53,357 bases of DNA from Rhodospirillaceae bacterium (lineage in GTDB: Bacteria; Pseudomonadota; Alphaproteobacteria; UBA6615): the NCBI GenBank assembly GCA_018667335.1, contig JABIVD010000054.1:1-53357 (forward strand). Direction: 5' to 3'. The notes beneath the pieces were generated by a model, which was given only the letters and a program-made list of their open reading frames with translations, did not search any database and was not told the origin of the DNA. Below, in pieces: positions 1 to 53,357 of the stretch. Numbering within the stretch: position 1 is the first letter of the stretch; each line of letters starts with the position of its first letter. A program made the translations under genes and the position numbers.

Positions 1-450
1 CTGGTCAAGGTGCGCGAGCAGAGCCGCGACAATCCGGTGTTCTATGTCCAGTACGCCCACGCACGCACCCATTCCGTTGCGCGCATGGCCGCAGAGGCGT
101 TCCCCGACGCTGATTTCAGCATCGCGGCGCTGCAGGATGCCGATCTGGCTCGCTTGACCGACTCAGATGAGCTTGCGTTGATCAGGCTATTGGCCGCATG
201 GCCCCGCACCGTCGAAGGCGCGGCCGAGACCCATGAGCCGCATCGGCTGGCGTTTTATCTCTACGACCTTGCCGCGGCGTTCCACGCACTCTGGAGCAAG
301 GCGCGCGGGGAGCCGGGGTTGCGGTTTGTCGTGGCCGATGATGTGGACGTCACACGCGCCCGCATGGCTTTGGTTTTCGCCGTTCGGGCGGTTGTGGCAT
401 CGGGACTGACCGTCATGGGGGTGACCCCGGTCGACGAATTGCGCGAATGA
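1..450 (+). CDS. argS: Arginyl-tRNA synthetase, C-terminal fragment
   Basis: The gene is cut by the left edge of the window; the reading frame is open from base 1 and stops with TGA at 448-450, so about 149 C-terminal residues are visible. ArgS charges tRNA-Arg with arginine in the cytoplasm. The segment [13 protein letters not shown] near the start is the characteristic opening of the class Ia ArgS anticodon-binding (DALR) domain, and the tail [11 protein letters not shown] is the usual end of that all-helical domain. The next gene starts 7 bases downstream, so the SPOR protein is probably cotranscribed, an order common in alphaproteobacteria. No start site can be given because it lies outside the window. 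Confidence 0.93.
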
Positions 451-457
451 GGCATCA

Positions 458-1330
458 ATGAGCGAACCTGAGATTCTCGGCCCCGGAGAAATCTACGAGG
501 AACCCCGGCGGCGTCTCGGCCCACTCGCGCGAATGCTCGCCATCGGCGCCATCACGGTCGGTGTGGTCGCGCTCGCCGGTGTCGTCTGGTTCGCCTACCA
601 GCAGGGCATTCGCTCGGGCGCTGAAGAGGCGGCCCCGGTCATCTCCGCCAGTGAAGAGCCGATCAAGCGGGTGCCTGCGGATCGCGGCGGGCTCGACGTC
701 CCCCATCAAGACAAACTCGTCTTCGGACGCCTCGCGCCGGGCCAGATCCAGGAACCGGTTGAGCGGTTGTTGCCGCCGCCGGAAGAACCTGCCGAACGTG
801 CGCCGTCTCCGGTCGCCGAAGCCGCACCGGAGGTAACACCGGCACCACCCGCCGAGATTTTTGAGCAAATGGCGGCGGCCCCACCGGCCAAGCCGGTTGG
901 CGAACCGCCGGCGGCGGTCGCACCACCGCCACCGAGCCCTCCGCCACCCGCGGTGACCGCACCGCCGCCGGCACCACCGGTCGTTGTGGCCAAGCCACCT
1001 GCGCCGCCGCCTGCGCCGCCACCTGCGCCGCCTGCCGCTGCGGCGCCCGCAGCCGCCAAACCGGCGGCCGTGGCAAACGCGGCCGACGCCTGGCGCATCC
1101 AGTTGGCCTCGGTATCCAGCCGGGAGAGCGCGCTTGCGGAGTGGGACCGGATGAAGAAACGCAATACCGACCTGCTGGGCCCGCTCGATCTCAATGTTCA
1201 AAGCGTAAAACTCGATCGGGGCACGTTCTTTCGCATCCAGGCCGGGCCGTTGACGGGCCGCGCCGCGGCCAGCAGCCTTTGCGGCAAGCTGAAGAGCCGC
1301 AATCAGGACTGCCTCATCGTTGCGCCCTGA
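458..1330 (+). CDS. SPOR-domain inner-membrane protein
   Basis: This 290-residue protein has the layout of a septal-ring SPOR protein. A short cytoplasmic head is followed by one transmembrane helix (about residues 25-47, rich in I/V/A), then a periplasmic linker that is almost entirely Pro and Ala (about residues 105-205), then a C-terminal SPOR domain (about 210-290) beginning WRIQLASVSS and containing FFRIQAGPL. SPOR domains bind denuded glycan strands at the division site, so a role in cell division or wall remodelling is likely; the exact partner cannot be read from the sequence. It lies between argS and nagZ, the latter also a cell-wall gene. The linker is strongly repetitive at DNA level (GCC/CCG runs), which creates long but spurious antisense ORFs. 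Confidence 0.85.
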   Translation: MSEPEILGPGEIYEEPRRRLGPLARMLAIGAITVGVVALAGVVWFAYQQGIRSGAEEAAPVISASEEPIKRVPADRGGLDVPHQDKLVFGRLAPGQIQEPVERLLPPPEEPAERAPSPVAEAAPEVTPAPPAEIFEQMAAAPPAKPVGEPPAAVAPPPPSPPPPAVTAPPPAPPVVVAKPPAPPPAPPPAPPAAAAPAAAKPAAVANAADAWRIQLASVSSRESALAEWDRMKKRNTDLLGPLDLNVQSVKLDRGTFFRIQAGPLTGRAAASSLCGKLKSRNQDCLIVAP

Positions 1331-1345
1331 ACGGCATCCCCTGGC

Positions 1346-2365
1346 ATGACATCGCCCAATGCGGTCGTTTTCGGCCTATCCGGAACGGACCTGACGGCCG
1401 ACGAGCGTGCTTTCCTGCGCGATGCCGATCCTCTCGGGTTCATCCTGTTCGCCCGCAATTTGGGGGGCGCGGCGCAAATCCGCAGGCTGACCGCAGAGTT
1501 GCGCGATGTGGTCGGGCGCGCTGATGCGCCGGTCCTGATCGATCAAGAGGGCGGGCGGGTGATGCGTTTGCGGCCGCCAGACTGGCCATTCGCCCCGGCG
1601 GCGCGTGACGTCGCGGTTCTTTACGCGCGGGCACCGGAGCAGGGCATTGCGGCAGCCGAGGATGTCGGCCGCATGTTCGGGGTCATGATGACCGATCTCG
1701 GCATCGACGTTGTCTGCGCGCCGGTCCTGGATCTCGGCCTGCCCGAAACGACGGATGCAATCGGCACCCGCGCCTACGCCGCCGACCCGGAGACCGTCGC
1801 CACACTCGGTGGGGCCATGGCGCGTGGGTTGATGCGCGAAGGCTGCCTCCCGGTCATCAAGCACCTGCCGGGCCATGGGCGCGGCGCGGTCGACAGCCAT
1901 AAGGAATTGCCGCGGGTCGTTGCCGACCTCGCCACGCTCCGCGGGCAGGACTTCGCGGCCTTCAGGCCCCTGCGCCATCTCCCGCTCGGCATGTCCGCGC
2001 ATGTTGTGTATTCCGCGATCGACCCCGACAGTCCCGGCACGGTTTCAGCGCCGGTCATCGAGACCCTGGTCCGCGGCGACATCGGGTTCGATGGTTTTTT
2101 GTTCACCGATGATATTTCCATGCAGGCACTTCAAGGCTCGCTGGCGGAACGGGCCGGCGCGGCGATCGCCGCCGGTTGTGACGCCGTTCTGCATTGCTCG
2201 GGCGTGCTTTCGGAGATGGTTGAGGTCGCCGGCGCCGTGACGGGCCTGTCACAATCGGCTGATACCCGCTGGACTCGTGCACGGGCGGCACGCCACAAGC
2301 CTGAAGGCGCAGACATCGATGCGCTGGCTGCGGCACTGGTCGCCCAATTCCAGGACGGGACCTGA
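1346..2365 (+). CDS. nagZ: Beta-N-acetylhexosaminidase NagZ
   Basis: The 339-residue product is a glycoside hydrolase family 3 enzyme that removes N-acetylglucosamine from anhydro-muropeptides during peptidoglycan recycling in the cytoplasm. The NagZ signature KHLPGHGRGAVDSHKELP is at about residues 172-189, with the flexible-loop Asp-Ser-His that supplies the general acid/base pair. The catalytic nucleophile Asp lies in LFTDDISMQAL (about 252-262). The substrate-binding DQEGGRVMRL segment is near residue 66. Length is normal for the family. The ATG is 15 bases after the SPOR stop and the next gene begins 5 bases after this stop, so all appear to form one operon. Confidence 0.93.
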   Translation: MTSPNAVVFGLSGTDLTADERAFLRDADPLGFILFARNLGGAAQIRRLTAELRDVVGRADAPVLIDQEGGRVMRLRPPDWPFAPAARDVAVLYARAPEQGIAAAEDVGRMFGVMMTDLGIDVVCAPVLDLGLPETTDAIGTRAYAADPETVATLGGAMARGLMREGCLPVIKHLPGHGRGAVDSHKELPRVVADLATLRGQDFAAFRPLRHLPLGMSAHVVYSAIDPDSPGTVSAPVIETLVRGDIGFDGFLFTDDISMQALQGSLAERAGAAIAAGCDAVLHCSGVLSEMVEVAGAVTGLSQSADTRWTRARAARHKPEGADIDALAAALVAQFQDGT

Positions 2366-2369
2366 TCAC

Positions 2370-3047
2370 GTGAACATCGACGATATTCTGTTCCTGGCGT
2401 CCATCTGGGTGATCCCGGTCTTGTTGGCGATCACGATGCACGAAGCCGCCCACGGCTGGGCCGCGTCGAAGCTCGGGGATGACACGGCGTTGCGCATGGG
2501 GCGGGTGACATTCAACCCGCTGGCCCATATCGATCTGTTCGGAACCATCATCCTGCCGGCGATTTTGATCTCCGCAGGAGGGATCCTGTTCGGTTGGGCA
2601 AAACCGGTTCCGGTCAATTTTGGCCGACTCGGCCGCCCGAGACGCGACATGGTGCTGGTTGCGGCGGCCGGCCCGGCGATCAATATCGGGCTCGCAATTG
2701 TCTCCGCATTGGCCCTGCATCTGTTGCCATTTGTGGGGCCGACCTTCGGCGAATGGCTGGGTCGAAACCTGATAAATTCTATAAATATCAACCTGTTGTT
2801 GGCGATATTTAATATGATGCCGCTGCCGCCTCTCGATGGCGGCCGGGTTGCCGTGGGCATCTTGCCACGGCCTCTCGCCATCCAGCTTGCACGGCTGGAA
2901 CGCTACGGTTTGTTTATTCTGATCGGGCTGATCTTTATCCTGCCGATACTGGGACGGCAGCTCGGGACCGACCTCAACATTTCCGTTGGCTCGTTCTCGG
3001 ACCGCTTGAGTTCCTGCGTGGGATGTTACTGCATGGCGTCGGCCTGA
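2370..3047 (+). CDS. Site-2 protease family (M50) membrane protein, apparent 3' frameshift
   Basis: The GTG at 2370 is the chosen start; an upstream ATG in the same frame lies inside nagZ and would add unrelated sequence. The protein is a compact M50 metalloprotease with zinc motif HEAAH (residues 24-28) and the second ligand region MPLPPLDGGRV (about 150-160), embedded in five or six hydrophobic segments. Such proteins cleave substrates within the membrane. After DLNI (base 2981) the frame becomes unlike the family and ends in a Cys-rich tail. Adding one T to the TTT at 2980-2982 gives IFRWLVLGPLEFLRGMLLHG, a normal membrane-type C-terminus, and puts the stop at 3050-3052 so that it overlaps the scpA ATG as ATGA. 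The frameshift is therefore likely real or a base-calling error in the T run. Confidence 0.85.
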   Translation: MNIDDILFLASIWVIPVLLAITMHEAAHGWAASKLGDDTALRMGRVTFNPLAHIDLFGTIILPAILISAGGILFGWAKPVPVNFGRLGRPRRDMVLVAAAGPAINIGLAIVSALALHLLPFVGPTFGEWLGRNLINSININLLLAIFNMMPLPPLDGGRVAVGILPRPLAIQLARLERYGLFILIGLIFILPILGRQLGTDLNISVGSFSDRLSSCVGCYCMASA

Positions 3048-3048
3048 T

Positions 3049-3921
3049 ATGAGCGAAACCAGCGAAAGTAGCGAAAGCTTCGAGCAACCCGTCCCGGATC
3101 ACCAGGCCGGGCAGGCGCTGCAGAATGACGACGCGTCCGACTATGCGCTCGTCGTCAATCTTGAGGGTTTCGAAGGGCCGCTCGACCTGCTGCTGTCTTT
3201 GGCGCGGGACCAGAAGGTCGATCTGACAAAGATCTCTGTCCTGGCGCTCGCCGATCAATATCTCGAATTCATTCATTCGGCACGGAAGCTGCGGCTCGAG
3301 ATTGCGGCCGATTACCTGGTTATGGCGGCGTGGCTGGCCTATCTGAAATCCAAGCTCCTTCTGCCCTCGGAGGTCAACGAAGATGAACCGACGGCAGCGG
3401 AGATGGCAGCCGCGTTGCAGTATCAGCTGCAGCGGATCGAGGCGATGCGCACCGCGGCTGAGACTCTGTTTTCGCGGCCGTTGCTGGGGCGCGACGTGTT
3501 TGACCGTGGTGCACCCGAAGGCATCCGCGTGATCACCCACGCAGTCTACGAAGCGTCACTGTTCGAGATGCTCGATGCCTACGGCGCCATCACCCGGCGC
3601 GGCAAGGCCGAAACGCTGACGATCCAGCAGTTTGAACTGTTCTCCATGGACGACGCACTCGGGCGCCTGCGTGGAATGCTGGGCAGTTCGCCGGAATGGG
3701 CGACATTGCTGAGTTTCCTGCCCGAAGGTTTGCACGAGGGGCTCCCGAAACGGGCGGCGATCGCGGCGACCTTCGCCGCCAGCCTGGAACTTGTCAGGGA
3801 CGGGCATGCCCAGATCCGACAGGACGGCCGGTTTGGCCCGATCTTCTTCCGGCGACGGCCCGACGATGACCTTCCCACCCCAGCGAATGAAGGGGGCGAA
3901 ACCCTTGACGATCAATCCTGA
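3049..3921 (+). CDS. scpA: Segregation and condensation protein A
   Basis: The 290-residue product is the kleisin subunit of the bacterial SMC condensin complex. It bridges the SMC head and neck, binds ScpB, and helps compact and segregate the chromosome. The diagnostic N-terminal block LEGFEGPLDLLLSLARDQKVD is at about residues 38-58, followed by the helix pair ending AYLKSKLLLP (about 97-106), then the winged-helix C-terminus. The first 30 residues are acidic, Ser-rich and variable. ATG 3049 overlaps the restored stop of the M50 gene. scpB follows and overlaps its 3' end, which fits coupled production of ScpA and ScpB. Confidence 0.93.
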   Translation: MSETSESSESFEQPVPDHQAGQALQNDDASDYALVVNLEGFEGPLDLLLSLARDQKVDLTKISVLALADQYLEFIHSARKLRLEIAADYLVMAAWLAYLKSKLLLPSEVNEDEPTAAEMAAALQYQLQRIEAMRTAAETLFSRPLLGRDVFDRGAPEGIRVITHAVYEASLFEMLDAYGAITRRGKAETLTIQQFELFSMDDALGRLRGMLGSSPEWATLLSFLPEGLHEGLPKRAAIAATFAASLELVRDGHAQIRQDGRFGPIFFRRRPDDDLPTPANEGGETLDDQS

Positions 3922-4681
3922 ATTGGAGCCGGACGAGCATACCGAGCTCCTTCGTTTGGCCGAAGCGGTCCTGTTCGCGGCGGTTGAACCGCTCGACGAG
4001 GCGTCGATTGGCGCCCAGTTGCCGAAGGGCACCGAAATTCCGGCCCTGCTCGACGAATTGCGCAGGCTCTATGCGGGCCGCGGTGTGAATTTGATCAGCG
4101 TCGCGGGCAAATGGGTGCTCCGTACCGCGCCGGACCTCGCCGACAAGCTCAAGATCGAACGTCAGTCCCAACGGCGTCTGTCGCGCGCGGCGCACGAAAC
4201 CCTGGCCGTGATTGCCTATCACCAGCCGGTAACGCGCCCCGAGATCGAGGAAATTCGCGGTGTAGGCCTGAGCAAGGGCACCATGGATGCGCTGTTCGAA
4301 GCGAACTGGATCAAACCCGGGCGTCGCCGGAATTCGCCGGGCCAACCGCTGACCTGGGTCACGACCGAGACATTCCTGTCGCATTTCGGGCTCGAAAGCG
4401 TGAAGGAATTGCCGGGGATTCAGGAACTCAAATCCGCCGGATTGATCGATTCCCGTCCGGCGGTCAGCATCTATGCGTCGTCTGCACCGAGCGATGAACT
4501 TCCGTTTGGTTCAATGACGGGGCAGGACGAAGCCGAACCGGAAATGGACGAGCCGCTCGAGATTGACGGCGATACGGAGGCTGAAACCGACGCTTCAACC
4601 GGCACTGCAACCGGCACTACGGCCGAGGATGCGCCCGTCGCCGACGACGAAGAAATTCACGAAGACGAAACGGGCACCTGA
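3887..4681 (+). CDS. scpB: Segregation and condensation protein B
   Basis: ScpB dimerises and binds the ScpA kleisin in the SMC-ScpAB condensin. The core of two winged-helix domains is clear from LRLAEAVLFAAVEPLDEASI through SRAAHETLAVIAYHQPVTRPEIEEIRGV and WVTTETFLSHFGL. The last 65 or so residues are acidic and Thr-rich, a low-complexity tail beyond the family core. Start choice is open: ATG 3887 has no visible ribosome-binding site, whereas TTG 3905 lies about 8 bases after AGGGGG, so the true start may be 3905. The open frame extends further upstream inside scpA, but that part shows only shadow coding. Overlap with scpA suggests translational coupling. Confidence 0.9.
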   Translation: MKGAKPLTINPELEPDEHTELLRLAEAVLFAAVEPLDEASIGAQLPKGTEIPALLDELRRLYAGRGVNLISVAGKWVLRTAPDLADKLKIERQSQRRLSRAAHETLAVIAYHQPVTRPEIEEIRGVGLSKGTMDALFEANWIKPGRRRNSPGQPLTWVTTETFLSHFGLESVKELPGIQELKSAGLIDSRPAVSIYASSAPSDELPFGSMTGQDEAEPEMDEPLEIDGDTEAETDASTGTATGTTAEDAPVADDEEIHEDETGT

Positions 4682-4706
4682 TTGTTGCGGAAGCCTCGGT
4701 TGTGAC

Positions 4707-4721
4707 TGAGAACCGTTTTCA
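4707..4721 (+). promoter_or_regulatory. Candidate iron-responsive operator (TGA-N9-TCA)
   Basis: The 15-base element TGAGAACCGTTTTCA is an imperfect 7-1-7 palindrome with 6 of 7 arm positions matching. It fits the TGA-N9-TCA form of the IRO box bound by RirA in some alphaproteobacteria and also the Fur 7-1-7 pattern. It lies 51 bases upstream of an ABC ATPase that resembles iron(III) importers, in the only untranslated gap (91 bases) between scpB and that gene. Binding is inferred from pattern and position only. Confidence 0.4.
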
Positions 4722-4772
4722 ATAGGCTCCGCCGACTTTAGCGAGACCGGCTGACGAGGCCGAAGCGGAACA

Positions 4773-5849
4773 ATGGTGCGCGAACTCAACGACCTGGCCA
4801 TCGAGAATGTAACGCACCGGTTCGACAGCACGATCGCGGTCGATGACTGCAGTCTGTCGGTTGGGGCGGGTGAAGTGGTTTGCCTGGTCGGGCCATCGGG
4901 TTGCGGCAAGACCACGTTGTTGCGCGTCGCCGCCGGACTGGAACCGCTGCAGCAGGGGCGGGTCCTCATTGGCGGCGAGGTCATGGCGGACGGGCGGACG
5001 TCTGTGCCGCCCGAAGACCGCAATGTTGGCCTCGTATTCCAGGACTATGCGCTATTTCCCCATTTGACGGTGCGCGGGAATATTGCCTTCGGGCTCAAGC
5101 ATCTGTCGTCAACAGATCGCGACGAGCAGGTTGCACATGCGCTCGACCGGACAGGCATGTCCGGCTACGCGTCGATCTACCCGCACCAATTGTCAGGCGG
5201 TCAGCAACAGCGGGTGGCATTGGCGCGGGCGCTCGCGCCGCGGCCGCGCATCGTACTGCTCGACGAGCCGTTCTCGGGTCTCGACACCTCGTTGCGGCAT
5301 CTGGTCCGCGACCAGGCTGCCGAGATCCTGCGCGATGCGGGCATTGCGACACTGATGGTGACCCATGACCCGGAAGAGGCGATGTATCTGGCGGACCGGA
5401 TTGCGGTCATGGACCGGGGCAAGCTCCGACAGGTCGGGAGCCCCGATCAGATCTACCTTGAGCCGGCAAATGCGTTCGTCGCCGCATTCTTTGGGGACGT
5501 GAACCGTTTCACGGGGCAGGTGGCGACCGGGCTGGTCCGCATACCACTCGGGCCAGTGGCCACCAATGGCCACGCCGATGGTCAGACTGTTGAAGTGCTG
5601 ATCCGGCCGGAAGCGTTGCGTCTATCGGCTGGCAATTCAGCAGATTCAGCCGATAGCGTCGCGGGAACCGTGGTTGCAGCCCGTTTTCTGGGGCGCAGCA
5701 GCCTGATCGATGTCCGCCTCGGCGACAATACCGGAACAACGGTGCGCATTCACATGGATGGCCGGATGCTGCCGGATGAGGGGGATGCCGTTTCGGTGAC
5801 CCGCGACGACGCGCAGACTTATGTCTTTGCGGCACCCGAGGGCGAATAA
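4773..5849 (+). CDS. ABC transporter ATP-binding protein, iron(III)/FbpC type
   Basis: This 358-residue ATPase has Walker A GPSGCGKTTL (about residues 39-48), a Q-loop in VGLVFQDYALFPHLTV, signature LSGGQQQRVALARA, Walker B RIVLLDEPFSGLD and the switch His in MVTHDPEEAMYLADR. A C-terminal TOBE-like domain follows (about 240-355). The arrangement and sequence style are those of FbpC/PotA-type importers. No permease or periplasmic binding protein is encoded nearby, so it is an orphan component here and must pair with products encoded elsewhere. The candidate metal-responsive palindrome upstream supports, but does not prove, an iron substrate. Polyamine, sulfate or molybdate import remain possible. 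Confidence 0.82.
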   Translation: MVRELNDLAIENVTHRFDSTIAVDDCSLSVGAGEVVCLVGPSGCGKTTLLRVAAGLEPLQQGRVLIGGEVMADGRTSVPPEDRNVGLVFQDYALFPHLTVRGNIAFGLKHLSSTDRDEQVAHALDRTGMSGYASIYPHQLSGGQQQRVALARALAPRPRIVLLDEPFSGLDTSLRHLVRDQAAEILRDAGIATLMVTHDPEEAMYLADRIAVMDRGKLRQVGSPDQIYLEPANAFVAAFFGDVNRFTGQVATGLVRIPLGPVATNGHADGQTVEVLIRPEALRLSAGNSADSADSVAGTVVAARFLGRSSLIDVRLGDNTGTTVRIHMDGRMLPDEGDAVSVTRDDAQTYVFAAPEGE

Positions 5850-5936
5850 TGCTGCGAACGCAACGGGCTAGGTCGCAACTGCGTGTTACCGGCCATTGCG
5901 GGTGGAAATTCTTTCTGCGATAGTCCCGGCGATCAA

Positions 5937-5952
5937 CCCCGAAGGTTCGGGG
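5937..5952. other. Perfect hairpin upstream of tatA
   Basis: CCCCGAAGGTTCGGGG can form a 7-bp stem with a 2-base turn in the gap between the ABC ATPase gene and tatA. It is not followed by a T run on either strand, so it is not a clear intrinsic terminator. It may stabilise the tat mRNA 5' end or serve as a protein site. The rest of this 132-base gap shows nothing that I recognise. Confidence 0.35.
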
Positions 5953-5981
5953 ATTGAAAATACACACTGGAGCGCCTGAAC

Positions 5982-6215
5982 ATGGGCACGTTTTCAATCT
6001 GGCATTGGCTCATCGTCCTCGTCGTTGTGCTTGTCCTTTTCGGCGGACGGGGCAAAATTCCCAGCCTTATGGGCGACGTTGCCAAGGGTATTAAGTCCTT
6101 CAAAAGCAATATGAAGGACGAGGGTGCAAAAGCTGAATCGAGCAAGCTCGAGGAAGACACCACGTCAACGACAGCTACAACGGCTGCGCGCGAAGACGAG
6201 ACGGCCAAGAGCTAG
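5982..6215 (+). CDS. tatA: Sec-independent translocase protein TatA
   Basis: The 77-residue protein has the TatA layout: a short N-terminal transmembrane helix ([23 protein letters not shown], quoted in part: [14 protein letters not shown]), the FGG hinge, then an amphipathic helix ([18 protein letters not shown]) and a charged, Thr/Ser-rich tail. TatA multimers form the size-variable pore that exports folded proteins bearing twin-arginine signals. It is followed by tatB and tatC in the standard order, 56 bases and then a 4-base overlap, so the three probably form one transcript. Confidence 0.95.
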
Positions 6216-6271
6216 TTCGACGCGTATTCGAAGGCCTGGCGAAAGCCGGGCTCTGAACGGACCCCGCGATC

Positions 6272-6871
6272 ATGTTTGATATCGGTTGGCCGGAGCTGTT
6301 GCTGGTGATGGTCATCGGCCTGATAGTGATCGGCCCCAAGGAACTGCCAAATGCCATCCGCACGGTCATGTCGGTCGTGCGCAAGCTACGCATGGCAACG
6401 CGCGAATTTCAGAGCGGCCTCACCGATATCGCGCGGGAAACCGGCCTCGACGACGTTAAGCGCCAGATGGACGATCTCGATTTCTATGATCCCGGCGAAG
6501 CGTTGAAAAGCATCGCGGAGTCAGACAAGGATCTGCTCGGTATCGATGATGATCCTGAACTGCCATCTGGCAACAGCATTCTCGATACCAATGCCGCCTA
6601 CACGCCGCCCGATGAGGACGGAACACCGCACGGGGATGCCGCTGGCCCGTTCGACACGTCACCATCGCCTGACACGGTTGCAGCGAATACTGGCACGCCG
6701 AAAACCGACGCTCCGGACGCAGCGCCGGTGGAACCATCGCCGACGGAACCATCGCCGACGGAACCATCGCCGACGGAACCATCGGCAACGAAATCAGCGG
6801 CAACGGAACCGGCGCCTGACGTGACGTCAGACGACGAGGCGAAACCCGCCACGAGTGGCTCCACCACATGA
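6272..6871 (+). CDS. tatB: Sec-independent translocase protein TatB
   Basis: TatB works with TatC as the receptor for twin-arginine signal peptides. The N-terminus MFDIGWPELLLVMVIGLIVIGPKELP is the standard TatB transmembrane helix and GPKELP hinge, followed by the long amphipathic helix (about residues 25-75). The C-terminal third is unusual in being a Pro/Thr/Ser/Glu-rich low-complexity tail containing a perfect tandem repeat of EPSPT-like units encoded by a 15-base repeat. At 199 residues it is slightly longer than many TatB proteins, the excess being in this tail. The stop overlaps the tatC start as ATGA. Confidence 0.93.
   Translation: MFDIGWPELLLVMVIGLIVIGPKELPNAIRTVMSVVRKLRMATREFQSGLTDIARETGLDDVKRQMDDLDFYDPGEALKSIAESDKDLLGIDDDPELPSGNSILDTNAAYTPPDEDGTPHGDAAGPFDTSPSPDTVAANTGTPKTDAPDAAPVEPSPTEPSPTEPSPTEPSATKSAATEPAPDVTSDDEAKPATSGSTT
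6731..6790 (+). repeat. 15-bp tandem repeat inside tatB
   Basis: The unit GAACCATCGCCGACG is repeated exactly three times (6731-6775), and a fourth copy (6776-6790) differs at two positions. Because the unit is a multiple of three, copy-number change would alter the TatB tail by five residues at a time without breaking the frame. It probably arose by replication slippage and may vary between strains. Confidence 0.85.
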
Positions 6872-7710
6872 CGTCGGATACTGAGGCCCCTGAGGATACG
6901 CAGAATCCGGCAGACGGCAGTGAACCCGAGAGTGGCATCGATGAAAAGAAGATGTCTCTTATTGAGCATCTGACCGAACTCCGCCGTCGTCTGATGTATG
7001 CGGCGATCGCGTTCGTTGCTGTGTTTCTCGTCTGCTTTTACTTTTCCGACACGTTCTTCAACTTTCTGGTCGAGCCGCTGGCGTCGGTATGGAGCGGCGG
7101 TGATCGACGGCTGATCTTCACGGCCCTGCACGAGAAGTTTTTCACCAATATCAAGGTCGCGTTCTTCTCTGCGGCCTTCCTGTCGTTCCCTATTTTTGCC
7201 GCGCAAATTTATATGTTTGTCGCGCCGGGTCTCTACAAGAACGAGAAGGGTGCGTTCCTGCCGTTCCTGATCGCGACCCCGTTCCTGTTCTTCGGTGGTG
7301 GCGCATTCGTTTATTACATCGTGATGCCGGTCGCCTGGCAGTTCTTTACCGGTTTCGAGCAGCTGGCCGCCGGTTCGGGCGGGCTCCCGATCGAACTGGA
7401 GCCCAAGGTCAACGAGTATCTGTCTCTGGTGATGCGCCTGATCTTCGCGTTCGGGATCAGTTTCGAGTTGCCGGTTGTCCTGTCGCTACTGGCCAAGGTG
7501 GGAATCGTCTCTGCCGACGGCCTCAAGAAGAAGCGCCGCTACGCGATCGTCATCGCATTTGTCGCCGCTGCGGTCCTGACACCACCGGATCCGCTCAGTC
7601 AGCTTGCGCTCGCGATCCCGATCATCGTTCTCTACGAGATCTCGATCTATTGCGCGATTCTGATCGGCCGGCGCCGCGATCGTGATGCTGCGGCCAAGGC
7701 AGACGAGTAA
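6868..7710 (+). CDS. tatC: Sec-independent translocase protein TatC
   Basis: The 280-residue product is the polytopic core of the Tat receptor complex. After a hydrophilic, acidic head of about 28 residues it shows the TatC motif MSLIEHLTELRRRL, then six hydrophobic segments including FPIFAAQIYMFVAPGLYKNEK and the FGISFELPVVLSLL segment with the conserved Glu. The head is longer than in E. coli TatC; an internal ATG before SLIEHL could be the true start, but the ATGA overlap with tatB supports the upstream one. The gene ends the tat operon; serS follows after 70 bases. Confidence 0.95.
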   Translation: MTSDTEAPEDTQNPADGSEPESGIDEKKMSLIEHLTELRRRLMYAAIAFVAVFLVCFYFSDTFFNFLVEPLASVWSGGDRRLIFTALHEKFFTNIKVAFFSAAFLSFPIFAAQIYMFVAPGLYKNEKGAFLPFLIATPFLFFGGGAFVYYIVMPVAWQFFTGFEQLAAGSGGLPIELEPKVNEYLSLVMRLIFAFGISFELPVVLSLLAKVGIVSADGLKKKRRYAIVIAFVAAAVLTPPDPLSQLALAIPIIVLYEISIYCAILIGRRRDRDAAAKADE

Positions 7711-7780
7711 GTCTGCAAAACTGGACGCGATTCGCCCGGAGTCCCTATAACTGCGCGACCTTTAGTTCGGCGGATTTCCC

Positions 7781-9067
7781 ATGTTCGACCTCAGATGGAT
7801 TCGTGAGCATCCCGACGCGTTCGATCACAGCCTCGTCAGGCGTGGTGATGAGCCATTGTCGCAGCAGGTGCTTGATATCGACGCGCGTCGCCGTGATGCA
7901 CAAACGCGTCTGCAGGAGATGCAGGAGCGGCGCAACGCGGCGTCGAAGCAGATCGGCGCGGCGATGCAGGCCGGCCGGAAGGACGAGGCCGAAACGCTCA
8001 AGGCCGAAGTTGGTGACATCAAAGGCCAGATGGACGCTGTCGAGACGGAAGAGAAAGAGGCCTCCGACGCCCTGAACAGCTTGCTGTCCGGCATTCCCAA
8101 CGTTCTCGACGACGATGTCCCCGAAGGCGCGGACGAAAGCGATAGTCTGGAAATACGCAACGTCGGCACCATCCCGAGCTTCGCGTTCGAGCCCAAGGAA
8201 CATTTCGACCTCGGCGAAGCGTTGGGCCTGATGGATTTTGAGACGGCGGCGGAACTGTCGGGGTCACGCTTCGTGATTCTGAAGGGGCCGCTGGCACGCA
8301 TGGAACGGGCGCTGGCCGATTTCATGCTCGACATCCACACCGACGAGTTCGGCTATACCGAAATCAGCCCGCCGCTGCTGGTGCGTGACGACGTGCTGTT
8401 CGGAACCGGTCAACTGCCCAAATTTGCGGACGATCTGTTCCGGACCGAAGATGGTCGCTGGCTTATTCCGACAGCAGAAGTCCCGCTGACAAATATGGTC
8501 GCAGGCAAGATACTCGAGGCGGCTGAGCTGCCCGTACGCGTGACCGCGCACACGTCGTGCTTCCGGGCGGAAGCAGGTGCCGCAGGCCGGGACACGCGCG
8601 GCATGCTGCGCCAGCATCAATTCTACAAGGTCGAGCTGGTATCCGTAGTGGCTCCGGCGGAATCCGAGGCGGAACTCGATCGGATGACCGGTTGCGCGGA
8701 AGAGGTCCTGAAACGCCTCGGGCTGACCTACCGTCTCGTGCTCCTGTGTAGTGGCGATACGGGCTTTGGTGCCGCCAAGACCCATGACATCGAAGTCTGG
8801 ATGCCGGGGCAGGCGACGTATCGCGAGATTTCGAGTTGCTCCAATACAAGGGCGTTTCAGGCGCGCCGGATGAACGCGCGCTATCGACCCGCCGGCGACG
8901 GGCAGGCCCCCGAGCATGTCCACACCCTCAACGGTTCGGGAGTCGCGGTCGGGCGCGCATTGATCGCCATTCTTGAGAACTACCAGAACGAGGACGGCTC
9001 GATCACGGTACCGGATGCACTGCGGCCCTATATGGGTGGGCTCGAGGTGATCCGTGCCGATGTTTGA
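7781..9067 (+). CDS. serS: Seryl-tRNA synthetase
   Basis: SerS attaches serine to tRNA-Ser, and to tRNA-Sec where present. The N-terminal residues 1-105 are the antiparallel coiled-coil arm that grips the long variable arm of tRNA-Ser. The class II catalytic core follows, with motif 2 in [20 protein letters not shown] and motif 3 in [20 protein letters not shown]. Length (428) is standard. The stop overlaps the start of surE. The upstream 70-base gap contains no T-box-like structure that I can see, as expected for a proteobacterium. Confidence 0.97.
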
Positions 9068-9860
9068 GTTCCCGAGGAAGACCGACAAGCTTCGCATCCT
9101 GATATCCAACGACGACGGGGTGCGCGCGCCGGGCATCAAGGTGCTGCACCGCGTCGCCCGCGAACTCACCGACGATGTCTGGATATGCGCGCCTCTCAAT
9201 GAGCAGAGCGGCGCGGGGCATTCGCTGACGTTGCGCTACCCGCTCTGGCTGCGCCGCCTTGGGACACGGCGCTACGCAGTTGAGGGAACGCCGACGGACA
9301 GCGTGCTGGTGGGCATCCATCAGGCGTTGAAAGACCGCAAACCCGATCTCGTGCTCTCGGGGGTCAATCGCGGCAGCAACATGGGTGAGTTCATCACCTA
9401 CTCGGGCACCTGTGCCGCGGCGATGGAGGCAACGATCCTCGGCGTGCCGGCAATCGCGCTGAGCCAGCAGACCGACTTCGATCGTAGCTTTACCCACTGG
9501 TCGACGGCTGAGCAGCATGCGCCGGGCGTCATTCGCAAGCTGCTCAAGGCCGGCTGGCCGAAACGAACATTCATCAACATCAATTTCCCGGATTGCCTGC
9601 CCGAGGATGTCACCGGTGTCGAGGTGACGGAGCAGGGCACGCGTCCGATGGGAGACTCGCTCGTCGAGAGTCGTCACCCGCGCGGCGGTCGCTACTTCTG
9701 GGTGGGGGCGCTACCGACCCATGCGAAAGGCAAGAAGGGTAGCGACCTTGCGGCGGTCGAAGAGAATCGCATCTCGGTGACGCCGGTCGACCTGAACTTC
9801 ACGAACAAGCGGGCCATGAAGCCACTCGCAGAAGCGCTCAAGGGATACCGCAAACGATGA
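9060..9860 (+). CDS. surE: 5'/3'-nucleotidase SurE
   Basis: SurE is a metal-dependent phosphatase acting on nucleoside monophosphates, linked to stationary-phase survival. The metal site ISNDDGV is near residues 15-21, followed by the conserved [20 protein letters not shown] and [11 protein letters not shown] blocks. I prefer ATG 9060, which overlaps the serS stop, over GTG 9054. The N-terminus is about 12 residues longer than the usual M-R-I-L start. Downstream pcm overlaps by 4 bases, reproducing the surE-pcm-nlpD order known from gammaproteobacteria. Confidence 0.95.
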
Positions 9861-10504
9861 GCACGCCCGCTCACCGTGCGCGGCTCGTTCTCGCACTTCG
9901 CAGCGCGGGGATCACCGACACGAAGGCCTTGTCCGCGATCGAGAATGTGCCGCGCGAGATATTCGTCCCCGACGCATTTCAGGACCGTGCCTACGAGGAC
10001 ACGGCGTTGCCTATCGGATATGGCCAGACCCTGAGTCAGCCACTCGTGGTGGCAACGATGATCCAGGGCCTGGAGCTTGGCGGCCGTGAGAAGCTTCTCG
10101 AGGTGGGCACCGGATCCGGTTACCACGCCGCAATTTTGTCTCATTTATGTCGCCGGGTGTACACGATCGAGCGTCACAGACCGTTGCTTGCCGATGCACA
10201 AGGGCGGTTCGACGCGCTCGGCCTGAGCAACGTGGTAACCATGGCGGGAGACGGCATGAAGGGTTGGCCGGAACAGGCACCGTTCGACAGGATCAGCGTC
10301 ACCGCCGCCGGCGATGCGCCGCCGCAGGAACTTCTCAACCAACTGAAGGTCGGCGGCATTATGATCATGCCGGTGGGCGGGCAAAGCAGGGTTCAGCAAC
10401 TCGTCCGGTTCCGACGGACGGAGACCGCAGTCGAAAGCGAAGTCCTTATGGACGTCCGGTTCGTACCCCTGTTGCCGGGAGTGGCCGAGGCCGCGGAAGC
10501 CTGA
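9857..10504 (+). CDS. pcm: Protein-L-isoaspartate O-methyltransferase
   Basis: Pcm uses S-adenosylmethionine to methylate isoaspartyl residues in aged proteins, starting their repair. The family marker PIGYGQTLSQP is at about residues 53-63, followed by the SAM-binding motif LEVGTGSGYHAAIL. At 215 residues it has normal length. The start overlaps the surE stop (ATGA), indicating translational coupling, and the LysM/M23 gene starts 2 bases after the stop. This fits one maintenance operon surE-pcm-nlpD. Confidence 0.95.
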   Translation: MSTPAHRARLVLALRSAGITDTKALSAIENVPREIFVPDAFQDRAYEDTALPIGYGQTLSQPLVVATMIQGLELGGREKLLEVGTGSGYHAAILSHLCRRVYTIERHRPLLADAQGRFDALGLSNVVTMAGDGMKGWPEQAPFDRISVTAAGDAPPQELLNQLKVGGIMIMPVGGQSRVQQLVRFRRTETAVESEVLMDVRFVPLLPGVAEAAEA

Positions 10505-10506
10505 CC

Positions 10507-11469
10507 ATGGCGATGGTGCGCGCCCGAAACAACCGACTGCGTTCGCTCACATGGCTCGTCCTCGTGGCGTCAGTGCTCGCCGCATGTGCAGGCCCTGGCG
10601 GCAAGGCTGTGGTCATCGACCGAAGTTACAAGAGCGGCAACAGCGCTTCGGTTCCGGCCGGCGCGTATGTCGTGCAGCGCGGCGACACGGTTTACGGGGT
10701 CGCCCAACGCAATGGCGTGTCGACCCGCGCATTGATCGACTGGAATCGCCTGCGTCCGCCCTATCTTCTGGTTCCCGGTCAGGCGCTTCGGATGCCGCAG
10801 AGCCGTGACTACACGGTACAGCGTGGTGATTCCGTTTATGCGATTTCACGCCGCTTCGGGGTCGATATGACGACCATCGTCCGGCTCAACAACATTCCGT
10901 CGCCCTACACGATCCATGTTGGCCAACGGCTGCAATTGCCGGCCAACGCGGGCCCGGGGAGCCAGGTTGCAAGTACGTCGGCACAGTCCACAACTGCCTC
11001 GACCGCAACCGCGGGTTCGCCGGCGCGGCCGACATCCAAGCCGTCAGTGCCGACACAGGTTGTTTCGGTCCCGCGTCCGCCGGCGCGCGCCGGCGGCGGC
11101 TTTGTGTGGCCTGTCGAGGGGCGGGTGCTCTCATCCTTCGGGTCCAAGACCGGCGGGCGGCACAATGACGGGGTTAACATCGCCGCGCCGAGGGGCACGC
11201 CTGTGCGCGCCGCCGAGAATGGCGTCGTCGCGTATGCCGGAAAAGAAATCCGTGGGTTTGGAAACCTGTTGCTGATCAAGCATGACGGGGGGTTGATCAC
11301 CGCCTATGCCCACGCAGATGCGCTGTTGGTGGCGCGCGGTGACGTGGTCACCCGCGGGCAGGTCATCGCCAAAGTTGGAAAAACCGGTGGTGTGGACAAC
11401 CCGCAGCTTCACTTCGAAGTCCGGCGCGGCACGAAAGCCGTGGATCCCGGAAAGTTCCTGCCGAGTTGA
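10507..11469 (+). CDS. NlpD-like LysM/M23 lipoprotein, probable amidase activator
   Basis: From ATG 10507 the 320-residue product begins with a lipoprotein signal peptide ending in LAAC (Cys near residue 20). Two LysM domains follow (YVVQRGDTVYGVAQ and YTVQRGDSVYAISR), then a Ser/Thr/Pro linker and a C-terminal LytM (M23) domain starting FVWPVEGRVLSSFG. The LytM active site is degenerate: the usual H-x3-D block reads HNDGVN, so the Asp ligand is Asn, and the usual H-x-H reads QLH. Loss of these residues is typical of NlpD/EnvC proteins that activate peptidoglycan amidases rather than cut the wall themselves. Context surE-pcm supports the NlpD assignment. The frame is open far upstream through pcm, but that part is shadow coding. 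Confidence 0.85.
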   Translation: MAMVRARNNRLRSLTWLVLVASVLAACAGPGGKAVVIDRSYKSGNSASVPAGAYVVQRGDTVYGVAQRNGVSTRALIDWNRLRPPYLLVPGQALRMPQSRDYTVQRGDSVYAISRRFGVDMTTIVRLNNIPSPYTIHVGQRLQLPANAGPGSQVASTSAQSTTASTATAGSPARPTSKPSVPTQVVSVPRPPARAGGGFVWPVEGRVLSSFGSKTGGRHNDGVNIAAPRGTPVRAAENGVVAYAGKEIRGFGNLLLIKHDGGLITAYAHADALLVARGDVVTRGQVIAKVGKTGGVDNPQLHFEVRRGTKAVDPGKFLPS

Positions 11470-11475
11470 TCCCGT

Positions 11476-12366
11476 CTAGTCGCGAAGGTCGATCGGCTTG
11501 CCCAGACGACCAGCGACTTCCTGAACGAACTGCCATGCGACACGGCCCGAGCGCGAACCACGGGTGACGGACCATTCCTTGGCTTCGGCCCGCAATTGGT
11601 CGGGTGCGATGCCGAGGTCGAAATGATCGCAATAGGCCTGCACCATGGCGAAGAACGTATCCTGATTAATGTTGTGGAAACCGAGCCAGAGACCGAAGCG
11701 GTCGGATAGCGACACCTTTTCCTCAACCGCTTCGGACGGGTTGATGGCGGTCGAACGCTCATTTTCCATCATGTCGCGCGGCAGGAGGTGGCGCCGGTTC
11801 GATGTCGCATAGAACACAACATTCTCCGGTCGGCCTTCGATGCCGCCCTCGAGCACGGCCTTGAGCGACTTGTAGCTGCTGTCGGAGTTGTCGAAACTCA
11901 GATCATCGCAAAACAGGATCGCCTGGCGGCCGCTGTCGCGCAACGCGCTCAGAAGCGCGGGCAGGGACTGGATGTCCTCACGATGAATTTCCACCAGCAG
12001 CAGGCCGTTCTCGGCCTCCTCGTTGATTTCGGCATGAGCCGCCTTCACCAGGCTGGATTTGCCCGTACCGCGTGCGCCCCACAACAACGCGTTGTTGGCG
12101 GGCAGGCCGTTTGCGAAGCGCCTGGTGTTCTCGATCAGCGTGTCTGCCTGGTCGTCGATCCCCTGCAGCAGGCCCAATGGCACGCGATTGACGGCCGGTA
12201 CCGGTTCCAGATGCCCGCTGTCAGGGCCGTCTGCGTGCCAGACATAGGCGTCGGCGGCCGACAGATCGGTCGTCGTTTTCGGGAGGGGGGCGATGCGATC
12301 CAGCGCGTCGGCGATGCGCTTCAGCAGCGGTCCTAAATCCTGATCTTCCATGGGAATTCGTTCCAT
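11476..12366 (-). CDS. DUF815 family AAA+ ATPase
   Basis: The 296-residue protein has a P-loop GARGTGKSSL (residues 97-106) and a Walker B-like LFCDDLSFD (about 151-159), in the arrangement of the DUF815 family of predicted AAA+ ATPases. Their cellular role is not established; the segment FYATSNRRHLLPRDM resembles the sensor region of loader-type ATPases. The gene converges on the NlpD-like gene with only 6 bases between the stops, and its start faces yajC across 210 bases. An alternative start, 15 bases inside the gene, is possible. Confidence 0.82.
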   Translation of the reverse strand: MERIPMEDQDLGPLLKRIADALDRIAPLPKTTTDLSAADAYVWHADGPDSGHLEPVPAVNRVPLGLLQGIDDQADTLIENTRRFANGLPANNALLWGARGTGKSSLVKAAHAEINEEAENGLLLVEIHREDIQSLPALLSALRDSGRQAILFCDDLSFDNSDSSYKSLKAVLEGGIEGRPENVVFYATSNRRHLLPRDMMENERSTAINPSEAVEEKVSLSDRFGLWLGFHNINQDTFFAMVQAYCDHFDLGIAPDQLRAEAKEWSVTRGSRSGRVAWQFVQEVAGRLGKPIDLRD

Positions 12367-12487
12367 AGTTTTGCACCCAGACAGGTGGGCACGAAAAGCG
12401 GGCGGAAACTAAGCCGCACCACGATGCTGGTCAACGGCGATCACATTTCTGGGTGCCTGGGCCGCGAACCGTCATTGTGCCGTCATT

Positions 12488-12522
12488 TCATTGCATTTTG
12501 CTGCAAAGGGCTCATTGCATTT
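12488..12522 (+). repeat. Two 11-base direct repeats in the yajC promoter region
   Basis: TCATTGCATTT occurs at 12488-12498 and again at 12512-12522, an exact 24-base period. The second copy contributes the TTGCAT that I read as the -35 box of the yajC promoter, so the first copy could be an upstream activator or UP-like site, or an alternative promoter. The function is a guess; the repeat itself is plain. Confidence 0.5.
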
Positions 12523-12542
12523 CGATCCCGCGTCGCTATCAT
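12515..12542 (+). promoter_or_regulatory. Putative sigma-70 promoter for yajC-secDF
   Basis: TTGCAT (12515-12520) and TATCAT (12537-12542) are separated by 16 bases, close to the housekeeping sigma consensus. A transcript would start near 12549, about 28 bases before the yajC ATG. The same pair TTGCAT/TATCAT appears in front of ssb in this window with 17-base spacing, which supports the reading. Confidence 0.5.
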
Positions 12543-12576
12543 CCGGCGACTTCGAGATAAGCGCCCTGGAGGGGAC

Positions 12577-13002
12577 ATGTTCATTACGCCGGCCTATGCA
12601 CAGGGGTTTGGTGGTGGCGATGCGTTCACATCGTTCCTGCCGATCATCCTGATTTTTGTGGTTTTCTATTTCCTGCTCATCCGCCCGCAACAGCGCAAGA
12701 TGAAGCAACACCGTGCCATGCTCGGCCAGGTCAAACGCGGCGACCGCGTGCTGACCGGCGGCGGCATCATCGGCAACGTGACCAAGGTGAAGGATGAGAC
12801 CGACGAGGTAACCGTCGAGATCTCGGATGGCGTCAAGGTCGATATACTGCGCAGCACCATCTCCGATGTCTTCACGTCGACGCCCAGCGGCGGCGGACAG
12901 GCAGCGCCGGGCAAGGGTGGCCCGACCGTCGTCGGCCCCGCGGCCAATGACGGGAAATCCGGTGGTGGACTTCTCGGTGGTCTCTTCGGCGGCCGCAAGT
13001 AA
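12577..13002 (+). CDS. yajC: Preprotein translocase subunit YajC
   Basis: YajC is the small single-pass subunit that joins SecD and SecF next to SecYEG. ATG 12577 is preceded by CTGGAGGGGAC, a strong ribosome-binding site, so the longer open frame upstream is not used. The 141-residue product has an N-terminal FITPAYAQ segment, one transmembrane helix (LPIILIFVVFYFLLIRPQQ) and the cytoplasmic KRGDRVLTGGGIIGNV block. The Gly-rich C-terminal tail (GGGLLGGLFGGRK) extends beyond the conserved part. secD follows after 37 bases. Confidence 0.94.
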   Translation: MFITPAYAQGFGGGDAFTSFLPIILIFVVFYFLLIRPQQRKMKQHRAMLGQVKRGDRVLTGGGIIGNVTKVKDETDEVTVEISDGVKVDILRSTISDVFTSTPSGGGQAAPGKGGPTVVGPAANDGKSGGGLLGGLFGGRK

Positions 13003-13039
13003 TCTGCCGCAAGTAACCTAACGGGAAGGACCCGCCAGG

Positions 13040-14614
13040 ATGGTTAATTATCCGCGCTGGGCGATTGTCACGACGGTCGTGATCGCGCTGCTCGGCCTCA
13101 TCTATGCCGCGCCGAATTTTTTCCCGCTGGCGGATGAGGCGGTCGAGACGTCTGGACTGCTGCCAAGCAAGCGTATGAACCTGGGGCTCGATCTCCAGGG
13201 CGGTTCCTCTTTGCTCTTGTCGGTGGGAGTCGATACGGCCATTCGCGAAACCCTCGAATCCGTTGAATCGACCGTTCGGCGTGAATTGCGCCAACGCGGC
13301 GCCCGTGTCGGCTATTCGGGGCTCCGGGTGGAGGGCAAGGCTGTCGCGTTTACCCTGCGCAATGCGACGGACAGCGACACGGCACGCGACCGGCTGCGGA
13401 ACATCGAAGACGGGTTCGACCTCGACATCGCGGACGATGTGAATTTCCGCCTTTCGATGTCGGAAGACGCCGAGAGGGCACGACGCCAGAGCGCGGTCGA
13501 GCAATCGATCGAGATCGTGCGCCGTCGCGTGGATGAAACAGGTGTCGCAGAACCCGTCATCCAGCAACAGGGCGACAGCCGCATCCTCGTGCAGCTGCCG
13601 GGCATCAAGGATCCCGAGCGGATCAAACGCCTGCTCGGCCAGACGGCAAAGCTGAATTTTCACATGCTGGATGAAACCGTATCCATCCAGGAAGCCGAGA
13701 GCGGCACCCTCCCGGCCGGATCGATGCTCCTCTACGGCCCGGAGGAAGAGGGCCGTATTCCCTATGTCGTCCGGCGGACCGTCGAAGTCGGTGGTGACCG
13801 GCTCGTGGATGCACAGCCAACATTCCAGGACGGCCAGCCCATCGTGTCCTTCCGGTTCGATGCGGCAGGCGGTCGGCGCTTCGGAGAACTGACATCACAG
13901 AATGTCGGCCGGCGGCTCGCCATCGTCCTCGACCGGGAGGTCGTCAGCGCCCCGCGTATTCAGACGGCCATCAACGGCGGCAGCGGCATTATCACCGGCA
14001 GGTTTACCCCGCAGGAGGTCACCGAGCTGTCCATCTTGCTTCGGGCGGGCGCCCTGCCGGCACCGCTCACCGTGCTCGAAGAACGCACGGTCGGCCCGGG
14101 CCTCGGGGCGGATTCCATTGAGGCGGGCAAGATCGCCAGCATCATCGGCCTGGCCGCCGTGGTTGTGTTCATTGTCATCAGTTACGGACTGTTCGGCCTG
14201 ATGGCCGCGATCGCGCTCTTGTTCAACCTGTCGCTGATCGTGGCGCTCCTGTCCGTCCTGCAGGCAACGCTTACGTTGCCGGGTATCGCGGGCATCGTGC
14301 TGACCATCGGTATGGCGGTCGATGCGAATGTCCTGATCCTCGAACGGATCAAGGAAGAGACTCGCAATGGTCGAACGCCGATCTCGGCGGTCGATGCCGG
14401 GTACCGTCGCGCCCTGACGACGATCATCGATTCAAATCTCACGACCCTCATTGCGGCCATTTTGCTGTTCCAGTTCGGCACCGGGCCGATCAAGGGATTC
14501 GCGGTGACGCTGTCCATCGGGATCATCACGTCCATGTTTACGGCGCTGATGCTGACCCGTCTTTTTGTTGTCGTCTGGCTTCGCCGCAGGCGACCCCAGA
14601 CCCTGCCGATCTAG
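13040..14614 (+). CDS. secD: Protein translocase subunit SecD
   Basis: SecD uses the proton gradient with SecF to pull translocated proteins from the Sec channel. The N-terminal membrane helix is followed by the conserved LGLDLQGGSSLLL (about residues 48-60), a large periplasmic region including the P1 head with IEIVRRRVDETGVAEP, then five transmembrane helices with GMAVDANVLILERIKEE near residue 427. Length 524 is normal. The GTG of secF starts 10 bases after the stop. Confidence 0.96.
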   Translation: MVNYPRWAIVTTVVIALLGLIYAAPNFFPLADEAVETSGLLPSKRMNLGLDLQGGSSLLLSVGVDTAIRETLESVESTVRRELRQRGARVGYSGLRVEGKAVAFTLRNATDSDTARDRLRNIEDGFDLDIADDVNFRLSMSEDAERARRQSAVEQSIEIVRRRVDETGVAEPVIQQQGDSRILVQLPGIKDPERIKRLLGQTAKLNFHMLDETVSIQEAESGTLPAGSMLLYGPEEEGRIPYVVRRTVEVGGDRLVDAQPTFQDGQPIVSFRFDAAGGRRFGELTSQNVGRRLAIVLDREVVSAPRIQTAINGGSGIITGRFTPQEVTELSILLRAGALPAPLTVLEERTVGPGLGADSIEAGKIASIIGLAAVVVFIVISYGLFGLMAAIALLFNLSLIVALLSVLQATLTLPGIAGIVLTIGMAVDANVLILERIKEETRNGRTPISAVDAGYRRALTTIIDSNLTTLIAAILLFQFGTGPIKGFAVTLSIGIITSMFTALMLTRLFVVVWLRRRRPQTLPI

Positions 14615-14624
14615 GGGAATTATC

Positions 14625-15596
14625 GTGCGTCTAAGCATCGTTCCCGCGAACACCAATTTCGATTTCGTCGGCCGGCGCAGGCTGGCTTACCCGCTGTCGG
14701 CACTGCTGATCATCCTGTCGATCGGGGCTTTTTTTACCCAGGGCCTGAATTTCGGGATCGATTTCCGCGGCGGAATCCTGATCGAAATCAAGACCGAAGG
14801 GCCTGCCAATGTTGCCGAATTGCGCAGCACGGTCGGTGGCCTCGGCCTCGGCGAGGTGCAGGTTCAGGAATTCGGCGCACCCGACGACGTATTGATCCGC
14901 ATTCAGCAACAGGACGGCGCGGAATCCGAACAGCTTCAGGCGATCAACATTCTGAAGGATGCACTCGGTGACCAGGTCGCTGAATACAGGCGAACAGAGT
15001 TCGTCGGGCCGACGGTCGGTGCAGAACTGATCAGCTCGGCCATCTGGGCGGTCGTCCTCGCGATCGGTGCGATCCTGATCTACATCTGGTTCCGTTTCGA
15101 ATGGCAATTCGGCGTCGGGGCCGTGATCGCGTTGACCCATGACGTGGTCACCACGATCGGCCTGTTCGCGTTCACCCAGCTCGAATTCAACCTGGCGACT
15201 GTCGCGGCGATCCTGACAATCGCCGGTTATTCGATCAACGATACTGTCGTGATCTATGACCGGGTGCGCGAGGAACTGCGCCGCTACAAAAAGTTGGATA
15301 TGCCCGCGTTGCTCAATCTGGCAGCCAACCGGACTCTGTCGCGGACCTTCATGACGAGTGTCACGACGTTGATCGCGTTGATCGCGCTCGCCGTGTTCGG
15401 GGGCACAATCATCCGCGACTTCGCGCTTGCGATGATCTGGGGTGTGATTATCGGGACCTACTCATCGGTGTTTGTCGCGGTCCCGGTCCTGTTGGCGTTG
15501 AACCTGAGCCGGCAAAGTCTTTCGGCCGGCCTTGATGAGAGCGAGCAGGTAGAAGCGCCCGAGGATGACGTGCCGGACACGCCGTCGGACAAGTAG
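14625..15596 (+). CDS. secF: Protein translocase subunit SecF
   Basis: GTG 14625 is chosen because it follows AGGGGAAT and gives the usual SecF head. The 323-residue protein has the first membrane helix, the conserved GLNFGIDFRGGILIE (about residues 40-54), a periplasmic domain and the C-terminal five-helix block with TIAGYSINDTVVIYDRVREE. It partners SecD in the SecDF-YajC complex. The stop at 15596 is followed after 1 base by the Mth938-like gene, a linkage seen in many alphaproteobacteria. Confidence 0.95.
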   Translation: MRLSIVPANTNFDFVGRRRLAYPLSALLIILSIGAFFTQGLNFGIDFRGGILIEIKTEGPANVAELRSTVGGLGLGEVQVQEFGAPDDVLIRIQQQDGAESEQLQAINILKDALGDQVAEYRRTEFVGPTVGAELISSAIWAVVLAIGAILIYIWFRFEWQFGVGAVIALTHDVVTTIGLFAFTQLEFNLATVAAILTIAGYSINDTVVIYDRVREELRRYKKLDMPALLNLAANRTLSRTFMTSVTTLIALIALAVFGGTIIRDFALAMIWGVIIGTYSSVFVAVPVLLALNLSRQSLSAGLDESEQVEAPEDDVPDTPSDK

Positions 15597-15597
15597 T

Positions 15598-15987
15598 ATG
15601 CCCGCCGATCCGACACCCCCGGCGTCCGTTTATCAGGTCGTCGAACGTTACGGCGCCGGCAAGTTCCAGATCTCCGGACTGTCCTATCAGAACTCGGTGT
15701 TGGTATTCCCCGAGCGAACCATCGTCTGGCCAGTCACAGCGTTCTCCGACATCGACGATGCAGCTTTGGCGCCGGTGCTGGACGAATCCCAGTCCAGCCA
15801 GGGTATCGAATTGTTACTGCTGGGCTGCGGGCCACGCATGCAGCTGGTGAGCCAGGCCTTACGGGCACCGCTGCGCGCGGCCGGGATTGTCATTGAGCCG
15901 ATGGATACCGGCGCAGCCGCGAGGACCTTCAACCTGCTCCTGTCCGAGGATCGCAGGGTGGCGGCCGCTCTCATCATGCTGCCTTAG
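15598..15987 (+). CDS. Mth938-domain protein (NDUFAF3-like)
   Basis: The 129-residue product matches the Mth938/DUF498 fold: VVERYGAGKFQISGL, then VLVFPERTIVWPV, LLLLGCGPRM and a C-terminal NLLLSEDRRVAAALIMLP. The mitochondrial member NDUFAF3 is an assembly factor for respiratory complex I; the bacterial role is not settled. It starts 1 base after secF, so it is almost certainly translated from the yajC-secDF transcript, which suggests a link to membrane-protein insertion. A squalene/phytoene-synthase-fold gene (relative of NDUFAF6, also a complex I factor) lies 880 bases downstream. Confidence 0.85.
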   Translation: MPADPTPPASVYQVVERYGAGKFQISGLSYQNSVLVFPERTIVWPVTAFSDIDDAALAPVLDESQSSQGIELLLLGCGPRMQLVSQALRAPLRAAGIVIEPMDTGAAARTFNLLLSEDRRVAAALIMLP

Positions 15988-15996
15988 TCCACCTTA

Positions 15997-16096
15997 CCGT
16001 CATACCCGGTGTCCGCCTTGCCGTCATACCCGGGCTTGACCCGGGTATCTCAGTTTCTTTGTCGACAGAGATGCGCGGATCAAGTCCGCGCATGAC
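15997..16096. repeat. REP-type palindrome pair downstream of the sec operon
   Basis: Two perfect 9-bp hairpins stand in inverted orientation: ATACCCGGG-CTTGA-CCCGGGTAT (16026-16048) and ATGCGCGGA-TCAAG-TCCGCGCAT (16071-16093), with flanks GTC and GAC completing the outer inverted repeat. The loops are reverse complements of each other. A partial extra copy of CCGTCATACCCGG sits at 15997-16009, repeating 16021-16033. This looks like the extragenic palindromic repeats common in alphaproteobacterial genomes. It may also act as a transcription attenuator or mRNA 3' stabiliser. Confidence 0.75.
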
Positions 16097-16110
16097 GTTG
16101 GAAACGAAAA

Positions 16111-16130
16111 CGGGGCCCCGAAGGGCCCCG
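16111..16130 (-). terminator. Intrinsic terminator for the PuuD-like gene
   Basis: CGGGGCCC-CGAA-GGGCCCCG forms a perfect 8-bp stem with a tetraloop, 23 bases beyond the stop of the minus-strand gene. Read on the minus strand, the stem is followed by TTTTCGTTTCC, a weak T tract. It could also stop plus-strand transcripts leaving the sec operon. Confidence 0.6.
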
Positions 16131-16153
16131 TAAACGTAATCGCTTTCAGCTTA

Positions 16154-16660
16154 TCAGAACGGTGAGTTCTGGGCCGCTACCATGCCGTAGAGCATGGGGA
16201 TCGAAAGCAACGTATTGGTACGCGAGAACAACATCGCCCGGCGTGCCGACTTCGGCTTTGCCTCGGCGGGTGCGTCCACGATGCCCAGCGCGATCTTCTG
16301 ATTTGGCCAGATCACGAACCAGACATTGAAGGCCATGATGAGGCCGAACCACATCGCAATTCCGATCATCGCGCTGACGAAGCTGCCGTCGGTCAGACCG
16401 ATCGAAAGCCAGCCGCCCAGCGCGCCCTGCATCCAAGCGAGGATGAGGCCGAACAGAACTGTCGATGCCGCGCTCCAACGGAACCAAAACAGGACTGCCG
16501 GAGCAATATGCTTACCGATAGCCGGTTTCAATTCGTCTGGAATTTTCGGCATGGTCGGCACCTGTACGAAGTTCAGGTACCAGAGAAGCCCGATCCACAT
16601 GACGCCGCTGATAACGTGCAGCACGCGAATCAGATGTAAGAGGAAAGGATCAAATACCAT
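16154..16660 (-). CDS. PuuD-like multi-pass membrane protein without cytochrome domain
   Basis: The 168-residue protein has four hydrophobic segments: HVISGVMWIGLLWYLNFV, APAVLFWFRWSAASTVLFGL, IGIAMWFGLIMAFNVWFVIWP and SIPMLYGMVAA. The HLIRVLHVISGVMWIG start with two His residues resembles the membrane part of PuuD-type urate hydroxylases (DUF989), but the protein is much shorter and has no CxxCH haem motif, so no urate oxidation can be claimed. It may be a cofactor-binding membrane subunit. A 31-residue membrane peptide is encoded just upstream on the same strand, suggesting a two-subunit unit. Confidence 0.6.
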   Translation of the reverse strand: MVFDPFLLHLIRVLHVISGVMWIGLLWYLNFVQVPTMPKIPDELKPAIGKHIAPAVLFWFRWSAASTVLFGLILAWMQGALGGWLSIGLTDGSFVSAMIGIAMWFGLIMAFNVWFVIWPNQKIALGIVDAPAEAKPKSARRAMLFSRTNTLLSIPMLYGMVAAQNSPF

Positions 16661-16683
16661 TTTCTAAATCTCCCTTTCCGCGC

Positions 16684-16779
16684 CTAACCGGCGATCGCTT
16701 GAGCCACGAGCACCATGATGACGGTCAGCACGACCCCCAGCACGACAGTCATGTGCAGTGATTCCAATGGGTTTTTCAT
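16684..16779 (-). CDS. 31-residue single-pass membrane microprotein
   Basis: This short ORF begins ATGAAAAACCC with a GGGGGATAC ribosome-binding site just upstream on the minus strand and ends at TAG (16684-16686), 23 bases before the PuuD-like start. The peptide begins MKNPLESLHM and continues as one hydrophobic helix (TVVLGVVLTVIMVLVAQ). Single-helix peptides of this kind often are accessory subunits of membrane oxidoreductases. The good ribosome-binding site, tight spacing and clean hydrophobic pattern argue for a real gene, but I recognise no family. Confidence 0.6.
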   Translation of the reverse strand: MKNPLESLHMTVVLGVVLTVIMVLVAQAIAG

Positions 16780-16868
16780 AGTATCCCCCTGTGTAAGAAC
16801 CCGAATCGGACTATAGCAAATTCACCGCGTCGATCCTACGCGGCACACGGAGCACCCGATCTCCGCGG

Positions 16869-17723
16869 ATGAGGGCCCCCATGAGCCTCACGGCGAGCGA
16901 ACAATATTGTCTGGATGAGGTCCGCCGTCACGACCATGACCGGTACCTGACGGCCCTGTTTCTCCCGGCCGAGCGACGCGCCGCGGCGCTGGCGCTCTAT
17001 GCGTTCAATCTGGAGATCGCCCGGACCCGTGAGATCGTCAGCGAGCCGCTGCTCGGCCAGATCCGCCTGCAATGGTGGCGCGAGACGATCGAGGGGCTGT
17101 TCGCGGGAAATCCGCGTGAACATCCCGTGGTGGATGCGCTGGGCGCCGCCATTCGCGGGCATGACCTGTCGCGGGAAAGGCTGGACGGCCTGATCGATGC
17201 CCGCGAGGCCGATCTCGATGACGGGCCACCCCCTGATGTCGAATCCCTCGAGGCCTACGCGGCCGAAACATCGGGTGAATTGTCTGCGCTGGTCATGCAG
17301 ACCTTGGTTAGGGGCGGTGAAACGTCGATCACCGCGGCACGCGGGGTCGGCACGGCCTGGGCGATCATCGGGCTGGCCCGCGCCGTCGGGTTTCACGCGC
17401 AGACCCAGCGGATATATATCCCCGAGGATCTTCTGAGCGAATATGAAGTGGAGCGACGGCGCTTGTTCGATCTCAAGCCGTCGGCCGGGCTCAATCGATC
17501 GATCGAAGCCATGGTGACCCGGGCGGAAACTTTTATCGCGGATGCACGGTCGTCATCACCCGATATCCCAAAATCGGCGCGGCGCGGGCTCTTGCTGGCC
17601 AGCCTCGCGGACCGGCATATCGCAGCCATTCGGAAAGCGGGCTTTGATCCGTTCGCCATTCCGGCGGCACAGGCCTCGCCGGTGTTGCGCCTGGCCTGGG
17701 CCGCCTGGCGCGGGCGGTATTAG
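16869..17723 (+). CDS. Squalene/phytoene synthase-fold protein (NDUFAF6-like)
   Basis: The 284-residue product has the all-alpha isoprenoid-synthase fold of squalene/phytoene synthases, visible in YAFNLEIARTREIVSEPLLGQIRLQWWRE and GTAWAIIGLARAVGFHAQ. The first catalytic DxxxD motif of true synthases is replaced by LEIARTRE, and the second region RAVGFHAQTQRIYIPED has no clear DxxxD, so catalysis is doubtful. This is the pattern of the NDUFAF6-like branch implicated in complex I assembly. An internal ATG at 16881 is an equally possible start. It lies near the Mth938/NDUFAF3-like gene. Confidence 0.72.
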   Translation: MRAPMSLTASEQYCLDEVRRHDHDRYLTALFLPAERRAAALALYAFNLEIARTREIVSEPLLGQIRLQWWRETIEGLFAGNPREHPVVDALGAAIRGHDLSRERLDGLIDAREADLDDGPPPDVESLEAYAAETSGELSALVMQTLVRGGETSITAARGVGTAWAIIGLARAVGFHAQTQRIYIPEDLLSEYEVERRRLFDLKPSAGLNRSIEAMVTRAETFIADARSSSPDIPKSARRGLLLASLADRHIAAIRKAGFDPFAIPAAQASPVLRLAWAAWRGRY

Positions 17724-17745
17724 TTTATCTCGCTAATTTCCATCG

Positions 17746-18339
17746 TCAGATCACGGGATCGTCGACCCCGGCGTTGAAGCTGAATCCCATGGCGAGCAAT
17801 TTCTCGACAGCGTCCCGGCCGAATTGGCCCGTGAGCTCGTCGGCGACTATTTGTGGCTGCTCGATATCGTTGAAATCTTCGGCGGAATCACCGTTCACGA
17901 TGACCAGAAGCCGGGCGGTCTTGTCGCTGACATTTTCGAAGCGGCGGACGACGCGCGGCGGGACGGCAACGAGATCGTAGGGATCGAGAATCAACTCGTT
18001 CTCGCCTTCGTCGCCCCACTGAATTTTGAATCGCCCATCGAGGCACAGGAACGTCTCGCGGGTAATCTTGTGTGAATGGAGTATCGGGCCGTTGCCGGGG
18101 GGGCACTCGGCGATGATCACACTCATCTTGTCTTCTGTCGTGACCGCGGGTGCCTGTGCCATGGGCCCGCCTTGCTGCTCCGGGGACATCAGGAGGTACA
18201 GCGTCCGCGCGGTCATCGCCTCATAGACCTCTTTTGGGATGTTGCCGTTGGCATCGTGGCTGTCGCCTTGTGCCTTGAGGTCACGGAACCGCGCCACACG
18301 GCTGTTCATCTCGTCATGAGTAAAGTTCACTGTCTTCAT
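17746..18339 (-). CDS. Cupin-domain protein
   Basis: The start ATG at 18339 is preceded by GGAGACCGAT, so the long upstream open frame is ignored. The 197-residue protein has a central cupin: GPILHSHKITRETFLCLDGRFKIQWGDE is motif 1 with two His and one Glu as metal ligands, and YDLVAVPPRVVRRFENVSD is motif 2, where the usual His is not obvious. It probably is a metal-dependent small-molecule enzyme or sensor of unknown substrate. It is divergent from the IclR regulator over about 130 bases, so it is a likely regulatory target. Confidence 0.75.
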   Translation of the reverse strand: MKTVNFTHDEMNSRVARFRDLKAQGDSHDANGNIPKEVYEAMTARTLYLLMSPEQQGGPMAQAPAVTTEDKMSVIIAECPPGNGPILHSHKITRETFLCLDGRFKIQWGDEGENELILDPYDLVAVPPRVVRRFENVSDKTARLLVIVNGDSAEDFNDIEQPQIVADELTGQFGRDAVEKLLAMGFSFNAGVDDPVI

Positions 18340-18470
18340 ATCGGTCTCCATCTCGCACTGATTGGGTTGGTTTCGCGTTATGGAGAATTTCGCTTGTCTC
18401 GCCATGGGACCATTTTTTGCGGACGATGTTTCCACTATGTAAAAACGGTGGCGAGAACTAGAGTTTGCTG

Positions 18471-19235
18471 ATGGCGCAGTACACGAACACGTCGCTTGAG
18501 CGCGGCATGTCGATTTTGAACACCCTCGGCGATGCGGAAGAGCCGATGACGCTGACTGAAGTCGCGTCTCGCGTGGACCTCGCGCGATCAACCTGCTTCC
18601 GGTTGATGGCGGTCCTGCAAGATCTGGGGTTCGTGCTCAAGAACCCACAAAGTGGGACCTACAGCCTGGGCTTCAACGCCTACCGTCTTGGGCAAACCGC
18701 ACACGCCGTAGAGGCGATTGTCCGCGATGCCCATCCGTTTCTGGTGAAACTCACGAAGGACACAGGTCTGACGTCCTATCTCGGGGCATTGGAGGGGCCA
18801 CAACTCCTGATCTGTGATGTGGTTGTGCCCCGGAAGGCAGAGAAAGCGCCCGTCTCCGCGCGCATGCGTATCGATGCCCACGCGGCCGCAGCGGGGAAAA
18901 TGCTGTTGGCGTCACGACCCGAGGATGAAGTGGCCGCGTTCTTCGCGACACATCCACCACGGCGCTACACAGGCAAAACACTGAATGCGCATGACAGGTT
19001 GCGGCGGGAGCTACGCGAGGTGTCCGCGAGCGGCTATGCCATCGAACGTGGAGAAATGCGTGACGACATCGAGGCGCTGGCTATTCCCGTGATCAGCAGC
19101 TTCGAGCGTCCGATCCTGTCGCTGGCCACCATCGGCAAGGTCCCGAAAGAGGGAGGCGTGCGGTTTCAACGCAGGATCGACGCAATGCATGCGGCGATCA
19201 ACGATCTGTACGAGTTTCGTGTCTTCGGGCGTTAG
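18471..19235 (+). CDS. IclR-family transcriptional regulator
   Basis: The 254-residue protein has an N-terminal winged helix (SLERGMSILNTLG through ARSTCFRLMAVLQDLGF) and a C-terminal IclR effector domain with RMRIDAHAAAAGKMLLA and GYAIERGEMRDDIEALAIPV. IclR proteins usually control the neighbouring catabolic gene and respond to a small organic acid. I start at ATG 18471; TTG 18465 is two codons upstream. A CCAC-N12-GTGG inverted repeat at 18432-18451, between the divergent cupin and this gene, is a weak operator candidate. Confidence 0.9.
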   Translation: MAQYTNTSLERGMSILNTLGDAEEPMTLTEVASRVDLARSTCFRLMAVLQDLGFVLKNPQSGTYSLGFNAYRLGQTAHAVEAIVRDAHPFLVKLTKDTGLTSYLGALEGPQLLICDVVVPRKAEKAPVSARMRIDAHAAAAGKMLLASRPEDEVAAFFATHPPRRYTGKTLNAHDRLRRELREVSASGYAIERGEMRDDIEALAIPVISSFERPILSLATIGKVPKEGGVRFQRRIDAMHAAINDLYEFRVFGR

Positions 19236-19246
19236 AGGCCCAGCTA

Positions 19247-19669
19247 TCAGGCCGTGTCGGGCGGGCCCTTGAGCTCGACGATATTTCCCTCAGGGTCGCG
19301 CAGATAAACGCTCGGGCCGGTGCCGTCGGCGCCATAGCGCGGGCCTTCCTCGACGATCTCGATATCATGGGCGTCGATGTAGGCGTGGAGCGCGGCATCG
19401 TCGAAGCGATCGATGCGGATCGCGAAATGATCGAGGTTGCGTCCCTCGGGACCCGGTGCCGCACCACCCTTGCGGCCCAGCACGCCGTCCACGGTGACCA
19501 GGTCGATCAGTTGCCGGCCTGCGCGCAGCTGCAGCAGGTCGAATTCCTTGTTGTGCCGGTCGACGGTGCAGCCGAGCACATCGCAATAGAAATGCCGCAT
19601 GGCATCCAGGTCGACGCAACGGATGACCACATGGTCCAGGCCTTCCATTTTAAATGGGGGATTGGCCAT
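19247..19669 (-). CDS. VOC-family (glyoxalase/dioxygenase fold) protein 1
   Basis: The 140-residue protein has two beta-alpha-beta-beta-beta modules typical of the vicinal oxygen chelate fold. Probable metal ligands are His in LDHVVIRCVDL, His in LDHFAIRID and Glu in GNIVELKGP. VOC members include glyoxalases, ring-cleaving dioxygenases and antibiotic-binding proteins, so the substrate is open. It is a clear paralogue of the next gene (the LDHVV, PEGN and ELKGPPD segments are shared), separated from it by 2 bases, indicating a tandem duplication. It converges on the IclR gene. Confidence 0.85.
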   Translation of the reverse strand: MANPPFKMEGLDHVVIRCVDLDAMRHFYCDVLGCTVDRHNKEFDLLQLRAGRQLIDLVTVDGVLGRKGGAAPGPEGRNLDHFAIRIDRFDDAALHAYIDAHDIEIVEEGPRYGADGTGPSVYLRDPEGNIVELKGPPDTA

Positions 19670-19671
19670 GA

Positions 19672-20103
19672 TCAGTTGTACGCCGGGTCGGGCGGGCCCT
19701 TGAGCTCCACCGTGTTGCCTTCGGGGTCCTTGATGTGGATCCCGGGGCCTTCACCTTCCGCGCCGCCTCGGATGATGGTGGCACCCAGATCCACGCCGTG
19801 GCCCGACAGGTAGGCACGGATCGCATCGTCGTCATAGGGTTCCACCTGGATCGCGAAGTGATCCATGTTGTATCCGTCTCCCCCGGGTGCCGGACCGCCC
19901 TTGCGTCCGGACGGTTCGTCGATAGGCATCAGGTCGACGATGTGATCGCCAATGCGCACCTGGTAGAGGCCGATCTCGGTGTCTTCTTCCTGCATCGTGC
20001 CGCCCAGCACGTCACAATAGAAATGCTTCATCGTCGCCAGGTCTGTGCAGCGAACTACAACATGATCCAGCCCCTTCATGGCAAATGGTGCCTTCGTGGT
20101 CAT
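19672..20103 (-). CDS. VOC-family (glyoxalase/dioxygenase fold) protein 2
   Basis: This 143-residue paralogue of the downstream VOC gene retains the same presumed metal ligands: His in LDHVVVRCTDL, His in MDHFAIQVE and Glu in GNTVELKGPPDP. It differs in the central loop (LSGHGVDLGATIIRGGAEGE) and thus perhaps in substrate. Its ATG overlaps the stop of the methyltransferase gene (ATGA), so it is translationally coupled to it. Both VOC proteins end in the same ELKGPPD block. Confidence 0.85.
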   Translation of the reverse strand: MTTKAPFAMKGLDHVVVRCTDLATMKHFYCDVLGGTMQEEDTEIGLYQVRIGDHIVDLMPIDEPSGRKGGPAPGGDGYNMDHFAIQVEPYDDDAIRAYLSGHGVDLGATIIRGGAEGEGPGIHIKDPEGNTVELKGPPDPAYN

Positions 20104-20741
20104 CCACGTCTCCTTCTGGCCCGCAGGCGGATCACCGCCGCCGGGCCGCCATGGCGTTCACTCGCGGGCAGCTCCGTCTTCAGCGCTTCCAGATGCTCGA
20201 TGTCGAGGAGGTCCCCAAAATCGTCGCGCAGCCGGTCCTCGGTGAACATCATGCCTGTGTCCGGCGGGCCACCCTTGCCATAACCCAGATGATCGGGCGT
20301 AAAGCCCTCCAGAAGCAAGAGGCCACCCGGTTTCAGGGTCAGTGCCAGTTTCCGGTGCAGTTCGGTTCGGTCGTCGGGCCCGACATGCAGGAATGCCAAC
20401 ACGACCAGGTCGAAAGCCGCTTCGGGCGCATCCCAATCCCGCAAATCGGCGGTCTCGGCGTTGATCGACACACCGCGCGCGGCGGCGAGATGCTGTGACT
20501 TCTCGACGCCCACGGGGGATGCGTCCACGCTTGTGACGGTGAGCCCGCGTTCGGCCAGCCAGACCCCGTTGCGGCCTTCGCCGTCACCGGGCAGCAAGGC
20601 GGTCATGCCCGGTTTCAGGAGGTCAGCGTTCGCGGCCAGCCACTGGTTGGGTTCGTGGCCGAAAACGGGATTCTCGCCGCCGTAACGTTGATCCCAGAAA
20701 TCACCGGGTCTGTCGCGTGGATGAGAGGGGTCGCGGGCCAT
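20100..20741 (-). CDS. SAM-dependent methyltransferase (tellurite/thiopurine-resistance-like)
   Basis: ATG 20741 follows GGAGTAATC and gives MARDPSHPRDRPGDFWDQRY. The 213-residue protein has a class I methyltransferase fold: the SAM motif region is ALLPGDGEGRNGVWLAERG, the acidic strand end is VTSVDASPVGV, and motif IV is LVVLAFLHV. The FWDQRY and GEGRN segments resemble TehB/TPMT-like enzymes that methylate small soft atoms (S, Se, Te), but the substrate is not proven. The stop overlaps the VOC gene start; trmFO ends 2 bases upstream. Confidence 0.8.
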   Translation of the reverse strand: MARDPSHPRDRPGDFWDQRYGGENPVFGHEPNQWLAANADLLKPGMTALLPGDGEGRNGVWLAERGLTVTSVDASPVGVEKSQHLAAARGVSINAETADLRDWDAPEAAFDLVVLAFLHVGPDDRTELHRKLALTLKPGGLLLLEGFTPDHLGYGKGGPPDTGMMFTEDRLRDDFGDLLDIEHLEALKTELPASERHGGPAAVIRLRARRRRG

Positions 20742-20743
20742 GA

Positions 20744-22129
20744 TTACTCCGCCGCCATTGGGGTGTCGCTGAACCATACCGCGATATCCGACAGGGCGCG
20801 GCGCGACATCAGCCGCCGGCGTTCCCGCTTGCGCTCCTTGCGCTTCACGTCGGCCAGCGCGCCGTCTTCGAGCGGCGGGATCAGCCCGAAATTCACATTC
20901 ATCGGCTGAAACGTCTCGTCGTCGGCACCGCCGGTCACATGGGCGAGCAGGGCACCATGGGCCGTCGTGTCCGGCGGCGGCGTGACCGCCTCTCCATTTC
21001 GTTCGGCAGCGGCGAACCGCCCGGCGAGCAAGCCCATCGCCGCACTTTCCACATACCCCTCAACACCCGTGACCTGGCCTGCAAACCGCAAGCGCGGCTG
21101 CGCCTTCAGGCGCAGGGAGCCGTCGAGCAGGCGCGGCGAGTTCATGAAGGTGTTGCGGTGGATGCCGCCAAGGCGTGCGAACTCGGCATTCTCCAGGCCG
21201 GGGATCGCGCGGAAGATCTCCTCCTGAGGGCCGTAACGCATCTTGGTCTGGAAGCCGACCATGTTGAACAGGGTGCCCAGCGCATTGTCCTGGCGCAGCT
21301 GGACGACCGCATGGGCCCGGCCGCCGGTGCGCGGGTCGGTCAGGCCGACCGGCTTCATCGGGCCGAACCGGAGCGTGTCCCGGCCGCGCGAGGCCATCAC
21401 CTCGATCGGCAGGCAGCCTTCGAAATAGGGCGTGCTCTTCTCCCATTCGTGGAAGTCGACCTTTTCGGATTCCAGAAGCGCGTCGATGAAACCCTCGAAC
21501 TGGGCCTCGTCCATGGGGCAGTTGATGTAGTCCTTGCCGGTGCCGCCGGGGCCGGGCTTGTCGTAGCGGGACTGGAACCAGGCGACCGACATATCGATGC
21601 TCTCGGCATGGACGATCGGTGCGATGGCATCGAAGAAGGCAAGGTTTTCCTCGCCGGTCAGGTCGATGATCGCCTGGCTCAGGTCCGGCGAGGTGAGGGG
21701 CCCCGTCGCCACGATGACGTTGTCCCAGTCCTCCGGTGGCAGGCCAGCAACTTCGCCGCGCGAAATCTCGATCAACGGATGATCGGCGATCGCCGTACTC
21801 ACTTGCGCAGCGAAGGCGTCACGGTCGACAGCCAGCGCGCTGCCCGCGGGCACCCGGTTGGCGTCGGCCGCTGCGATGATCAGCGACCCCAGGATGCGCA
21901 TCTCGGCATGCAGGATGCCGACCGCGTTCCCCTCGGCGTCGTCGGAACGGAATGAGTTGGAGCAGACCAGCTCGGCCAGCTGGTCTGATTGATGGGCATC
22001 CGTGGTTCGTTCGGGGCGCATCTCGTGGAGGATCACGGGCACCTGGGAGCGTGCCAGCTGCCAGGCCGCCTCGCAGCCCGCGAGACCACCACCAACCACA
22101 TGCACCGGCGCTGTATTTGATTTGCTCAT
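20744..22129 (-). CDS. trmFO: Methylenetetrahydrofolate-tRNA uracil-54 C5-methyltransferase
   Basis: TrmFO makes ribothymidine at position 54 of tRNA using methylenetetrahydrofolate and FAD. The FAD-binding Rossmann motif [18 protein letters not shown] is at residues 9-26, and the family blocks [27 protein letters not shown] and [20 protein letters not shown] are present. Length 461 is normal. Alphaproteobacteria lacking TrmA commonly use TrmFO. The methyltransferase and VOC genes follow in the same direction with 2-base or overlapping junctions, so they are probably transcribed together. Confidence 0.95.
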
Positions 22130-22257
22130 GGGTCAGGACATAGCGAGACCGGCGGGCGAAGGCAATTGCGCGCTACGCACAGAAAACCGTTCGTGAATTG
22201 ACGCGGCGCATGGCCGGTGCGACGGTTTTCATCGAAATTCACGATTGGGAGGCTCCG

Positions 22258-23067
22258 ATGCGTAAATTCGGACTGATGGCAGTCTTTGTGGCGCCCTTGT
22301 TTTCTGTTTCCCTTGCGACGTCGCCGGCACAGGCCGAACCCCAGATGCTCGGGGTCGTGCAGACGGCTTCCGCCGTGCCGTTGCATTGCACAGGCGGCAA
22401 CTGCACCGCCGAATTGTCCTCGATCTGCCTCCACGAGCAACGTGCGACGCCCACATCGGGCCACCCGTATACAGCCTTCAATGCAGACGCGATCTCCGTC
22501 ACGGGGACCCGCGCCGACGGCACGCAGGTCTCCCTCCGTGCCGCCGATGTCCTCAAATTCGCGGCGGCCCGAGGTTTCCACACGGTGCGGGTCGATGTGC
22601 CCGACGCCGTCCGGCAGGCTCATGGACTGGTTGCACTCGCGGTGAAGGTCGAGCAACCGCTGACGCTCATTCCCGGCAAATCAGGGGCCGACAGCGATGA
22701 TCCGCTCACCGACGCCGATATCGAGCTTGGTGCCGGCCCCATGCGTGCCACGGCGACCGCCATCGTCGACCGCAACGGCGACACGATGCATGCCGGACAG
22801 ATCCTCGCGCGCATGATCGACGCGTTGCCGCGCCATGGCCGCGCCGATACCGAAGCGCGCGCCGGTCTTTGGGACACGGCGGCCGTGAGCCATGTGCCCA
22901 GCCATTCCAGAACGGGCGTCCACAAGGCGCGAACCGCATACAACCGCTGCTATCGCCAGACCCGGATCGGCGACAAGAATCTCCGCGGTTGCCTGGCCGA
23001 GGCCCATGACGGCCTCGTGCTCGATCTCAACCAGACATACTGGGATGCGGTGAAGGCTGGCAGCTGA
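22258..23067 (+). CDS. Exported protein of unknown function
   Basis: ATG 22258 sits 6 bases after GGGAGG and starts a clear Sec signal peptide (MRKFGLMAVFVAPLF..., cleavage probably after AQA near residue 27). The mature 240-residue protein has Cys pairs in LHCTGGNCTAELSSICLHEQ and YNRCYRQTRIGDKNLRGC that could form periplasmic disulfides. No enzymatic motif is visible and I recognise no family. It is isolated: trmFO diverges upstream, and the flavin monooxygenase gene starts 34 bases downstream in the same direction. Confidence 0.7.
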   Translation: MRKFGLMAVFVAPLFSVSLATSPAQAEPQMLGVVQTASAVPLHCTGGNCTAELSSICLHEQRATPTSGHPYTAFNADAISVTGTRADGTQVSLRAADVLKFAAARGFHTVRVDVPDAVRQAHGLVALAVKVEQPLTLIPGKSGADSDDPLTDADIELGAGPMRATATAIVDRNGDTMHAGQILARMIDALPRHGRADTEARAGLWDTAAVSHVPSHSRTGVHKARTAYNRCYRQTRIGDKNLRGCLAEAHDGLVLDLNQTYWDAVKAGS

Positions 23068-23101
23068 GCGCCCAGAACCAGTTCAAAGACAGGTTTTTTC
23101 C

Positions 23102-24166
23102 ATGAAATTCGGATTGTTCATGCTGCCCTGCTTTCGCGAGGGCGTCGCACCATCATTGGCGGACTTCTACGATGAGATGTCGGAGCTCGTGGCCGTCGCC
23201 GACACGACCGGCTGGGAGCGGCTCTGGATCTCCGAGCATCACTTTCACTATTACGGCGGCGCGTCACCGAACCCGGCAGTCCAGCTCGCGGCATGGGCGC
23301 GCGAGACCAAGCATATCCGGCTGGGCCCGGCGATCTCCCTGACGCCGCTACGCAACCCGCTGCATATCGCCGAGGATTATGCCGTCGTCGATCAGCTTTC
23401 GGGCGGGCGGCTCGATTTCGGCATCGGGCGCGGTTATCTGCCCCACGAGTTTGCGGGGCATAATCTCGACCCTGAACAGGTCAGCGCCATGCGCGAGGAG
23501 GGGTTCGAGATCATCCGCCGGGCCTGGTCCGGCGAGACGTTCGCTTATGACGGTGATCACTACAGTTTCCCGAAGCTGAAGTTGTACCCGCTGCCCCTGC
23601 AGGACAACGTCCCGATCTGGGTCGGCGCCTCGCGCACCCGCGACAGCTTCGAGTGGGCCGGGCGCGAGGGGTTCAACATCATGATGAACCAGTATCCCAT
23701 GAAGCCCGAGGACGCGCGCGAGCGCTTCGGCTGGTATCTCGACGCCTGGAAGGACTCCGGCCGCGCCGAGGGCAGCCATGAGGCCATGATGTCGGTGTTC
23801 CTGCACATCGCCGATACCGAAGAAGAGGCCGTCGCGGAGGCAAAACGCGCCGTGCAGGAGCACGCCAACCTGTTCCGGCTGCTGTTTTCAGGTGATCAGT
23901 GGAACGAGGATTACGCCGGCGACGAGAGCGTCTTCGATTTCCTCGCGCCCGACGGCGACATCGCCCGGATGTTTCGCGAGCGCACCTGTATCGGCACCCC
24001 CGAACAGGTGATCGAGCGGATCGAACGCTACCGGGACTGGGGCTTCACCGAGATGAGCTTCATCGTACGCACGGGCGAGATCGGCCAGGACCAGGCGCTG
24101 CGGACCATGGAGCGGTTCAACAACGAGGTGGCGCCCGCGTTTCGCGGCAAGCAGGCGGCGGGGTAG
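23102..24166 (+). CDS. LLM-class flavin-dependent oxidoreductase
   Basis: The 354-residue protein belongs to the bacterial luciferase-like monooxygenases: MKFGLFMLPCF at the start, WERLWISEHHFHYYGGASPNP, the flavin-binding LGPAISLTPLRNPLHIAEDYAVVDQLSGGRLDFGIGRGYLP region (cited in part) and GTPEQVIERIERYRDWGF near the end. Such enzymes use FMNH2 and oxygen on alkanes, sulfonates, nitrilotriacetate or aromatic substrates. No flavin reductase gene lies next to it, so the reduced flavin must come from elsewhere. The two DUF1330 genes follow on the opposite strand. Confidence 0.9.
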   Translation: MKFGLFMLPCFREGVAPSLADFYDEMSELVAVADTTGWERLWISEHHFHYYGGASPNPAVQLAAWARETKHIRLGPAISLTPLRNPLHIAEDYAVVDQLSGGRLDFGIGRGYLPHEFAGHNLDPEQVSAMREEGFEIIRRAWSGETFAYDGDHYSFPKLKLYPLPLQDNVPIWVGASRTRDSFEWAGREGFNIMMNQYPMKPEDARERFGWYLDAWKDSGRAEGSHEAMMSVFLHIADTEEEAVAEAKRAVQEHANLFRLLFSGDQWNEDYAGDESVFDFLAPDGDIARMFRERTCIGTPEQVIERIERYRDWGFTEMSFIVRTGEIGQDQALRTMERFNNEVAPAFRGKQAAG

Positions 24167-24189
24167 GGGCGAGAGATAGTCCTCCGGTC

Positions 24190-24477
24190 CTACATCCCGT
24201 CGACGAAGATCACCCGGTCGTTCGCCGCTTTCAGGCGCAGCGGCAGGACCGCCTGATATTCCGGCGAATTGTACCAGGCGCGCGCGGCTTCCATGTCTGC
24301 AAATTCGAGAATCACAACCCGTTTGGACGCCCAGCCGCCCTCGACCGTGTCGATGGTCGAGGTTGCGGCCAGGAGCTTCGCGCCATATTTCTTCAGTGTC
24401 GCCGGCACCTTCTCCAGATACTCGTCCATGAGGGACGCGTCGTGGATATCGGCGTCGAAGATTGCGTAGGCAGACAT
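24190..24477 (-). CDS. DUF1330 protein, copy 1
   Basis: The 95-residue product from ATG 24477 is a single ferredoxin-like alpha/beta-barrel domain of the DUF1330 family. It begins MSAYAIFDADIHD and carries the family core RVVILEFADMEAARAWYNSPEYQ. These small dimeric proteins resemble antibiotic-biosynthesis monooxygenases, but no activity is established. It is a close paralogue of the gene at 24593; both end similarly (LRL/LRQ...VPGL/VDGM), and a palindromic repeat lies between them. The longer open frame upstream runs through that repeat and is not credible. Confidence 0.85.
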   Translation of the reverse strand: MSAYAIFDADIHDASLMDEYLEKVPATLKKYGAKLLAATSTIDTVEGGWASKRVVILEFADMEAARAWYNSPEYQAVLPLRLKAANDRVIFVDGM

Positions 24478-24516
24478 GGTTTCTCTCTCATCTCTCGTCA
24501 TGCCCAGCGGCGTGCC

Positions 24517-24586
24517 GGGCGGGTTGAAACCCGCCCCTACGGCAAGTCGAGCATGGTGAATGTAGGGGCGGGTCTTTGACCCGCCC
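24517..24586. repeat. Palindromic repeat pair between the DUF1330 genes
   Basis: Two hairpins stand in inverted orientation: GGGCGGGTT-GA-AACCCGCCC (24517-24536) and GGGCGGGTC-TTT-GACCCGCCC (24566-24586). The outer arms CCCGCCCCTAC and GTAGGGGCGGG also pair, so the whole segment can fold into a cruciform or a single long stem. This GTAGGGGCGGGT type of repeat is dispersed in many proteobacterial genomes. It differs in sequence from the pair at 16022, so the genome has at least two such families. It may stop read-through between the paralogues. Confidence 0.75.
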
Positions 24587-24592
24587 GCATTC

Positions 24593-24880
24593 CTACAGCC
24601 CCGGCACCAGCACGAGGCTGTCCGTGGCGGCGACCTGCCGCAGCGGGATGATCTCCTGATATTCCGGAGAATCATACCAACCCTTGGCGGCTGCTGCGTC
24701 GGCGAACTCGAGGATCACAACGCGGGCCGGATCCCAGGTGCCTTCGAGGGACTCCGTGTCCATACTGGAGGCAAGCGGCTTGCCGCCATGGGCCTTGAGA
24801 GTCGCGCCGACCTTCTCGGCATAGGCCTTGAAGGCTTCGGGATCGTGAACGTTGGCATCGACGACGATGTATGCGGACAT
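24593..24880 (-). CDS. DUF1330 protein, copy 2
   Basis: This 95-residue paralogue starts MSAYIVVDANVHDPEAF and contains ARVVILEFADAAAAKGWYDSPEYQEIIPLRQ, matching copy 1 at most core positions. Upstream on the minus strand GGAACACCAAC gives a ribosome-binding site close to the ATG. Duplication followed by insertion of a palindromic repeat between the copies explains the present layout. Function unknown; the partner may be the adjacent flavin monooxygenase, although that gene is on the other strand. Confidence 0.85.
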   Translation of the reverse strand: MSAYIVVDANVHDPEAFKAYAEKVGATLKAHGGKPLASSMDTESLEGTWDPARVVILEFADAAAAKGWYDSPEYQEIIPLRQVAATDSLVLVPGL

Positions 24881-24924
24881 GTTGGTGTTCCTTTTCGTTG
24901 GATTGTGAAGATTTAACGCAGGGA

Positions 24925-25107
24925 TCAGGGAGTGTCAGTTTTCCAAATGAGGTCAGCATCCAAATCGCTTTGGACTGATGTGTACTTTAGCGTGCCACCA
25001 TCTTCCGTGAGGATACCTTGTCTGGCGCCAGCGCGGACACAAACACCGGGCTCAACGAAAACGGCAATCCAAACCTTAGTTGAATTTGCACTGTCAGGAT
25101 CACTCAA
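24925..25107 (-). CDS. Possible small protein overlapping the lipoprotein stop
   Basis: A frame of about 60 codons starts at TTG 25107, inside the last codons of the lipoprotein gene, and ends at 24925. A longer version from an ATG at 25167 would overlap that gene by 68 bases. The peptide contains VWIAVFVEPGVCVRAGARQG but no recognisable domain. There is no convincing ribosome-binding site, so this is weak. It might instead be the 3' remnant of a longer lipoprotein frame. Confidence 0.3.
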   Translation of the reverse strand: MSDPDSANSTKVWIAVFVEPGVCVRAGARQGILTEDGGTLKYTSVQSDLDADLIWKTDTP

Positions 25108-25789
25108 TATCGGCGCGTGCGGTCCATGGTTTTTGAAGTTTTGCGAGGGCTTCTGGTTTTCCTGCAAAAATATCGACTTCTCGAAATTCGCCGGATGAGA
25201 AGCGGAATTTTGTTAATGCCTCACGCGCACGCGTGGGTTCCAGGCTGTAGCGTTTTACGGCTTCGCCGACCCAACGGGCCGCGAAGGCACCGCTCTCCAT
25301 CTTAAGTTCAGCGCGGAATGATCCGATATAGAGCGTCTCACCTTCTCTCACCACGAAGGTCGGCGTCAGATCGCTGACAACGGCGGTCGATTTTCCATTC
25401 TCGGTCTTGCGCGCGACATCAATGAAATTGGTGATCTTCGTATCGCGCCCGAAGCTGAACAGTTCATCCACCGCGTTCTCCGTCACAGAACGCAGGAAAT
25501 AGGTTCCGGGGTCGAGTGCGAGGGCGAGCCACGTGGTGTCGGTGTCTCTGTCCTGATGACGGGCTGTGCTCGCGCGGTCTTCCTCGTCACCCGCGATGCG
25601 GATCGACATTCGATAAACGTTACTGGCGGGAACCTGCAGGAATGATTTTTCGGTGTCTGGTTCGAGCTGGATGCTCGCGATAACAACCGATTTTCCCTTC
25701 TGGGAAATCTGTTGCTCGATGGTCGGAGCACAGGCAGCGAGAAACAGAAAGCCAAGAACGAAAAGACGGGGTGTGACGCGCTTTATCAT
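25100..25789 (-). CDS. Lipoprotein of unknown function
   Basis: The 229-residue product starts MIKRVTPRLFVLGFLFLAAC, a textbook lipoprotein signal with lipobox LAAC (Cys near residue 20). The mature part has beta-rich segments such as DTTWLALALDPGTYFLRSV and GETLYIGSFRAEL, suggesting a periplasmic beta-sandwich anchored to a membrane. I know no function. It is cotranscribed at most with the doubtful small frame downstream. uvrA ends 66 bases upstream in the same direction, so read-through from uvrA is possible. Confidence 0.7.
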   Translation of the reverse strand: MIKRVTPRLFVLGFLFLAACAPTIEQQISQKGKSVVIASIQLEPDTEKSFLQVPASNVYRMSIRIAGDEEDRASTARHQDRDTDTTWLALALDPGTYFLRSVTENAVDELFSFGRDTKITNFIDVARKTENGKSTAVVSDLTPTFVVREGETLYIGSFRAELKMESGAFAARWVGEAVKRYSLEPTRAREALTKFRFSSGEFREVDIFAGKPEALAKLQKPWTARADIE

Positions 25790-25855
25790 TGGATAACCCT
25801 AGCGTCCTCATCAAGGGCCTGTCACCGGGTTCATCACTCACAAAATGCTTGGCGC

Positions 25856-28726
25856 TCACGCCCGTTTCTTCGTCTTCTTCGCCAGTGCCGGCAGGTAGGG
25901 GGCGAGGAAGTCGCCGGTGAAGCTGCGTTTGACCGCGCAGATGTCTTCCGGGGTGCCGGAGGCGACGACCTCGCCGCCCTTGTCGCCACCCTCGGGGCCG
26001 AGGTCGATGATCCAGTCGGCGGTCTTGATGACCTCCAGATTGTGCTCGATCACCACCACCGTGTTGCCCTGTTCGACGAGTGCGTGGAGCACCTCGAGCA
26101 GCTTGCGCACGTCGTGATAGTGCAGGCCGGTCGTCGGCTCATCGAGAATGTACAGCGTCTTGCCCGTGGCCCGGCGTGACAGCTCCTTGGCGAGCTTCAC
26201 CCGCTGGGCCTCGCCGCCCGACAGGGTGGTGGCCGCCTGGCCCACATGGACGTAGCTGAGGCCGACCCGCTCGAGGGTCTCCAGCTTGTCCCGGATCGAC
26301 GGCACGGCCTTGAAGAACTCCCGGCCTTCCTCGACGGTCATGTCCAGCACGTCGGCGATGGACTTGTCCCGGTAGAGGATTTCCAGGGTCTCGCGGTTGT
26401 AGCGCTTGCCCTGACACACGTCGCATTCGACATACACATCCGGCAGGAAATGCATCTCGATCTTGATGACGCCGTCGCCCTGGCAGGCCTCGCAGCGCCC
26501 GCCCTTCACGTTGAACGAGAAGCGGCCCGGCTTGTAGCCCCGCGCCTTGGATTCCGGCAGGCCGGTGAACCAGTCCCGGATCGGCGTGAAGGCGCCGGTG
26601 TAGGTCGCGGGATTGGACCGCGGCGTGCGGCCGATGGGTGACTGGTCGATGTCGATGACCTTGTCGAAATGGTCGAGGCCCTCGATGGCCGCGTGGGCTC
26701 CCGGTGCCGCGCGTGAGCCGTAAATATGCCGCGCGGCGGCGTTGTACAGCGTGTCGAGCACCAGGGTGGACTTGCCCGAGCCCGAGACCCCGGTGACGCA
26801 GGTGAAGGTGCCGACAGGGATTTCTGCGGTCACGTCCTGCAGATTGTTCGAGGTCGCGCCGATGACCTTGAGGACCTGGCCCTTCTTGCCCGGGCGGCGT
26901 TCGTCCGGGATGGGAACCTGCTCGATGCCGGTGAGATATTTCGCGGTCAGGCTCTTGCTGACCTGCTGCATCACCTTCTTGGGCGTGCCCTGGGCCACGA
27001 CCTCGCCGCCATGTATGCCCGCGCCGGGGCCCATGTCGATCAGATAGTCGGCGGCGCGGATCGCGTCCTCGTCATGCTCGACGACGATCACGGTGTTGCC
27101 CAGATCGCGCAGGCGCCTGAGGGTCTCGAGCAGGCGGGCATTGTCGCGCTGATGCAGGCCGATGGACGGCTCGTCGAGGACATACAGCACACCGGTCAGG
27201 CCGGAGCCGATCTGGGAGGCCAGCCGGATCCGCTGGCTCTCGCCGCCCGACAGGGTGCCCGACTTGCGGTCGAGGGTGAGGTACTCAAGCCCCACATCGT
27301 TGAGGAAGCCGAGCCGCTCGTTGATCTCGCGCAGGATCCGGTCGGCGATCTCGCGCTCCTTGGGGGTCAGGTGGTTCTCCAGATCGAGGAACCAGGCGCC
27401 GGCCGCCGCGATCGACATCTCGGTCGTCGCGCTGACATGCTTGCCGTTGATCCGCACCGCCAGCGCCTCGGGCTTCAAACGCGCACCGGCGCAGGTCTCA
27501 CAAACAGACGTCACCTGATACTTGCCGATCTCCTCGCGCGCCCAGCTGCTCTCGGTCTCCCGGTAGCGGCGCTCCAGGTTCATGACCACGCCCTCGAAGG
27601 GCTTCTTGGTCTCGTATGTGCGCAGCCCGTCGTCGTATTTCATCGTGATCGAGGTCTTGCCCGAGCCGAACAACACCGCCCCTTGCACCTTCTCGGGCAG
27701 TTCAGACCAGGCGTCGGCCGCAGAGGCCTTGTAGTGGCGCGCGATCGCTTCGAGGGTCTGGGCGTAGTAGGGGCTGGAAGAGTTGGACCAGGGGGCCACC
27801 GCACCGTCGCGCAGGCTCTTGGTCCGGTCCGGCACCACCAGATCGGGGTCGACCACAACCTTGGTGCCCAGCCCGTCGCAGGCCGGACAGGCGCCGAACG
27901 GGTTGTTGAACGAGAACAGCCGCGGCTCGATCTCCTCGATCGTGAAGCCGGACACGGGACAGGCGAACTTGGACGAGAAGATCGTCTGCTCGCCGCCGTC
28001 GGCGTTCTCGGCAAATACGAGCCCGTCGGCCAACTCCAGCGCGGTCTCGATGGAATCCGCAAGCCGGGTTTCGATGCCCGGGCGCACCACGATCCGGTCC
28101 ACCACCACGGCGATGTCGTGCTTGAAGTTCTTGTCGAGTGTGGGCGCATCGGCGATCTCGAACATCTCGCCGTCGATTTTCACCCGCTGGAAGCCGCGTT
28201 TCTGCAGACCCGCCAGTTCCTTGCGGTACTCGCCCTTGCGGCCGCGCACGATGGGGGCGAGCAGATACAACCGCGTGCCTTCGTCCATCTCCATGGTGCG
28301 GTCGACCATCTGGCTGACCGACTGGGCCTCGATGGGCAGGCCCGTGGCGGGCGAGTAGGGGATGCCGACCCGCGCATAGAGCAGGCGCAGGTAATCGTAG
28401 ATCTCGGTCACCGTGCCCACGGTCGAGCGCGGGTTCCGGCTGGTCGTCTTCTGCTCGATGGAGATCGCCGGCGACAGGCCCTCGATCGAGTCCACATCCG
28501 GCTTCTGCATCAGCTCCAGAAACTGGCGCGCATAGGCCGACAGGCTCTCGACATAGCGCCGCTGCCCCTCGGCATAGATCGTATCGAAGGCGAGGGACGA
28601 CTTGCCCGATCCCGACAGCCCGGTGATCACCACCAGGGAATCCCGGGGGAGCGATACATCGACGTTACGCAAATTGTGCTCGCGGGCGCCGCGAACGACG
28701 ATTTTGTTGTTTATTGCCAAAGCCAA
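25856..28726 (-). CDS. uvrA: Excinuclease ABC subunit A
   Basis: UvrA is the damage-sensing ATPase of nucleotide excision repair. The 956-residue protein has both ABC modules: Walker [20 protein letters not shown] and [18 protein letters not shown], signatures [18 protein letters not shown] and [16 protein letters not shown], and zinc sites around CPACDGLG and [18 protein letters not shown]. The start is odd: translation begins with TTG at 28726 (the first codons are TTG GCT TTG GCA) and no ATG or GTG is available before the stop of the upstream cassette gene, whose stop codon is only 6 bases away. The gene therefore seems to have been placed downstream of an inserted cassette and to depend on it for transcription. 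Confidence 0.96.
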
Positions 28727-28732
28727 ATACTC

Positions 28733-29182
28733 TTAGAAAATGCCGGAAAATTTTGCTCGAAACGCATCTTCTAATCCAGATCGGAACTCTGCGGCTTTTG
28801 TTGAGATAGCCGGAAGACGCTCAACGTCCACGGCACGATGCGCAACACCGTACGGACCCAACGTAATGGCGTCGCGCAGGTGTACTAAGTCCGTAAATGA
28901 ATCTCCGAACTGCCACGCGGTTTCACGGAGTTCGGTTAAATCAGACCCGATCCGACTAGAAAGCATATCAATCTTGAATTTATGGCGGTCCAATTTCGGG
29001 TCCGTTGAGGCAGCGCTCCAATATTCGGCGCCGGTCTCTTCAATCTCGTTTGCTAAATCGCGAATACGATCTACAGCGGACCGAACTTCGTTCCGTCGGT
29101 GTGAATATTTCGCAACGATGAATGTGGCCAGCGCACCAAGGAAGACGCCGAGTGCAAATTCGACAATCCCACTACCCTCCAA
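28733..29182 (-). CDS. Membrane-anchored coiled-coil protein of the uvrA-ssb cassette
   Basis: The 149-residue protein has one N-terminal transmembrane helix (VEFALGVFLGALATFIVAKY), then a basic stop-transfer stretch (SHRRNEVR) and a long helical cytoplasmic part, including VDRIRDLANEIEETGAEYWS and the conserved-looking FTDLVHLRDAITLG block. The start is TTG 29182, which overlaps the end of the DUF4325 gene; a good GGAGGG lies just inside, so a later non-ATG start is possible. I do not recognise a named family. Position as third gene of the ATPase-DUF4325 cassette suggests it is the membrane-bound effector or anchor. It ends 6 bases before uvrA. Confidence 0.65.
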   Translation of the reverse strand: MEGSGIVEFALGVFLGALATFIVAKYSHRRNEVRSAVDRIRDLANEIEETGAEYWSAASTDPKLDRHKFKIDMLSSRIGSDLTELRETAWQFGDSFTDLVHLRDAITLGPYGVAHRAVDVERLPAISTKAAEFRSGLEDAFRAKFSGIF

Positions 29183-29531
29183 CCGTCACATCAACTTTCG
29201 GCGCGTCTAAATCGGCTTCAATTGAGGCCTCTTCTACGTATGACCAAATTTGAGCAATCCACGTTTCGTCACGGGACATCAATTCAATCAGCGCCTTGAG
29301 CGTCGACAGTGAAAAGTGTTCCTCGCGAATAAGGCCGCCAAAAGCTTCCTCAAGAAACGAAGACCCGTATCCTTCCGTGTCGTTCAGATCGATGACAGTT
29401 TTCTCACCGATGCGCAGTGTCGGGACTAGAAAGTCCTGTCGAAACTGTTCTCCACTAAAATCTCCTTCGTGCCGAAACCTCGGTCCCGGAACATCAGTGA
29501 AGTCTTCCGATATGTGAATCCTCGTGACCAT
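29172..29531 (-). CDS. DUF4325 STAS-like protein of the cassette
   Basis: ATG 29531, preceded by GAGGAATTTG, gives 119 residues; a TTG two codons upstream is less likely. The core KTVIDLNDTEGYGSSFLEEAFGGLIR (cited in part; residues 57-69 are SSFLEEAFGGLIR) is the mark of the DUF4325 STAS-like family, which resembles anti-sigma-factor antagonists such as SpoIIAA. The Ser pair at 57-58 is at the position where STAS proteins are phosphorylated, which is an inference by analogy. The gene overlaps the upstream ATPase gene by 38 bases and the next gene by 11, so the three are tightly coupled. Confidence 0.8.
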   Translation of the reverse strand: MVTRIHISEDFTDVPGPRFRHEGDFSGEQFRQDFLVPTLRIGEKTVIDLNDTEGYGSSFLEEAFGGLIREEHFSLSTLKALIELMSRDETWIAQIWSYVEEASIEADLDAPKVDVTVGG

Positions 29532-30696
29532 CCTCAAATTCCTCGATCAATGCCTGCTGAGACACTTTCCATTGGATTAATGTACCACCTATGGATTTGG
29601 AGTGGTTCGCGATGTTTTCCACCCCGCCCGAATGATATGTGTATTCCCCGTAGCCACTAAGAATGCGCAGCCAACCATCATCACAAACATCCACAAAATC
29701 GCGTACATCCTTAAGGCCTCTGCCTCTGTGCGCCTGTTTGGTTCTAGACTCCCTCAACTCCATTGCGGCTTTGATCAAATTTCCATCGTTCCTAACTAGG
29801 CTAAATCGCTCCAGTAAACGCCCAATGGCAGTCCTTCCGTGCAAATGCGGAAGTGTTCGTGGAATGCCGACGCCCTGATCATAGAAGATGATCTGAAACT
29901 CTTTACGTTTATGGTCGACTGATCCCGCCATCCACCATCGATTTGTCATAACCGGGCAAGTGTTGGGTAAACCTTTCAGATACGCATGTTGAATCGCGTT
30001 ATTCATAGCCTCTGCCAGACCGGCAAACATACGTCCGCGAGCATGCTCGTTAACAGCGCCAGCGCCCGCTGTAAGTGCCACACGAAGCTGCTTTGCCAAT
30101 ACCGTCTTTGCTTCGTTGCTGGTGAAGTATCGAATGTATTCGATGTCTGTGTCTGCTGCAGTTTCGACATCAGTTAATGGCGGATGAACATCTAGCAGTT
30201 CGAAAAAACCAACCTGGTCCAAGACATTCGCGATGTCCGGATTCGTCGGATAAGTGCCGGTCAGCGAATTATGAAACCCACCGATCCGTCGACAACGGTA
30301 AAACTCCGCAGTTAGGTAGAGCATAGCCGCCGGACTTATTCTCTCCAAGGTATTGAAATCAATACAAACCTTTCGCCTGTGTTCAAACACCAAGGTCCTG
30401 ATGTCGTTAACAAACTGGACAACTTCCTCATAATTTCTCCGAAGACTGATATGGCGGGGAGCAGGAAGCATAATTGCTGACCCGATGGAAGTTTCTGCCA
30501 ATCCAGATGTTCTACTCAGAATGCCGGGAATTGCAGCTTGTCGATTGTTAAACTTCGCCCAGGCTAGTCGTTTACGGCGAAAATTTTTCCGTGTCCGCCT
30601 ATGTGCACTGCGTAAGCGTGCTTGATGCTGTTTCTGGCTGACATGTTTCATGGGCAATTCAGATCGCTGCAACCGGGGATGGACAAGTTTACCCAT
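29494..30696 (-). CDS. STAS-like/histidine-kinase-type ATPase of the cassette
   Basis: From ATG 30696 the protein is 400 residues; an alternative ATG lies at 30651. The first 60 residues are very rich in Arg and Lys and may bind nucleic acid. Residues 85-175 look STAS-like (KVCIDFNTLERISPAAMLYL). Residues 215-375 form a GHKL-type ATPase: N box AEAMNNAIQHAY (228-239), G1 FYDQGVGIP (271-279), G2 HRGRGLKDV (323-331) and GGTLIQW (370-376). There is no phosphoacceptor His domain, so it resembles anti-sigma or partner-switching kinases more than sensor kinases. Base composition is visibly AT-richer than in the flanking uvrA and ssb genes, suggesting acquisition. Confidence 0.78.
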   Translation of the reverse strand: MGKLVHPRLQRSELPMKHVSQKQHQARLRSAHRRTRKNFRRKRLAWAKFNNRQAAIPGILSRTSGLAETSIGSAIMLPAPRHISLRRNYEEVVQFVNDIRTLVFEHRRKVCIDFNTLERISPAAMLYLTAEFYRCRRIGGFHNSLTGTYPTNPDIANVLDQVGFFELLDVHPPLTDVETAADTDIEYIRYFTSNEAKTVLAKQLRVALTAGAGAVNEHARGRMFAGLAEAMNNAIQHAYLKGLPNTCPVMTNRWWMAGSVDHKRKEFQIIFYDQGVGIPRTLPHLHGRTAIGRLLERFSLVRNDGNLIKAAMELRESRTKQAHRGRGLKDVRDFVDVCDDGWLRILSGYGEYTYHSGGVENIANHSKSIGGTLIQWKVSQQALIEEFEDGHEDSHIGRLH

Positions 30697-30716
30697 GGGA
30701 TGACTTTTGCACGAAT

Positions 30717-30745
30717 TTGCATTGAGAACAAAACATGAATATCAT
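30717..30745 (+). promoter_or_regulatory. ssb promoter with LexA-like operator
   Basis: TTGCAT (30717-30722) and TATCAT (30740-30745) are 17 bases apart, a good sigma-70 promoter pointing to ssb. The spacer contains GAAC-N7-GAAT (30726-30740), one mismatch from the alphaproteobacterial LexA box GAAC-N7-GAAC (equivalent to GTTC-N7-GTTC). A repressor bound there would block the promoter. The operator lies 30 bases upstream of the cassette ATPase start on the other strand, so it could also control the cassette and, through it, uvrA. A distinct minus-strand promoter was not obvious. Confidence 0.6.
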
Positions 30746-30877
30746 GGGGATAACTCCCCGTCCAGACCGCTTGTGGGCCAACGGGCCTCATGCCAGTGTG
30801 AGCGTGGATTTGCGCCCCGAGTCGCAGCCTTTCCGGGGCGCATGATGATCGATTCCCAAGTCTAGGAGACACAACCC

Positions 30878-31369
30878 ATGTCAGGCAGCGTTAACAAAGT
30901 CATGCTCGTTGGAAATCTGGGCCGCGACCCGGAAGTCCGCTCCATGCAGTCCGGTGACAAGGTCTGCAACCTGTCGGTTGCCACGTCCGAACGCTGGAAG
31001 GACCGCAATTCCGGTGAGATGCAGGAGAAGACCGAGTGGCATAGGGTGGTGATCTTCGACCAGAAGCTCATCGAAGTGGCTGAGAAGTACCTCCAGAAGG
31101 GCGCGAAAGTGTTCCTCGAGGGCCAGCTCCAGACCCGTAAATGGACTGACCAGTCCGGCCAGGAAAAGTACACGACCGAGGTTGTGTTGCAGCGTTTCCG
31201 CGGCCAGCTGGTCATGCTCGACAGTCGCGGCGGCCAGGGCCAGGGTGCCGGCGGCGGTGGCGGTGGCTATGATGCCGCACCGTCCTACGACCAGCAGCCC
31301 GCCATGGCAGCAGCCGGCGGTGGCGGCATGGGCGGCGGCGATGATCTGGACGACGAAATCCCGTTCTAG
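30878..31369 (+). CDS. ssb: Single-stranded DNA-binding protein
   Basis: SSB coats single-stranded DNA during replication and repair and recruits partners through its tail. The 163-residue protein has the OB-fold with [37 protein letters not shown] and [19 protein letters not shown] Gly/Gln-rich linker follows, and the protein ends with the acidic, Phe-terminated tip DDLDDEIPF that binds partner proteins. The leader of about 125 bases contains several small hairpins, for example GGGG-ATAA-CTCCCC near 30746. A terminator follows 12 bases after the stop. Confidence 0.96.
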
Positions 31370-31381
31370 GCAAAATTGTTT

Positions 31382-31408
31382 GGGATTTTAACGCGTTGAA
31401 ATCCCTTT
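31382..31408 (+). terminator. Intrinsic terminator after ssb
   Basis: GGGATTT and AAATCCC (31382-31388 and 31399-31405) enclose TAACGCGTTG, whose AACGCGTT is itself a palindrome, so the whole 24-base segment is nearly self-complementary. It is followed by TTTGATATAT. The T tract is short, so termination may be partial. Confidence 0.6.
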
Positions 31409-31415
31409 GATATAT

Positions 31416-31483
31416 CGCTCCGCAATACTGCGCCGGGTGGATAACCCCCGGAAAAGTCCTACATACCTGAGTGTTGCGGAGCG
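31416..31483 (+). promoter_or_regulatory. Nested inverted repeat in the SPFH gene leader
   Basis: CGCTCCGCAATACT (31416-31429) pairs with AGTGTTGCGGAGCG (31470-31483) at 13 of 14 positions, enclosing a second stem CCGGG/CCCGG (31433-31437 and 31447-31451). The resulting two-tier RNA structure lies 29 bases upstream of the SPFH start codon and occupies most of the intergenic space. It could be a structured 5' leader, an attenuator or a protein operator. Confidence 0.45.
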
Positions 31484-31512
31484 CTATTTGCCGGATTTAG
31501 GGGGCTAGTTTC

Positions 31513-32520
31513 ATGGAAGCATTTCTGCCGAGCGGATTTCTTGTATTCGTTATCGCGGTCGTCATTCTCGCGGCCGTCATTCTCAAGTCCGGCGTCAAAC
31601 AGGTTCCTCAGGCTCAGGAATGGACGGTTGAGCGGTTTGGCCGCTACACCCGCACGCTCTCGCCGGGCCTGCATCTGATTGTACCCTTCGTCGATCGGGT
31701 GGGGTTCAAGCTCTCCCTGCGCGAGACCGTGCTCGACATCCCGTCCCAGGACGTCATTTCCTACGACAACGCCACCATCACCGCCGACGGCGTGGCCTTC
31801 TATCAGGTCGTGGATTCGGCGCGGGCCGCCTATGAGGTCAACGACCTCGAGCGCGCGATCACGAACCTGGCCATGACCAACATCCGCACCGTGATCGGCT
31901 CCATGAGCCTCGATGACGTCTTGTCCAAGCGCGATGACATCAACGAGCGCCTGTTACGCGTCATTGATTCGGCGACCAACCCCTGGGGCATCAAGGTGAC
32001 CCGGGTCGAGATCAAGGATCTGACGCCGCCGGGCGACCTGGTCGAGGCCATGGGCGGGCAGATGAAGGCCGAGCGCGAGAAACGCGCGGAAATTCTCACG
32101 GCGGAAGGCGAGAAACAGGCGGCGATCTTACGCGCAGAGGGCATGAAGCAGGGCGCGATCCTGCAGGCCGAGGGCCGCCGGGAAGCCGCCTTCAAGGACG
32201 CAGAGGCGCGTGAACGCGAGGCCGAGGCCGAAGCCGCCGCCACCACGGCGGTTTCCGAGGCCATCGCTGCCGGCGACATGCAGGCGGTCAACTATTTCGT
32301 CGCTCAGAAATACGTCGAGGCCATTGGAAACCTGGCGTCAGCGCCCAACCAGCGGGTCATCCTGTTCCCGATCGAGGCCTCCAACTTCATCGGCAGCCTC
32401 GGCGGCATCGCCGAGATCGCGAAATCCGCGTTTGGCGGCGATGATGTGGGCCCGAGCGGTGCCAACGGCGCCGGCCGGGCGGGCTCGGTACCCGTCACCG
32501 CCCGCGGCGATGCCGACTAG
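31513..32520 (+). CDS. SPFH/band-7 (paraslipin, QmcA-type) membrane protein
   Basis: The 335-residue protein has an N-terminal membrane helix (FLVFVIAVVILAAVILKSG), then the SPFH domain starting VPQAQEWTVERFGRYTRTLSPGLHLIVPFVDRV, cited in part. An Ala/Glu-rich coiled-coil region follows (about 190-250). Such stomatin-like proteins form large membrane rings that organise lipids and regulate FtsH-type proteases. The NfeD-family gene follows after 14 bases; this pairing is the standard one and supports the call. The nested inverted repeat in the leader may regulate it. Confidence 0.92.
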   Translation: MEAFLPSGFLVFVIAVVILAAVILKSGVKQVPQAQEWTVERFGRYTRTLSPGLHLIVPFVDRVGFKLSLRETVLDIPSQDVISYDNATITADGVAFYQVVDSARAAYEVNDLERAITNLAMTNIRTVIGSMSLDDVLSKRDDINERLLRVIDSATNPWGIKVTRVEIKDLTPPGDLVEAMGGQMKAEREKRAEILTAEGEKQAAILRAEGMKQGAILQAEGRREAAFKDAEAREREAEAEAAATTAVSEAIAAGDMQAVNYFVAQKYVEAIGNLASAPNQRVILFPIEASNFIGSLGGIAEIAKSAFGGDDVGPSGANGAGRAGSVPVTARGDAD

Positions 32521-32534
32521 CCCGGAGACGCAGC

Positions 32535-33011
32535 ATGGATGAGTTCGTCGCGTTCTTCTGGGACATCGATTTCTGGCACTGGTGGGCCCTCGCGATCGCT
32601 TTGATCGCCGTTGAGACCTTTGCCGCCTCGACCCTGCTGCTGTGGCCCGCCATTTCAGCCGCCCTGATCGGACTTGTCGTGCTGATCGCGCCGGATTTTG
32701 ACTGGCGCTTCCAGGTGCTGGGATTCGCTGTCCTTTCGGTCATCAGCTCGATCCTGTGGCAACGCTGGCTGCGGATGCGTCCGATCAAGACCGACCACCC
32801 GAACCTGAACTCGCGCGGCCGCAGCTATGTCGGGCGACGCATCACTCTGGCGGAGCCCCTCAATGACGGCCGGGGCAGGGTTCAGATCGACGACACCTGG
32901 TGGCAGGTCAGCGCGGACGGTACCCTCGACAAAGGCGTCGAGATCGAGGTCACCGACACCGACGGGGCCACCCTGATCGTGCGTCCATTTTCTGCATCGG
33001 AAACCGCCTGA
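32535..33011 (+). CDS. NfeD-family membrane protein
   Basis: The 158-residue protein has two or three membrane helices in the first 75 residues (for example WALAIALIAVETFAASTLLLWPA), then a C-terminal OB-fold domain with GRSYVGRRITLAEPLNDGRG and the tail IEVTDTDGATLIVRPF. NfeD proteins act together with SPFH proteins in membrane quality control. This is the short form without the N-terminal serine protease domain. It is cotranscribed with the SPFH gene. Confidence 0.9.
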   Translation: MDEFVAFFWDIDFWHWWALAIALIAVETFAASTLLLWPAISAALIGLVVLIAPDFDWRFQVLGFAVLSVISSILWQRWLRMRPIKTDHPNLNSRGRSYVGRRITLAEPLNDGRGRVQIDDTWWQVSADGTLDKGVEIEVTDTDGATLIVRPFSASETA

Positions 33012-33054
33012 TTGAGGCCCGTTTCGGCCGGGTTTCAGGGCCCGCCATTCCTTG

Positions 33055-33074
33055 CCCGAATCCCCATATTCGGG
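33055..33074 (+). terminator. Hairpin after the nfeD gene
   Basis: CCCGAAT-CCCCAT-ATTCGGG is a perfect 7-bp stem with a 6-base loop, 44 bases after the NfeD stop. It lacks a T run (TAGGATC follows), so it may be a factor-assisted terminator or an mRNA 3' end stabiliser rather than a full intrinsic terminator. Confidence 0.4.
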
Positions 33075-33104
33075 TAGGATCTGACGATGAAAATGCACCC
33101 GATT

Positions 33105-33137
33105 CGGCGCTTTCGAAATTACATTAATTTCGCGCCG
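33105..33137 (+). promoter_or_regulatory. Hairpin in the gyrA leader
   Basis: CGGCG pairs with CGCCG and CGAAAT with ATTTCG around the loop TACATTA, with a CTTT bulge on the left side (33105-33137). The structure ends 20 bases before the gyrA ATG. Since gyrase genes respond to supercoiling and this is the only notable structure in the leader, a regulatory role is possible but unproven. Confidence 0.4.
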
Positions 33138-33157
33138 TACAGCGTTGAAAAATCATC

Positions 33158-36064
33158 ATGAGTGATCAATCCGCAGAGGTCCCGCCGGACGGGTTTGATA
33201 TATCCCCGGTGACCATCGAGGACGAGATGAAGTCCTCGTACCTCGATTACGCCATGAGCGTGATCGTTTCCCGCGCGTTGCCCGATGTGCGCGACGGCCT
33301 GAAACCGGTGCACAGACGCATCCTGTATTCGATGAAAGAGTCCGGTTTCGAGTACAACCGGCCCTATCGCAAGTCGGCCCGTATCGTCGGCGAGGTGATG
33401 GGCAAGTATCATCCCCATGGTGACAGCGCGATCTACGACGCCATGGTGCGTATGGCGCAGGATTTCTCCATGCGTCTGGAGTTGATCGACGGCCAGGGCA
33501 ATTTCGGCTCCATGGACGGCGACCGCGCCGCGGCCATGCGATACACGGAAGCGCGCATGTCCAAGGCTGCGCATTCGCTGATCGAGGATATCGACCGGGA
33601 TACCGTCGACTTCCAGCCGAACTACGACGAAAGCATCAACGAGCCGGTCGTCCTGCCGGCCCAGTACCCGAATTTGCTCGTCAACGGCGCCGGCGGCATC
33701 GCCGTCGGCATGGCGACCAACATCCCGCCCCACAATCTGGGCGAGGTGATCGACGCCTGCTGCATGTATATCGACAACCCCGAGACCACGATCGACGAGA
33801 TGCTCGAGGTCATGCACGGCCCGGATTTCCCGACCGGCGGCATCATTCTGGGGACCAGCGGCATCCGCGCCGCCTTCCACACCGGGCGTGGGTCCGTCGT
33901 TATGCGGGCCAAGACCGCCTTCGAGGAGGTCCGTGCCGGGCGCAACGCCATTATCGTCACCGAGATCCCGTATCAGGTGAACAAGTCGCGGATGATCGAG
34001 CGCATCGCCGAAGTCGCCCACGAGAAGATCATCGAGGGCATCTCCGACCTGCGTGACGAGAGCGATCGCGACGGCGTGCGGGTCGTCATCGAGCTGAAGC
34101 GCGAGGCCGTGCCAGAGGTCGTCCTCAACCAGCTGTTCCGCTACACCCAGCTGCAATCCTCGTTCGGCGTCAACATGCTGGCGCTCAACGGCGGCCGGCC
34201 GGAACTGCTGAACGTCAAGGAGATCATCGCCGCCTTCGTCGCCTTCCGCGAGGAAGTCATCACCCGGCGTACGATCTACGAACTCGGCCGTGCGCGCGAC
34301 CGGGCCCATACGCTGGTCGGCCTGGCCGTCGCCGTGGCCAATCTGGACCCGGTGATCGAGCTGATCCGCGCCGCCAGTGATGCCGCGGACGCCCGCCAGC
34401 AACTCTGCGCCAAGATGTGGCCGGCCAAGGATGTGACGCCGCTGATCGCACTGATCGACGAACCGGGCCGGGAGGTCGATGACAAGGGCAATTATCAGCT
34501 CTCCGAGGAGCAGGCCAAGGCGATCCTGGAACTGCGCCTGCACCGACTGACGGGGCTCGAGCGCGACAAGATCGCCAATGACCTGGTCGAGCTGGTCGAC
34601 CGGATCAAGGAATATCTCTCGATCCTCGACAGCCGCGAAAAGCTCTACGGCATCCTGCGTGACGAGCTTCTGGCCATGCGTGAGGAATTCGCAACGCCGC
34701 GCCGCTCCGAGATCATCGAGGGCGAGTTCGAACAGGACCTCGAGGCGCTGATCCAGCGTGAGGACATGGTCGTCACCGTGACCCACAACGGCTACATCCA
34801 GCGCGTTCCGCTTTCCACCTACCGGGAACAGAAGCGCGGCGGCAAGGGCCGGGCGGGTATGAAGGCCCGCGACGAGGACTTCATCAGCTCGGTCTTCGTG
34901 CTCAACACCCACACACCGGTGCTGTTCTTCTCGTCACGCGGCATGGTCTACAAGACCAAGGTCTACAATCTGCCCATCGGCACGCCCCAGGGGCGCGGCA
35001 AGGCGCTGGTCAACGTGCTGCCGCTCGAGGAAGACGAGACCATCACCACCCTGATGCCGCTCCCCGAGGACGAATCCGAGGCCGAGAACCTGTTCGTGAT
35101 GTTCGCGACCGTGTCAGGCAACGTCCGGCGTAACCGACTGTCGGACTTCGTCCAGGTCAAGTCGAACGGCAAGATCGCCATGAAGCTAGATGAGGGTGAC
35201 CAGCTCGTGGGCGTGCATCCGTGCGAAGACACCGATCACGTTCTGCTGGCGACGGCCAAGGCCAAGTCGATCCGCTTCGAGGCGACCGATGTGCGCGTGT
35301 TTGCCGGTCGCAATTCGACCGGCGTGCGGGGCATCCGCCTCGGCAAGGACGACAGCGTGATCTCCATGTCGATCCTGTCCCACGCTGAATTCTCGGTCGA
35401 CGAGCGCGAGGCCTATATCAAGCGCAGCCGGGCCGAGCGGGCCGAGCCCGAGAGCGATGCAGCACCTGAAGCTGCTGCAGAATCCGTAACAGAATCTGTG
35501 GCAGACGCGGATACCGAGGACGGCGGGGAAAGCAGCGACGCACTCGTGCTCACCGACGAACGCTACGCCGAACTCGCCGAACAGGAGCAGTTTATCCTGT
35601 CCGTCACCGCCAACGGTTTCGGCAAGCGGACATCCGCCTATGAGTACCGGATCACCAACCGGGGCGGGCAGGGCGTGGTCAACATCACGCTGTCCGACGT
35701 CAAGGACAACGCCGTCGTCGCGTCCTTCCCCGTCGAGGAGGAAACCCAGCTCGTCATGGTCACCGATGCCGGCCAGCTGATCCGCACCGGCGTCGCCGAC
35801 GTGCGTATCGCCGGACGCTCGACCCGCGGTGTCACCCTGTTCCGGGTGGCCGAAGACGAACGGGTTGTGACCGTCGCCTATTTGCGCGACGATGATGACG
35901 ACGACGAAGACACAGACGGAATTTCCGGAGAAGACGCCGAGAACGGCGCAGTTCGGGGGAGCGAGACGCCTGACGGTGAGGCCGACGACGTGACGGGCGA
36001 CGACAGCCCAGCCGCAGTTGGCGACGACGAAACGGCGCTCGAGGACGAAAATGGCGAAGACTGA
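33158..36064 (+). CDS. gyrA: DNA gyrase subunit A
   Basis: GyrA cuts and rejoins DNA as gyrase introduces negative supercoils. The 968-residue protein has the breakage domain with the quinolone region [17 protein letters not shown] (Ser and Asp at the two usual resistance positions, so wild type), the catalytic Tyr in AMRYTEARM, and the GyrA box [10 protein letters not shown] near residue 557 that marks gyrase rather than topoisomerase IV. The C-terminal beta-pinwheel is interrupted by an acidic low-complexity insert (about residues 762-795, rich in Glu/Ala/Ser) and followed by an unusually long acidic tail of about 60 residues ([11 protein letters not shown] onward). The stop overlaps the coaD start by 14 bases. 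Confidence 0.97.
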
Positions 36065-36581
36065 ACGGATCGGGGTCTATCCCGGCACCTTTGACCCCAC
36101 CACCAATGGGCACATGGACATCATCAAGCGGGGCGCGCGCGTGCTCGACCGGCTGGTGATCGGCGTTGCCGTGAATGCGGGCAAGGGGCCGCTCTTCTCG
36201 CTCGACGAGCGGGTGGAGATGGTGCGCGACGAGGTGGCCACACTCAAAGATCCGAAGATTGGCGAGATCGAGGTCAAACCCTTCAATTCCCTGCTCATGC
36301 AGTTCGCCGAGGCGGAAAACGCCGACTGCATCCTGCGCGGGCTGCGCGCGGTCTCGGACTTCGACTACGAGTTCCAGATGGCCGGCATGAATGCCCGCCT
36401 TAATCCCGACATAGAAATTTTGTTTCTGATGGCATCGGAACGGCACCAGTTCATCGCTTCGCGCCTGGTCAAGGAAATCGCGGCCCTGGGCGGGGACATC
36501 AGCAGTTTCGTTTCGGCAACCGTTGCCCGGCGCGTAAATGAACGTTACGGGCGGCTCGACCTACAGGCCGTCAACGAGTAA
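36051..36581 (+). CDS. coaD: Phosphopantetheine adenylyltransferase
   Basis: CoaD transfers AMP to 4'-phosphopantetheine, the penultimate step of coenzyme A synthesis. The 176-residue product from ATG 36051 has the nucleotide-binding [18 protein letters not shown] with the T/HxGH motif (NGH), and later [19 protein letters not shown] and [10 protein letters not shown]. The gene start lies inside the end of gyrA, so translation may be coupled. The cyclophilin gene follows after 7 bases. Confidence 0.95.
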
Positions 36582-36588
36582 ACACCCC

Positions 36589-37179
36589 ATGACGAAACGT
36601 AGACTTCTTCTTGCCGCGCTCGCCGCAGCGCTCGGCATCTTCCTAATTTACGGGTACGTGTCACAGCCCGACACCGAACAGCCTCAAAAACGTGCACAGG
36701 AGCGCGACATGGAAAACACACTTTATATCGACCTCGAAGCCGGACGCGTGACGATCAAATTGCTTCCCGACGTTGCCCCCAATCATGTCGCGCGCATCAA
36801 GGCGCTCGCCCGTGAGGGTTTCTATGACGGCATCGTCTTCCACCGGGTGATCGATGGCTTCATGGCCCAGACCGGTGATCCGACCGGCACCGGCAGCGGC
36901 GGCTCCGAGCTGCCCGACCTGGAGGCCGAATTCTCCGACACCAAACACGCGCGCGGCGCGGTCTCCATGGCCCGTGCCCAGAGCCCGAACAGTGCCAACA
37001 GCCAGTTCTTCATCGTCTTCGACGATTCCAACTTCCTCGACGGCCAATACACGGTCTGGGGAGAGGTGACCGATGGCATGGATCTGGTCGACAAGATCAA
37101 GCGCGGCGAGGGTTCCAGCGGCGCCGTGCAGGATCCGGACAAGATGATCAAGGTACAGGTCGCGGCCGACGCCAAATAG
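36589..37179 (+). CDS. Cyclophilin-type peptidyl-prolyl isomerase
   Basis: The 196-residue protein from ATG 36589 has an N-terminal signal or anchor helix (RLLLAALAAALGIFLIYGYV) followed by a cyclophilin domain with YDGIVFHRVIDGFMAQTGDPTG and the active-site MARAQSPNSANSQFFIVF and VWGEVTDGMDLVDKI. It speeds proline isomerisation, probably in the periplasm. A second start, ATG 36709 (MENTLYIDLEAG), lies 8 bases after AGGAG and would make a cytoplasmic form without the helix, so two products are conceivable. Cotranscribed with gyrA-coaD or at least coaD. Confidence 0.9.
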   Translation: MTKRRLLLAALAAALGIFLIYGYVSQPDTEQPQKRAQERDMENTLYIDLEAGRVTIKLLPDVAPNHVARIKALAREGFYDGIVFHRVIDGFMAQTGDPTGTGSGGSELPDLEAEFSDTKHARGAVSMARAQSPNSANSQFFIVFDDSNFLDGQYTVWGEVTDGMDLVDKIKRGEGSSGAVQDPDKMIKVQVAADAK

Positions 37180-37300
37180 GCGTCTGTCCCGCCAGAATAT
37201 GCGCGGGTGCGTCTGGGTCATTGACCCGGCGCGCGCGCGTTTCTAAAACCACGTTATTCCGCACTGCGCCGTGTATCACTGATGACCGCGCGTGCCGTGT

Positions 37301-37376
37301 GGGCACTTAGCTCAGTTGGTAGAGCATTCGACTTTTAATCGAACGGTCGTAGGTTCGAATCCTACAGTGCCCACCA
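37301..37376 (+). tRNA. tRNA-Lys (anticodon TTT)
   Basis: A full cloverleaf is visible: acceptor GGGCACT pairs with AGTGCCC, D-loop CTCAGTTGGTAGAGC, anticodon stem TCGAC/ATCGA... with loop reading TTTT around the TTT anticodon, T-loop GTAGGTTCGAATCCTAC, and an encoded CCA (37374-37376). The downstream 230 bases contain no integrase or gene that I can support, so I see no sign of an inserted element. Confidence 0.97.
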
Positions 37377-37615
37377 TTTTCTCTTAATATTCTGTCGTTG
37401 CACCGCGCATTGTCGACGGCCGCCAGGTCGCGCGCGGCAATGGCTGTGGGCGTGTGGATGTCCGCATCTACCGGCCCAATTGTGGCGCTACGCATTGGGC
37501 GCCCCAACATTGTCGCGGCAGGCATTCTAAAATACTGTGTTCCCACATTTTGAGGCGCGTCCGTAGACAGTCGAAAACCACCTGTCGCGGATTCCCGTGA
37601 TGCGAAGCCGGAGAC

Positions 37616-38170
37616 ATGATGATGACCATTCCAAAAATTTCAGTCGAGGAAATGGAGACGAAATTCGTCGCCCGTGAAGCGGGTTCGCAGGGATCCGACC
37701 TGGCCTTCCTCGACCAGCGACTGCCCGGCTATCAGCGCGAGATCATCAACATGATCGGCACCAGCGTTACGGAAAACCCCGAGGACCCGACCCTGGTGCC
37801 CAAGATCAGCTCGCCGGCACACGGGTTTGCCGTGATCTACAACCGGGCCGAGAACGGGAATGGTGCCGCGCTGCATGCCCATTTGACCGAGGAAGTGTTT
37901 ATTCCGATCCGCGGGGCGTGGGAGCTTTTCTGGCTGGAAGGCGAAGACGAGCGCGCCGTGAGGCTCGAGCCCGGCGATATTATCAATGTGCCCACGTTGA
38001 TCTATCGCGGGTTTCGCTGCGTTTCCGACGACCCGGATGCGTTGATCGTGACAATCGTGGGCGGTCCGGACGCAGGCAATGTTGCCTGGCATCCGAGCGT
38101 CGTCGAGGCCGCGCGGGGCACCGGGCTTGAGGTCGACGAGGACGGAAACCTTCGCGAGATCGATAGCTAG
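37616..38170 (+). CDS. Cupin-domain protein
   Basis: The 184-residue protein has one cupin domain: motif 1 is ALHAHLTEEVFIPIRGAWELFW with two His and a Glu as likely metal ligands, and motif 2 is LEPGDIINVPTLIYRGFRCV, in which the expected His is replaced by Tyr. Three consecutive ATG codons (37616, 37619, 37622) follow GGAG, so the exact start is uncertain by two residues. The alpha/beta hydrolase gene follows 37 bases downstream and probably belongs to the same catabolic unit. Substrate unknown. Confidence 0.78.
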   Translation: MMMTIPKISVEEMETKFVAREAGSQGSDLAFLDQRLPGYQREIINMIGTSVTENPEDPTLVPKISSPAHGFAVIYNRAENGNGAALHAHLTEEVFIPIRGAWELFWLEGEDERAVRLEPGDIINVPTLIYRGFRCVSDDPDALIVTIVGGPDAGNVAWHPSVVEAARGTGLEVDEDGNLREIDS

Positions 38171-38207
38171 AGCGCACTGATAGAACACAGAGGCGGAGAC
38201 CGACGAC

Positions 38208-39014
38208 ATGCCTACAGCAGACATTGGAAATGGCGAAATCCATTACGAGATGCACGGGGAAGGGCCGCCCCTGATGCTGGTCGCCGGCCTCGGCGGCACC
38301 GCCGATTACTGGAACCCGCAGATCGAGGCGTTCGCCAAGGACTATACGGTCATCGTTCATGATCATCGCGGCACCGGCCAGAGCACCCACTCCGAGATCG
38401 ACTATTCGGTCGATCAGATGGCCGATGATCTGTTGGCACTGATGGATGTCCTGAAGATCGACCAGGCGCATATCGTCGGGCATTCGACCGGCGCGGCCAT
38501 GGCACTCACCATCGCGGTGAAGTCGCCCGAGAGGCTTGCCAGTGCCGTTGTCTATGCCGGCTGGACCAAGTCCGACCCGCAGTTAAGACGTTGCTTCGAT
38601 GTGCGCCGGGCCCTGTTGCGTGGCTCGGGTGTGCAGGCCTATGCCCGCGCGACGCCGTTGTTCCTTTTCCCACCCTGGTTCATCCGCGACCATGGCGATG
38701 CGATGATCGAGCAGGAGCCCAACGCCATTGCCGGTCTCCCGTCGGCCGCGATCATGGAGAGCCGCATGGATGCGGTTCTCGCCTTCGATTGCACGGACTA
38801 TGTCGGCCGGGTGAATATCCCGTCGCTGGTCCTGTGCGCCGCAGATGACTTCCTGACGCCCGAATATTACTCGCGGGAACTCGCCGACCTCATTCCGGGC
38901 GCGGAGTTGAATATTCTGGAGACAGGCGCGCACGCCGTGTCCGTGACGCGACCGGACCTGTTCAACGAAGCAGTCCTCGCATTTCTCGCGAAACAGAAGG
39001 CGCCGCGGTCTTAA
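38208..39014 (+). CDS. Alpha/beta hydrolase (RutD/enol-lactonase-like)
   Basis: The 268-residue protein has the canonical alpha/beta-hydrolase order: oxyanion region LMLVAGLGGTADYW, nucleophile elbow VGHSTGAAMAL (Ser near residue 94), acid Asp in LCAADDFLTP and the His in GAHAVSVTRPDLF. The sequence style is that of RutD and 3-oxoadipate enol-lactonase enzymes. No pyrimidine or beta-ketoadipate genes are nearby, so the substrate is open. It may act with the upstream cupin. It converges on the BKACE gene with 11 bases between stops. Confidence 0.85.
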   Translation: MPTADIGNGEIHYEMHGEGPPLMLVAGLGGTADYWNPQIEAFAKDYTVIVHDHRGTGQSTHSEIDYSVDQMADDLLALMDVLKIDQAHIVGHSTGAAMALTIAVKSPERLASAVVYAGWTKSDPQLRRCFDVRRALLRGSGVQAYARATPLFLFPPWFIRDHGDAMIEQEPNAIAGLPSAAIMESRMDAVLAFDCTDYVGRVNIPSLVLCAADDFLTPEYYSRELADLIPGAELNILETGAHAVSVTRPDLFNEAVLAFLAKQKAPRS

Positions 39015-39025
39015 AGGCCTTGCGG

Positions 39026-39916
39026 TCAGCCCCGCTGGCCCCGCAGGCCCAGAATTTCACAGGCCTCCTCGACTGTGGCGACATCTTCGCCGAGAGACCG
39101 GACGATCCCGGCGGCATGATCGACCAGCTGGGCGTTGCCCGAGGCGAGCTTGCCGCGCGAGATATAGAGATTGTCTTCCAGGCCGACCCGGCAATGACCG
39201 CCGAGCAGCGTCGCGGATCCCACCATGGGCATCTCGAGGCGCGAGATTCCGAATGATGCCCACACGGCGTTGTCCGGCAGCAGGTCGCGCATGAGAGTCA
39301 TCGCGGCCGTCGATGCGGGCGCCCCCCAGGAAATGCCGAGGCAGAGCTGGAACAACGGCTTGGGGTCGTCGATCTCGCCGGCCGCACACATCTGCGCGGC
39401 GAGGCGCACATGACCCGTATCGAACACCTCCAGCTCGGGTTTGACGCCGGCGTCCTGAATCATCACCGCCATCTCGCGCAGGATGGCCGGTGAGTTGACC
39501 ATCGACCACTCGCCGAAATTCATCGTCGCGACATCGAGTGAACAGATGTCCGGCTTGAGTTCCACGATATGGGCGACGCGCTCGGTCGCAGCCATCATGG
39601 CGCTGCTCTTGCCGGCCTTCATCGGATCCTTCGGGTCGGGAACAAACCGGCCACCCGGGCCCGTCGTGAGATTGATGAGAACCGGCGAGCCGGAATCCCG
39701 GATCCGTTTCACGACCTCTTCGTAATATTTGAACTCGGTGCTCGCCTTGCCGGTGTCCGGGTTGCGCACGTGAATATGCGCGATGGCGGCGCCCGCCTTG
39801 TTCGCTGCGATGGCCTCGTTGGCGATTTCCTCCGGCGTAACCGGCACGGCGGGGTTCACGCCGGTCGAATCAGCCGATCCGGTGACGGCGCAGGCAACGA
39901 TGACGGGACGGGACAT
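39026..39916 (-). CDS. BKACE-family (DUF849) beta-keto acid cleavage enzyme
   Basis: The 296-residue protein belongs to the TIM-barrel BKACE family, whose founding member Kce splits 3-keto-5-aminohexanoate with acetyl-CoA. Visible family blocks include AAIAHIHVRNPDTGKAS (metal-binding His pair), INLTTGPGG, PEICS-like PDICSLDVATMNFG and the C-terminal GHCRVGLEDNLYISRG. The family uses zinc and acetyl-CoA on various beta-keto acids, so the substrate cannot be stated. It lies 102 bases downstream of the enolase-like gene on the same strand and may be the last gene of that operon, or start its own transcript. Confidence 0.88.
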   Translation of the reverse strand: MSRPVIVACAVTGSADSTGVNPAVPVTPEEIANEAIAANKAGAAIAHIHVRNPDTGKASTEFKYYEEVVKRIRDSGSPVLINLTTGPGGRFVPDPKDPMKAGKSSAMMAATERVAHIVELKPDICSLDVATMNFGEWSMVNSPAILREMAVMIQDAGVKPELEVFDTGHVRLAAQMCAAGEIDDPKPLFQLCLGISWGAPASTAAMTLMRDLLPDNAVWASFGISRLEMPMVGSATLLGGHCRVGLEDNLYISRGKLASGNAQLVDHAAGIVRSLGEDVATVEEACEILGLRGQRG

Positions 39917-40018
39917 GGGCGCGATTCCTTCTGCGAAAAATCAGCTGATGTTCAGCGTAAATGGTCTTCGGAGCGATTTTAGACGGAACGACCGCCAGAA
40001 CACAGCGCAGACCGCATG

Positions 40019-41305
40019 TTATGCGCCGCGCCCCCAAGGGAACGCGTCGCGGGGCGCCATCCGGTCGCCCTCCAACACTTCTGCAATCCGCAGGCCCTCG
40101 TTCCATTTCGCCATGCGCTCCGAGCGCGCGAACGAGCCGACCTTGAGCTGCTTTACGCCCCAGCCGACGGCGAGGTGAACGATTGTCACATCCTCTGTCT
40201 CGCCCGAGCGAGCCGAGACGATGCTCTCCCAGCCCGCGGCCCGAGCGGCGTCGAGCGCGGCCTTCGTCTCGGTCAGCGTGCCGGCCTGGTTGGGCTTGAT
40301 CAGCGCCGTGTTGCAGGCACCGCCGGCATGCGCCGCCTTGATCAAATCCGCGGACGTGCAGATGAAGTCATCGGCGATGACCTCGACATGCGGGCCCGCC
40401 GCGGCGGTGAATTTGGCCATGGCTTCATGGTCGTCCTCGCCCAGCGGGTCCTCGATGGCCACAATGGGATAGCGTTCCAGCCAGCCGAGCAGCATCTCGG
40501 ACAACGCGTCCGAATCCACGTCCCTTGCGTCGGTCGCCAGCCGGTAGCGGCCATCGGCCCCGAAATCAGTCGCCGCGATGTCCAGCGAGATGGCCATCTC
40601 GTCGCCCGGCGTGAAGCCCGCGCGCTCGATCGCGCGCACGAGATAGTCGAGCGCCTGTTCGTTGGTCTCGAACGCGGGCCAGAACCCGCCTTCGTCGGCG
40701 ACCCCCTGCATCAGCCCGGCGTCCTGCATCAGCGTGCCGGCGGCGCGATAGACCTCGGCCGTCCATTCGAGCGCCTGGGTGTAGCCTTGGGCTCCTGTGG
40801 CGATCACCATGAAGTCCTGGATGTCGACGCGGCGACCCGCATGGGCGCCGCCGCCGAAAATTTGGACCTCGGGCAGGGGCAGTGAAAAGTCGGATCGGTC
40901 TTCGCCGAGATAGCGCCACAGCGGTTGGCCTGCGCTCGCGGCCGCCGCGTGGGCAATCGCCATCGACGTCGCGACCAGCGCGTTGCCGCCGAGCCTGCTC
41001 CTGTTCGCCGTGCCGTCGAGATTGATCATCGCCTGGTCGGCCGCGGCCTGATCCCGCGGATCGAAGCCACGCAGCACATCCGAAATCTCGCCGTTCACCG
41101 CTGCCACAGCCTCCTGCACGTCGAGCCCGCCGAAGGCATTCCCACCGTCGCGCTTGTCGACGGCCTCGCTGCTCCCCGTGGAGGCACCGGCGGGTGCAAT
41201 CGCCCGGCCCGTCACACCATCGGATAGCCGGACCTCGGCCTCGACCGTGGGGCGGCCGCGGGAATCCCAAACGCGGCGGCCCAGGACGGATTCAATCGCG
41301 TTCAT
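40019..41305 (-). CDS. Divergent enolase-family paralogue
   Basis: The 428-residue protein aligns along its whole length with enolase: WDSRGRPTVEAEV, loop GASTG (Ser42), FGGGAHAGRRVDIQDFM (His155), VADEGG (Glu205), metal ligands Asp242, Glu285, Asp312, and the catalytic Lys337 and Lys388. But canonical residues change: the His that follows VS in VSHRSGETED is Ala365 (VSARSGETED), the Glu of QEF is Asp164, and the Ser before GAS is Ala39. Base chemistry by the Lys/Glu pair may survive, while binding of the 2-phosphoglycerate leaving group should differ. The gene overlaps the kinase gene by 4 bases. I infer a related dehydratase with a different substrate; a degenerate true enolase is the alternative. 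Confidence 0.82.
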   Translation of the reverse strand: MNAIESVLGRRVWDSRGRPTVEAEVRLSDGVTGRAIAPAGASTGSSEAVDKRDGGNAFGGLDVQEAVAAVNGEISDVLRGFDPRDQAAADQAMINLDGTANRSRLGGNALVATSMAIAHAAAASAGQPLWRYLGEDRSDFSLPLPEVQIFGGGAHAGRRVDIQDFMVIATGAQGYTQALEWTAEVYRAAGTLMQDAGLMQGVADEGGFWPAFETNEQALDYLVRAIERAGFTPGDEMAISLDIAATDFGADGRYRLATDARDVDSDALSEMLLGWLERYPIVAIEDPLGEDDHEAMAKFTAAAGPHVEVIADDFICTSADLIKAAHAGGACNTALIKPNQAGTLTETKAALDAARAAGWESIVSARSGETEDVTIVHLAVGWGVKQLKVGSFARSERMAKWNEGLRIAEVLEGDRMAPRDAFPWGRGA

Positions 41306-42315
41306 GTCTTCAATTCCTCTTCCCAGGCGATGCGCATATCGGCGAGGCGTGTTGGTGGTGACTTGAGCAATGTGCGGCCCACGCGGCGGACTTTATCCCT
41401 GTCCGCATCTTTCGTGACGTACTCGACCGGCGACTTGCCGTCGACCCGCGCCAGGAACAGCCCGGGCAGCAGGCTGGCGGTGCGCGCCTCCATCTCTTCG
41501 GGGGCCTCCCAGTCCACCCCGGCCAGATAGGCATCCGTCATTGCGTCGAAACAATCGAGGAAATCGGGCGTGGTCGATGGCGTCCACAGGCATTTCAGCA
41601 GGAAATGGTTGAGGCAGAAGGCCAGGTCGAACGCCGGATCTCCGATGCAGGCGCATTCGGCGTCCAGGAACACCGACCCGTCAGGACCGATCAGGATGTT
41701 CTTGGGGCTGACGTCGCCATGGATCATCGCCAGGCGCGTCACATGGGTGCGCTCGCTCAGCGCGAACAGGATATCGCGCAGGTCGGGATGATTCCTGGCG
41801 GTCGCCTCGAGATAGGGTTCAAGGCGGATCGCATGGAAGATGTCGTTGCGGGGAAAGCGCTCCTTGAGGTCCGCGCGCCCGGCGGTGCCGGCATGAATAC
41901 GGGCGAGGCGGCGTCCGACTTCGCCGGCGATCGCAGGGTCCGCGCGACCGTCGCGCAACTCGTCCTTGTAGAGCTTGAATTCACCCGGATCGAGAAACTC
42001 CATGGCGAACAGCATGGCGTCCGCGTCATGGGCCAGCACCTTCGGCGCGGCGCCGGGCACGAGTTCGGCGGCAATCTTGTACCAGTCCACCTCGAAGCGA
42101 TTCCGCTCCACGGGGACGCGCCATTCGACCTCGACCACGAGCTGGGGCAGGGCGCGCTTCACACAGAAGCTGCCCTCGGGCGTCGTCACCTTCCAGATGT
42201 CCGACGAAATGCCGCCCGTCAGCCTTTCGTAGCTGGCGGAATCGTCGATCAACTTCGCCGTGCGCAATGACGCAAGGAGTTCGGCATCCGGCTGCAGGGC
42301 GGAGGCTGCGCTCAC
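41302..42315 (-). CDS. APH-fold small-molecule kinase
   Basis: The 337-residue protein has the aminoglycoside phosphotransferase/choline kinase fold: ATP-binding Lys53 in FCVKRAL, Brenner motif MIHGDVSPKNIL (Asp201, Asn206), and metal-binding LDAECACIGDPAFDLA (Asp218). Such kinases phosphorylate hydroxyl groups on antibiotics, homoserine, choline or sugars. Here the setting is metabolic: it overlaps the dehydrogenase gene upstream and the enolase-like gene downstream by 4 bases each, so it most likely phosphorylates the intermediate passed between them. Antibiotic resistance is not suggested by the context. Confidence 0.85.
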   Translation of the reverse strand: MSAASALQPDAELLASLRTAKLIDDSASYERLTGGISSDIWKVTTPEGSFCVKRALPQLVVEVEWRVPVERNRFEVDWYKIAAELVPGAAPKVLAHDADAMLFAMEFLDPGEFKLYKDELRDGRADPAIAGEVGRRLARIHAGTAGRADLKERFPRNDIFHAIRLEPYLEATARNHPDLRDILFALSERTHVTRLAMIHGDVSPKNILIGPDGSVFLDAECACIGDPAFDLAFCLNHFLLKCLWTPSTTPDFLDCFDAMTDAYLAGVDWEAPEEMEARTASLLPGLFLARVDGKSPVEYVTKDADRDKVRRVGRTLLKSPPTRLADMRIAWEEELKT

Positions 42316-43187
42316 GCCTTACCCTCATAAACCTCGATGACCCGCGTGGCGTCGTCCTTCGCCCATCCGGCATCGGCGGCCCGCTGGAACATCGCGCGCG
42401 CGGCGGGCACCACCGCCAGGTCGATCCCGTTGTCCTTCGCCAGGTCGATGGCGATGCCCATGTCCTTGACGAAGATCTCGACGGCGCCACGCGCCGTGAA
42501 ATCACGCTCGGTGAGGGGGCCGATCGACATGTCCAGCATCTTGCCCTGCACCGACCCCTTGGGCAGGCAATGGGCCATGGCCTCATGGGACAGCCCCGCG
42601 CGCTCGCCGGTGAGGATGACTTCGGCGAGAAGCGCCGTGCTCGCGTTCACGAAGAGATTGGTCACGACCTTCATCACTGCACCGGTCCCGGGCCCACCGG
42701 TGTGGGTCGCATCCGCCGACAGGCTTTTCAGGATCGGTCCGACCCGGGCGAAGGCGGCATCGCTGCCGCCGACCATGAAGGTGATGCTGCGATCATCCAC
42801 CTGGGGGTGGGAGCCCGAGATCGGCGCATCCAGCATGTCGATGCCCTGTGCCGCGAGCTTCTGGCAGAGATCCTCGCAGTAGGACGGCGGCATGGTGCTC
42901 ATCTCCACATGGATGAGGCCGGTCTTGCCCGCCTTGTCGATGCCGTCGGGGCCGAAGAGATTCTGCTCGATATGCTCGGGCTTCAGCAGGATCGAGAAGG
43001 TGATGTCGCTGGCTTCTGCAACCGCGCGCGCATTCCCGCAGGGCGTGCCGCCGGCCGCTGCCAGCAAGTCCATCCGATCATTCGCGATGTCATAGCCCCA
43101 CACGTCGTGGCCGTCGGCCATCATCTCTCGTGCCAGCGCCAGGCCCATCTTGCCCAGCCCGATCATTCCAAGTTTTTCGCCCATCAT
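42312..43187 (-). CDS. Beta-hydroxyacid dehydrogenase (3-hydroxyisobutyrate/tartronate semialdehyde type)
   Basis: The 291-residue protein has the NAD(P)-binding MIGLGKMGLALAREM (motif GLGKMG, residues 10-15), the substrate-binding block MLDAPISGSHPQVDDRSITFMVGG, and the catalytic Lys173 in GTGAVMKVVTNLF. The family oxidises or reduces beta-hydroxyacids such as 3-hydroxyisobutyrate or tartronate semialdehyde/glycerate. The canonical SGG after APV is SGS here. It is the first gene of the operon; its stop overlaps the kinase start. Two adjacent ATG codons are possible starts. Confidence 0.9.
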   Translation of the reverse strand: MMGEKLGMIGLGKMGLALAREMMADGHDVWGYDIANDRMDLLAAAGGTPCGNARAVAEASDITFSILLKPEHIEQNLFGPDGIDKAGKTGLIHVEMSTMPPSYCEDLCQKLAAQGIDMLDAPISGSHPQVDDRSITFMVGGSDAAFARVGPILKSLSADATHTGGPGTGAVMKVVTNLFVNASTALLAEVILTGERAGLSHEAMAHCLPKGSVQGKMLDMSIGPLTERDFTARGAVEIFVKDMGIAIDLAKDNGIDLAVVPAARAMFQRAADAGWAKDDATRVIEVYEGKA

Positions 43188-43375
43188 TCACATCCTTCGA
43201 AATCATCAATCGCGGTTCGATCCGCCACGCGAATATAGCGGAGCGGGCCGGGAGGTTAAGCCTTCGGTAACCTATAAATTTCTGATTTCCTTGACAAATC
43301 ACCGGCGCGCGCCCAAATAGCGCTCATCAGTTGTCTCGCGATTGCGCGAAGCGCCGCATTTATCCGGCGCGTATC

Positions 43376-43480
43376 TTGAGAATAACAATCAAGAAATATT
43401 GTCGTTCCGGCCGCGCCCGGAAGCGACAGAACGCCAAGGCGAACCTGCGTCGATCAATCGACCGGGCCTATGGCGATTAA
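43376..43480 (+). CDS. Possible basic leader peptide upstream of the helicase gene
   Basis: A 34-codon frame from TTG 43376 ends at TAA 43478-43480, where the last A and the following GGA make up the ribosome-binding site of the helicase (GTG 43492). The peptide is strongly basic: it contains KKYCRSGRARKRQ and ends NLRRSIDRAYGD. It is too short for automatic ORF calls. The overlap of its stop with the helicase ribosome-binding site suggests translational coupling or leader control. No ribosome-binding site is obvious for TTG, so it may be non-coding leader. Confidence 0.35.
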   Translation: MRITIKKYCRSGRARKRQNAKANLRRSIDRAYGD

Positions 43481-43491
43481 GGACTATCTAC

Positions 43492-44766
<1,275 letters not shown>

Positions 44767-44823
44767 TCAGTAGCGACAAATTGCCAACGGGCCACAATTA
44801 ATGGCTCTAGATGTGAGGTAAGC

Positions 44824-45009
44824 ATGGCACGCAAGACAAACTACAGTTTCGAAAAACGCCAACGCGAACTCCAGAAGAAGGAGAAGAAGGCCGCGAAGGC
44901 TGAGGCCAAGCGGGCATTGCGCGAGGAAGGTCTGGAGCCGGGTGCCGCTGCGCCCGAGGCTGGCGATAACGCGTCCGACACACCGGTTGAGGCCGACAAG
45001 GCGGAGTAA
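44824..45009 (+). CDS. Small conserved charged protein
   Basis: The 61-residue product starts MARKTNYSFEKRQRELQKKE and is basic and helical in its first half, then acidic and Ala/Pro-rich. This MARKTNYSFEKRQRE type of short protein recurs in alphaproteobacteria next to DEAD-box helicase genes, as far as I recall; its function is not known. It may be a ribosome- or RNA-associated peptide. It shares the direction of the helicase gene, 57 bases downstream, and is closed by a strong terminator. Confidence 0.75.
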   Translation: MARKTNYSFEKRQRELQKKEKKAAKAEAKRALREEGLEPGAAAPEAGDNASDTPVEADKAE

Positions 45010-45022
45010 CGCCAGCGAGGCC

Positions 45023-45042
45023 GAACCACCAATCGGTGGTTC
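45023..45042 (+). other. Perfect hairpin before the terminator
   Basis: GAACCACC-AATC-GGTGGTTC is a perfect 8-bp stem with a tetraloop, directly after the small ORF stop and 11 bases before the intrinsic terminator. It probably protects the mRNA 3' end from exonucleases. Confidence 0.5.
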
Positions 45043-45053
45043 CCATCGACATC

Positions 45054-45085
45054 AAAGGGGTGCCTTCTGCGGGCACCCTTTTTTT
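45054..45085 (+). terminator. Strong intrinsic terminator
   Basis: GGGTGCC (45058-45064) pairs with GGCACCC (45072-45078) around a 7-base loop, flanked by AAA on the left and seven T residues (45079-45085) on the right. This is the clearest factor-independent terminator in the window and ends the helicase/small-protein unit just before the MFS gene. Confidence 0.9.
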
Positions 45086-45120
45086 GATCGCCTTTCTGTT
45101 TTCCTGTAACCAGCATCCAT

Positions 45121-46371
45121 ATGTCTCGCACCCGTTACATCCTGGCCATGGTGCCGGGGCTCGGCCTCGCCTTCATATTGAGCCAGTTCCTGCGCTCGAT
45201 CCCGGCCGTGATCGCGCCGGATCTGCGCGCCGAGTTTGAGCTGACTGCGGGGCAGCTCAGCGCCTTGCCGGCGGCGCTATTTTTCGGGTCGGCGATCATG
45301 CAGTTGCCGGCGGGCGTGTTGCTGGACCGCTTCGGCCCACGCTACACGGTGGCGGCATTCCTGCTGATCACGGCCTCGGGCGTACTCGGCTTTTCCCTCG
45401 CGACCACGACGACCGGCTTGACGGCATGGCTCCTGGTCACCGGCTGGGGCATCGCACCCGTGTTCATGGGAACGATCGTGCTTCTCTCGCGTTGGGTTCG
45501 CCGTGACAGGCTGGCGACCATGACCGCATTGACCGTCGGCGTCGGCGGCACGGGCATGCTGTTGTCGGCATCCCCCTTTGCCGCGGCAACCGAGGCATTC
45601 GGCTGGCGCAACACGCTCTCCGCAGTCAGCGTGTTCGCCATCGCCCTGGTCGGTGTCATCCTTCTCACCGTCCGCGACCGGCCACCCGACAGCCCGGCAC
45701 CATCGGGGGCCAGTGAGAGCCTGTTTCAGATTGTTCGCGGGCTGGCCGTCGTGTTCCGAGAGCCAAAGCTCTACGCCATCGGCTGCATCGGCGGCATCAC
45801 GGTGGGGTCTTTCCTGACATTTCGCGCGCTTTGGGTCGGCCCATATCTCAACGATGTCTTCGGTTCCGGTCTCATGGCACGCGGAAACATCATCTTCGTC
45901 ATCTCGCTCGCCTGGTTGATCAGCGCGATCGCGATCGGGCCCCTCGACCGGGTGTTCGACACGCGCCGCATGGTCGTCGTCGTCGGCGCCTCATTCATGG
46001 CGTTCTGGTTTGCACTCCTTGCCGTGGCGGACGGCAGCTCATTAACATTTGCGGTGGGCATCATGATCGCGCTGGGCCTGTGTTCGGGCCTGTCCTCGCC
46101 GATCTTCGCCCACGCCCGCGCATTGTTTTCCGATCGCTATGTCGGTCGGCTGGTGACGGCGATTAACCTGTTCATCTGGGGCGGGGTGTTCCTCGTGCAG
46201 GTGGCCACGGGCATCTTCATCGACGCATTTCCGGCCGACGCACTTGGCCGCACGCCGGTGGCGGCCTACCGCTGGACCTTCGCGATCCTTGCGGTACTGC
46301 TGTTCACAGCGGTGCTGTTCTATTGGCGGGTCGGCGACGTGCCGCCATCAAAGGATTCGGGCGCGCCGTAG
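45121..46371 (+). CDS. Major facilitator superfamily transporter
   Basis: The 416-residue protein has twelve predicted hydrophobic segments with the MFS A-motif region GVLLDRFGPRYTVAAFLLI between helices 2 and 3 (D-R-F-G-x-R), and another in the second half (GPLDRVFDTRRMVVVVGAS). The substrate cannot be told from the sequence. ATG 45121 lies 35 bases after the upstream terminator, so it has its own promoter. The MORN lipoprotein gene starts 49 bases downstream. Confidence 0.88.
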   Translation: MSRTRYILAMVPGLGLAFILSQFLRSIPAVIAPDLRAEFELTAGQLSALPAALFFGSAIMQLPAGVLLDRFGPRYTVAAFLLITASGVLGFSLATTTTGLTAWLLVTGWGIAPVFMGTIVLLSRWVRRDRLATMTALTVGVGGTGMLLSASPFAAATEAFGWRNTLSAVSVFAIALVGVILLTVRDRPPDSPAPSGASESLFQIVRGLAVVFREPKLYAIGCIGGITVGSFLTFRALWVGPYLNDVFGSGLMARGNIIFVISLAWLISAIAIGPLDRVFDTRRMVVVVGASFMAFWFALLAVADGSSLTFAVGIMIALGLCSGLSSPIFAHARALFSDRYVGRLVTAINLFIWGGVFLVQVATGIFIDAFPADALGRTPVAAYRWTFAILAVLLFTAVLFYWRVGDVPPSKDSGAP

Positions 46372-46420
46372 CTGCATTGGCGATCTCGACCCTTGTCCCG
46401 GTCCATGCCAACCTGTCGGC

Positions 46421-46879
46421 ATGTTTCGTCAATACGTCATCCCCGGTTGTGTCCTGATCCTCGCGGCCTGCGCGTCTCCGCCGCAGATCATCGATGCGGG
46501 GAACGGCTGCGCGGTCCACAACCCGAACCCGAAATCCGGTGAGCGCATCACCTGGTCCGGCATCTGCCAGAACGGGTTTGCCCATGGCCCGGGCACAATC
46601 GCATGGTTCCTTGATGACAAACCCAACGGCCGGTTCGAGGGCGCGCTCGCCAGGGGCCGGATCGAGGGCGAGGGGACAGCCCACTACCCGAGCGGCAACC
46701 ACTACACCGGCGACTTCCTGCACGGACAGCCGAACGGAACGGGCACGTTCTATTTTGCGGACGGGCGACGTTTCGAGGGTGATTGGCACGACGGTCGGCC
46801 CGAGGGTGCCGGCGTGATGTACGCGAAAGATGGCAAGGCGACGCGGCAGACATGGGCCGCCGGCCAGCGCATCAATTAG
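46421..46879 (+). CDS. MORN-repeat lipoprotein
   Basis: From ATG 46421 the 152-residue product begins MFRQYVIPGCVLILAACASPP, a lipoprotein signal with lipobox LAAC. The mature part has MORN repeats, recognisable as FEGALARGRIEGEGTAHYPSG, YTGDFLHGQPNGTGTFYFADG and FEGDWHDGRPEGAGVMY (each spaced about 23 residues). MORN repeats form beta-hairpin ladders used in protein or lipid contacts. The role here is unknown, probably envelope-associated. The open frame extends upstream into the MFS gene, but only as shadow. Confidence 0.8.
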   Translation: MFRQYVIPGCVLILAACASPPQIIDAGNGCAVHNPNPKSGERITWSGICQNGFAHGPGTIAWFLDDKPNGRFEGALARGRIEGEGTAHYPSGNHYTGDFLHGQPNGTGTFYFADGRRFEGDWHDGRPEGAGVMYAKDGKATRQTWAAGQRIN

Positions 46880-47249
46880 CGGGCGTGGCCGGATACAGGC
46901 GTTCCCAGTATTTCAGCACGATATAGGCCGCGACCAGCCCGAGGATGACACCCGCCGTGTTCGACAGGGCGTCGGCCACGCTGCTGTTGCGGCCGGCCCA
47001 GGCGCCTTGTGCAACCTCGAGGAATATTCCGATTCCGATCGCCGTGGTACCAGCGAAAATGCGCCGCTTCCAATTGGCAAAGCCCAATCCGGCGCAGCCC
47101 GCGATCACGCCATAGGCCAGCAGATGCAGCGCCTTGTCGGTGCCCTCGGGGGCATCCAGCTGGGGTTGCGGGATCAGCGACAGCACGGTCACCAGCAGAA
47201 TCGCCGCGACATATCCCAGGACAAATACCCGATGGGGCAGTCCGATCAC
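46872..47249 (-). CDS. VanZ-family membrane protein
   Basis: The 125-residue protein has four hydrophobic segments and the VanZ-like TDKALHLLAYGVIAGCAGLGFAN (conserved Lys/His pair) and IGIFLEVAQGAWAGRNSSVADALSNTAGVILG blocks. VanZ proteins are widespread; one confers low-level teicoplanin resistance, but most are of unknown function. The tail overlaps the converging MORN gene by 8 bases, and the start overlaps the stop of the exported protein gene upstream by 4, so the two minus-strand genes are coupled. Confidence 0.82.
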   Translation of the reverse strand: MIGLPHRVFVLGYVAAILLVTVLSLIPQPQLDAPEGTDKALHLLAYGVIAGCAGLGFANWKRRIFAGTTAIGIGIFLEVAQGAWAGRNSSVADALSNTAGVILGLVAAYIVLKYWERLYPATPAN

Positions 47250-47659
47250 AGCCTGGCGCGCTCTGGTACCTGCGTGCTTTCGATATACAGGTCATCAAGG
47301 CTGCGGAACTCGCAGACGCCACGACTGACGATGCTGGTGTCGCCGACGGTGACCGTCTCGGTGTAACGCGCGCCATTCACCGGCGCATTCAGGACGCCGC
47401 CATCCCCGAATGTGATCCGGATATTGTCGCCGACCGATTCCACGGGAGAAAGCGCGTAGATTGAGCAGATGTGTTGGTCACAGCGGCGATAGGCATCCTC
47501 GACAAAATCAATCTGGATTTGCGGGTGATGGGGGTCGTCGGGCTGACAGAACCATTGCCCGGACGCGTCCGTGATCGCCGGAGCAGCCGTGGCAGTGGCC
47601 ACCAGTCGGGCAGTTATCAAAACCGAGATTGCGATCATCGCGCGCATACCCGATTTCAT
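47246..47659 (-). CDS. Small exported protein of unknown function
   Basis: The 137-residue product starts MKSGMRAMIAISVLITARLV and has a signal peptide with likely cleavage after ATAAP near residue 27. The mature domain has four Cys (WFCQPDDP, YRRCDQHICSIY, RGVCEFRS), suggesting disulfides in the periplasm. I recognise no family. It overlaps the VanZ gene by 4 bases and is divergent from the NeuD-like gene over about 77 bases. Confidence 0.65.
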   Translation of the reverse strand: MKSGMRAMIAISVLITARLVATATAAPAITDASGQWFCQPDDPHHPQIQIDFVEDAYRRCDQHICSIYALSPVESVGDNIRITFGDGGVLNAPVNGARYTETVTVGDTSIVSRGVCEFRSLDDLYIESTQVPERARL

Positions 47660-47736
47660 ACCATATCAGCGCCGGTATTTCGCATCACAGAGACAGGGTT
47701 AACCAATTCCTAACCCCGCACGCCGAAACTTGGCGC

Positions 47737-48405
47737 ATGTCTCGTATTCTATCGGAAACTTCACTGATCATCGCCGGTGCAGGCGGCCATGGCCGCGTCT
47801 GCGCCGATGTCGCTCGCCGTGTCGGCTGGTCGGTGACCGGTTTCTGCGATCCTGCCTTCGCCGGGGCGCGCGAAATCCTGGGTGTGCCGCTACTGGACGG
47901 CGGCGAGGGTGAATTGTTTGCGGACTGGCCACGCGAAACGTCTTTGTTCATTGCCATCGGCGACAACGCCCGACGCCTGGCGCTCGCGAATGACGCCCGG
48001 CGACATGACATCCCACTCGCCGTGCTGATGGACCCGTCCGCCGTGGTCTCGCCGAGCGCGGTGATCGGCCCCGGCGCGCTGGTCATGCCCAATGCAACCG
48101 TCAACGCTGAAGCAGTTGTCGGCCGAGCAGCCCTGATTAACACCGCCGCCGTGGTCGAACATGGCGCGCGTGTGGACGAGGGGGCTCACGTGGCACCGGG
48201 GGCCTGCATGACCGGTGAGACGGTCCTTGGCGCACGTTCTCTGCTCGGAGCCCGCGCGACGCTTCTGCCGGGAGTCCAGGTGGGCGCGGACGCGACCGTG
48301 GGGGCGGGTGCCGTCGTCACGTCGGATGTCTCCGAGTGCCTGACGGTCGTCGGAGCACCGGCCCGCCCCGTTCGGAAGCTGGACCCCGTTCGCGCCGTCG
48401 TCTGA
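47737..48405 (+). CDS. NeuD/PglD-like acyltransferase
   Basis: The 222-residue protein starts with a PglD-type nucleotide-sugar-binding domain (LIIAGAGGHGRVCADVARRV, then FIAIGDNARR) and continues as a left-handed beta-helix of hexapeptide repeats (VIGPGALVMPNATVNAEAVVG, ALINTAAVVEHGARVDEGAHV). The general-base His is in VVEHGARV. Such enzymes acetylate amino-sugars or sialic acids using acetyl-CoA. No sugar-biosynthesis genes are close, so it appears to be isolated. The following Asp/Glu racemase family gene starts 60 bases downstream. Confidence 0.85.
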   Translation: MSRILSETSLIIAGAGGHGRVCADVARRVGWSVTGFCDPAFAGAREILGVPLLDGGEGELFADWPRETSLFIAIGDNARRLALANDARRHDIPLAVLMDPSAVVSPSAVIGPGALVMPNATVNAEAVVGRAALINTAAVVEHGARVDEGAHVAPGACMTGETVLGARSLLGARATLLPGVQVGADATVGAGAVVTSDVSECLTVVGAPARPVRKLDPVRAVV

Positions 48406-48465
48406 TCGATTGACATCGCCGTGCAACTGGCGGAATTCTTTCCGCTGAACCGCAGGCGAGCCCCG

Positions 48466-49128
48466 ATGTCCAACTCCCCCAATATCGTTCTCTTCCACGT
48501 CCACAAGGACGCGATGAATGCCGCCGTCACCGCCTTCCAGCAGGATTGGCCGGAGGCGCGGATCAGCAACATCCTCGAAGACGGGTTGTTCGAATGGGTG
48601 CGCGAGACCGGCGGCGTCGTGCCCGGCATGTATGGCGCGTTTCACACGCTGGCCGATTACGCAGTCGGTCGGGGCGCCGATGGCATTCTGTATTCCTGCT
48701 CGGCGTTCCGCGAATGCATCGATGCCTGCATCGAGAGCTTCGACATCCCGATGCTCAAGCCGAATGACGCGATGATCGAGGCCGCGCTGGAAATCGGCGA
48801 CCGTATCGCCGTTCTGGCCACGGTCGGGCCGACCATCACATCCATATCCGCCGAGATCGAGGAAATGGCCCTTGCCGCCGGGCGCGATGTGTCACTGGTC
48901 CCTTACATGGTGGACGGGGCCTTCGATGCGATGGCTGCGGGGGACGGCGACACCCATGATCGTCTCGTGGCTGAAACGGCCAAAACCATCACGGACGCTG
49001 ACGTAATTGTGCTGGCGCAGTTCACCCTGGCCCGCGCCGTACCGGCCGTCGCCGCCGTCACGGACATCCCGGTTCTGAATTCGCCGGCCGCCGCCGTTGC
49101 GAAGATGCGCGTCTTGCTCGGCAATTGA
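48466..49128 (+). CDS. Asp/Glu/hydantoin racemase-family protein
   Basis: From ATG 48466 (GTG 48421 is also open) the 220-residue product has the racemase fold with the first catalytic region YSCSAFRECIDA. The second region, where a Cys is expected in the two-base racemases, reads VLAQFTLARAVPAV without Cys. A single-Cys enzyme could be a decarboxylase of the arylmalonate type or an isomerase rather than a racemase. The neighbours give no clear pathway. Confidence 0.75.
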   Translation: MSNSPNIVLFHVHKDAMNAAVTAFQQDWPEARISNILEDGLFEWVRETGGVVPGMYGAFHTLADYAVGRGADGILYSCSAFRECIDACIESFDIPMLKPNDAMIEAALEIGDRIAVLATVGPTITSISAEIEEMALAAGRDVSLVPYMVDGAFDAMAAGDGDTHDRLVAETAKTITDADVIVLAQFTLARAVPAVAAVTDIPVLNSPAAAVAKMRVLLGN

Positions 49129-49144
49129 TCCTGGCGGTTAACCC

Positions 49145-49849
49145 TCAGTCCTTGGCTTGATCGTCCTTCAAACTCAGTGAAAAACCGTCTCCCGCCGTCA
49201 TTCCGGTGCCACCTGCTGGTGTTTCGGCTGCCGGGTCGGGGCCTGGTTCAGCCGGTGCGCCGCCGAACAGGGATCGCAGCTTGCGATAGACCGCGCGAAT
49301 GGCCCGGAAGATCTTCGGCAATAGCCAGATCATCAGAAGGATAAAGAGGCCCAGCAGGATCAGGAACACGATCGGATGGTTGAGCGCGGCCCACAGGCCT
49401 GCGATCACCGCCAAATCCTCGAGGATCGAAGCGGTCCAGTTGGATACGGGTTCAGGCGAGGTGTTGATCGCCAGCCGGGTCCCGGCCTTTGTGAAGTGGG
49501 AGGCACCGGCGAGTGATCCACCGGCGATCACCGCCGCCAGTTCTGCGCCGGCACCGACATCGCCGACAGCACCCGCAGCCAGGATTGCGCCTGCCGGGAT
49601 GCGGATGAAGGTCTGCAACGTATCCCAGCCGGAATCCACGCCGGGAACCTTGTCGACGAAGAACTCGATGAAGAACATCAAACCGGCCGCGCCCATGACC
49701 ATCGGGTTGGACAGTATCTCGAGGTCGGGTGGCAAATCGATATTGCCCGTCGCACTCATCACGCCGAGCGTTAGAATCGCGGCGTAGAGATTGATCCCGC
49801 TGGCCCAGGCAACCCCCATGGTGAGGGCAATGGTTTCTACTGGGCCCAT
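49145..49849 (-). CDS. DUF4126 membrane protein
   Basis: The 234-residue protein has several hydrophobic segments, with GVAWASGINLYAAILTLGVM near the N-terminus and EFFVDKVPGVDSGWDTLQTFIRIPAGA, both typical of DUF4126. The C-terminal half has a strongly hydrophobic helix (IVFLILLGLFILLMIWLLPKI) and a soluble tail. Function unknown. It converges on the racemase-family gene with 16 bases between stops. Confidence 0.8.
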   Translation of the reverse strand: MGPVETIALTMGVAWASGINLYAAILTLGVMSATGNIDLPPDLEILSNPMVMGAAGLMFFIEFFVDKVPGVDSGWDTLQTFIRIPAGAILAAGAVGDVGAGAELAAVIAGGSLAGASHFTKAGTRLAINTSPEPVSNWTASILEDLAVIAGLWAALNHPIVFLILLGLFILLMIWLLPKIFRAIRAVYRKLRSLFGGAPAEPGPDPAAETPAGGTGMTAGDGFSLSLKDDQAKD

Positions 49850-49963
49850 GTTTCAACTCCCGCATTCGTGAATACCGCTCTCTGCACGTTGTGACACGCA
49901 GAACAGCTTTCAATGGTGGCGCAAGCGGCGCCCCATAAACGTCATAATCACAAAATGCCTGAT

Positions 49964-50734
49964 TCAGGCGGTTTTCGGAAGCTTTCGTAGGCCGTTGATC
50001 AGCCAGACGAGCACCGGCTTGAAGACGAATTCGGCCCGCGACCGGGCACCAATCGTCATCAAACTCTCTTCCATGACCCGGCCTGGGACGCGTTCGGACA
50101 GCCCGACATCGCAAAGGCGGTCGAACAGGTTGATGCCAATGTCCCAGTAACGATTGTCTTCGATCGAGCCGCCGGAAAGCCGGGCGCAATCCACGATGGT
50201 CACCGCTGCCGCAGCAGCCACGAATTCCGTGCTGCCCCGCACGCAGGCGCGCAGCAGATAGCGGAAGTCTGCAAGCCGGCTCCGTTCCACGCCATAATGA
50301 CGGCCGACCATCTGAAGGTCGTTGGATAGTTTCTTGAAATCAAACGAACTATCGATATCCAGCGGCATTCTCGGGAGATCCGCGATGACCGTCGCCGGGG
50401 CGCCCGTATCCTCCATCAGATAGCTGAAGACCTCATTCACACAGACCCGCGCCAGAAGCCAGGCGCGATCGTCCTTGCGGCCGTCATTGGTGCCCATGAT
50501 GCGGGTCGCCAGCAATTTCAGGCCCTGGCGGCTGTTGCAATCGACGGTGTCGTTGATCTTGATCGCATAGGCCGCGATCACCGGACACGCCGTCGCCGGG
50601 CGGTCTGTATGGCGCTCGCCGGCAAGCAGCGCGACCAACGACATCACACAAAGCTCGCTTTCCCGCCGCTCACCAACCCGTGGCACGAGATCCAGCTGAT
50701 CAAAGAGGCTTTCCACTTGATTTTGTCTGTCCAT
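49964..50734 (-). CDS. Hypothetical cytoplasmic protein
   Basis: The 256-residue product from ATG 50734 is mainly helical with no signal peptide or transmembrane segment. It contains ERRESELCVMSLVALLAGE, RAWLLARVCVNEVFSYLMED and FDRLCDVGLSERVPGRVMEESLMTIGARSRAEF but no motif that I recognise. The open frame runs on through the opposite hydrolase gene up to 51721; that extension is antisense shadow and is excluded. It is divergent from the alpha/beta hydrolase gene over about 105 bases that contain a hairpin (CCGTCC-ATCCG-GGACGG at 50764-50780). Confidence 0.65.
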   Translation of the reverse strand: MDRQNQVESLFDQLDLVPRVGERRESELCVMSLVALLAGERHTDRPATACPVIAAYAIKINDTVDCNSRQGLKLLATRIMGTNDGRKDDRAWLLARVCVNEVFSYLMEDTGAPATVIADLPRMPLDIDSSFDFKKLSNDLQMVGRHYGVERSRLADFRYLLRACVRGSTEFVAAAAAVTIVDCARLSGGSIEDNRYWDIGINLFDRLCDVGLSERVPGRVMEESLMTIGARSRAEFVFKPVLVWLINGLRKLPKTA

Positions 50735-50839
50735 AGTGAAAACCGTACTCCAAGATTCGAAAACCGTCCATCCGGGACGGATCACGAGTTCTTGGCCCTT
50801 GTTCGAAAAGAACTGGGATATCGGCGAAGGAGCCAACAA

Positions 50840-51691
50840 ATGTCGGACATCGAACGCGGCACCGTGAAGGCGAACGGCGTCACACTGCATTACCGGGCGT
50901 GCGGCGAAGGCCCGCCCATGGTTTTGCTCCACGGTTGGCCGCAAACGTCCTATTCCTGGCGCAAAATGCTGCCACTTCTGGCGCCGCACTACCGCTGTAT
51001 CGCGCCGGATTTGCGCGGTTTTGGTGATTCCGACAAGCCGGCAGCCGGCTACGACATGCGCACGGTCGCGAATGACATCCATGCGATGTGCGAGGCGCTG
51101 GGTCTGCAGGATGTCTATCTCGTCGGGGCCGACTGGGGCGGGCTGGTCGCGCGCCGATATGCCCTCGACCGGCCGGGTGTTCTTGACCGGCTCTGCATCG
51201 TGGATATCGTGCCCCACGACCAGATATTCGCGAATTTCACGCCCGCATATGCCCGTGGCGCCTGGCATTATTTCTTCAACGCCGTGCCGGACATGCCCGA
51301 GCAACTCGTCGCCCACGACATCAAATTGTTCCTGCAGGCGATGTTCCGGCCGAAATATCACAACGCCGCGCATATGGACGAGGCGATCGACGAATATGCC
51401 CGGGCCTATGCCAAGCCGGGGGCCCTGCGTGGCGGTTTCGCCTACTACAAGGCCATGTTCGACGAGAACCCCGCGCTCGACGACGAGAATCCGGATGCGC
51501 AGATTGCCGAGGCGGTGCACTGCGTCTGGGGCAACAGCGGCGGCATGGGCGGCCCCTTCGATGTGCTGAAAATGTGGGAGTCCGTCGCCCCCAAGCTGAC
51601 GGGCCGGGGACTCGATGCATGTGGGCATTATGTCCATGAAGAGCAGCCGGATGCCCTTGCCGAGGAGATTATCGCCTTCGGAAAGGTCTGA
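50840..51691 (+). CDS. Alpha/beta hydrolase (epoxide hydrolase/dehalogenase-like)
   Basis: ATG 50840 follows AAGGAGCC and gives a 283-residue protein. The oxyanion segment is VLLHGWPQTSYSWRKML, and the nucleophile elbow is VGADWGGLVARRYAL, with Asp rather than Ser, as in epoxide hydrolases and haloacetate or haloalkane dehalogenases. The His is in GLDACGHYVHEEQPDAL. The cap region contains WHYFFNAVPDMPEQL, similar in style to haloacetate dehalogenases. Substrate not proven: epoxides or haloacids are both possible. A coiled-coil protein gene starts 47 bases after the stop. Confidence 0.85.
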   Translation: MSDIERGTVKANGVTLHYRACGEGPPMVLLHGWPQTSYSWRKMLPLLAPHYRCIAPDLRGFGDSDKPAAGYDMRTVANDIHAMCEALGLQDVYLVGADWGGLVARRYALDRPGVLDRLCIVDIVPHDQIFANFTPAYARGAWHYFFNAVPDMPEQLVAHDIKLFLQAMFRPKYHNAAHMDEAIDEYARAYAKPGALRGGFAYYKAMFDENPALDDENPDAQIAEAVHCVWGNSGGMGGPFDVLKMWESVAPKLTGRGLDACGHYVHEEQPDALAEEIIAFGKV

Positions 51692-51738
51692 CCGGCCTTC
51701 GGCCACATTGCCTTCGAACACAAGGAGCTCCGGCGGAC

Positions 51739-52098
51739 ATGAGCGACAGCATCATCGAGGATTTGTCGCCCGGCGAGCTCGCGACGGTCGTTGAGCTGCA
51801 GCGTGTCGAACTCAACCGCCTGCTGTCCGAGCAGAAGCGCTTGAATGACCGGATCGACTTGCTGCTGCAGTTTCAGGAGCGTGAGCAGGTCTTGCGCCAG
51901 CAAATGCAGACATCGCTCGACCAGCTCGTCGCGCAGCGCGTTGGTGCAGAATCGGCATCTGCGCTCAGTACGCCAGGCGAAATGCCGTTACTGACGGATC
52001 GGCTGGATCGGGCGGAACGAAGGTTTCGCGCTCTGCGCACGGCCGTCGGGCAGCTCGTCGCAGTCCTCGAACGTCAGGTCACAGGGCAGGGCGCCTGA
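51739..52098 (+). CDS. Small coiled-coil protein
   Basis: The 119-residue protein is highly charged and helical, with heptad-like stretches LQRVELNRLLSEQKRLNDRI and LQFQEREQVLRQQMQTSLDQL. ATG 51739 has AAGGAGCTCC close upstream. No domain is recognised; a dimeric coiled coil is likely. It is probably cotranscribed with the hydrolase. It converges on the universal stress gene. Confidence 0.6.
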   Translation: MSDSIIEDLSPGELATVVELQRVELNRLLSEQKRLNDRIDLLLQFQEREQVLRQQMQTSLDQLVAQRVGAESASALSTPGEMPLLTDRLDRAERRFRALRTAVGQLVAVLERQVTGQGA

Positions 52099-52121
52099 CT
52101 GATCGACGTTGAGTTGAGGGC

Positions 52122-52985
52122 CTAATGGGCCATCAGCACCGGAATTTCCGCATTCGCGAGAATCTGGCTGGTGGCGCCGCCGAAAATCATCTGCCGCAGT
52201 CGGCTCTGTGTGTAGCCGCCCTTGATAAGCAGATCGCCGCCCACCTCCATGGTCTCGGACAGGATGATGTCTCCGGCATCCGCCGCGGAACGCCGTCCGG
52301 GCACCTCGCGCACATCAACCGCCACATCGTCGCGCAACAGGTTGACCTTCACGTCTTCCGCACTCGGGCCCGGCACCATGCCACCCTCGACCGCAAGCAC
52401 GGTGATCCGGTCGGCCTCGCGCAAGACCGGCTTCGCAAATGCAATCGCCCGCGCGGTCTCGGTGCCGCCATTCCAAGCGATCACCACATGGCGGCCGATA
52501 TCCTGGGGAATCTTCGGCGGCGCGATGAGAATCGGGCGGCCGGATTCAAACAGCACCGTCTCCAGCGTATTCATCGCCGGCGTCATGGCGCCCGGCATGG
52601 GCCGTCCCACGACGGTCAGGTCGAAAACCCTGGCGCGTTGGCCGAAAATTCCGATCCCCGATGCCTCGTCCTCGACCCAGCTGGCGCACAGCTTGGTGGA
52701 GTTATTCTGGGCTTCGGGAATGTTGTTCTCGGTAACGAACTCCTGGAACTGAGCCTTCAGGCGGTCCGCGCGTGTGCGCTGCTCCTGCTCGAACTGTTCC
52801 TCGGTGCCCGAAAGTGCGGCAGCACCGCCCTCGAAGCCGACCGCGACGGCGCCGGCAAGGGTGGGGCGTATACACAGGCCTTCGATATAACTGTCATAGC
52901 GTTTTGCGAAGACGAGGGCCGTCGCCAAAACGGATGCCAATATTTCGCTCTCTTCGAGCGGGACCAAAATTGAGCTGAACGCCAT
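52122..52985 (-). CDS. Tandem universal stress protein (UspA family)
   Basis: ATG 52985 is preceded by GGGAGG. The 287-residue protein has two Usp domains: the first begins FSSILVPLEESEILASVLATAL and ends RPILIAPP, the second begins GRHVVIAWNGGTETARAIAFAKPVL and ends with the nucleotide-binding IKGGYTQSRLRQMIFGG and ILANAEIPVLMAH. The G-2x-G-9x-S/T motif is recognisable in the second domain, suggesting ATP binding. Such proteins are induced by stress. The upstream open frame extends toward the tRNA genes but is not credible as coding. Confidence 0.9.
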   Translation of the reverse strand: MAFSSILVPLEESEILASVLATALVFAKRYDSYIEGLCIRPTLAGAVAVGFEGGAAALSGTEEQFEQEQRTRADRLKAQFQEFVTENNIPEAQNNSTKLCASWVEDEASGIGIFGQRARVFDLTVVGRPMPGAMTPAMNTLETVLFESGRPILIAPPKIPQDIGRHVVIAWNGGTETARAIAFAKPVLREADRITVLAVEGGMVPGPSAEDVKVNLLRDDVAVDVREVPGRRSAADAGDIILSETMEVGGDLLIKGGYTQSRLRQMIFGGATSQILANAEIPVLMAH

Positions 52986-53121
52986 AAGTGCCTCCCAACG
53001 CGTATGGCTTTTTTTAGATAATGCGCTTACTCGGCGCATTCGGGCAACCCGGCAAGATTTCCGGCCTGCGGTGGTTGCTTCGCTGATGGGGTTCGGGTAA
53101 GAAATCGCGCTTCCGAACGGA

Positions 53122-53208
53122 GCGGCAGTGGCGGAATTGGTAGACGCGCAACGTTGAGGGCGTTGTGGGCGCAAGCTCGTGGAGGTTCAAGTCCTCTCTG
53201 CCGCACCA
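53122..53208 (+). tRNA. tRNA-Leu (anticodon GAG)
   Basis: Acceptor GCGGCAG pairs with CTGCCGC, the anticodon stem is CAACG/CGTTG around the loop TTGAGGG (anticodon GAG), there is a long class II variable arm (GGGCGCAAGCTC) as expected for Leu, the T-arm is GAGGTTCAAGTCCTC, and CCA is encoded (53206-53208). Confidence 0.97.
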
Positions 53209-53234
53209 AATTCGGGAAAAAGACATCGGGTCAC

Positions 53235-53321
53235 GCGGCAGTGGCGGAATTGGTAGACGCGCTAGCTTCAGGTGCTAGTTCTCGCAAGGGAGTGGAGGTT
53301 CAAGTCCTCTCTGCCGCACCA
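53235..53321 (+). tRNA. tRNA-Leu (anticodon CAG)
   Basis: Acceptor, D-arm and T-arm are identical to the upstream tRNA-Leu, but the anticodon stem is CTAGC/GCTAG around TTCAGGT (anticodon CAG) and the variable arm differs (TCTCGCAAGGGA). CCA is encoded (53319-53321). The two genes lie 26 bases apart and are probably processed from one transcript. Confidence 0.97.
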
Positions 53322-53357
53322 CCCGAGGGTTTTACCGACAGGGCGTTTCCACAAGGA

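Follow-up and report, generated by a model that had tools for sequence, protein, structure and literature searches.

The window, by which the whole analysed stretch of 53,357 nucleotides is meant, carries uvrA and ssb on opposite strands, with a cassette of three genes between them. ssb (163 aa) occupies 30878..31369 on the plus strand. uvrA (956 aa, TTG start) lies at 25856..28726 on the minus strand, has an N-terminus different from that of sister species, and is the single full-length uvrA listed for the source genome (G000), an assembly of 62 contigs. The cassette genes share the strand of uvrA and include, from the ssb side, gene 1 (29494..30696), coding for a STAS-GHKL kinase of 400 aa; gene 2 (29172..29537), a DUF4325 STAS-like partner with a called TTG start; and gene 3 (28733..29182), a product of 149 aa with a called TTG start and one hydrophobic segment. 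As called, the three genes overlap one another, gene 2 overlapping gene 1, and the uvrA frame opens 6 bp past the gene 3 stop. The cassette spans about 2 kb and has a GC content of 0.48–0.52, compared with 0.65–0.67 in uvrA.

Positions 30717–30745 read TTGCATTGAGAACAAAACATGAATATCAT and contain the ssb promoter (plus strand), with a −35 box TTGCAT at 30717–30722, a 17-bp spacer and a −10 box TATCAT at 30740–30745. A consensus scan places this promoter at the same spot, as TTTGCA with an 18-bp spacer and 9/12 matches. The spacer holds most of a putative LexA-type operator at 30726..30740 (minus strand, ATTCATGTTTTGTTC; plus-strand form, GAACAAAACATGAAT), which overlaps the −10 box by one base. 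The earlier note had described a GAAC-N7-GAAT box between the two ssb promoter elements and close to the start of the cassette ATPase, and the sequence is as described; the called ATG of gene 1 (30696) is 29 bases from the operator. The ATG codons of gene 1 and ssb are 181 bp apart, and the operator sits at the cassette end of this interval.

Alphaproteobacterial LexA binds the direct repeat GTTC-N7-GTTC. On the minus strand the operator is ATTC-N7-GTTC, differing from the repeat at one base, in one half-site (ATTC). The strict repeat was found 0 times in the window against 1.95 expected from shuffles, and the variant with one G-to-A change was found twice, at the operator and at 6215. By weight matrix the operator scored 23.6 bits, the runner-up among 106,678 window positions 10.9 bits, and none of 40 block shuffles scored as high as the operator. 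The matrix was trained on 17 sites, including 12 lexA boxes of the family (strict repeat, quarter weight each) and five sites of the source genome, and its score is partly circular, the latter five having come from a search with the operator itself. Because these five were picked by likeness to the operator, conservation is a stronger argument than the score.

A box is present within 400 bp 5′ of ssb in 18/23 family genomes with an ssb match (source genome counted). In 17 of these 18 it has one register, immediately 5′ of the −10 box, and in G018 it is placed otherwise; no box was found within 400 bp 5′ of ssb in G004, G008, G010, G016, and G019. Within the genus, 6/7 genomes have it (all genus genomes searched counted). 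In G004, of the same genus, the box has decayed to GACC-N7-AAAT and the uvrA-ssb interval is still empty (L018). Across the whole source genome GTTC-N7-GTTC occurs 120 times, versus 35 for the reversed pattern. The genome has lexA (above the cut-off) with its own box, and similar boxes accompany recA, comM/yifB, a PA0069-type radical SAM gene and a probable imuA (ImuA match of 60.1 bits, under the cut-off of 150). One more LexA-like box, at which 1 base of 16 differs from the ssb box, lies just 5′ of lepA (L098; G000:C27:105559-105574); lepA is not known as a usual SOS gene.

A chance occurrence of the box is ruled out by the strict and one-off counts, the matrix, the conservation, and the genome-wide excess over the reversed pattern. 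Its recurrence in front of ssb across the family supports 30726–30740 as a LexA-type operator older than the cassette. Lying in a promoter spacer and being one base from the consensus, the box might alternatively be a conserved promoter element unrelated to LexA; the matrix score, the conservation and the likeness to the lexA, recA, and comM boxes of the same genome make this hardly credible.

The earlier note stated that uvrA and ssb are often divergent and share an SOS box, and this arrangement is borne out in the family. In 15/24 genomes the two genes are divergent with an empty interval (166–332 bp from the ssb start to the UvrA match), and the box is present in 10 of the 15; six intervals are filled, and three could not be scored (G009 has no ssb, G018 and G022 meet contig ends). 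Among five empty-interval genomes that were measured, the box is 108–124 bp from the uvrA ATG in four, and G004 is boxless. In relatives a putative uvrA −35 box, TTGTTC, is inside the operator and is followed 17 bp on by a putative −10 box TATCCA, TATTCA, TGTCCA or TGTTAC, both as read from the sequences. As the −35 box lies inside the operator, one operator would serve both promoters, and a divergent pair with one shared operator is supported as the ancestral state. The uvrA-ssb SOS locus of E. coli and Vibrionaceae is similar, being divergent with one shared LexA site. The divergent uvrA-ssb SOS locus of Sinorhizobium meliloti has reportedly been studied too.

At least three different inserts have been acquired by the interval in this family. 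These are the kinase cassette in the source genome, an Amidohydro_2 gene in G003, G005, and G006 (L041, L040, and L042, respectively), and, in G011 and G023 (L045 and L044), an isocitrate dehydrogenase gene towards ssb with a LysR-type gene towards uvrA. The last pair separates uvrA from ssb with its box by about 2.8 kb. In the uvrA tree the source genome groups with G003, G005, and G006 (support 81/86) and the latter three group together (91/95); the amidohydrolase gene therefore came after the split, or was replaced in the source genome. The kinase was not found in any of the 59 other genomes searched.

The leader of uvrA is kept before the gene in G003, G005, and G006, with pairwise alignment scores of 111–179. 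In the source genome the corresponding scores are 17–23, which is noise (shuffled means 18–19). G011 retains the leader block TGTCCACTGGCCTTTTG, and its whole leader scores only 22–34, near the shuffled maximum. UvrA of the source genome starts with LALAINNK- (28702–28726, TTG start), against MQKKIVVRG in relatives of the same genus, and this altered N-terminus is evidently a scar of the insertion. Since the leader is absent and the UvrA start altered, the cassette is read as having replaced the stretch from beside the operator through the −10 box, leader, and first codons of uvrA. Neither a target-site duplication nor a terminal repeat was recognised at the cassette ends. The comparison of this interval in related genomes, proposed in the earlier note, supports both an ancestral box and a cassette insertion in the source genome, and the note's suggestion that insertion beside uvrA left the operator in front of the cassette agrees with the displaced uvrA leader.

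A mis-joining of the cassette to uvrA and ssb during assembly would produce the same picture, and the 62 contigs and the lack of the kinase in other genomes of the search would suit it. It is very improbable, as both flanks have their counterparts, ordered as expected, in the sister species, the last cassette frame stops just before that of uvrA, and five more family genomes have other inserts in the same interval, from which it follows that insertion there happens. A comparable event is described in Vibrio fischeri, in which a bacteriophage insertion splits uvrA and ssb and, according to the accessible part of the report, both genes keep LexA sites (PMC3323433). In the present locus, by contrast, the insert lies between a single operator and uvrA, the leader is replaced, and no second box was seen by uvrA.

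A candidate promoter for the cassette and uvrA lies at 30703..30731 (minus strand), with the −35 box TTGTTC at 30731–30726, a 17-bp spacer and a −10 box AAAAGT at 30708–30703. Its −10 box matches 3/6 positions, so this promoter is weak on paper; the inherited −35 box with the weak AAAAGT would nonetheless be the obvious candidate promoter of gene 1. If the ATG at 30696 is right, a promoter upstream of it starts at or crosses the operator, and LexA should therefore affect it. Gene order and leader loss are seen directly, and because the cassette separates the box from uvrA, whose leader it has displaced, the simplest reading is that the cassette and uvrA form one transcription unit beside the operator. 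Their joint induction by DNA damage is likely.

According to the main competing reading, the operator regulates ssb only, and a promoter inside the cassette or at its border drives the cassette and uvrA, so that uvrA has left the SOS regulon. The native −10 region of uvrA is lost and its replacement is poor, and displacement of uvrA from the ssb box seems to be tolerated in G011 and G023. Between 28500 and 31000, both strands included, five sigma-70-like sites were found, whereas shuffles gave 2.2 (sd 1.3); one of the five is on the minus strand within gene 1 (30295–30268). A gene 1 start at 30696 would, on the other hand, leave little room (29 bp) for a LexA-insensitive upstream promoter, and escape of uvrA from SOS control is considered unlikely, if worth keeping in mind. 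A terminator-like site in gene 3 on the cassette strand also counts against a single unit; such sites are no commoner here than in shuffles.

The gene 1 product combines a STAS-like part at its N-terminus with a GHKL ATPase part. The Pfam HATPase_c_2 match is sub-threshold (22.9 bits, cut-off 27.4), and Pfam finds no HTH domain on the kinase. The structural model has a pLDDT of 80; Foldseek gave no match under E 0.001, with the GHKL proteins TRAP1 (E 1.3e-3, probability 0.98) and SpoIIAB (E 2.3e-3, probability 1.00) at the top of its list. The kinase profile compared with PDB sequences found RsbW (8e-4) and SpoIIAB (0.011). The N-box, G1 and G2 motifs are intact, and E229, N233, D273, G275, G325, G327, and T372 are invariant in 65/65 aligned kinases and in 8/8 of a diverse set. 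Three tryptophans, W254, W255, and W376, are identical in 65/65 kinases of the viral set and in 7, 7, and 8 of 8, respectively, in the diverse set. They are not known to belong to the usual GHKL motifs.

Gene 2 encodes 121 aa, in which DUF4325 (PF14213, E 2.6e-12) is the only Pfam domain. A model of 117 residues (pLDDT 95.6) ends with one helix past the STAS-like part; its fold matches are weak, RsbS at E 0.23 and RsbV at Z 5.4, the latter tied with unrelated chains, and no VapS entry was listed by the fold searches. The motif Gly-Ser-Ser-Phe places its first Ser at the start of a helix (S56 counted from MTRIH, S55 in the model). This Ser was found in 67/67 members of the viral set, for which the scan pattern would have accepted S, P or R, and in 6/8 of the diverse set, the others having Pro or Arg; the second Ser is present in 8/8. 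The gene 3 product is predicted to be a small membrane protein, with a hydrophobic segment at residues 6–24 of mean hydropathy 2.29. Pfam recognised no domain and no PIN match in it, and 1/20 of its homologues had a marginal PIN_4 match (E 0.03). PADLOC and NCBIfam gave nothing usable for the cassette genes; a Cas8a/Csx13 assignment of gene 3 was rejected at 13.7 bits, below the NCBIfam cut-off of 47.4.

Two published kinase-STAS systems resemble the cassette. CapK, a kinase of HTH-STAS-GHKL architecture, is switched on by ssDNA and phosphorylates CapS, a STAS repressor; the two regulate immune operons, and mitomycin induction via CapK requires uvrA and uvrB (PMC13373217, EMBO J 2026, as far as accessible). 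In the same accessible part, VapK-VapS-VapC is described as a kinase, a STAS antitoxin and a PIN toxin that protect against one phage, and activation of VapK by ssDNA appears there without direct demonstration (PMC13373217). With the fragment printed in that source, a vapKSC locus was found in Rahnella bruchi.

The profile of the cassette kinase aligned with both domains of Rahnella VapK (probability 94, E 1.7e-7). Rahnella VapS hits DUF4325 (2.5e-17) and is followed by the PIN protein. By hhalign the match of the DUF4325 profile to VapS is weak (probability 17), and its best PDB match, at only E 0.051, is the VapS of the paper. VapKSC and the cassette share the order of kinase, STAS partner, and third gene, a kinase with STAS followed by GHKL, and a partner assigned to Pfam DUF4325, the first Ser of gene 2 aligning with S48 of VapS. 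They differ in the third gene, which codes for a PIN nuclease in VapKSC and for a small protein with a single hydrophobic segment in the cassette, and in the stretch before the STAS part, of about 75 residues in the cassette kinase and few in Rahnella VapK. Conservation would be expected for the presumed ssDNA aromatic residue and was not found. Rahnella F57, taken as the equivalent of VapK F54, aligns with Y127 of the cassette kinase, and ssDNA sensing by this kinase is not secured because the Y127 column is aromatic in only 9/65 homologues.

CapKS is like the cassette in pairing a STAS-GHKL kinase with a STAS substrate, and its published trigger would fit the locus (PMC13373217, accessible part). 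It is unlike it in that CapS has a winged helix after STAS, for which gene 2 is too short and which Pfam does not find there. With gene 2 short and lacking a winged helix and the kinase lacking HTH, the pair is unlike a repressor pair. SpoIIAB and RsbW, with partners SpoIIAA and RsbV, share with gene 1 the kinase fold and catalytic motifs and act on a STAS-like substrate. In contrast to their systems, the module has no sigma factor, and its gene 3 encodes a predicted membrane protein. Membership in CapKS proper is rejected, since gene 2 has no winged-helix domain, and so is membership in VapKSC proper, since the third gene is not a VapC-like PIN nuclease. As judged by sequence comparison, the cassette is a sister architecture of VapKSC with a predicted membrane protein in the place of VapC.

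Modules of this type occur in phages, plasmids, and scattered chromosomes. A first contig scan with the kinase yielded zero confirmed copies. The viral set comprises the best 80 of 251 confirmed contigs, near-duplicates included (66 distinct partners), and a kinase-like ORF followed by DUF4325 was found in 76 of these 80 loci. The four exceptions are L119, L137, L183 (the contig begins there), and L195 (no partner ORF recovered). A third ORF is present in 70 of the 76, and 44 passed the hydrophobicity cut. The same gene order is seen in two phage or prophage records and four plasmids, and a fifth plasmid has the first two genes annotated.

Among bacterial genomes, the class search matched 22. 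Twelve of them had weak partial matches, presumably to other GHKL proteins, and were set aside; the source genome and nine strong copies among 384 other genomes of the class were kept. Eight more were found among 397 other genomes in a phylum sample, and one in G800, where the module has the order of G258. A cut-off of 1e-20 was used for the phylum sample, for the G800 search and for a search of another class, in which 48 genomes gave no copy besides the already known one in G534. The module is near phage integrases in G064, G393, G656, and G800, among prophage-like genes in G073 (with an ssb) and G465, beside an MmeI-type enzyme in G202 and beside an HsdR-type gene in G228. Further copies follow a folC-like gene in G425 and a sigma-70 gene in G534, and that of G301 follows lepA at a distance of 739 bp. 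Nothing telling was recognised near those of G207, G296, G489, G658, G691, and G738, G489 having a transposase-like frame. In G258 the three-gene module follows uvrB after 21 bp, in the same orientation (L219; G258:C6, 5198–9137).

The stretches examined around the 18 other genomic copies (1.5 kb on each side in G489, more elsewhere where the contig allowed) show no copy situated between uvrA and ssb. The alpha-type LexA box was found in 0/81 regions upstream of other copies, in which about two one-off sites are expected from shuffles; one region has CTGT-N8-ACAG and one has GAAC-N4-GTTC. The 81 regions comprise 60 viral ones, six from phages or plasmids, and those of 15 among the 18 genomic copies (L240, L241, and L242 were left out for unclear starts); only about 11 of the 81 are clearly alphaproteobacterial. 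Nine genomic copies examined separately upstream likewise lacked the alpha-type box. General SOS regulation of the cassette is thus unsupported, and SOS control would be peculiar to the source genome. The earlier note had held that carriage of the cassette outside SOS loci in relatives would tell against its proposal; such carriage was found, and it speaks against SOS control as a general property and leaves the proposed capture at uvrA in the source genome untouched.

These copies bear also on the possibility that the module parks opportunistically and uses housekeeping promoters, its place at uvrA being functionally meaningless, which would be compatible with SOS control of the cassette. The chromosomal copies behind uvrB, the folC-like gene, lepA and the sigma-70 gene fit it, as do the amidohydrolase gene and the isocitrate dehydrogenase-LysR pair taken up by the same interval in relatives and the lack of the alpha-type box elsewhere. 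Nucleotide excision repair neighbours in 2/19 genomic copies (uvrA in the source genome, uvrB in G258) would, however, be unlikely by random landing, a comparison that is post hoc and in which only uvrB is independent. Opportunistic parking deserves serious consideration, at somewhat less than even chances.

The favoured reading, regarded as probable from sequence and analogy, is that an acquired three-gene module was captured beside the LexA operator, forms one damage-responsive unit with uvrA and contains a partner switch like that of VapKSC. A horizontally acquired module would have entered between the ancestral operator and uvrA, and the exchange of the uvrA −10 box, leader, and first codons would have brought the kinase, the STAS partner, the membrane protein, and uvrA into one transcript. 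On DNA damage and cleavage of LexA, ssb on one side and the cassette with uvrA on the other would rise together. By homology with VapK-VapS-VapC, the STAS protein may keep the effector inactive at rest; ssDNA derived from damage would activate the kinase, which would phosphorylate a serine of the STAS protein, and the freed effector, the small membrane protein, might slow or kill the cell, as in phage-defence and toxin-antitoxin systems. Because mitomycin induction through CapK depends on UvrA and UvrB, the operon may tie kinase supply to the very repair activity by which the kinase is triggered.

Two results are new by comparison of sequences: the cassette is identified as a phage-type kinase-STAS-membrane module akin to VapKSC, and the uvrA leader is seen to have been replaced. 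Neither a module with a membrane protein nor a capture at uvrA was found described in the accessible literature, subscription journals being mostly outside it. A mobile, probably defence-related signalling module would have taken over the promoter region of a core repair gene, placing a homologue of an ssDNA-activated kinase directly before uvrA, whose product the published relative needs for activation. The copies outline a phage and plasmid module family in which a predicted membrane protein takes the place of the effector. A more speculative extension, which is rather improbable, is a doubly gated circuit, in which LexA sets the supply of a membrane-acting kinase-STAS module and ssDNA left by UvrAB sets its activity, the module being transcribed together with uvrA and facing ssb. 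If this were true, SSB would compete for the same ssDNA, repair by UvrA and SSB would come first and persisting ssDNA would trip the module, and the membrane protein would represent a further effector class of the CapKS/VapKSC kind, common in phages.
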